A DNA stretch of 36,349 bases from assembly GCA_025060075.1 (NCBI GenBank), contig JANXCZ010000035.1:1-36349 (forward strand). Direction: 5' to 3'. The notes beneath the pieces are model-generated. The model was not told the origin of the DNA and did not search any database. It saw only the letters and a program-made list of their open reading frames with translations. The position numbers were made by a program, and so were the translations under genes. Every line of letters starts with the position of its first letter. The stretch's first letter is position 1. This DNA is from Thermodesulfovibrio sp. GTDB lineage: Bacteria > Nitrospirota > Thermodesulfovibrionia > Thermodesulfovibrionales > Thermodesulfovibrionaceae. This document shows positions 1-36,349 of this stretch, piece after piece.

Positions 1-1
1 G

Positions 2-1529
<1,528 letters not shown>

Positions 1530-1533
<4 letters not shown>

Positions 1534-1796
1534 CAGAAGGTAAGAAAGCTGTTGCATTAAGGTATGAACCAGAAAAGGATTCAGCTCCAAAAGTTGTAGC
1601 AAAGGGAAGAGGTTTTATAGCACAAAGGATTATTGAGTTGGCAAGACAGCACGGAGTTCCGCTTAAGGAGGATGAAACACTGGTAGAGGTGCTTTCAAAA
1701 CTTGATATTTATGAAGAGATTCCTGTAGAGCTATATAAAGCTGTAGCAGAGATTCTTGTATTTGTTTATCAGATTAAAGGTAAAATAAAAAAGTGA
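1530..1796 (+). CDS. FlhB C-terminal-domain-like protein (FlhX/YlqH type)
   Basis: A stand-alone 88-residue protein matching only the cytoplasmic C-terminal domain of the flagellar export protein FlhB. It begins KKAVALRYEPEKDSAPKVVA, equivalent to the segment after the FlhB autocleavage site (ALxYxxxxxxAPxVVAKG), and continues GRGFIAQRIIELARQHGVPL, EDETLVEVLSKLDIYEEIP and VELYKAVAEILVFVY. There are no membrane helices and no NPTH cleavage site, since the protein starts after it. It overlaps the FliK-like gene by 4 bases. Such partial FlhB proteins can stand in for cleaved FlhB in some bacteria; that role here is inferred. Confidence 0.85.
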
Positions 1797-2593
1797 ATAT
1801 CCTTGAAAAGATAGTGGAAAGAAAAAAGAAGAGAGTTAATGAAAAAAAGAAAGTTTTATCTCTTAAGGAGATTAAGAAAGAGGCTTTATCTTTGGTAAAA
1901 AACTCAGATAGATTTTTTTATGAAAAAATAAAGAGACTTCCTAACGAACCAATAAAAATTATTGCAGAGATAAAAAGAGCATCTCCACTTAAAGGCTTAT
2001 TAAAAGAGTATAATGTGGAGGAAATGGCGGACAGCTATGTAAGTGCAGGTGTAGATGCCATCTCAGTGATAACTGAAGAGGATTTCTTTCTTGGAGATTC
2101 TAAATTTTTAATAAACATTAAAAAAAGGCATCCTTCTATTCCAATTTTAAGAAAGGATTTTATCTTTGATGAGTATCAGGTCTATGAATCGAAAATCTTA
2201 GGTGCAGATGCCATACTTTTGATTGCCGATATCTTAACAGTTGATCAGTGTAAGAATCTCTATCAACTTTCCAGAAGTCTTGGTATGGATGTTTTATTTG
2301 AGATTCATGATGAAGAAGGAGTTAAAAAAGCTTTATTTGCAGAGGCTGACATAGTAGGAATAAATAATAGAGATTTAAAAACTCTTCAGATTGACATTAA
2401 TACCACTTTCAGGTTAAAAAGATTAATTCCAGAGGAAAAAGTTGTGGTAAGCGAAAGTGGAATTTCTGAAAGGAAACAAGTAAGAGAACTTATTAAACAT
2501 AAGATTAGTGCTGTGTTAGTGGGAACTTCATTGGTTTTAAGTAAAGATCCTGTTTCAAAAATAAGGGAGATAAAGGAGATAAAAAATGAATAA
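1793..2593 (+). CDS. trpC: Indole-3-glycerol phosphate synthase
   Basis: TrpC closes the indole ring of CdRP (carboxyphenylaminodeoxyribulose phosphate) to indole-3-glycerol phosphate in tryptophan synthesis. The 266-residue protein is a complete TIM barrel. Visible family motifs are IIAEIKRASPLKGLL (catalytic Lys near residue 60), PILRKDFIFDEYQVYES (second Lys), DAILLIADIL, EIHDEEGV, GINNRDLKTLQID and VVSESGI. It starts with GTG at 1793 inside the previous stop codon. No other trp gene is in the window, so trpC is separated from the rest of its pathway. It overlaps ppcA by 8 bases, which suggests co-transcription. Confidence 0.96.
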   Translation: MNILEKIVERKKKRVNEKKKVLSLKEIKKEALSLVKNSDRFFYEKIKRLPNEPIKIIAEIKRASPLKGLLKEYNVEEMADSYVSAGVDAISVITEEDFFLGDSKFLINIKKRHPSIPILRKDFIFDEYQVYESKILGADAILLIADILTVDQCKNLYQLSRSLGMDVLFEIHDEEGVKKALFAEADIVGINNRDLKTLQIDINTTFRLKRLIPEEKVVVSESGISERKQVRELIKHKISAVLVGTSLVLSKDPVSKIREIKEIKNE

Positions 2594-4085
2594 CTTAGGA
2601 CGAAGAATTCCAAGAGTAATGTCAACACAGCATCCTGACAATGTTTCAATTCCTTTCTTTGCTGAAACATCAGATATGTCAGGAGAAGATGAAATTCAAG
2701 AAGCTTACTATGCTTTTTCCCATCTTGGTTGTTGTGAACAGATGTGGGACAGTGAAGGAAAAGAAGTAGATAACTATGTTGTAAAAAAGCTTCTTACAAA
2801 GTACTCTCATTTTTTTAAGCAAAAAAGGCTTGGAAGAGAAGTTTTTCTAACTTTGCGTGTTCCTAACCCGAGTGTAGAAAAAGATGAAGCTAAGATTCTT
2901 CTTGAAACACTTGAAAGCATTCCTCGTTCAATGGATGTGGCAAAGATTTTCTATGGAGATGAAAGTTTCCCTCCTGTTTTTGAGATTATTCTACCGCTTA
3001 CAACAAATGCTGCAGAATTAAACAGAATTTATTATTTTTATAAAAACTTTCTGATTGAAAGACAACACAAACAGATATTCGATGGTGATATAACACTTGC
3101 CGAATGGATAGGTAAATTCTTACCTGAAAGCATAAATGTTATTCCTCTTTTTGAAGATATAGAGTCAATGTTAAGATGTGATGAGATAGTTTCGGAGTTT
3201 ATTAAAGATAAAGATTTTACTTATCAAAGAGTTTTCTTAGCTCGTTCTGATCCTGCCATGAACTATGGCTTAATTAGTGCTATTCTTGCAAATAAAATAG
3301 CATTGAAAAAATTAGAAAGACTCTCAAAGGAAAAGGAAATTGAGATATATCCAATCTTAGGTGCTGGCTGTCCTCCTTTCAGAGGTAATTTGACGCCATA
3401 TACAGTTGATAAAGTTTTATCAGAGTATTCCTCTGTGGAAACTTTTACTGTTCAGTCAGCATTTAAGTTTGATAATCCAGTAGAAGATGTAATTGAAGCA
3501 ATAAAAAAGTTAAAAAATTTTACGAGATATCCATTAAAGGATTTTGATGAGAATTTTGCACTTTCTATTATAGAAAAAACTTCAAAAGAATATAAAAATG
3601 TTGTAGAGACTATTGCACCTTTGATAAATGAAATATCTCTGTTTGTGCCTAAAAGAAGGATGAGAAAGCTTCATGCAGGACTTTTTGGATATTCAAGAAG
3701 TGTAGGAAAGGTAAGACTTCCGAGAGTTATTGCTTTTTGTTGTTCTTGCTATTCTATAGGACTTCCCCCTGAGTTAATAGGGCTTAATGCACTTTCTGAA
3801 GAAGAAATAAAAGGAATAAAAGAAGCATATAGAAACATAGCGCTGGATTTGTCAATAGCAATGCAGTACTTTAATCCTAAATGTCTTGATATACTGCCAA
3901 AAGAAAGCAAAAAAGCATTGCTAAGTTCAATAGAAGTTGTAAATGCTCTTAATCTATCTTATGAGCCCAATCTAAACCATAGAGAGATAACCTCTCAGAT
4001 CATAAAGATAATTAAAGACGGATTACAAAAGCCCTTAAATGAGCTAATTATAGAAGCTGCTCATATAAGAAAGTTTCTTGGATAA
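2586..4085 (+). CDS. ppcA: Phosphoenolpyruvate carboxylase, archaeal type
   Basis: Carboxylates PEP to oxaloacetate with bicarbonate. At 499 residues it belongs to the short archaeal PEPC family (PEPcase_2), about half the length of the bacterial/plant enzyme. Diagnostic stretches are RRIPRVMSTQHPDNV at the N-terminus, LTLRVPNPSVEKDEA, ARSDPAMNYGLISAILANKIA, GAGCPPFRGNL, and VGKVRLPRVIAFCCSCYSIGLPPELIG near the C-terminus. An SD-like GGAG lies just before the ATG, which overlaps the trpC stop region by 8 bases. The family is common in archaea and patchy in bacteria, so lateral origin is plausible, but base composition matches the neighbours. Together with ppsA at 7705-10116 it covers two steps of the PEP node. 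Confidence 0.93.
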   Translation: MNNLGRRIPRVMSTQHPDNVSIPFFAETSDMSGEDEIQEAYYAFSHLGCCEQMWDSEGKEVDNYVVKKLLTKYSHFFKQKRLGREVFLTLRVPNPSVEKDEAKILLETLESIPRSMDVAKIFYGDESFPPVFEIILPLTTNAAELNRIYYFYKNFLIERQHKQIFDGDITLAEWIGKFLPESINVIPLFEDIESMLRCDEIVSEFIKDKDFTYQRVFLARSDPAMNYGLISAILANKIALKKLERLSKEKEIEIYPILGAGCPPFRGNLTPYTVDKVLSEYSSVETFTVQSAFKFDNPVEDVIEAIKKLKNFTRYPLKDFDENFALSIIEKTSKEYKNVVETIAPLINEISLFVPKRRMRKLHAGLFGYSRSVGKVRLPRVIAFCCSCYSIGLPPELIGLNALSEEEIKGIKEAYRNIALDLSIAMQYFNPKCLDILPKESKKALLSSIEVVNALNLSYEPNLNHREITSQIIKIIKDGLQKPLNELIIEAAHIRKFLG

Positions 4086-4090
4086 ATCCA

Positions 4091-4120
4091 TTGAAAGAAT
4101 AAAGGATTTTTTCTTATTAT
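4091..4120 (+). promoter_or_regulatory. Predicted promoter of iorA, leaderless type
   Basis: TTGAAA (4091-4096), an 18-base spacer, and TATTAT (4115-4120) form a sigma70-like promoter in the 41-base gap between ppcA and iorA. The predicted transcription start, 6-7 bases downstream, falls at about 4127, the A of the iorA ATG. No ribosome-binding sequence precedes that ATG. An overlapping TATAAT at 4118-4123 is an alternative -10 with a poorer spacing of 21. Confidence 0.55.
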
Positions 4121-4126
4121 AATAAA

Positions 4127-5917
4127 ATGCTTACTTTGTATCTTTCAGGCAATGAAGCAATTGCACATGGTTTGGTTCAAGCAGGTGTAAGATTTATAAC
4201 AGGTTATCCTGGTACACCTTCTAGTGAAATAATTCCTGCAGCACAAAAGTTAGTCAAAGAGAAAAATATTAAGGCATTTATAGATTGGGCAATTAATGAA
4301 AAGGTTGCTTTTGAGATAGCTTACTCTGTTAGTCTTACTGGAATAAAAACTGCTGTTACTATGAAACAGGTTGGACTTAATGTGGCAATGGATCCTTTTA
4401 TGAACTCAGCTTATGTAGGGACTGATGGTGCAATGGTAGTTGTAAGCGTAGATGATCCAGGACCTCACTCATCTCAGACTGAACAGGACAGTCGTTTCTT
4501 TGCAATGACAGGAAAAGTTCCGGTTTTAGATCCTTCTACAGTACAAGAGGCATATGAGTTTGCAAAAAAAGCAGTGCAACTAAGTAAAAGATACTCTATA
4601 CCTGTAATGCTTCGCAGTTCAACAAGAATCTCACATGGAAGAGGAGATGTTAAGGTAGAGGAGGATTTTATCTTAGAGCCTATCAATGCAACTTTTAAGA
4701 TCCTTAAAGACTGGGATAAAAAACTACCAAGGTATGCTGCAACACCTCGGCAAAGACTTATGTTACATGGTTTGCTTAATGAGAAAATAGCTGAAATAGA
4801 AAAACTAAATGAATTAAGAACTTTCTTTAGTGGTGACATTCTTATTCTTTCAAGTGGTGCGGTTTTTTCATATCTTTATGAGTTAATTGAAGAACATGGA
4901 CTTGAAGATAAAGTAACTCTTGCCAAAGTAGATATGCCTTATCCTATGAAAAAGTTTGATTTTTCTGGTTATAAAAGAGTGATCACCATAGAAGAATCTA
5001 TGCCAGTAATAGAATTACAACTATGCACCGAGGGAAGAAGAAACGGTATAGTGCCAAAACAAGGAGAGCTAACACCTGATGTTTGTGAAGAGATTTTAGA
5101 AAGAATTGGTTTAATAAAGAAGGGAAAAACCATCTCAGTTCCACCACTTAAAAGACCTTCTTTATGTCCAGGATGTGGACATAGAATTGCTCTTTATGCC
5201 TTAAAAAAGGTCTTTGGTAAAAAAGCAGTCTATTCAGGTGATATAGGATGTTATACCCTTGCTCTTAATTTTGGAGTGACAGATACAGTTTTATGTATGG
5301 GTGCGAGTGTGTCTTTTGGTTTAGGAATTAAGAAGGCTTTTGAGCTTTCAGGAAAAAATCAAGATGTAGTAGCAATAATTGGAGACTCAACATTTTTCCA
5401 TACAGGCATTCCACCCTTGATTGATGCAGTTCATTACAGAGTGCCATTTTTAACGGTCATTTTAGATAACAAAACTGTGGCAATGACAGGAAATCAGAAG
5501 ACTCTTTCTGACCATGTAAGTTCTTTTGGTGAGCCTGTAACACCGATTGTTATTGAAAATGTTGTCCAAGGAATTGGAGTTAAATTTATTCAAGCAGTTG
5601 ACCCCTATGATTTTAACTCTTCAATAAAAATACTGAAAGAAGCAAAGAAATTCTTAAAAGAAAACAAAGAACCTGCAGTAATTATTTTTAGACATCTATG
5701 TGTAAATACAAAGGAAGGATTAGATGCAAATCCTATTTATAATGTAAAGATTTTAAAGGAAGTTTGTAAGGGCTGTAAGGTTTGTATTACAGAGTTTGAA
5801 TGCCCTGCCATATTTTTTAACGAAGAGGAAGGAAAAGTTGATTTTGATAAAACTCTATGCATAAGTTGTGGCTGTTGTGTCCATGTATGTCCTACAAAGG
5901 CGATTGTTTTGATATAA
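4127..5917 (+). CDS. iorA: Indolepyruvate ferredoxin oxidoreductase, alpha subunit
   Basis: IorA with IorB oxidatively decarboxylates aryl 2-oxoacids (indolepyruvate, phenylpyruvate) to aryl-acetyl-CoA with ferredoxin as electron acceptor. The reaction is reversible. The 596-residue protein shows the N-terminal pyrimidine-binding domain (SGNEAIAHGL, GYPGTPSSE at 26-34) and the TPP-binding domain after residue 345 (LCPGCGHR, GDIGCYTL, GDSTFFHTGIPPLIDA, ILDNKTVAMTGNQ). The C-terminal ferredoxin domain has cysteines at 547, 550, 553, 559 and 578, 581, 584, 588 for two [4Fe-4S] clusters. It heads a three-gene unit with iorB and a PaaK-type ligase, suggesting aryl acid metabolism. Confidence 0.95.
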   Translation: MLTLYLSGNEAIAHGLVQAGVRFITGYPGTPSSEIIPAAQKLVKEKNIKAFIDWAINEKVAFEIAYSVSLTGIKTAVTMKQVGLNVAMDPFMNSAYVGTDGAMVVVSVDDPGPHSSQTEQDSRFFAMTGKVPVLDPSTVQEAYEFAKKAVQLSKRYSIPVMLRSSTRISHGRGDVKVEEDFILEPINATFKILKDWDKKLPRYAATPRQRLMLHGLLNEKIAEIEKLNELRTFFSGDILILSSGAVFSYLYELIEEHGLEDKVTLAKVDMPYPMKKFDFSGYKRVITIEESMPVIELQLCTEGRRNGIVPKQGELTPDVCEEILERIGLIKKGKTISVPPLKRPSLCPGCGHRIALYALKKVFGKKAVYSGDIGCYTLALNFGVTDTVLCMGASVSFGLGIKKAFELSGKNQDVVAIIGDSTFFHTGIPPLIDAVHYRVPFLTVILDNKTVAMTGNQKTLSDHVSSFGEPVTPIVIENVVQGIGVKFIQAVDPYDFNSSIKILKEAKKFLKENKEPAVIIFRHLCVNTKEGLDANPIYNVKILKEVCKGCKVCITEFECPAIFFNEEEGKVDFDKTLCISCGCCVHVCPTKAIVLI

Positions 5918-5918
5918 T
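5910..5918 (+). promoter_or_regulatory. Possible extended -10 promoter before iorB
   Basis: The end of iorA contains TGATATAAT, a perfect extended -10 (TGnTATAAT). It has no good -35 and lies 8 bases before the iorB ATG. The predicted start would be at about 5925, again giving an essentially leaderless iorB message. The match could be chance in AT-rich sequence, since the bases also encode the last iorA codons. Confidence 0.35.
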
Positions 5919-5926
5919 ATTCAACT

Positions 5927-6370
5927 ATGAAACTTGTAATACTTGGTAAAGGCGGACAGGGAGTAATATTTTTTTCAAGAATGATTGCACAGGCAGCAAT
6001 CAAAAGAGGGCTTTCTGTTCGTTCAACAGAGATAAAAGGAATGGCAAAAAAGGGTGGTACTGTAGAAATACAGATGAAAATTGGTGAGGGAATGAGCGGA
6101 CTTGTAAGAAGAGGAACGGCAGATATGGTAATTCTTTTAAGTAATGATATTTTTGATTATGCAAAAACCTTCGGGGAAAATATTTTTAGTTTTAATGAAA
6201 ATGAAGTAAAAACTGCCCTTAGTAGTGTACCAATGAGATATGTTAATACTTTCTTGCTTGGAGTTTTTGTAAAGAAAACAGGTTTATTTGAATGCGATGA
6301 CTTTATGGATTTATTTGATGAAGAAAACAAAAAATCCTTCATAAAGGGGTGTAAGTATGTTCAATCCTGA
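5927..6370 (+). CDS. iorB: Indolepyruvate ferredoxin oxidoreductase, beta subunit (compact)
   Basis: Partner of IorA, from the pyruvate:ferredoxin oxidoreductase gamma-domain family. The N-terminal signature is clear: KLVILGKGGQGVIFFSRMIA, then VRSTEIKGMAKKGGTVEIQMKIGE, then GTADMVILLSND. The protein is only 147 residues, about 50 fewer than the 190-200 I recall as usual for IorB; the part after residue 80 is compressed. No SD precedes the ATG. Its last 14 bases overlap the start of the PaaK gene in another frame. The reading frame is intact, so this looks like a short natural form rather than a frameshift. Confidence 0.88.
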   Translation: MKLVILGKGGQGVIFFSRMIAQAAIKRGLSVRSTEIKGMAKKGGTVEIQMKIGEGMSGLVRRGTADMVILLSNDIFDYAKTFGENIFSFNENEVKTALSSVPMRYVNTFLLGVFVKKTGLFECDDFMDLFDEENKKSFIKGCKYVQS

Positions 6371-7634
6371 GAAAGAAACGCTTCCAAGAGAAGAGATTGA
6401 AAAAATTCAGCTTTCTGGATTAAGAAAAACCTTGAGATATCTTAAAAACTCTAAATCAAGACTTAAAGTAAAATATAAAGATATAGAGCCAGAAGACATA
6501 AAAACTCTTGATGATTTGAGAAATCTTCCTTTTATAACAAAAGATGATTTAAGAGACTGTTATCCCTTTGCTCATTTAGCAGTTGATCCCTCTCAATGTG
6601 CACGAATGCATATGAGTTCAGGAACAACTGGTGTTCCAGTAATAAATGCCATGACAAGAAATGATATAGTCCAATGGGGAGAGATAATGGCAAGATGTCT
6701 TGCTGCTGCTGGACTAACAGAGAAAGACAGGCTTCAGATAATGCCATCTTTTGGTTTGTTCAATGGAGGATTTGGTTTTCATTATGGAGCTGAAAGACTT
6801 GGATGTTTCATAGTTCCTGCAGGAGCAGGCCGTTCACTTATGCAGCTTAAACTTATTAAAGATTTAGAGGTTACAGCCTTCGGTGCTATTGCATCATATC
6901 CTGCAAGACTTATAGAGGTTGCAAGAGACAATGGCTTTGATTTCAAAAAAACAAAGCTAAGAGTTGGAATATTAGGAGCAGAGACTTGGTCTGATGAATA
7001 CAGACGAAGAATTGAAGATGAAATGGGAATAAAAACATTTGATATAATTGGACTTACAGAAACAGGAGGAGTAGGACTGGGGATAGACTGTCATGCAAGA
7101 TCAGGTATTCACGTATGGGAGGACCATTATATAGTAGAAATTATTGATCCTGAAAGAGAAACTCCTCTTTCTATTGGTGAAGAAGGAGAAATGGTAATTA
7201 CAACACTTACTCGTGAGGGACTTCCTCTTATAAGATACCGTACAAGAGATATCTCAAGGATTCTTAGTTATGAAAGATGTGAATGTGGAAGAACGCATGT
7301 GAGAGTGGATAGAATTAAAGGCAGAACAGATGATATGCTTAAGGTAAAAGGTGTAAACTTTTATCCCTCACAGGTTGAGCAGATTTTATTAAAATATAAG
7401 GGGCTTTCTCCCTATTATCAACTCGTTATAGAGACTGTAAGGGGTAAAGATGAAATGACTATAATAGTTGAAAAGGTTGACAACGGTATTACTCAGAGAG
7501 AACTTGAACAACTTGATCTTGAACTTTATGACTTTTTAGGATTCCGTAGCAAGATTCAGGTTGTACCTGAAGGAACAATTCAAAGAGTACCAGGAAAAGC
7601 AGTAAGAATTATAGATAAAAGAAAGAAGATCTAA
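6357..7634 (+). CDS. Phenylacetate-CoA ligase family protein (aryl-CoA ligase)
   Basis: AMP-forming ligase that activates aryl acids such as phenylacetate or indoleacetate to CoA thioesters. The 425-residue protein has the PaaK P-loop MSSGTTGVPVINAMTR (about 86-101), GLTETGGVG around the adenylate site, EGEMVITTLTREGLPLIRYRTRD, and the C-terminal lid domain with RIKGRTDDMLKVKGVNFYPSQVE. Immediate linkage to iorAB suggests two directions. One makes aryl-acetyl-CoA for reductive conversion to arylpyruvates and aromatic amino acids; the other handles products of amino acid breakdown. The true substrate cannot be read from sequence. A GGGGTG sequence precedes the ATG. Confidence 0.9.
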   Translation: MFNPEKETLPREEIEKIQLSGLRKTLRYLKNSKSRLKVKYKDIEPEDIKTLDDLRNLPFITKDDLRDCYPFAHLAVDPSQCARMHMSSGTTGVPVINAMTRNDIVQWGEIMARCLAAAGLTEKDRLQIMPSFGLFNGGFGFHYGAERLGCFIVPAGAGRSLMQLKLIKDLEVTAFGAIASYPARLIEVARDNGFDFKKTKLRVGILGAETWSDEYRRRIEDEMGIKTFDIIGLTETGGVGLGIDCHARSGIHVWEDHYIVEIIDPERETPLSIGEEGEMVITTLTREGLPLIRYRTRDISRILSYERCECGRTHVRVDRIKGRTDDMLKVKGVNFYPSQVEQILLKYKGLSPYYQLVIETVRGKDEMTIIVEKVDNGITQRELEQLDLELYDFLGFRSKIQVVPEGTIQRVPGKAVRIIDKRKKI

Positions 7635-7637
7635 AAA

Positions 7638-7653
7638 TGTTCCACGTGGAACA
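7638..7653. promoter_or_regulatory. Candidate parS centromere site (ParB binding)
   Basis: The 16-bp sequence TGTTCCACGTGGAACA is a perfect palindrome and fits the conserved bacterial chromosomal parS pattern, recalled as TGTTNCACGTGAAACA, with the symmetric CC/GG variant known from several phyla. It lies in the intergenic space between the convergent PaaK-type gene and ppsA and touches the left arm of their shared terminator. ParB/Spo0J loads here to organise origin segregation. No parA or parB is in the window. Confidence 0.85.
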
Positions 7654-7706
7654 AAAATTAAAAAGCCCTGAAATGTTTTGTGGCATTTCAGGGCTTTTTA
7701 ATTTTT
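7653..7706. terminator. Bidirectional rho-independent terminator
   Basis: A perfect 23-bp stem pairs 7653-7675 with 7684-7706 around an 8-base loop. The core is AAAAAGCCCTGAAATG pairing with CATTTCAGGGCTTTTT. The GC-rich centre flanked by A and T tracts gives a U-run on both strands, so it can end the PaaK transcript and the convergent ppsA transcript. The right arm reaches the ppsA stop codon. Confidence 0.92.
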
Positions 7707-10116
7707 AGAGGCTTTTTTCCTTTTGAGCTACAAGAAGTTTTGTTTTAAGAACTGTATCAGGAATTAGGCTTATTGAGTCAATTCCGCATTCTACAAGAAA
7801 CTCTGCAAAATCAGGAAAGTCACTAGGAGCTTGACCACAAATTCCGATTTTTTTGCCTTTTTTCTTGGCTATTTCAATGACCTGTTTTACAAGTCTTTTA
7901 ACTGCTTCATTTCTTTCATCATAGATATGTGAGACAAGCTCGCTGTCTCTGTCAAGACCTAATGTAAGCTGAGTTAAATCATTTGATCCGATAGAGAATC
8001 CATCAAATATTTCAGCAAACTCATCAGCAAGAATAACATTGCTTGGTATTTCACACATAACATAAACCTCAAGTCCCTTTTCTCCCTGAACTAAGCCATA
8101 TTTTTTCATAACATCAATAACTTTTCTGCCTTCTTCAACAGTTCTACAGAAAGGAACCATTACTTTTACATTTATAAGTCCCATCTCCTCTCTTACTTTC
8201 TTTATTGCAAAGCATTCAAGAGCAAATGCAGGTTCAAATTTTGGATCATAATATCTGCTTGCTCCACGCCATCCAATCATAGGATTTGACTCAACGGGTT
8301 CATATAACTCACCACCTATAAGATTTGCATATTCATTAGTTTTGAAATCCGAAAATCTTACTATTACGTCATTGGGATAAAAAGCAGCAGCTATCATAGC
8401 AATTCCTTGAGCAAGTTTGTCTACATAAAAATCAGATTTTATTTCATAGTTTGGAGTTCTCTTTTCAATCTCTTTTACTATCTTTTCAATTCTTTTTGAT
8501 TCCTTTACTTTTTCTTTAAGCTTAGGATACTCAACAAGAGCAAGAGGATGAACCCCAATATGTGAGCCTATTATAAACTCTATTCTTGCAAGTCCTACTC
8601 CATCATTAGGAATCTGTCCCTGAATAAAAGCTTGTTCAGGTATTCCTACATTCATCATTATTTTTGTTTTTGTTGAAGGCAATGTTGTTAAATCTATTCT
8701 TTTTACTTCATATGGTATAAGTCCATCCAAAACATAACCTGTCTCACCCTTTGAGCAGTCAATGGTAACCATTCTTCCATCGTTTATTACTTCTGTGGCA
8801 TTTCCAGTTCCTACAACGCATGGTATACCTAACTCTCTTGATACAATAGCTGCATGGCAAGTTCTTCCACCTCTGTTTGTAACTATTGCAGATGCTATTT
8901 TCATAATAGGTTCCCAGTCTGGATCAGTCATATCAGTAATAAGAACCTCTCCCTCTTTGAATAGATGAATATTAGAGGCATCTTTAATAACTCTAGCCTT
9001 ACCTTGACCGATTTTGCTTCCGACAGCCATTCCTGAGCAAAGAACAGTACCTGTATCTTTTAACTCATAAACTTCATAATAGTTTTCAGTTTTTGTTGAG
9101 TGAACAGTTTCTGGTCTTGCCTGAACAATAAAGAGTTTACCAGTTCCAACATTAACTCCATCTCCATCTTTTGCCCATTCAATATCCATAGGTTTTTCAT
9201 AGTGTTCTTCTATCAAAATTGCCCACTTTGCTAATGTAAGAATCTCATCATCGCTTAATACAAACCTTTGTCTTTCCTCTAAAGTAGTCTTTTTACTAAT
9301 TGTGGGACGTTCTTGTGTTTTTCCATAAACAAGCTTCTGTTGTTTAGCACCTAATTTCTTTGATATTATTGCTCTGTAGCCTTGTTTAAGGGTAGGTTTA
9401 AAAACATAAAACTCATCTGGATTTACAATTCCCTGAACTATATATTCACCTAATCCCCATGAACCTGTAATATATACAACATCTCTAAAGCCACTTTCTG
9501 TATCAAGAGTAAACATTACTCCTGAAGATGCTACATCAGAGCGAACCATTTTCTGAACAGCTGCAGAAAGATAAACATTAAAATGATCAAATCCTTTATC
9601 TATTCGGTATGAAATAGCTCTATCAGTAAACAAAGAAGCAAAGCATTTTTTTACAAAATTGACTACATTTTCACTTCCTCTTATATTTAAGTATGTTTCT
9701 TGTTGACCAGCAAAGGATGCATCTGGAAGATCTTCTGCAGTGGCTGATGACCTTACTGCTACATCAACATTCAAACCATACTTACTTTCTAATTCTTTAT
9801 ATGCCTTAATGATTGCCTCTGATAAATCATCAGGCATTTTACCATTTAGAATTAGGCTTCTTATCTTTTTACCCCTTTCCTTAAGTTCTGTTACATTTGA
9901 TTTGTCAAGATCAGACAATAGTTTCTTTATTGGTTCTAACAATCCATTATATTTAATGAAGTATTTATAAGCCTCGGCAGTTACAGCAAAACCATCAGGA
10001 ATGTTAATCCCTTTTGGAGAAAGTTTTTGTAACATTTCACCGAGAGAGGCATTTTTTCCACCAACTAATGGAATATCTTTAATTCCTATTTCTTCAAACC
10101 ACAAAATTAATGACAT
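7705..10116 (-). CDS. ppsA: Phosphoenolpyruvate synthase
   Basis: Converts pyruvate, ATP and water to PEP, AMP and phosphate for gluconeogenesis. The 803-residue protein has the three expected domains. The N-terminal ATP-binding domain shows VGGKNASLGEML, AVRSSATAEDLPDASFAGQQETYLN and the IVQARPET end. The swivelling phosphohistidine domain shows TNRGGRTCHAAIVSRELGIP with the catalytic His at 421. The C-terminal TIM barrel shows GLARIEFI, GWRGASRYY, MVPFCRTVEEG, SNDLTQLTLGLDRDS and GICGQAPSDFP with a catalytic Cys. Start and length fit PpsA rather than pyruvate phosphate dikinase. A strong SD (AAAGGAGG) precedes the ATG. It is transcribed divergently from the pilB operon. Confidence 0.95.
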   Translation of the reverse strand: MSLILWFEEIGIKDIPLVGGKNASLGEMLQKLSPKGINIPDGFAVTAEAYKYFIKYNGLLEPIKKLLSDLDKSNVTELKERGKKIRSLILNGKMPDDLSEAIIKAYKELESKYGLNVDVAVRSSATAEDLPDASFAGQQETYLNIRGSENVVNFVKKCFASLFTDRAISYRIDKGFDHFNVYLSAAVQKMVRSDVASSGVMFTLDTESGFRDVVYITGSWGLGEYIVQGIVNPDEFYVFKPTLKQGYRAIISKKLGAKQQKLVYGKTQERPTISKKTTLEERQRFVLSDDEILTLAKWAILIEEHYEKPMDIEWAKDGDGVNVGTGKLFIVQARPETVHSTKTENYYEVYELKDTGTVLCSGMAVGSKIGQGKARVIKDASNIHLFKEGEVLITDMTDPDWEPIMKIASAIVTNRGGRTCHAAIVSRELGIPCVVGTGNATEVINDGRMVTIDCSKGETGYVLDGLIPYEVKRIDLTTLPSTKTKIMMNVGIPEQAFIQGQIPNDGVGLARIEFIIGSHIGVHPLALVEYPKLKEKVKESKRIEKIVKEIEKRTPNYEIKSDFYVDKLAQGIAMIAAAFYPNDVIVRFSDFKTNEYANLIGGELYEPVESNPMIGWRGASRYYDPKFEPAFALECFAIKKVREEMGLINVKVMVPFCRTVEEGRKVIDVMKKYGLVQGEKGLEVYVMCEIPSNVILADEFAEIFDGFSIGSNDLTQLTLGLDRDSELVSHIYDERNEAVKRLVKQVIEIAKKKGKKIGICGQAPSDFPDFAEFLVECGIDSISLIPDTVLKTKLLVAQKEKSL

Positions 10117-10161
10117 AATATCATCCTCCTTTTATTTTTTTAAATTATATTTTTTTCTAAA

Positions 10162-10170
10162 ATTATATCA
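10162..10170 (-). promoter_or_regulatory. Extended -10 promoter of ppsA
   Basis: Read on the minus strand, 10170-10162 is TGATATAAT, a perfect extended -10. The -35 region is weak, as is common for extended -10 promoters. The predicted start near 10155 leaves a leader of about 38 bases containing the AAAGGAGG ribosome-binding site. It lies back to back with the pilB promoter 37 bases away. Confidence 0.55.
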
Positions 10171-10206
10171 TAATAGTTAAAATTTAGATACTCAACATAA
10201 ACAGTT

Positions 10207-10235
10207 TTGACACAATCTTTGTACTATGCTATATT
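10207..10235 (+). promoter_or_regulatory. Strong sigma70-type promoter of the pilB/cyclic-nucleotide operon
   Basis: A consensus TTGACA (10207-10212), an optimal 17-base spacer and TATATT (10230-10235). Transcription should begin at about 10242-10243, exactly at the ATG of the pilus ATPase gene. There is no SD between the -10 and the ATG, so a leaderless message is predicted. Confidence 0.75.
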
Positions 10236-10242
10236 ACTTAAA

Positions 10243-11964
10243 ATGTCAACAAAAACTACATCAGAAAAACTCACAATAGGAGCATTTCTTTTAAAGAAGG
10301 GTAAAGTTTCTGAAAAACAGCTTATTGATGCTCAAGCAGTTCAGAAGATTGAAGGAATAAGAATCGGAGCTGCCTTGGTAAAGTTAGGCTATATAACAGA
10401 GGAAGCACTTGTAGAGGCTATGAGCGAACTTTATGGTTATCCTGTATTTAAGATAGACTCCTTTAAGATTGATCCCTTGGTAGTTAAGTTTCTTCCTGAG
10501 GATATAATAAAAAGAAACAAAGTATTACCCTTTTCCAAAGAAGGAAACATTATCAGAGTTTTAACTACAGATCCAGCAAATGAAATAGGATTGGAGCAGA
10601 TAAAGTTTTTTTTAAGTGGTTTTAAAATAGTTTTTTATGTCGGAAAAGACTCGGATTTTAAGGCTTTGATAAATCAGTTTTTTGGAGAAGAATCCTCTGA
10701 GATTTATAGCAAGGAGACTGTTCATGAACTTGTTGAAAGTGTAGTTCAGGAACCCTCTGAGGTAAAACATGAAGAAGAACAAACTGTTATCCCTGAAGTA
10801 GATGCTCCTTTAATAAGACTTGTTAATCAGATAATTATAAATGCAATTTCAAAGAGAGCAAGTGATATTCACATTGAACCCTTCGAAGACAATATATATG
10901 TAAGATATAGAATAGATGGAATACTACATGATATTCTAACTTTACCGACAAAACTTAAGAGTCCTCTTATTACAAGAATTAAGATTATGTCAAATATGGA
11001 TATCTCAGAAAGAAGACTTCCTCAGGATGGAAGAATAAAGATGAAGATAGGTAAGAGGGAGGTTGACTTCAGGGTTTCAACGCTTCCATCAATATTTGGA
11101 GAGAAAATTGTTTTAAGAGTACTTGAAAAGGGCTCACTTCAGCTTGATCTTACAAAGCTTGGATTTGAAGAGGAATCCTTAAATTTTTTCCTTGAAGCTC
11201 TAAATAAGCCCTATGGAATGATACTTGTTACAGGTCCAACAGGTTCTGGTAAAACAACTACACTTTACTCTGCACTTATGAAGCTTAGAAGACCTGAGGT
11301 AAACATTGTTACTGTTGAGGATCCTGTTGAGTATACACTTCCAAGGATTATACAAGTCCAGGTTCAAGAGGAAATTGGAAGAACTTTTGCTCAGATACTA
11401 AGGTCCTTTTTAAGGCAGGATCCAGATATCATTTTTGTTGGAGAAATAAGAGATTTTGAAACAGCAGAAATAGCTATAAAAGCAGCCCTTACAGGACATC
11501 TTGTTCTTAGCACACTTCATACAAATGATGCACCCAGCACCATTACAAGGCTGATAAACATGGGAATAGAACCCTTTTTAATTGCCTCATCAGTAATACT
11601 TATAGTTGCTCAAAGACTTGTAAGAAAGTTGTGTGAAAGCTGTAAGAAGGAACAGAAAATCTCAAAGGATGCTTTAATTAAAATGGGATTTCCAGCAGAA
11701 TTTACTGAGAGTTTAAAGATTTATGAAGCACAGGGATGTGCTGAATGCAGTCAAACGGGATATCGTGGAAGAATAGCTCTTTATGAAGTTATGCCTATAA
11801 AAGAAGAGATTAGAGAACTTATTTTAACAGGAGCATCTGCAAATGATATTAAGAAAGAAGCAATAAAACTCGGAATGCTCACATTGAGGCAGTCTGGTAT
11901 TAGAAAGGTAATGGCAGGAATTACAAGCATAGAAGAAGTTTTAAGGGTTACGGTGGAAGACTAA
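10243..11964 (+). CDS. pilB: GspE/PilB-family type II secretion / type IV pilus assembly ATPase
   Basis: Hexameric cytoplasmic motor that drives pilus extension or type II secretion. The start chosen is ATG 10243 (573 residues), because the upstream in-frame TTG at 10207 is the -35 box itself. Residues 1-150 form the GspE N-terminal domain (TIGAFLLKKGKVSEKQL, VLTTDPANEIGLEQIK). The ATPase core has DIHIEPFEDNIYVRYRIDG, Walker A GPTGSGKTT at 331-339, Walker B DPDIIFVGEIRD at 393-404 and the His-box ALTGHLVLSTLHTNDAPS. Zinc cysteines CESC (464, 467) and CAEC (499, 502) follow. PilB and GspE cannot be told apart with certainty here, since no pilin or secretin gene is adjacent. It leads an operon of second-messenger genes. 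Confidence 0.9.
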   Translation: MSTKTTSEKLTIGAFLLKKGKVSEKQLIDAQAVQKIEGIRIGAALVKLGYITEEALVEAMSELYGYPVFKIDSFKIDPLVVKFLPEDIIKRNKVLPFSKEGNIIRVLTTDPANEIGLEQIKFFLSGFKIVFYVGKDSDFKALINQFFGEESSEIYSKETVHELVESVVQEPSEVKHEEEQTVIPEVDAPLIRLVNQIIINAISKRASDIHIEPFEDNIYVRYRIDGILHDILTLPTKLKSPLITRIKIMSNMDISERRLPQDGRIKMKIGKREVDFRVSTLPSIFGEKIVLRVLEKGSLQLDLTKLGFEEESLNFFLEALNKPYGMILVTGPTGSGKTTTLYSALMKLRRPEVNIVTVEDPVEYTLPRIIQVQVQEEIGRTFAQILRSFLRQDPDIIFVGEIRDFETAEIAIKAALTGHLVLSTLHTNDAPSTITRLINMGIEPFLIASSVILIVAQRLVRKLCESCKKEQKISKDALIKMGFPAEFTESLKIYEAQGCAECSQTGYRGRIALYEVMPIKEEIRELILTGASANDIKKEAIKLGMLTLRQSGIRKVMAGITSIEEVLRVTVED

Positions 11965-13040
11965 TGGATAAACTTGAAATTTTACTTAAAGTTGCTGGAA
12001 AACTTCCAAGAGAGAAAAATTTAAACAATATAATAACTATTCTCTCAAACCTTGCAAGAGATATAATTGAAGTTGACCGCTGTAGTCTTTTCTTAATAGA
12101 TGAGAGAAAAAATGAGTTATACACAATATTTGCCCATGGAGTAGATGAGATAAGAATTCCTATAACCTCAGGAATAGCAGGACATGTTGTAAAAACAGGA
12201 AAGCCTTATATTGTATCAGATGCTTACAAAAGCAAGTTCTTTAATCCAGAGATTGACAAAATCTCAGGATACAAAACAAGAAATATTCTTGCAGTTCCAA
12301 TCTTTGACTCCAAAGGAAGAATAATCGGAGTGTATCAGGCAATAAACAAACCAAATAAATTCAACAGGATAGATGTTAAATTAATGAAACTTATCGCAGA
12401 GTTTGCTGGAGCAACAATTGAGACTCAGATGCTTTATGAAAAGATAAAAGTGGCGCATAAAAAAGCACTTATAAAACTTTCAAAGGCTGCGGAATATAAA
12501 GATCCTGAAAGTCCAAATCATTTCTTGAGAGTTGGTCTAATTTCAAGCTTGCTTGCTGAAAAACTTGGATTAGATGAAGAAAGATGCGAACTACTCATGT
12601 TAGCTTCAACAATGCATGATATTGGTAAAATTGGAATTCCAGACAGCATTCTTCAAAAATCCAGTAGACTTGACCCTGATGAGTGGGAGATTATGAAAAA
12701 ACATCCAATAATTGGATATGAGCTTCTCTTTGATGAAGACAGCGAACTTCTTCAGATGGCTGCAATAATAGCTCTTGAACATCATGAAAGATGGGATGGC
12801 AAAGGATATCCATTTGGAAAAAAGGAAAAAGAGATATCTATTTGGGCAAGAATAGTCAGTATTGTTGACAATTTTGACACACTCACAACAGACAAAGGTG
12901 AAAGAGAATCTTGGAATATTGATGATGCTTTAAACTATATGAAAATTATGAAAGAGAAGGCATTTGATCCTGAGATTGTTGAAGTCTTTCTTAATAATGT
13001 TGAAAGAGTTATTGAAATAAAGGAAAAATATAAAGATTGA
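11964..13040 (+). CDS. GAF / HD-GYP protein, predicted c-di-GMP phosphodiesterase (1)
   Basis: A 358-residue cytoplasmic sensor-effector. Residues about 15-155 are a GAF domain (SLFLIDERKNELYTIFAHG, SGIAGHVVKTGKPYIVSDAY, ILAVPIFDSKGRIIGVYQAINK). Residues about 170-350 are an HD-GYP domain with His186, HDIGKIGIPDSIL (His-Asp 218-219), His247, HHERWDGKGYPFG (HH 273-274, GYP 281-283) and DNFDTLTT (302-309). HD-GYP domains hydrolyse c-di-GMP to pGpG or GMP with a two- or three-metal site. The usual DRPYR after DALTS is replaced by DKGERESW, so activity or partner binding may differ from the next gene. TAATG overlap with pilB shows translational coupling. Confidence 0.9.
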   Translation: MDKLEILLKVAGKLPREKNLNNIITILSNLARDIIEVDRCSLFLIDERKNELYTIFAHGVDEIRIPITSGIAGHVVKTGKPYIVSDAYKSKFFNPEIDKISGYKTRNILAVPIFDSKGRIIGVYQAINKPNKFNRIDVKLMKLIAEFAGATIETQMLYEKIKVAHKKALIKLSKAAEYKDPESPNHFLRVGLISSLLAEKLGLDEERCELLMLASTMHDIGKIGIPDSILQKSSRLDPDEWEIMKKHPIIGYELLFDEDSELLQMAAIIALEHHERWDGKGYPFGKKEKEISIWARIVSIVDNFDTLTTDKGERESWNIDDALNYMKIMKEKAFDPEIVEVFLNNVERVIEIKEKYKD

Positions 13041-14125
13041 TGGAAAAAGAAATTCTTTTAGAGCATCTTAAACAACTTCTTGAGTTTTCCTCATTAATTA
13101 ACTCATCTCTTGAAATTGAAGAGATAAAAAAGAAAGCAGCAATGGCAGCAGTAAAGCTTGTAAATTGTGAAGCAGGAAGTCTTCTTCTTTTTGATGAAGC
13201 ATCAGAGGAGCTTTACTTTGATGTTGCTCTTGGCGAAAAGGCTGAAGAAATAAAGACAATAAGACTTAAAAAAGGGCAAGGAATTGCTGGATGGGTGGCA
13301 AAACATAAGGAAGCAGTTATAATAAATGATGTTCAGAGAGATCCGAGATTTTACAGAGATGTTGATGAAAAATCAGGATTTAAGACAAAAACAATGATTT
13401 GTCTGCCAGTAATGATTAAAGACAGAGTTTTGGGTGTAATTCAGGCTATAAATAAAAGAGACTCTTTTTTTAATGAGTATGATCTTAACTTACTTAAGGC
13501 ACTTGCAAGTCAGGTTGCTGTAGCAATAGAAAATGCAAGACTCTATGAAGAGCTTAAAGAGACTTTCTATGAAGTTGTTTTTGCTCTTGCAGATACCATT
13601 GAAAAGAGAGATCCCTACACAGGAGGACATACTAAAAGAGTGATGCAGTACAGTGTTGCAGTAGGAGTTGAGATGGGACTAAATAAAAAAGAACTTGAAA
13701 ATTTAAAACTCGCAGCTATTCTTCATGATATAGGTAAAATTGGTATAAGAGATGAAATTTTGCTTAAAAAAGAAAAACTTTCTGATGAGGAATATAAGAT
13801 TATACAGAATCATACAGTATATGGTGCAGAGATACTTCATTATGTAAAACAACTTAAAGATATTATCCCTGGAGTTAAACATCATCACGAAAACTTTATT
13901 GGTTCTGGATATCCTGACAGGTTAAAAGGCGAAGAAATACCCTTAATTGCAAGAATTATCGCAGTAGCTGATAACTTTGATGCTTTGACAACAGACAGAC
14001 CTTATAGAAAAGCTCTATCATTTGATGAGGCGATGAAAGAATTAAAAGAAAATGCAGGAGTAAAGTTTGATCCAGCTGTTGTTGATGCATTTCAGAGAGC
14101 ATTTAGTAAGATGAGAGAGAAATGA
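13040..14125 (+). CDS. GAF / HD-GYP protein, predicted c-di-GMP phosphodiesterase (2)
   Basis: Starts at ATG 13040, which overlaps the preceding TGA (TGATG); the TTG 3 bases earlier is less likely. The 361 residues include a GAF domain at about 15-170 (AGSLLLFDEASEELYFDVALG, GQGIAGWVAKHKEAVIINDV, MICLPVMIKDRVLGVIQAINK). The HD-GYP domain at about 175-355 has DPYTGGHTKRV, ILHDIGKIGIRDEIL (HD 229-230), NHTVYGAEIL, KHHHENFIGSGYPDRLKGEEIP and DNFDALTTDRPYRKALS. All canonical HD-GYP motifs including RPYR are present, so this copy is the better candidate for an active c-di-GMP hydrolase. It probably arose by tandem duplication with its neighbour. The ligand of the GAF domain is unknown. Confidence 0.92.
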   Translation: MEKEILLEHLKQLLEFSSLINSSLEIEEIKKKAAMAAVKLVNCEAGSLLLFDEASEELYFDVALGEKAEEIKTIRLKKGQGIAGWVAKHKEAVIINDVQRDPRFYRDVDEKSGFKTKTMICLPVMIKDRVLGVIQAINKRDSFFNEYDLNLLKALASQVAVAIENARLYEELKETFYEVVFALADTIEKRDPYTGGHTKRVMQYSVAVGVEMGLNKKELENLKLAAILHDIGKIGIRDEILLKKEKLSDEEYKIIQNHTVYGAEILHYVKQLKDIIPGVKHHHENFIGSGYPDRLKGEEIPLIARIIAVADNFDALTTDRPYRKALSFDEAMKELKENAGVKFDPAVVDAFQRAFSKMREK

Positions 14126-14886
14126 AGATAAGAGTTCTTGGTGCTTCAGGTTCTGATATTCCGGGATATCATCTTTCCTCTTTTTTATTAAACAATAAAA
14201 TACTATTTGATGCAGGAGGTGTTACAGGTTCCTTAAGTTTTAAATCACAACAAAAAATAGAGCATATATTTATAACCCATGCGCATTTAGATCATATAAG
14301 GGATATTCCCTTTCTTGCTGATAATATAATCTTAAGTGGTAAACCAAAGAGAATAAATATCTACTCAACAGAGGAAGTTATTGACGATATAAAGAAACAT
14401 TTACTTAATTCAAAAATATGGCCAGATTTTACAGTTATTCCAGATGTCAATAACTCTATTTTGAATCTGAAAGTTATTAATGAGGAGAGTGAAATTTTGA
14501 TAGAAGGATATAGAATAACTGCCTACAGAATGAATCACACTGTTATGGCAGTTGGTTTTCTTGTTGAGAAAGGTAAAAAAAGCTTTTTCTACACAGGAGA
14601 TACAGGTCCTGCTATGGAGACATGGAGAAAGCTTTCTAATAAAAGACTAGATGCATTAATTATTGAAGTATCTTTCCCTAATAAGATGAAAGAGCTTGCT
14701 ATTAATACAGGACATCTTACAGCAGAGCTTCTTTTTGAAACTCTTAAAATATTTAATCCTAAGCCTAAAAAAATCTTTGTAACTCATATAAAGCCTCTTT
14801 ACAAGAAAACTATTGAGAGAGAATTGAAGAGAGTCTTTGATTACAAAATAAAGATTCTTCAAGGTGGAGAATCAATAAAAATTTAA
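14122..14886 (+). CDS. Metallo-beta-lactamase-fold protein, class II cyclic-nucleotide phosphodiesterase-like
   Basis: A 254-residue metallohydrolase. Metal-ligand motifs are THAHLDHIRDIPFL (52-65), His139, YTGDTG (Asp160), TGHLT (His198) and VTHIKP (His222). The stretch IEVSFPNKMKELAINTGHLT matches the class II 3',5'-cyclic-nucleotide phosphodiesterase (PDE1/CpdP) signature better than RNase Z or glyoxalase II. There is no signal peptide, so it should act in the cytoplasm. Its position directly before an adenylate cyclase, with a one-base TAATG overlap, supports cAMP as substrate. That is inference; another phosphodiester substrate is possible. It overlaps the HD-GYP gene by 4 bases. Confidence 0.78.
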   Translation: MKIRVLGASGSDIPGYHLSSFLLNNKILFDAGGVTGSLSFKSQQKIEHIFITHAHLDHIRDIPFLADNIILSGKPKRINIYSTEEVIDDIKKHLLNSKIWPDFTVIPDVNNSILNLKVINEESEILIEGYRITAYRMNHTVMAVGFLVEKGKKSFFYTGDTGPAMETWRKLSNKRLDALIIEVSFPNKMKELAINTGHLTAELLFETLKIFNPKPKKIFVTHIKPLYKKTIERELKRVFDYKIKILQGGESIKI

Positions 14887-16799
14887 TGTATATTAAGAGG
14901 CTTATAAAATTAGACAGCTTTCAAAAGAACAAAGAAACCATAATAAGCATTTTAATCTCTACTGCCTTTTTATTTCTTTTCTTTCTAAAGCCCTATCCGA
15001 TTGAGATTGTTGATATGAAGGTTTACGACTTATTTTTTCATATTCGTGGACAAAAGTCTCCTCCACAAAGTATTGTTATCGCCGCAGTAGATGAGGCTTC
15101 TATTGAAAAGCTTGGTAGATGGCCATGGAGTAGAGATAAGATAGCAAAAGTTATTGATAAACTTTCAGAGTTTCAAGCAGCAGTTATTGCTCTTGATATT
15201 ATACTAAGTGAACCTGAAAAAAACGATAAAACCTTAGCAGAGAGTATTTCAAAAGCAGGAAATGTGATTTTACCAGTTGTTTTCTTCTTTAACACAGAAG
15301 CTCAAGAAAACTTAATAATAAGTTCTTCAGCATTTTCTGTTTTAAACTCTCAAGCCTTTATAAGATACCATCCAATTTCCTCTAAAAATGCTCTCATATC
15401 TGAGAAAATTATTGCTGAAAATGCAGCGGGATTTGGTCATATAAATACATTTCCTGATGATGACGGAACAATAAGATGGGAGGTTTTATTTATTGAGTAT
15501 TATGGATATTTGATTCCTTCTATTTCACTTAAAACAGCTTCATTGTATCTTGGTATTCCTCCTGAAAAAAGGGTAGTTGATGCCACAAAAGGAGTATATC
15601 TTGGCAGAAGATATATTCCCACTGATAAATGGGGTAGAGTTCTGATACACTATTATGGAAAAAATGAAAGTTTTAGATACATTTCAATCGTTGATATTCT
15701 TGAGAATAAAATAAAAAAAGAAGATATAGAGAATAAAATCGTTATAGTGGGAGCAACTGCTGTTGGGGTTTATGATTTAAAAGTTACTCCTTTTAGTTCA
15801 GCTTTACCAGGAGTGGAAAAGCATGCTAATGTTATAGCTGCTATTATTGATGAAAAAAATCTTCTTCCAGCTTCTTCATTTTTTGTTTTATTAATAATTT
15901 TTTTAACTGGAACAATAAGCATTATATTTTACAGAAGACTCAAAGCATTATACTCTCTGGTTTTTCTAATTTTTTTACTTGTAGCAACTTTTTTATTTTC
16001 TTTTTTTCTATTTAAAAATGGAGTATGGCTTTCTGTTGTTTATATCTCAGGAAACTTAATATTTCAATTTTTAGCTACAATTACTATTAGATATGCTTAC
16101 TCTGAGAGGGAAACAAGACAGATAAAAAGAATATTTTCCAGTTATGTTACTGAAAAAGTTATGAATGAGCTAATTAAGAATCCATCAATGGCAAAACTTG
16201 GAGGAGCCAAAACAGAGGTAACAGTATTATTTTCTGATATCAGAGACTTTACAGCACTTTCTGAAAGACTTCCTCCAGAAAAGGTTGTTGAGATTCTTAA
16301 TGAGTATTTTAGCGAGATGGCAGAGATTGTTTTTAAATGGGATGGAACACTTGATAAATTCATGGGTGATGCAATAATGGTTTTTTGGGGTGCCCCTCTT
16401 CCCCAAAGTGACCATCCAGAAAGAGCATTAAAATGTGCAATAGAAATGATAAGCAAATTAAGGTTTTTACATAATAAATGGAATAAAGAAAATAAACCTT
16501 TATTAAGGATAGGTATTGGTATAAGCACAGGTGAGGTTATTGTTGGCAATATTGGAGCAGAGGGAAAGAAGATGGATTATACAGTAATTGGTGATCATGT
16601 AAACTTAGCATGTCGGCTTGAAAGTTTAAATAAACATTTTAACTCTGAAATACTGATTTCTGAGTCTACCTTTGAAAGAGTAAAGAAAAAAATTGAAGAA
16701 GGATTTTTTGGTTCATTATATGTAGAAGAGTTAGGAGTCATATCAGTAAGAGGAAAACAAAAACCCATAGGGATTTATAGAGTTTCCATTTGTTCTTAA
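14886..16799 (+). CDS. CHASE2-domain class III adenylate cyclase
   Basis: A 637-residue membrane receptor cyclase. One N-terminal helix (about 19-35) is followed by an extracytoplasmic CHASE2 domain (about 45-325: MKVYDLFFHIRG, IVIAAVDEASIEKLGRWPWSRD, VIVGATAVGVYDLKVTPFS). Three membrane helices lie at about 332-397, and a cytoplasmic class III cyclase domain starts at 443. Metal aspartates are D451 (FSDIRDF) and D495 (KFMGDAIMVFWG). Adenine-specifying K491 and T566 (MDYTVIGD) and transition-state N573 and R577 are all present, so ATP and not GTP is the expected substrate. It likely converts an unknown periplasmic signal into cAMP. It is the last gene of the operon begun at 10243; no clear terminator follows. 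Confidence 0.93.
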   Translation: MYIKRLIKLDSFQKNKETIISILISTAFLFLFFLKPYPIEIVDMKVYDLFFHIRGQKSPPQSIVIAAVDEASIEKLGRWPWSRDKIAKVIDKLSEFQAAVIALDIILSEPEKNDKTLAESISKAGNVILPVVFFFNTEAQENLIISSSAFSVLNSQAFIRYHPISSKNALISEKIIAENAAGFGHINTFPDDDGTIRWEVLFIEYYGYLIPSISLKTASLYLGIPPEKRVVDATKGVYLGRRYIPTDKWGRVLIHYYGKNESFRYISIVDILENKIKKEDIENKIVIVGATAVGVYDLKVTPFSSALPGVEKHANVIAAIIDEKNLLPASSFFVLLIIFLTGTISIIFYRRLKALYSLVFLIFLLVATFLFSFFLFKNGVWLSVVYISGNLIFQFLATITIRYAYSERETRQIKRIFSSYVTEKVMNELIKNPSMAKLGGAKTEVTVLFSDIRDFTALSERLPPEKVVEILNEYFSEMAEIVFKWDGTLDKFMGDAIMVFWGAPLPQSDHPERALKCAIEMISKLRFLHNKWNKENKPLLRIGIGISTGEVIVGNIGAEGKKMDYTVIGDHVNLACRLESLNKHFNSEILISESTFERVKKKIEEGFFGSLYVEELGVISVRGKQKPIGIYRVSICS

Positions 16800-16819
16800 G
16801 GTTTTTGACTGTTTATTGC

Positions 16820-16849
16820 TTGCTAAAAAAATAAGCTTCAGGATAAAAT
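16820..16849 (+). promoter_or_regulatory. Possible rpmE promoter
   Basis: TTGCTA (16820-16825), an 18-base spacer and TAAAAT (16844-16849) lie in the 78-base gap before rpmE. A TTGACT at 16805-16810 is an alternative -35 but has no good -10 at the right distance. Weak matches in AT-rich DNA, so tentative. Confidence 0.35.
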
Positions 16850-16877
16850 TAATTATTAAATTTTAATGGAGGAGGAA

Positions 16878-17078
16878 ATGAAGGAAAAGATTCATCCAGA
16901 ATACAAAGAAGCAAGGGTTATATGTGCTTGCGGAGAAACATTTATTACTCGTTCAACAAAGCCTTTAATTAAGGTAGATATATGCTCTAAATGTCATCCA
17001 TTTTATACAGGAAAACAGAAAATTGTTGACACAGAAGGTAGAGTAGAAAAGTTTATGAAAAAATACAGCAAGAAATAG
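16878..17078 (+). CDS. rpmE: 50S ribosomal protein L31, zinc-binding form
   Basis: A 66-residue protein of the large subunit at the subunit interface. The start is ATG 16878, because GGAGGAGG (16868-16875) sits 5 bases before it; the ATG at 16866 overlaps that SD and would add only MEEE. The N-terminus [19 protein letters not shown] and the later [24 protein letters not shown] are typical. Cysteines 16, 18, 36 and 39 make this the zinc-containing C+ form. It precedes yqhQ-prfA-prmC, an order shared by many bacteria. Confidence 0.96.
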
Positions 17079-17095
17079 CAATAAAAGTTTTGCAT

Positions 17096-17140
17096 AAGGG
17101 GTTAGAACTGATTTTTCATCTTTCTAACCCCTTTTTATTT
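17096..17140 (+). terminator. Rho-independent terminator after rpmE
   Basis: A 12-bp perfect stem, AAGGGGTTAGAA (17096-17107) with TTCTAACCCCTT (17122-17133), a 14-base loop and a T-rich tail (17132-17140). It separates rpmE from the yqhQ-prfA unit, though no strong promoter is visible in the 20 bases that remain, so some read-through is likely. Confidence 0.9.
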
Positions 17141-17159
17141 TAAAAAATAAGGAGATTAG

Positions 17160-18050
17160 ATGGAAAAGAGTTTATCAATAGGTGGACAGGCTGTGATTGA
17201 AGGTGTAATGATTAAATCTCAGGAAGCATGGGCTGTTGCTGTAAGAAGTCCTGAAGGTGAAATTATATTAAAATCCGAGAGGTTTAAAAAACAAAGAAAA
17301 CTTTCAAAGATACCTATAATAAGAGGTTTTTTTGTTCTTCTTGAAACTTTATGGCTTGGCATAAAGGCAATAGATTTTAGTAGCAAGATAGTATTTAAAG
17401 AGGAAAAGTCCAGTCCATGGAGTCTCTTTTTATCATTATTTTTGGCATTTTTTATTGGAGTTTTACTATTTATTGTTCTTCCTCTATACTTGACCAAGCT
17501 TTTAGGTTATTTCTTTAACGCGGTATATAAAAACTCATTTATCTTTAATTTTGTTGATGGTGTTTTAAGGATTTTAATATTCATTGGGTATGTGTTTTTA
17601 ATAAGTATGTGGCCTAATATGAAAAGAATCTTTGCCTATCATGGAGCTGAACATAAAGCAATAAATGCCTTTGAATCAGGAGAGTCTTTAATTCCTGAAA
17701 GAATAGAAAGCTACTCAAGATTTCATGCAAGATGTGGAACAAGTTTTATATTTATTGTTTTAGTGATAAGCATTGCTTTATTTTCAATGATTCCTTCTTC
17801 ATGGAGTTTTTTCTTAAAGAGTCTTTCAAGAATTATACTTCTACCATTAATCGCAGGAGTATCCTATGAAATACTGAAAATTTCAGCGAAATGGCAAGAC
17901 AATATTATAATAAAATTTTTTATATTGCCAGGATTAATTTTCCAAAAAATAACAACAAGAGAACCTGACACTGCTCAAATAGAGGTTGCCTGCGAAGCTT
18001 TAAAAGCTGTATTAATCTTATCTAAAAAGGAGGTAGAGATAAATGCTTGA
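17160..18050 (+). CDS. DUF1385 family membrane protein (YqhQ-like)
   Basis: A 296-residue protein of unknown function from the DUF1385/YqhQ family. The N-terminus [17 protein letters not shown] is the family hallmark. Conserved polar motifs lie between membrane segments: [12 protein letters not shown] (161-172), FHARCGTSF (188-196) and, near the end, [14 protein letters not shown]. The histidines and the Glu/Asp pattern look like a metal or catalytic site. Hydrophobic helices are at about 87-120, 135-150, 194-212 and 222-240. AAGGAG precedes the ATG. The end overlaps prfA by 8 bases, and the rpmE-yqhQ-prfA-prmC neighbourhood is conserved, hinting at a translation-linked or envelope role. I do not assign a reaction. 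Confidence 0.9.
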
Positions 18051-19104
18051 AAAGTTAGTAGAAGTTGAAGACAAATATGAAAAAATAACTCAAACACTTT
18101 CAGATCCAAAGGTTTTTTCAGATAAAGAGGCTTATATGAAGTATTCTAAGGAGCAGGCAGAACTTGAGCCTATTGTTACAAAGTTTAGAGAATATAAAAA
18201 AGTTCTTAAACAAATAGAAGAGGCTGAGGAGATGATTAAAAGTGCTGATCAAGATTTAAAAGAGCTTGCAGAAGAAGAGTTACAAAGGCTAAAAAAAATA
18301 AAGCCTCAGCTTGAACAAGAACTCAAGATTTTGCTTTTACCAAAAGATCCCAGAGATGAAAAAAATGTAATTCTTGAGATAAGAGCTGGAACAGGTGGTG
18401 AAGAGGCAGCACTTTTTGCAGCAGATTTATTCAGAATGTATACAAGGTATGCTGAATCAAAGGGATGGAAAGTAGAAATTTTAGATTCTCATCCTACAGG
18501 TCTTGGAGGTTTTAAGGAAGTAATTCTTTCAATATCTGGAAAAGGTGCTTTTAGTAGACTTAAATATGAAAGTGGAGTGCATCGTGTACAAAGAATTCCT
18601 ATAACAGAAGCTTCAGGAAGGATTCATACATCTACTGCAACAGTAGCTGTTCTTCCAGAAGCAGAAGAAGTGGAAGTAAAAATTGATGAAAAGGATTTAA
18701 GAATAGATACTTTTTGTTCTTCTGGTCCTGGAGGACAGTCTGTAAACACAGCCTACTCTGCTGTTAGAATAGTTCATATTCCAACAGGAATAGTTGTTCA
18801 ATGTCAGGATGAAAGATCACAAATTAAAAATAAAGAAAAGGCGATGAAGGTTCTAAGGGCTCGTCTTCTTGAGATGGAAAGACAAAAAAAAGAGGCAGAA
18901 AGAGCTGCAGAAAGAAAAGGACAGGTTGGCACAGGCGAAAGAAGTGAAAGAATTAGAACTTACAACTTTCCTCAGAATAGAGTCACTGATCATAGAATAG
19001 GATTAACTCTTTATAAGCTTGATCAGATTTTAGATGGCAACATTGAGGAAATAATTGATGCATTGATCTCATATTATCAAGCTGAAAAACTTAAAGAGAT
19101 GTGA
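18043..19104 (+). CDS. prfA: Peptide chain release factor 1
   Basis: RF1 recognises UAA and UAG stop codons and triggers peptide release. The 353-residue protein has the coiled N-terminal domain, the anticodon-like tripeptide at 186-188 reading Pro-Ile-Thr (RF1 form PxT, usually PAT; RF2 has SPF), and the catalytic GGQ at 230-232 in [18 protein letters not shown]. Downstream stretches [18 protein letters not shown] and [15 protein letters not shown] are typical. SD AAAAGGAGG lies inside the end of yqhQ. The GTGA overlap at its stop couples it to prmC, whose product methylates the GGQ glutamine. Confidence 0.96.
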
Positions 19105-19934
19105 AATCCCTTGATAAAATCAGAGAAATAGTAAATGAGTTTCATCTTGATATAAAAGAAGCTTTGGAAATTGTCTGTCATGTTTTAAAAGTTGATAAAA
19201 TAAATCTTTATATTAAAAATCCAGAAATAACACCTAAGCAGGCTGAAGCTATAAAATCTCTTGTACAAAGAAGACTAAAAAGAGAGCCTCTTCAGTATAT
19301 TCTTGGAGAATGTTCTTTTTATAACATTAAGGTTAAAGTTGGCCCTGGAGTATTAATTCCAAGACCTGAGACAGAGTTATTAGTTGAAAAAGTTATTGAA
19401 AAGAAAAGCTTAATAGCTTCTGTTGGAGACAGAGTAGTTGATTTATGCACAGGGTCAGGAGCTATTGCATTAGCTATTGGGAAGAATCTTCCTAAACTTC
19501 AGATTTATGGTGTGGATATCTCAAAGAAGGCAATAAATTATGCTATAGAAAACAAAAGATTGAATAATATAGAAAATGTTATGTTTATTGTTGGTGACTT
19601 ATTTAGTCCTTTTAGAGAAAAGGTTTTTGCTTGTATTACTGCGAATCCTCCATATGTAAAGAAAGATGAAATTTCAAATTTACAACCAGAGATTAGAGAC
19701 TATGAACCATGGGAAGCACTAAATGGAGGAGAGGATGGACTTGATTTTTATAGAAAAATTATAAAGAATGCCCGAAAATATCTTTTAAATGAAGGATTAA
19801 TTTTCTTAGAAATTGGGTATGGGCAGTTTAAAGAAGTGCAAGATATAGCATTAATGGAAGATTTTAAGGTATTGGATATGATTAAAGATGTTGCTGGAAT
19901 TGAAAGAGTTATGATATTAAAAAATAGAAAGTAA
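19101..19934 (+). CDS. prmC: Release factor glutamine N5-methyltransferase
   Basis: PrmC (HemK) methylates the Gln of the GGQ motif in release factors, using S-adenosylmethionine. The 277-residue protein has the small helical N-terminal domain (residues 1-80), then [12 protein letters not shown], the SAM loop [16 protein letters not shown] (about 112-127), VDIS and the catalytic NPPY at 182-185. The start is GTG 19101 inside the prfA stop (GTGA). Adjacent placement to its substrate gene is the standard arrangement. Confidence 0.95.
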
Positions 19935-19968
19935 TTTTTTAAAAAATTGAATGCTGAAGGTGCTTACA

Positions 19969-20487
19969 GTGATAGAAAAGATAAATTTAGGAATGAAGTA
20001 TGTCTTTGTATCCATAATAATACTATTTACAAATGCTTATGCTGAGGAATATATAATAAACTCTGTTCCCTTTTTTCCATCCAATGATTTTCAATGTGGC
20101 CCTGCCTCCTTAGCGATGATTCTTAATTTTTTAGGGGCAAAAATAACCGTAGATGAAATAGCAAAAGAAATATATAGCAAAGAAGCCCGTGGAACATCTG
20201 ATTTTGATATGATTCTCTTTGCTCAAAAAAGAGGCTTTAAAGTCCTAAACTACAGAGGTAGTATTGAAGATATAAAGGAAAAAATAAAGGAAAATAAGCC
20301 TTTGATTGTAATGACAGATGAGGGGTACTGGTTTTATAAAAAATATCACTTTATGGTAGTCTTGGGTTTTGATGATAAAAATATTATAGTAAACTCAGGA
20401 AAAAAGATGCATGAAAAGATAAACATTAAAGAGTTTAAGAAAAAATGGAGCAAAGCAGGATATTGGACACTTTTAATAGATAAATAA
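19969..20487 (+). CDS. Secreted C39-like (papain-fold) cysteine peptidase domain protein
   Basis: A small exported protein. GTG 19969 is preferred, since GAAGG (19956-19960) sits 8 bases before it; ATG 19951 has no SD, and ATG 19993 is a further option. All give a signal peptide with hydrophobic core YVFVSIIILFTNAYA and cleavage before EEY. The mature part of about 147 residues has the C39-like signature FQCGPASLAMILNFLG (catalytic Cys), then KYHFMVVLGFDD (catalytic His) and an Asn/Asp in NIIVNSG. Family members cleave at Gly-Gly leaders or act as periplasmic or lipoprotein peptidases. No bacteriocin or ABC exporter gene is nearby, so the substrate is unknown. It sits between prmC and glgC without clear functional connection. 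Confidence 0.8.
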   Translation: MIEKINLGMKYVFVSIIILFTNAYAEEYIINSVPFFPSNDFQCGPASLAMILNFLGAKITVDEIAKEIYSKEARGTSDFDMILFAQKRGFKVLNYRGSIEDIKEKIKENKPLIVMTDEGYWFYKKYHFMVVLGFDDKNIIVNSGKKMHEKINIKEFKKKWSKAGYWTLLIDK

Positions 20488-20502
20488 GGAGGAATAACAA
20501 AT

Positions 20503-21738
20503 ATGTCAAAGATTTTAGCAATAGTTCTTGCAGGAGGAAAAGGTGAAAGACTTTTCCCTCTAACATCATTTAGATCAAAGCCTTCTGTTCCTTTTGGTGC
20601 AAGATACAGAATAGTGGATTTTGTTCTAAGTAATCTCGTTAACTCTCAGATTTACTCAATTTATCTTCTTGTTCAGTATAAGTCTCAGTCTCTTATTGAG
20701 CACATAAGACAAAACTGGTTTTTCTCTTCTGTAGGAAGGGATCATTTTGTAACAGTTGTTCCTCCTCAGATGCGTATGGGACCTGAATGGTTTCAGGGAA
20801 CAGCAGATGCGGTATTTCAAAATATTGGATTAATTAGAGAGCATAATCCTGATATCGTTTTAATTTTTGGTGCAGATCATATTTACAGGATGGACGTAAG
20901 GCAGATGATAAAGTTTCATTTAGAAAATAATGCACAGGTTACTGTAGCTGCAAGACCGGTATCATTAAAGCTTGCATCATCTTTTGGAGTAATAGTAGCA
21001 GATTCTGACCAGAGAATTGAAGGTTTCCAGGAAAAACCAAAAGAGCCCATCCCTATGCCTGATAATCCAGAGATGGCGTATGTTTCAATGGGTAACTACA
21101 TATTCAATACAGACATTTTAATTGATGCTTTAGTGCGGGCTGAGAAGAAAAGACAACATGATTTTGGTGCCCATGTTATACCTGATCTTGTTGGAAGGAA
21201 ATGCAGGGTTTATGCCTATGATTTTTCTAAAAATGAGATTCCTGACATTAAACCCTATGAAGAACGTGGTTACTGGAGAGATGTAGGAACAATAAGTGCA
21301 TATTTTGAGGCTCATATGGATATGCTTGGAGAAAAACCTATCTTTGACATATGTAATAGAATGTGGCCTATTCATCCTGTTAGATACGAGGGTCCTCCAG
21401 TCAAAATTCTTGATGGAGAGATAAAAAATAGTGTTATTGCTGAAGGAGTATTGATATACGGAGGAAAAATAGAAAATTCCTTTATAAGAAGTGGTAGTAT
21501 AATAGAGAAAGGCGCAGAGGTAAGGGATTGTATTATTATGGATGATGTGGTGGTAAAAAAAGGCAGTAAACTTTATAGAGTTATAGTTGACAAAAAAAAT
21601 GTTGTTTATGAAGGAGAAAAGATAGGATTTTCACCTGAACAAGATCGTTTCAGATGTCATATAGATTCCTCAGGAATATGTATTCTTCCAAGAGCAGCAA
21701 GATATAATGATTGGCTTAAAGAGATTAATCGTGTTTAG
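20503..21738 (+). CDS. glgC: Glucose-1-phosphate adenylyltransferase
   Basis: Makes ADP-glucose from glucose 1-phosphate and ATP, the committed step of glycogen synthesis. The 411-residue protein starts LAIVLAGGKGERLFPLTSFR, with the nucleotide-binding GGKGxRL loop. SKPSVPFGARYRIVDFVLSN, WFQGTADAVFQN, LIFGADHIYRMD, FQEKPKEP, YVSMGNYIFN and YWRDVGTISAY are all GlgC hallmarks. The C-terminal beta-helix (after residue 300) carries allosteric control in this family. A strong SD (AAGGAGG) precedes the ATG. No other glycogen genes are in the window. Confidence 0.96.
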   Translation: MSKILAIVLAGGKGERLFPLTSFRSKPSVPFGARYRIVDFVLSNLVNSQIYSIYLLVQYKSQSLIEHIRQNWFFSSVGRDHFVTVVPPQMRMGPEWFQGTADAVFQNIGLIREHNPDIVLIFGADHIYRMDVRQMIKFHLENNAQVTVAARPVSLKLASSFGVIVADSDQRIEGFQEKPKEPIPMPDNPEMAYVSMGNYIFNTDILIDALVRAEKKRQHDFGAHVIPDLVGRKCRVYAYDFSKNEIPDIKPYEERGYWRDVGTISAYFEAHMDMLGEKPIFDICNRMWPIHPVRYEGPPVKILDGEIKNSVIAEGVLIYGGKIENSFIRSGSIIEKGAEVRDCIIMDDVVVKKGSKLYRVIVDKKNVVYEGEKIGFSPEQDRFRCHIDSSGICILPRAARYNDWLKEINRV

Positions 21739-23893
21739 GAGTTTTTTAATCTTTATTATTTTATTATTTTCTTGTCTTCCTACACACGCCCAAACACAAG
21801 AAAAGAAAAAAATCTTAATTCTTAATTCATATCATCATGGGTTAAGCTGGACAGACAACATAATAAAAGGAATTAAAGAGTCATTGAGTTCAATTGAGAA
21901 CAAGATTGAATACTACATTGAGTATATGGATACTAAGCGTTTTTACGGAGAAAAATACTTTGAAAAAATTTTTAATCTTATAAGTTATAAATATCATGGA
22001 GTTAAATTTGACCTTATAATCGTTTCAGATAACGATGCATTACTATTTACAATAAAGCATTATGAAAGACTATTTTATGGAATACCTGTTGTTTTCTGTG
22101 GAATTAACAACTTTAAAGATGAATTAATAAAAAAATACAGAAAATGGTTTACAGGAGTGGCTGAAGAGACAGACATAAGAAACACGCTTGATATAGCTCT
22201 TAAGCTTCATCCCAATACACAAAGAGTTTATGTTATTAATGATATAACAACCACAGGAATTGCAATGAAGAAAAGTCTTTTAGAGGTAGTACCAGAGTTT
22301 TCAGATAAAGTAAGTTTTATTATGCTTGAAAATCCAGATATGAAAGAACTACAGAAAGAGGTTGGAAAAATACCTCCAAGAAGTATAATTCTTCTTTTGC
22401 TTGTAAACAGGGATAAAACTGGAAACTTTTTTGCCTATGAGGAAAGTCTTGATTTAATCTATTCATATACAAACTCTCCAATATACAGTGTATGGGATTT
22501 TTATCTTGGCAGAGGCATTATTGGAGGAAAGTTAACAAGTGCATTTCTGCAAGGCAAGAAAGCAGGAGAGTTAGCATTACAGATTCTACAAGGCAAATCT
22601 CCTTCAGAGATAGCAGTTATTAAAGAAAGCCCTAATGAGTATATGTTTGATTATAATGAATTAACAAAGTTTAATATTTCAGTGAATGAACTTCCTAAGG
22701 AAAGCGTAATTATTAATTTTCCTGAAACTTTTTTTGTGAAGTATAAAAAAAGTTTGATGATTATTTCGATTATTTTCATTACTCTTTCCCTTATAATAGT
22801 TATTCTCATTATAAACATCTCAAAGAGAAAAAGAATAGAGGAACAATTAAGAATTTCAGAGAAAAAATATAGAGACCTTTATGATAATGCACCTGATATG
22901 TATCACTCTGTTGATAAAAATGGAATCATTATTGAATGTAATGAAACAGAGGCAAAAATGTTAGGATATAAAAAAGAAGAGATAATTGGCAAACCGATAA
23001 CTTATTTTATGACTGAAGAGTCAAAAAAAGCTCAAGCAGAATTTTTTTCAAATATAGAAAAATACAGTTTTGTTCAAGTTGAAAGAGACTTTGTAAGAAA
23101 GGATGGCTCGGTATTTACAGCCTCATTAAATGTTTATGTTGAGGTAGATGAAAAAGGAAACTTTGTTAAAACAAGAACAATAGGAAGGGATATTACATAC
23201 AGAAAAAAGATGGAGGAAGAACTTAGAAGATCAAGGGAGGCATTAAGAAAGTTATCAGTATATTTACAAAATGTAAGAGAAAATGAAAGAAAAGAGATTG
23301 CCAAAGAGATTCATGATGAGTTAGGTCAGTCTCTTACAGCATTAAAGCTATCTTTATCATGGATTAAAAAGCGTATTGAAGATGAGGTTTTACATACGAA
23401 GTTTGATGAAACATTAAGCATAGTGAATGCTTTAATAAAACAGGTTCAAAATATATCAAACAGACTGCGTCCCTCTATTATTGATCATTTAACCCTTGAA
23501 GATGCTATAATTTGGCAGGTTAAAGAGTTTGAAAAAAATACCTCTATAGTATGTCAGGTTGATATTTCAGAGGATGGTGTTAAACTATCAAAAAATGTAT
23601 CTTTAACTATTTTTAGAATATTCCAAGAAGCACTGACTAATATAGCAAGACATGCTAATGCAACAGAGGTATATATTAAGATGTTTAAGTCGGAATCAAG
23701 CCTTTTATTAATTATTAAAGATAATGGCATAGGAATACCGGAGGAAAAAATTAAAAGCCCTGAGTCATTTGGTTTAATGGCAATGAGAGAGAGAGCTTAC
23801 TCTATAGGTGCCACTCTTGATATACGTAGAGGAACTGAAAGAGGTACAGAAATAATTATTTCAGTGCCTATAAAAACTGATAAAAATGAATAG
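21707..23893 (+). CDS. Sensor histidine kinase with periplasmic ABC substrate-binding-like domain and PAS
   Basis: A 728-residue membrane kinase. A signal sequence lies at residues about 10-28 (FLIFIILLFSCLPTHA). An ABC_sub_bind-type periplasmic domain spans about 35-320 (ILILNSYHHGLSWTDNI, DLIIVSDNDALLF, IPVVFCGINNF). One membrane helix is at 349-371 and a PAS domain at about 385-500. A NarL-type HisKA_3 domain carries phospho-acceptor His536 (IAKEIHDELGQSL), and the HATPase domain has N-box Asn645 and G1 box DNGIG 672-676. ATG 21707 lies 32 bases inside glgC; GTG 21731 is an alternative start that keeps the signal sequence. The periplasmic module suggests sensing of a small solute. It overlaps the response regulator gene by 8 bases. 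Confidence 0.92.
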   Translation: MIGLKRLIVFRSFLIFIILLFSCLPTHAQTQEKKKILILNSYHHGLSWTDNIIKGIKESLSSIENKIEYYIEYMDTKRFYGEKYFEKIFNLISYKYHGVKFDLIIVSDNDALLFTIKHYERLFYGIPVVFCGINNFKDELIKKYRKWFTGVAEETDIRNTLDIALKLHPNTQRVYVINDITTTGIAMKKSLLEVVPEFSDKVSFIMLENPDMKELQKEVGKIPPRSIILLLLVNRDKTGNFFAYEESLDLIYSYTNSPIYSVWDFYLGRGIIGGKLTSAFLQGKKAGELALQILQGKSPSEIAVIKESPNEYMFDYNELTKFNISVNELPKESVIINFPETFFVKYKKSLMIISIIFITLSLIIVILIINISKRKRIEEQLRISEKKYRDLYDNAPDMYHSVDKNGIIIECNETEAKMLGYKKEEIIGKPITYFMTEESKKAQAEFFSNIEKYSFVQVERDFVRKDGSVFTASLNVYVEVDEKGNFVKTRTIGRDITYRKKMEEELRRSREALRKLSVYLQNVRENERKEIAKEIHDELGQSLTALKLSLSWIKKRIEDEVLHTKFDETLSIVNALIKQVQNISNRLRPSIIDHLTLEDAIIWQVKEFEKNTSIVCQVDISEDGVKLSKNVSLTIFRIFQEALTNIARHANATEVYIKMFKSESSLLLIIKDNGIGIPEEKIKSPESFGLMAMRERAYSIGATLDIRRGTERGTEIIISVPIKTDKNE

Positions 23894-24527
23894 GGAATTA
23901 AAAGTTTTGATTGTTGATGATCATACTCTTTTTAGAAAAGGATTAAAAGAAATCCTTCTTGATACTCCCTATATTAAAGAGTGCAAGGAGGCAAAAAGTG
24001 GATATGAAGCAATTGATATTCTCTCAAAGGAAAGCTTTGATATAGTATTTCTTGACATTGCTATGTCTGAGATAAACGGAATAGAGACATTGAAAAGAAT
24101 CAGAAGTTTATATCCAGAAACAAAGATACTAATGTTAAGTATGTATCCTGAAGAACAGTATGCAATAAGATCATTAAAGTGTGGTGCATCAGGATATTTA
24201 ACAAAATCAGCAGATCCTGAAGAACTCTTAAAGGCAATTGATAAAATAATTAAGGGTGGTAAATATTTACCTTATGCTTTTTCAGAGAAATTGCTTCATT
24301 ACATTGATAAATCTGAAGATATTTCGCCTCATGAAAAGCTATCAGAAAGAGAATTTCAAGTTTTTTTGATGATAGCTAAAGGAAAGAGCCTTATTGAAAT
24401 CTCTAAGGAACTTTCAATAAGCATTAAGACAGTAAGTACATATAGAGCAAGAATTCTTGAAAAACTTGGAGTTGAGAATAATGCTGAAATTATAAACTAT
24501 GCTATTAAACATGGTTTAATAGTTTAA
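23886..24527 (+). CDS. NarL/LuxR-family response regulator
   Basis: Partner of the preceding kinase (8-base overlap). Residues 1-120 are a receiver domain with acidic pair D11-D12, phospho-acceptor D57 (VFLDIAMSEINGIE), S85 and K107 (GYLTKSADPEEL). The common MP after the phospho-Asp is MS here. Residues 150-210 are a LuxR-type helix-turn-helix (LSEREFQVFLMIAKGKS, IEISKELSISIKTVSTYRARILEKLG). It should dimerise on phosphorylation and control transcription; targets cannot be read from the window. Its stop codon is 1 base from the 3' end of the convergent tRNA-Leu gene. Confidence 0.94.
   Translation: MNRELKVLIVDDHTLFRKGLKEILLDTPYIKECKEAKSGYEAIDILSKESFDIVFLDIAMSEINGIETLKRIRSLYPETKILMLSMYPEEQYAIRSLKCGASGYLTKSADPEELLKAIDKIIKGGKYLPYAFSEKLLHYIDKSEDISPHEKLSEREFQVFLMIAKGKSLIEISKELSISIKTVSTYRARILEKLGVENNAEIINYAIKHGLIV
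24502..24522. other. AT-rich hairpin at the convergent gene junction
   Basis: A perfect 9-bp stem CTATTAAAC / GTTTAATAG with an ATG loop lies in the last codons of the response regulator gene, 7 bases from the end of the convergent tRNA gene. It lacks GC pairs and a clear U-tract, so it is at best a weak bidirectional terminator. Confidence 0.3.
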
Positions 24528-24528
24528 A

Positions 24529-24609
24529 TGCGAGAGGAGGGATTTGAACCCTCACGGGTTTCCCCACTGGATTCTAAGTCCAGCGCGTCTGCCATTCCGC
24601 CACTCTCGC
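24529..24609 (-). tRNA. tRNA-Leu (anticodon UAG)
   Basis: On the minus strand the sequence begins GCGAGAG (24609-24603) and ends CTCTCGC plus discriminator A (24529), a perfect 7-bp acceptor stem. The anticodon stem-loop is CTGGA-CTTAGAA-TCCAG, giving anticodon UAG for CUN leucine codons. The long variable arm (GTGGGGAAACCCGT region) marks a class II tRNA, and the T arm GAGGG-TTCAAAT-CCCTC is intact. CCA is not encoded. At 81 bases it lies 25 bases downstream of purD and appears to share that transcript. Confidence 0.96.
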
Positions 24610-24633
24610 TTTATAGTTTTATTTTAAAAGAAT

Positions 24634-25899
24634 CTATATGTTCAATCCAATGTCTTTTCTGTATTGCATTCCCTCAAATTTTATAAGTTCTATAGCAGAG
24701 TATACTTTTTGCCTTGCCTCTTTGATATCTTTGCCTAAGGCTGTTACTCCTAAAACTCTTCCTCCATTAGTTACTATCTTACCTTCTTCATTGAATTTAG
24801 TTCCTGCATGAAAAACAAATAAATCCTTAATGTTTTTAACCATTTCAAGTCCCGTTATAGGGACTCCCTTTTTATACTTACCAGGATATCCTTCTGATGC
24901 TAAGATAACACATAAAGAGGCATCGGATTTCCATTTAACCTCTACTTTATTTAATTTTTGCTCTGAAATAGCCATGAATATATCTACTAAATCTGTTTCA
25001 AGTCTTGGAAGTATAACCTGAGTTTCAGGGTCTCCAAACCTGCAGTTAAACTCAAGCACATAGGGTTTGTTATTGACAATCATTAATCCGGCATACAGAA
25101 TTCCTTTATAGACAATCCCTTCTTGTTTTAATCCTTTAATAGTGGGATTTATAATGGTTTCTAAAATCTCCTTTTCAAGTTCTGGAGTAATTATTGGATT
25201 AGGGCTGAATGTTCCCATACCACCAGTATTTGGACCTTCATCGTTATCTAAAAGTCTCTTATGATCCTTAGATGTAACCATAGGAATAGTATTCTTTCCA
25301 TCAGTAAAAACAAGATAAGAAGCTTCTTTCCCTGATAAAAATTCTTCAATGACTACTTTGTCTCCAGCTGCTCCAAATACTTTTTCTTTCATTATAAGTC
25401 TCAAAGCTTCAAAGGCTTCTTCATAGTTTTGACATACGAAGACTCCTTTACCTGCAGCAAGTCCATCAGCTTTAATAACAATTGGAGTTCCCTTTAGTCT
25501 TATATATTCTTCTGCATGGGTATAGGATGTAAAAACTTTATATTCTGCAGTTGGAATTTTATGTCTCTTCATAAACTCTTTCGCAAATACCTTACTACTT
25601 TCAATCTGTGCAGCTAATTTTGTAGGTCCAATTATTCTCCTTCCTTCTTTTTGAAAAACATCAATAATTCCTTTAGCAAGAGGTTCTTCTGGTCCTACCA
25701 CTGTAAGATCAATCCACTCATATTTTACGAAGTCAACAAGAGCAGAAAAATCTTTATTTTCAACTTCTATACACTCAGCAATCTCAGATATTCCTGCATT
25801 TCCTGGAGCACAATAAATTTTGTCTACTACCCTTGATTGAGCAAGTTTCCATATGATAGCATGCTCTCTTCCCCCTGAACCTATAACGAGAACTTTCAT
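24634..25899 (-). CDS. purD: Phosphoribosylamine-glycine ligase (GAR synthetase)
   Basis: Joins glycine to phosphoribosylamine with ATP, step 2 of purine synthesis. The 421-residue protein has the ATP-grasp layout: KVLVIGSGGREHAIIWKLAQS at the N-terminus, CAPGNAGI, DLTVVGPEEPLAKGI, PIVIKADGLAAGKGVFV, VIEEFLSGKEASYLVFTDG, GPNTGGMGTFSPNP and EFNCRFGDPETQVILPRL. A strong SD (GAGGAGG) lies in the end of the globin gene, which overlaps purD by 4 bases. It is the last protein gene of the long minus-strand nucleotide operon. Confidence 0.97.
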   Translation of the reverse strand: MKVLVIGSGGREHAIIWKLAQSRVVDKIYCAPGNAGISEIAECIEVENKDFSALVDFVKYEWIDLTVVGPEEPLAKGIIDVFQKEGRRIIGPTKLAAQIESSKVFAKEFMKRHKIPTAEYKVFTSYTHAEEYIRLKGTPIVIKADGLAAGKGVFVCQNYEEAFEALRLIMKEKVFGAAGDKVVIEEFLSGKEASYLVFTDGKNTIPMVTSKDHKRLLDNDEGPNTGGMGTFSPNPIITPELEKEILETIINPTIKGLKQEGIVYKGILYAGLMIVNNKPYVLEFNCRFGDPETQVILPRLETDLVDIFMAISEQKLNKVEVKWKSDASLCVILASEGYPGKYKKGVPITGLEMVKNIKDLFVFHAGTKFNEEGKIVTNGGRVLGVTALGKDIKEARQKVYSAIELIKFEGMQYRKDIGLNI

Positions 25900-26786
25900 C
25901 TTTTCTCCTCCTCTGTCTTTTTAACCAACCAGTATACTATACCAATTATAAGAATAGCAGCTATTAATGAGATTATAAACTCAATTGTCTCATGTTTTAG
26001 CGTTGCTATCATAGTCTCTCTTATTACAGTAACAAGAGCAACTCCTATAAAAACACTTATTCTGAATTTTCCTCCTCTTAAGTGAGCTATCTCAGTATTT
26101 AAAAGTTCAAGCATAACCCAAAGAATAAGAACTGAACCAAGAGCAGTTATAATTGTCTGCTCAAGTTTGCCAGATAGTATTTGATATATATCTTTTCCAC
26201 ATAAATAAATAACAGCAAAGGTAAGAATACTTAGTGCGAATATAAGCACAAGGCTCACAAATTGAGAAAATATTTCAACATATCTTACAAGTTGGAATCT
26301 TATTTTGTATGCTGGAGAGTAGCCTTTTATTTCTTCTTCGAGATATGATGAAGTGATGATATCAAGGTTTATATCAAGTATTTTGTTTATAGAAATTATG
26401 TATTTTTCTCTGTCTTTCTCTATTTCTTCGTAAATTATATCAACACAAGCATTTCTTATTATATTCATTGCTCTTGTCATAAAATGAGGATCAACTCCCA
26501 CTCTTTCATGTTTCTGTCCAATTCTTATAAGAGAATCATAGAAGTAGTTATCATATCTGCCAGCAAATAGTGCTATAAACCAGCTTTTAACAAGTCTCAT
26601 TACATGATTTATTAATGACTCATTCTTAAAGACTTTTTTTACTGACTCTGTTTGAATGATCCATTGATAAAGAGCTCCTACTACTTTATCAACTCTTTTT
26701 TCCATAAGAGGCCTAAGTTCATTAAGTCTTGACTCATCTTCCTTTGTAAAGTAATAGTTTGCTTTTATTTCTTTAAATGGTCTCAT
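25896..26786 (-). CDS. Protoglobin sensor fused to PsiE-like membrane domain
   Basis: A 296-residue protein. Residues 1-155 match the protoglobin/globin-coupled-sensor fold: MEKRVDKVVGALYQWIIQ, SWFIALFAGRYDNYF and IRIGQKHERVGVDPHFM, with predicted proximal haem ligand His93. Residues about 165-290 contain four hydrophobic helices (near 172-195, 212-230, 244-258, 268-288) with LELLNTEIAHLRGGKFRISVF and VALVTVIRETMI, like the PsiE (phosphate-starvation-inducible) family. It may bind O2, NO or CO and pass the signal to the membrane part. It has no SD and starts 2 bases after the purH stop (TAATATG), so translation probably depends on purH. It overlaps purD by 4 bases. Its role among purine genes is unknown. 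Confidence 0.85.
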   Translation of the reverse strand: MRPFKEIKANYYFTKEDESRLNELRPLMEKRVDKVVGALYQWIIQTESVKKVFKNESLINHVMRLVKSWFIALFAGRYDNYFYDSLIRIGQKHERVGVDPHFMTRAMNIIRNACVDIIYEEIEKDREKYIISINKILDINLDIITSSYLEEEIKGYSPAYKIRFQLVRYVEIFSQFVSLVLIFALSILTFAVIYLCGKDIYQILSGKLEQTIITALGSVLILWVMLELLNTEIAHLRGGKFRISVFIGVALVTVIRETMIATLKHETIEFIISLIAAILIIGIVYWLVKKTEEEKR

Positions 26787-26787
26787 A

Positions 26788-28320
26788 TTAGTGTTTGAAA
26801 TGTCTTATCCCTGTAAATACCATAGCCATATTATACTGATTTGCTGCATCAATTACTTCTTGATCTCTAACAGAACCGCCGGGTTGTATAATGGCAGTCA
26901 CACCATTTTGAGCTAAAACATCAATGTTATCTCTAAATGGGAAAAAACCATCTGAAGCTACAACACTTCCTTTAAGTGAGGTTAACGCGTTCATAGCAGC
27001 TATTTTTGCTGAAAATACTCTACTTGTTTGTCCAATTCCAAGTCCTACTGTTTTGTCTTTGAATGCATATACTATAGCATTTGATTTTACATGTTTACAA
27101 ACTTTCCATGCAAACTCTAAAGCTTTCCACTCATCATCAGTTGGTTGTCTTTTTGTTACCACCTTTGCCTGGGAAAGTTCATTATCAATGTTATCCCATT
27201 GTTGAACTATAAATCCACCAAGAATTCTCTTTAAATCAAATCCTGAAGGTTTAATTTTACTAAGTAACGGTGGAAATCTAAGTAGTCTAAGATTTTTCTT
27301 TGTTGCAAAGACTTTCAATGCTTCTTCATCAAAATCTGGTGCAACAATTACTTCATAAAAAACACTAATAACTTCTAAAGCTGTTAATTTATCAACAACC
27401 CTGTTAAAGGCTATTATTCCTCCAAAAGCACTTACAGGATCACATTCAAAGGCTTTTTTATATGCAACATGAATATTTTCTCCTATAGCAACTCCGCATG
27501 GGTTGTTATGTTTTACAATTACACATACAGGCTCTGAGAATTCAGCTGCCAAAACAACTGCTGAATGCGTATCCAGATAATTATTGAAAGACATCTCTTT
27601 TCCTTGAAGCACCTCTGCATCTACTAAGGAAGGAGTTTCATTTAGAGCATAAAGTGCTGCCTTTTGATGAGGATTTTCTCCGTACCTTAAAGTTTTTACT
27701 TTTTTTAGAGGCAATGTCCAATCTTCTCTAAACTCTGAGAAGTTGTCTTTTTCAAAATACTCTGATATTAAGGCATCATATCTTGCAGTATGAGAAAAGA
27801 CTTTTTTTGCCAGCGCAAATCTTTTTTCAAGAGATACTGTGCCTTTTTTAATGTCTTCTATAATATATGGATAATCATCAGGATCAACTACTACAACCAC
27901 ATCCTTATAATTTTTTGCAGCAGCTCTTAGTAGCGTAGGTCCACCAATATCAATATTTTCTATCGCTTCTTCCAGCGTTACATTTTTTTTCTTTATAGTG
28001 GCTTCAAAGGGATATAGATTAACTACTACCATATCTATTGGTTTTATTCCTAAAGCTTTCATTGTTTCAATATCCTGAGGATTGCCTCTTCTTGCCAGAA
28101 TTCCTGCATGTATTAATGGATGGAGAGTCTTTACTCTTCCATCCATTATTTCAGGAAATCCCGTATATTGAGAAATATCTATTACATTGATATTTGCCTC
28201 TCTTAAGAGTTTTGCAGTACCACCTGTGGAAAGAATCTCTATACCTAATCTGTAAAGTTCTCTTGCAAAATCTATTAATCCCCTTTTGTCTGAAACACTT
28301 ATTAGTGCTCTATTTATCAA
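26788..28320 (-). CDS. purH: Bifunctional AICAR transformylase / IMP cyclohydrolase
   Basis: Catalyses the last two steps to IMP. The 510-residue protein has the N-terminal MGS-like cyclohydrolase domain ([75 protein letters not shown]). The transformylase domain follows ([74 protein letters not shown]). The start is TTG 28320 (TTGA overlap with the carB stop), with an excellent SD AAGGAGG 7 bases upstream. The use of TTG with a strong SD recurs in pyrC. Confidence 0.97.
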
Positions 28321-31300
28321 ACTGACACCTCCTTATGGTATTCTTGAAGAGATTTAATTTTAAGTTGAGAATCTTTAAGTCTTCTTATAGCTTTGATGAT
28401 AGCATTTGCTCCTGAAATTGTTGTTGTATATGGAATTTTATAATGTAGTGCTCCTCTTCTTATGTACATAGAGTCTCTTTGTGCTTGTTTGCCAAAGACT
28501 GTATTTATGATAAAATTAATCTGTTTATTTTTGATTAAATCAAGAATATTCGGTCTTCCCTCCTGAAGTTTGTTAACAACTTCTACATTTAAGCCTTTTT
28601 CTATTAAATACCTTGCAGTTCCACGTGTGGCAATAACTTTAAAACCAAGCTCTATGAATTCTTTTGCAACATGAACCACAAGTGGTTTATCTTTATCCTT
28701 TACGCTTATAAATACTTTTCCACTTAGAGGAATCTTTCCCATTGCACTCATCTGAGCTTTAGCATAGGCGAGTCCAAAATCTTCATCTATTCCCATAACT
28801 TCTCCGGTTGATTTCATCTCTGGACCAAGTATCACATCTACCTCAGGAAATTTATCAAAGGGGAAAATAGCTTCTTTAACTGTAACATAAGGTATTTTTA
28901 TATCACTTGGTATTTTAAGTTCTTCTAAGGTTTTGCCTACCATAATCTTTGCTGCTATTTGAGCAAGAGGAATTCCTATGCTTTTACTAACATAAGGAAT
29001 TGTTCTTGATGCACGAGGATTTACTTCAAGAACATAAACTTCAGAGTCCTTTATAGCATATTGAACATTCATTAATCCTTTAACTTCAAGCTCTTTCGCA
29101 ATTGCTATAGTTTGCTCTTTAATCTTTTGAATTATATCCTCAGAGAGAGAATAAGGTGGCAAAGAGCATGCAGAGTCTCCCGAGTGAATTCCGGCTTCTT
29201 CAATATGTTGCATAATACCTGCAACAACTACATCTACTCCATCAGAAATAGCGTCCACATCTACCTCTATTGCATCCTCAAGATATCTATCAATTAATAC
29301 AGGATGATCTTCAGAGGCTTTAACTGCTTCTTTCATATATCTAACCAAGGATTCTTCATCATAAACAATCTCCATAGCTCTTCCACCAAGAACATAAGAG
29401 GGTCGTACAAGAATGGGATAACCTAAGGATTTAGCTATTTTTAAAGCCTCTTCAAGGGATGTAGCTGTTCCACTTGGAGGCTGTTTTAGGTTTAATTTTT
29501 CTACCAATTCTTTGAAGCGCTTTCTGTCTTCAGCTCTGTCAATAGAATCTGCTTTTGTTCCAAGAATATTTACTCCGCAAGCCTCTAAAGCCTTTGCAAG
29601 TTTCAGAGGTGTTTGTCCTCCAAACTGTAGTATTACACCAATAGGTTTTTCTCTTTCTACAATATGTAAGACATCTTCAAGAGTAAGAGGCTCAAAGTAG
29701 AGTCTGTCTGAAGTATCATAGTCAGTGCTTACGGTTTCAGGATTACAGTTTATCATTATTGTTTCATATCCAAGTTCCCTTAAGCCAAAAACTGAGTGTA
29801 CACAGCAGTAGTCAAACTCTATTCCTTGTCCAATCCTATTTGGGCCAGATCCAAGAATGACTACTTTATTCTTATTTTCAGTTGGCGGAGCATCAGAGTC
29901 AATTAACGGTTTACAAACGATATTTGAAGAATTATTTTCCAAAGTATAAAAATTTCTCTCATAACTTGAATACATATATGGAGTATATGCAACAAACTCA
30001 GCTGCACATGTATCAACAAGTTTGTAAACAGGTTTAATATTAAACTTCTGCCTTATTTTTCTTATATCATCTTCAGTTTTATTCATAAGCTTTGCTATTC
30101 TTTTGTCTGAAAGACCATTTTGTTTTGCTTCAAAGATAAGATTTTTTATTTCCTCATCTTTAAGATGAGAACATTTTTTTAGTTTATATTCAAACTCTAC
30201 GATTTCCCTAATATTATTTAAAAACCAAGGATCAATGCCACTTAACTCGTGTATTTCATCTATGCTGAATCCTCTTCTTATTGCTTCAGCAATATACCAA
30301 AGCCGTTCAGCATTGGGATTTTTAAGTCTCCATCTTATCTCATCAACTGATGCATCTATTTCTTCAAATCCATATGAACCAATTTCTAAGGAACGAATTG
30401 CTTTACCAATAGCTTCTTTAAAGGTTCTTCCTATTGCCATTACTTCTCCAACAGACTTCATTTGAGTAGTAAGTATAGGATTAGCTTCAGGAAATTTCTC
30501 AAAGGTAAATCTTGGTATCTTTACAACTACATAATCAAGAGTTGGTTCAAAACTTGCTGGAGTAACTTTTGTTATATCATTAGGAATCTCCTCAAGAGTA
30601 TATCCAACAGCAAGTTTTGCTGCTATTTTTGCTATTGGAAATCCTGTAGCTTTACTTGCTAAAGCTGAACTACGGGATACCCTTGGATTCATCTCTATGA
30701 TAAGCATTCTACCATCCTTAGGATTTACAGCAAACTGAATATTGCTTCCTCCAGTATCAACTCCGATTTCCCTTATTGCTTTAATTGCACTGTCACGCAT
30801 AATCTGATATTCTCTATCAGTAAGAGTTTGAACTGGAGCAACAGTAATAGAGTCTCCTGTATGAACACCCATTGGATCAAAATTTTCAATTGAACAAATA
30901 ATAACAACATTGTCTGCTTTGTCTCTCATTACTTCAAGCTCAAACTCTTTCCATCCAAGAAGACTCTCCTCTATAAGAACTTGACTTACAGGGCTTAGCT
31001 TTAGTCCTCTATCAAGAAGTTCTTTAAACTCCTCAATATTGTAAGCTATACCACCACCTGTTCCTCCTAAGGTAAAGGCAGGTCTAAGAATTGCAGGAAA
31101 ACCTATATAATCAATAACTTCAAGTCCCTCTTTTAGGGTATGAACTGCGGCTGAACGAGGAACTTCAAGCCCTATTTTAGTCATGGCTTTCTTAAAGAGT
31201 TCTCTGTCTTCTGCTTTCTTAATAGCATTGAGATTTGCTCCAATAAGTTCAACAGAGTATTTATCAAGAACACCAGCTTCTCCAAGCTCAACTGCAAGAT

Positions 31301-31589
31301 TTAATGCAGTCTGTCCACCAAGTGTAGGAAGTAAAGCATCAGGTCTTTCTCTTTTTATAATTAGTTCAAGAACTTCAGCTGTTAGAGGTTCAATATAGGT
31401 TTTGTCTGCCATTGATGGATCTGTCATAATTGTGGCAGGATTAGAGTTAACTAATATTACTTGATAGCCTTCTTGTTTTAAAGCTTTACAAGCTTGAGCA
31501 CCAGAATAGTCAAACTCACAGGCTTGACCAATAATTATGGGTCCTGATCCTATTATAAGGATTTTCTTAATGTCTGTTCTTTTTGGCAT
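28317..31589 (-). CDS. carB: Carbamoyl-phosphate synthase, large subunit
   Basis: Makes carbamoyl phosphate from bicarbonate, ammonia (from CarA) and two ATP, feeding pyrimidines and arginine. The 1090-residue protein carries two ATP-grasp halves with parallel motifs. The first half has [35 protein letters not shown] and [18 protein letters not shown]. The second has [35 protein letters not shown] and [16 protein letters not shown]. The oligomerisation region lies between them. The C-terminal MGS-like allosteric domain ([33 protein letters not shown]) starts near 940. No strong SD sits at normal distance from the ATG; GGAGG lies about 16 bases upstream. Confidence 0.97.
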
Positions 31590-31624
31590 AGTATCTTAAA
31601 AATACCTCCATCTTTTAGGTCTTT

Positions 31625-32716
31625 TTATCTTTTTTCATACTCTCTTACTATTTCTCTAAATCTTTCAAATACATCTAAAGCATCATTGGGTCCGGGTCCT
31701 GCCTCTGGATGATGCTGGACTGAAAAAATTGGATATTCTACATGTTCCATTCCTTCTTCGGTTCCATCATACAGATTTTTATGAGTAAGTTTTACTTGCC
31801 CTTTAAGAGATTGTATATCAACGCAGTAGTTATGGTTTTGAGTGGTAATAGAAATCCTTCCTGTCTTTAAGTCCTTCACAGGATGATTACCACCATGATG
31901 TCCAAACTTAAGTTTATATGTTCTTCCACCTAAGGCAAGTCCTAAGAGTTGATGTCCAAGACATATTCCAAATAAGGGTTTTTTCCCGATAAGTTTTTTA
32001 GTATTTTCCACTGCATAGCTTAGGATTTGAGGATCGCCTGGACCATTGCTTAGCATTATACATGAAGGATTCATATCAAGTAAGACTTCCGCAGGTGTTT
32101 TTCCCGGAACTACATAGACTGAAAAACCAACTCTCTTAAGATTTCTCAAAATATTGAGTTTTACTCCATAGTCATAAACTATGCACAAAGGAAGTGTTTC
32201 ATCTTTGTGAAACCAATAAGGCTCTTTACACATTACAGTACTCACATGATCTATCTCTGAAATATCAGGATGAGCAAGAACTTTTTTATGTAAACTTACT
32301 ATATCATCCTCTAATGTGGAAATAATTCCCATCTGAGCTCCTTTGTCTCTTAAGTGTTTGGTAAGTGCACGAGTGTCAATTCCATGAATTCCAACAATTC
32401 CATATTTTTTTAGATAATCTCCCAAACTTCCTTCAGAACGCCAATTGCTTGGATAATCTTTATACTCTCTTACAACAAATCCTTCTACTTTCGGACCTCC
32501 GAGTGACTCTACATCTTCTTCATTTACTCCGTAATTTCCTATCTGCGTATAGGTCATAACAACAATCTGTCCTTTATATGAGGGATCTGTAAGTATCTCC
32601 TGATATCCAGTAATTGAAGTATTAAAAACTACCTCTCCAATAGACTCTCCATCTGCTCCAAAGGAAAATCCTTCAAATACTGTTCCATCCTTAAGAACTA
32701 AAATAGCTTTTTTCAT
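31625..32716 (-). CDS. carA: Carbamoyl-phosphate synthase, small subunit
   Basis: Glutaminase subunit delivering ammonia to CarB. The 363-residue protein has the N-terminal CPSase domain (LVLKDGTVFEGFSFG, GEVVFNTSITGYQEILTDPSY, HGIDTRALTKHLRDKGA) and a class I glutamine amidotransferase domain. In the latter SNGPGDP, nucleophile Cys252 (LFGICLGHQLLGLALGG), His336 and Glu338 (VQHHPEAGPGP) are visible. SD GGGAG overlaps the end of pyrC, whose stop is 2 bases before the ATG. It is separated from carB by 35 bases. Confidence 0.97.
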   Translation of the reverse strand: MKKAILVLKDGTVFEGFSFGADGESIGEVVFNTSITGYQEILTDPSYKGQIVVMTYTQIGNYGVNEEDVESLGGPKVEGFVVREYKDYPSNWRSEGSLGDYLKKYGIVGIHGIDTRALTKHLRDKGAQMGIISTLEDDIVSLHKKVLAHPDISEIDHVSTVMCKEPYWFHKDETLPLCIVYDYGVKLNILRNLKRVGFSVYVVPGKTPAEVLLDMNPSCIMLSNGPGDPQILSYAVENTKKLIGKKPLFGICLGHQLLGLALGGRTYKLKFGHHGGNHPVKDLKTGRISITTQNHNYCVDIQSLKGQVKLTHKNLYDGTEEGMEHVEYPIFSVQHHPEAGPGPNDALDVFERFREIVREYEKR

Positions 32717-32718
32717 TA

Positions 32719-34023
32719 CTACTCCCTCATATCAAAAGTTTTTTTACCCTTAAATGCAAATAATACTTTTCCCTTTAGTCTCCATCCATCAAAGGGCGTG
32801 TTTTTACCAAGTGATACGAGTTTTTCCTTGTCAACTATCCATTCTCTTTCTATGTCAACAACTATTAAATCAGCTTCAGCACCTTCTTTTATTCCATTTT
32901 TATTTATCTTAAGAATTCTTGAAGGATTTATAGTAAACTTTTCAATAAGCTCTCTAAGATTTAAGATCCCATCATGCACAAGCCTTAAACTCAAAGCAAA
33001 GGCGGTCTCAACTCCTGAGATACCATTTAGTGCCTCTTGAAAAGGTACTTTCTTTTCATCTATGTGATGAGGTGCATGATCACTGGCTATAACATCAATT
33101 ATATCTTCTTTTAATGCTTCTATTATTGCCTCTTTGTCTTCTTCGGTCCTTAAAGGAGGATTTACCTTTGCATTTGTATTGTAGCTAGCTACAGCTTCCT
33201 CTGTAAGTGTAAAATAATGTGGGCATGTTTCAGCAGTAACATGTACTCCTTCCTCTTTTGCTTTTTTTATTATCTCAACTGACCCTTTTGTTGATACATG
33301 AGCAATATGAATTGGTGCTTTAAAATGCTTACTAAGTATGACATCTCTTGACACCATTATTTCTTCTGAGGCTTTAGGTATACCTTTTAGTCCAAGATAA
33401 AAAGAGAGTTTGCCTTCATTCATTACACCATTTTCACTCAAGAAAAGGTCTTCACAGTGGGATATAATTGGTGCATCTATTGTTTTTGAGTACTCAAGTG
33501 CTCTTCTCATAATAAGGGGATTCATGACAGGCATTCCATCATCTGAAAAAGCTACACATCCTGCCTCTTTTAACATTACCATCTCTGAAAGTTCTTCACC
33601 TTTTAGTCCCTTTGTAATAGCTCCTATTGGATAAACATCGCAACTGCCTTCTTCTTTTGCCTTTGCAAGAATGTAGTATGTAACTTCAGGATTATCATTT
33701 ACTGGATTTGTATTTGCCATACAACAGACTGAAGTAAATCCACCTCTTATAGCAGCGAGTGTTCCTGTACGAATGGTCTCTTTATACTCATATCCCGGCT
33801 CTCTGAGATGTGTATGCATATCTATGAGCCCTGGAAAAACATAAAGTCCAGATGCCTCTATCTCCATAATAGAAGACGAAGACTTTGAGTTTGTTTTTAA
33901 AGATTTAACTTTGTTTTTTAGTTGAACTTTTGAAATAACTCCATCTTCAATAAAGATATCTACAATACCCTCTTTATTTGTAAAGGGATCAATCATATAT
34001 GCATTGTAAATTTTAATAATCAA
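32719..34023 (-). CDS. pyrC: Dihydroorotase
   Basis: Interconverts carbamoyl-aspartate and dihydroorotate, pyrimidine step 3. The 434-residue class I enzyme has metal-binding DMHTHLREPG (His70, His72) and GGFTSVCCMANTNPVND. Further motifs are SHCEDL, APIHIAHVSTKGSVE, TAETCPHYFTLTEE, KVNPPLRTEED and DVIASDHAPHH with the catalytic Asp. A Ser/Lys-rich insert at about 38-52 lies in the N-terminal beta domain. The start is TTG 34023, directly after the pyrB TAG, with SD GGAGATATAG overlapping the pyrB end. Confidence 0.96.
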   Translation of the reverse strand: MIIKIYNAYMIDPFTNKEGIVDIFIEDGVISKVQLKNKVKSLKTNSKSSSSIMEIEASGLYVFPGLIDMHTHLREPGYEYKETIRTGTLAAIRGGFTSVCCMANTNPVNDNPEVTYYILAKAKEEGSCDVYPIGAITKGLKGEELSEMVMLKEAGCVAFSDDGMPVMNPLIMRRALEYSKTIDAPIISHCEDLFLSENGVMNEGKLSFYLGLKGIPKASEEIMVSRDVILSKHFKAPIHIAHVSTKGSVEIIKKAKEEGVHVTAETCPHYFTLTEEAVASYNTNAKVNPPLRTEEDKEAIIEALKEDIIDVIASDHAPHHIDEKKVPFQEALNGISGVETAFALSLRLVHDGILNLRELIEKFTINPSRILKINKNGIKEGAEADLIVVDIEREWIVDKEKLVSLGKNTPFDGWRLKGKVLFAFKGKKTFDMRE

Positions 34024-34932
34024 CTATATCTCCTTAGGTGTTAAGAGATAAATTACAGCCATTCTTATTGCAATACCATTGGTTACCTGCCTAAGAATTA
34101 TTGAACGAGGACTGTCTGCAACCTCTGTTGATATTTCCACTCCTCTATTCATCGGACCAGGATGCATAATAATAGCATCACTTTTTAAATACGAAAATAT
34201 ATCTTTTTTTAGTCCCCATACATGAAAATACTCTTTAAGAGATGGTATAAAAGCAGCATTTTGTCTTTCAAGTTGAATTCTAAGAAGCATTACCACATCT
34301 ACGTCTTTCAATCCTTCTTTTATATCATAGAAAATCTTTACATTGTCTGGTGGATCTTTTGGCAGAAGAGTAGGAGGACCTACGAATCTTATTTCGGTAT
34401 CAAAATTACTTAAGAGATAGAGATTTGAACGTGCAACTCTACTATGTATTATATCTCCCACAATAGCTATCTTAAGTCCATCAATTCTGCCTTTTACTTC
34501 AAGAATACTGAAGGCATCAAGCAATGCTTGAGTAGGATGCTCATTTATTCCATCTCCAGCATTTATAACAGAGGCAGTTGTATTTTCTGCAACAAATTTT
34601 GCTGCTCCTGATGAAGAATGTCTGATAACAATATAGTCAACATTGTATGCTTCAATAGTTTTCAATGTATCATAGAGAGTTTCTCCTTTTACTACACTAC
34701 TCATACTTATTGAAAAGTTAAGCACATCAAGGCTAAGACGTTTTTCAGCAAGTTCAAAGGATGTTCTTGTTCTTGTTGATGGCTCAAAGAAGAGATTTAT
34801 AGCTGTCTTTCCTCTTAAAGTAGGAACTTTTTTAATGTCTCTATTAAGAACCTCTTTAAAAGCTTTAGCTGTATTTAGAATTTCCTCAATATTTTGTCTC
34901 GAAAGATCTTTTATTCCAATTAAGTCTTTCAT
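34024..34932 (-). CDS. pyrB: Aspartate carbamoyltransferase, catalytic chain
   Basis: Condenses carbamoyl phosphate with aspartate, the committed pyrimidine step. The 302-residue protein has the carbamoyl-phosphate loop FFEPSTRTRTSFELA (STRTR 52-56), SSVVKGETLYDTLKT (the 80s loop), IVIRHSSSGAA, GINEHPTQALLDAFS, IAIVGDIIHSRVARSN and MHPGPMNRGVEI. There is no pyrI regulatory chain nearby, so it probably works as a catalytic trimer or complexed with PyrC. An ATGA overlap with pyrR shows coupling. Confidence 0.97.
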   Translation of the reverse strand: MKDLIGIKDLSRQNIEEILNTAKAFKEVLNRDIKKVPTLRGKTAINLFFEPSTRTRTSFELAEKRLSLDVLNFSISMSSVVKGETLYDTLKTIEAYNVDYIVIRHSSSGAAKFVAENTTASVINAGDGINEHPTQALLDAFSILEVKGRIDGLKIAIVGDIIHSRVARSNLYLLSNFDTEIRFVGPPTLLPKDPPDNVKIFYDIKEGLKDVDVVMLLRIQLERQNAAFIPSLKEYFHVWGLKKDIFSYLKSDAIIMHPGPMNRGVEISTEVADSPRSIILRQVTNGIAIRMAVIYLLTPKEI

Positions 34933-35459
34933 TGTGTAATCAACACTACTGAGTCTTTTCCTGCAATTTCCTTAAGATAAACCTTAATCTTTTCATTTCG
35001 AGAGGTAGGTATATATTTACCTACATAGTTAGCCATTATTGGCAATTCTCTATGACCTCTATCAACTAATACAGCAAGCTGAATTTCAGCAGGCCTTCCA
35101 AAATCCATTAATGCATCCATTGCTGCTCTGGTAGATCTTCCAGTATAAAGAACATCATCGACAAGTATTACTTTTTTTCCGTCAATACTAAAGGGGATAT
35201 TAGTAGGCTTTATTTCTTTACGGTTTTTCGAGATATTTATATCATCTCTGTAGAAGGATATATCTAGAATTCCTAATGGAACATTTATATTTTCTATTTC
35301 TTCTATCTTTTTCTTTATCCTTTCAGCAAGATATACTCCACCTGTTACAATTCCTATCAAGCATATATTTTCAGCTCCCTTATTTTTTTCTAATATTTCG
35401 TGGGCAATCCGGTTAAGGATTCTTTCTATTTCTTGTCTATTGAGAAGTTCCTTTTCCAT
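34929..35459 (-). CDS. pyrR: PyrR, pyr operon regulator / uracil phosphoribosyltransferase
   Basis: PyrR binds uridine nucleotides and pyr mRNA and has a minor uracil phosphoribosyltransferase activity. The start chosen is ATG 35459 (176 residues, the usual PyrR length). The upstream ATG at 35504 would put the two predicted -10 boxes inside the gene. Motifs are NRQEIERILNRIAHEILE, LIGIVTGGVYLAERI, DISFYRDD and the PRPP loop VILVDDVLYTGRSTRAAMDAL (97-117). It ends RELPIMANYVGKYIPTSRNEKIKV. It is first in the operon, overlapping pyrB by 4 bases. No SD precedes it and the leader is very short, so classical attenuation upstream of pyrR is not possible. Confidence 0.94.
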   Translation of the reverse strand: MEKELLNRQEIERILNRIAHEILEKNKGAENICLIGIVTGGVYLAERIKKKIEEIENINVPLGILDISFYRDDINISKNRKEIKPTNIPFSIDGKKVILVDDVLYTGRSTRAAMDALMDFGRPAEIQLAVLVDRGHRELPIMANYVGKYIPTSRNEKIKVYLKEIAGKDSVVLITQ

Positions 35460-35480
35460 GATGCGAGAATAAAACTGCAA

Positions 35481-35501
35481 ATTATAAATCATTAAATTAT
35501 A
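35481..35501 (-). promoter_or_regulatory. Predicted promoter region of the pyr-pur operon
   Basis: On the minus strand two TATAAT boxes occur, at 35501-35496 and 35486-35481, with no strong -35 for either. Predicted starts near 35489 and 35474 leave leaders of about 30 and 15 bases before the pyrR ATG. The decayed insertion sequence begins about 60 bases upstream. Confidence 0.5.
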
Positions 35502-35559
35502 CATGATTTTGAAAAATTTTTCTATATAAACAATTTTTGTTGTGGTTACTATATCAAAA

Positions 35560-35596
35560 TGTCACACATAATTATTAAAGAGAAATGTCACATATA
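35560..35596 (+). repeat. Direct repeats at the left end of the insertion sequence
   Basis: Two copies of TGTCACAYATA (35560-35570 and 35586-35596), 26 bases apart and differing at one position. They are probably transposase-binding repeats at the IS left end. Confidence 0.5.
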
Positions 35597-35602
35597 TGTT
35601 AG

Positions 35603-35633
35603 CCTTCTTTTAGAGTTTAACTATAAAAGAAGG
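35603..35633 (+). promoter_or_regulatory. Hairpin covering the transposase ribosome-binding site
   Basis: CCTTCTTTTA (35603-35612) pairs perfectly with TAAAAGAAGG (35624-35633) around an 11-base loop. The right arm contains AGAAGG, the likely SD, 7 bases before the transposase ATG at 35641. In RNA read from outside the element, the fold would hide the SD, a known way for insertion sequences to limit transposase synthesis. The role here is inferred. Confidence 0.45.
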
Positions 35634-35640
35634 TGGCTGA

Positions 35641-36349
35641 ATGAGGAAAACATATATCTTTACGGAGGAAGAGTTGAAAAGAGTAGAGATAATGAACATT
35701 GTAATTTCAGGCAGTTTAAGACTTAGGCAAGCTCAACAGCTTTTAGGACTAAGTTAAAGGCAGACTTTAAGGATAAAGAAGAGGTTTCTTACTGAAGGAT
35801 TTAAGGACTTTTAAGAAGAAAAACAAAAAAAGCTTTAGCCGAAGACGTAGGAGGATGCCTATGGCAGGTATGTTAGTTCAGATGGACTCTTACCAGCATT
35901 GTTGGATAGACTCAGTTAAAGAACCTTGGTGGCTTGTAACTATGATTGATGATGTAGTCCAGTTTCAATTATTAAGAGTTTCATCCTTCTGATAATTTAT
36001 GGGCAAATATGAAAGTCATTAAAGCATACATTGAACAAAGAGGTATTTTTATGGCTTTGTATACAGACAAAGCCTCTCATTTTAAAACCACAAGGCATGC
36101 AGGATTACACTATCAAGTGGAAGTGGAACAGAAAGAAACTCAGATTGAGACAGCATTAAGTGAATTAAGATAAAGCTAATCGATGATACTACACAGGCAA
36201 AAGGAAGGATAGAGAGGAAATTCAGATTTTTTAAGGATAGACTAACAAGGGAGATGACACTAAGAGGAATAAAGGACTATGATAAAGCAAATAAATTTTT
36301 ATGGGAAGAGTTTCTTTTATGGTGTAACAGTAAATATAGTTTTCCTTTG
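35641..36349 (+). pseudogene. Broken DDE transposase of ISNCY/IS481-like type
   Basis: The reading frame starts at ATG 35641 with a helix-turn-helix part (EEELKRVEIMNIVISGSLRLRQAQQLLGLS). It meets a TAA at 35755-35757 where a Tyr codon is expected (LGLS-stop-RQTLRIKKRF). Similarity then moves to a second frame (RRRRMPMAGMLVQMDS, catalytic Asp at 35885), to a third (MALYTDKASHFKTTRH, Asp at 36066) and back to the second (TQAKGRIERKFRFFKDRL, Glu at 36212). One nonsense codon and at least three frameshifts make it non-functional. Frames of all DDE residues can still be followed, so the decay looks fairly recent. The 3' end lies beyond the window. Confidence 0.88.

Follow-up and report, generated by a model that had tools for sequence, protein, structure and literature searches.

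The window analyzed here, a 36,349-nucleotide stretch of a Thermodesulfovibrio genome that is 68% complete, carries pyrR, pyrB, pyrC, carA and carB together with purH and purD in one tight run on the reverse strand (24634–35504), with the pyrR regulator gene at its head. The upstream part of this run comprises carA, pyrC, pyrB and pyrR (31625–35504; PyrR and PyrC were assigned by NCBIfam), followed by carB (28317–31589), which overlaps purH by 4 nt and whose order with purH is conserved in the genus. Between purH (26788–28320, TTG start; NCBIfam PRK00881, 5.1e-228) and purD (24634–25899; NCBIfam TIGR00877, 8.8e-174) lies a gene with an ATG start at 25896–26786, also on the reverse strand, which encodes a 296-aa fusion of a protoglobin domain to a PsiE-type membrane module. 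A tRNA gene (24529–24609), the sole match in an Rfam scan, is found on the same strand as purD and 24 bases past its stop, and a promoter scan returned a site count not above that in shuffled sequences. The forward strand carries genes (21707–24527) that converge on the purine run and encode a histidine kinase and, after it, a LuxR-type response regulator; the kinase combines an ABC substrate-binding-like sensor part with PAS, HisKA_3 and ATPase domains.

The fusion gene is packed closely against both of its neighbors. The purH stop ends at 26788, and a single intergenic base (26787) separates it from the globin ATG, where a first-pass annotation of the locus had placed the start two bases past purH. 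The same annotation had correctly described a 4-base overlap with purD, which is an ATGA (25896–25899) shared by the globin–PsiE stop and the purD start. It had also stated that the gene lacks a Shine-Dalgarno of its own; the bases ahead of the start codon (..CATTTCAAACACTAAT-ATG) contain none, and the strong Shine-Dalgarno of purD (GAGGAGGAG) is located within the 3′ end of the globin gene. Judged from these junctions, synthesis of the protein is probably tied to the purine genes by translational coupling, as had been proposed. All 16 Thermodesulfovibrio genomes examined contained purH–globin–purD with carB upstream. The purD overlap was 4 nt in every one of these genomes, and the globin start fell 1 nt past the purH stop in 14 of them (in the remaining two, 2 nt and −1 nt). 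Both domains had dN/dS values of 0.07–0.11 and are under strong purifying selection. A chance or artefactual arrangement was rejected on the basis of the 16/16 genomes and the dN/dS of about 0.09.

The N-terminal half of the protein (residues 5–152; 26331–26774, reverse strand) matched the Pfam Protoglobin family at 1.9e-27 (96.6 bits against a cut-off of 25). The nearest solved structure by sequence was 2w31 (4.9e-29), with AfGcHK and HemAT ranking next. AlphaFold, given four input sequences, modeled the globin part with confidence, and Foldseek returned 2w31 as the top match to it (TM-score 0.81 on the target, 35% identity), with 5ohe and 1or4 also among the fold matches. H93 is the proximal histidine (F8) and aligned with HisF8 (H93) of 2w31; it is a histidine in 38/38 full-length relatives of the alignment, in which H101 is likewise invariant. 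The Pfam match and this alignment bear out the earlier description of a protoglobin domain with a clear proximal His, and no failure of the globin half to align with protoglobins at that residue was seen. With an N-terminal Protoglobin domain, a helix-F proximal His and a C-terminal domain in the same ORF, the protein has the layout of a globin-coupled sensor. The PsiE module shares the ORF with the globin in the full-length relatives, and both domains exceeded their cut-offs in four diverse relatives as well as in the window protein.

The distal side of the haem pocket was far more variable. The window protein carries Y40 at B10 and V66 at E11, and thus does not have the His at E11 that marks the bis-histidyl GsGCS type. 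At E11 (position 66), Val or Ile was found in Thermodesulfovibrio, Gln in most other relatives and Arg in L062; His was confined, among the sequences aligned, to L055, L057 and L067–L071. At B10 (position 40), most of the genus has Tyr, and His, Phe, Ser, Asn, Asp or Glu occur elsewhere. The predicted distal haem chemistry has thus been rewired across the family while the protein persisted, and variation of this extent at B10 and E11 argues against all members sharing a single fixed ligand.

The C-terminal half (residues 177–292; 25911–26258, reverse strand) matched Pfam PF06146 (PsiE) at 3.1e-24, with 85.9 bits against a cut-off of 23.9 and coverage of model positions 2–121 of 122. It scored only 22.5 bits against the 138 required by the NCBIfam PsiE equivalog, so that by profile score the window protein is a PF06146 family member and not PsiE proper. 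Hydropathy placed hydrophobic segments around residues 186, 220, 252 and 279, which fit four membrane helices and, with the Pfam match, uphold the proposed fusion to a four-helix PsiE-like membrane module. In alignments, E227 and R256 were common to the fused form and to stand-alone PsiE proteins of the same phylum, and W223, E232, H235 and an HLRGGKF loop (HL[KR]GGKF) were characteristic of the fused form. Across the order, pairwise identity averaged 0.79 in TM2–TM3 vs. 0.50 in the globin. AlphaFold modeled the membrane half poorly (pLDDT about 50–60), and a PDB search with the membrane-module profile gave no match at E up to 10. Based on hydropathy and the positive-inside rule, the charges would place the TM2–TM3 loop and the C-terminus in the cytoplasm, and hence the globin as well. 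One relative, L072 (5215–5649, reverse strand), has lost approximately 150 globin codons in frame, leaving a 144-aa protein that consists of residues 1–22 and the PsiE module; the truncated gene still lies between purH and purD, and no protoglobin was found anywhere in the source genome (G064, 98% complete). Retention of the module in the absence of its globin fits the membrane module being the working part.

A homologue survey of the phylum Nitrospirota found orthologues to be widespread in the order and present in two further families. Linkage to purH and purD extended beyond the genus to five more families of the order (f5, f6, f7, f8 and f12), in some cases rearranged, and the order of genes reported by the first-pass annotation is conserved in relatives. 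The gene was located outside purHD in families f9, f10, f13 and f23 and in part of f5. The globin–PsiE fusion is old. Searches of plasmid and phage collections returned matches to the globin part only. In eleven of the loci (L062, L063, L067–L069, L100, L143, L150, L152, L153 and L159), only PurH residues 1 to 190–205, the IMP cyclohydrolase part, had a match beside globin/purD, and the formyltransferase half of PurH was absent from the locus.

The neighbors of copies outside purHD were also investigated. In family f23, genes for a CBS protein and an HPP (TM_HPP) membrane protein, both named by Pfam, adjoined the globin in 13/13 loci (L085–L092, L094, L095, L097, L098 and L101). NorB was encoded within 4.2 kb in 5/13 of these loci and NrfA within 1.5 kb in 3/13; the NorB identification rests on a match of 1.1e-109 to the nitric oxide reductase 3o0r vs. 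6e-5 to the cbb3 oxidase 3mk7. A passage of PMC4137279, citing Maeda 2014, names the HPP protein AtNITR2;1 as a nitrite transporter candidate, and globin–PsiE, CBS and HPP possibly form a three-gene gas/nitrite module in f23. In family f10, the globin gene of L061 is divergent from nrfHA at a distance of 156 nt, and that of L059 is divergent from genes for a Fur-type regulator and a flavodiiron protein. These NO/nitrite neighbors represent three settings in two families and not nine events, because the f23 cases, which supply most of them, share ancestry; they therefore reflect few independent events. The deep f26 group has neighbors that we take, from reading of the sequences, to be a universal-stress protein, a cation ATPase and an alanine dehydrogenase. 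Co-occurrence across genomes was rejected as support for a connection to NO: globin presence across the order had no association with NrfA (p=0.56) and a weak one with NorB (p=0.048, uncorrected and among related genomes), and the Thermodesulfovibrio genomes contained no NorB match.

Taken together, we propose that the protein is a globin-coupled gas sensor that is anchored in the membrane and uses the PsiE module as its output; it would probably respond to NO or O2 stress and be hosted by the purine operon, a reading to which we assign a probability of roughly 50%. By analogy with globin-coupled sensors at large, it would act as a dimer. Binding of a gas (NO, O2 or CO), or a change in haem redox state, would alter the putative haem-bound globin, and the change may be transmitted through long helices around residues 126–198 into the membrane module. 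The output would be the PsiE module itself, through E227, R256 and the presumed cytoplasmic HLRGGKF loop, changing either the membrane or a membrane partner. Nitrogen-oxide or O2 stress is the most likely signal, judging from the neighbors of relatives. The occurrence of the gene outside purHD, often beside NO-, nitrite- or O2-reducing enzymes, argues that its biochemistry is independent of the purine genes. In Thermodesulfovibrio, the gene would ride the pyrRBC–carAB–purH–purD run and be translated by coupling to purH, and the operon would most likely provide steady, growth-linked expression, with no need for direct control of purine enzymes. The first-pass annotation had suggested a gas sensor linking O2, NO or redox state to nucleotide or phosphate economy. 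The sensor-plus-membrane layout agrees with the first part of that suggestion, but the purine or phosphate link found no support: the gene leaves purHD in relatives, and no phosphate gene was recognized among the neighbors examined. A phosphate role for the PsiE half was accordingly set aside as an argument from the family name.

As regards location only, the seat between purH and purD may mean nothing beyond common descent: an ancestral insertion at the purH–purD junction would have been passed on and, in some lineages, lost. This account is compatible with the gas-sensor reading, and we give it a little less than an even chance. On the protein tree, which was built quickly and has 17 open forks, the purHD label was clustered, changing 4 times vs. 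about 22 in shuffles. Linked copies occupied deep branches (f6, f7) as well as branches close to the window sequence, so the linked state looks older and the unlinked clade derived. In relatives without a globin here, purH (full-length or short) was still upstream of purD in 14/20 loci fetched, which supports purHD being intact and independent of the globin. However, the near-exact overlaps in the 16 genus genomes and the retention of linkage across families at 45–60% identity suggest, at the least, selection for co-expression.

A second alternative is that the protein is a redox enzyme, a membrane-anchored globin that takes up electrons at the membrane and either eliminates NO or O2 or acts as an electron shuttle. 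The HisE11/HisF8 pair of L055, L057 and L067–L071 is the bis-histidyl arrangement reported for the Geobacter globin (PMC3287990, PMC3680402), NO, nitrite and O2 reductases adjoin part of the family, and a membrane-bound globin of C. elegans has a proposed redox role (PMC3520999). We nevertheless consider an enzymatic function unlikely, given that the protein has no reductase domain, that the window protein carries Val at E11, and that conservation peaks in the membrane module and not in the haem pocket.

It is similarly improbable, in our judgment, that the protein regulates purine synthesis, with a gas or redox signal acting on PurH/PurD or purine flux and the gene order reflecting a functional pairing. 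Such a pairing would fit the persistence of purH–globin–purD in six families of the order despite differing upstream genes (carB in the genus, others in f12). It would also fit the near-fixed overlap and spacing in the genus and a proximity that survived rearrangement, to globin–purD without purH in f6 (L070, L071) and to globin–purH–purD in L096. Yet the derived clade lives without the linkage, purHD lacks a globin in many relatives, and a gene inserted with overlaps into an operon can persist passively. Moreover, Pfam identified no domain besides the globin and PsiE.

It is very improbable that the protein handles haem at the membrane, supplying it to cytochromes or buffering it for them: cytochrome genes (NorCB, NrfHA and a CydA-like gene) do lie near some copies and the distal ligands are variable, but no cytochrome-maturation or haem-synthesis genes were recognized beside the globin in the loci examined, and no protoglobin that transfers haem is known to us.

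Within the gas-sensor reading, we tentatively suggest that the PsiE module acts as a membrane effector under gas control, in which haem-ligand binding might switch the four-helix unit (as a channel, carrier or partner-binding element) via the conserved Glu and Arg. This more specific idea is possible rather than probable; if true, it would give the orphan PsiE family, E. coli PsiE included, its first defined input and a functional handle. PsiE-family proteins occurred from E. coli to archaea in our control genomes and, to our knowledge, have no known function, so a conserved natural fusion to a haem sensor offers a testable input for the family. The relatives also provide a natural series of haem pockets (His, Gln, Arg, Val and Ile at E11; Tyr, His, Phe, Ser, Asn, Asp and Glu at B10) on one nearly frozen output, a useful resource for studying how ligand choice depends on the distal residues. 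The conserved purH–purD seat clearly exemplifies a housekeeping operon that hosts a sensor.

Among known systems, GsGCS of Geobacter sulfurreducens (globin domain 2w31) is the best sequence and fold match to the window globin, with an N-terminal globin of approximately 160 residues and H93 at the same position. At its C-terminus, full-length GsGCS carries a transmembrane domain whose function is not known. It differs in having HisE11 (H66) and a bis-histidyl haem, whereas the window protein has V66 and TyrB10. The globins of HemAT, AfGcHK and DosC/BpeGReg are homologous to the window globin over its length, and Tyr45 of AfGcHK aligned with the window TyrB10 (Y40), but in place of a PsiE membrane module these sensors use chemotaxis, histidine kinase or c-di-GMP domains as output. 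E. coli PsiE is phosphate-starvation-inducible and of unknown function. The membrane half matches its family, PF06146, and shares E227 and R256 with stand-alone PsiE of the phylum, from which it is distinguished by fusion to a globin and by the additional W223, E232, H235 and HL[KR]GGKF. Protoglobin domains with c-di-GMP outputs are described in a review (PMC8846402), and our search of the literature for a PsiE–globin protein or a Thermodesulfovibrio globin found nothing relevant, in line with the first-pass view that the arrangement had no described function. Globin X and C. elegans GLB-26 are, like the window protein, haem globins held at the membrane (PMC3176823, PMC3520999), but they belong to other globin families and use a lipid anchor in place of a fused four-helix domain. 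Globin-coupled sensors are a known class, to which this locus contributes a PsiE-type output that had no described function in the literature searched.
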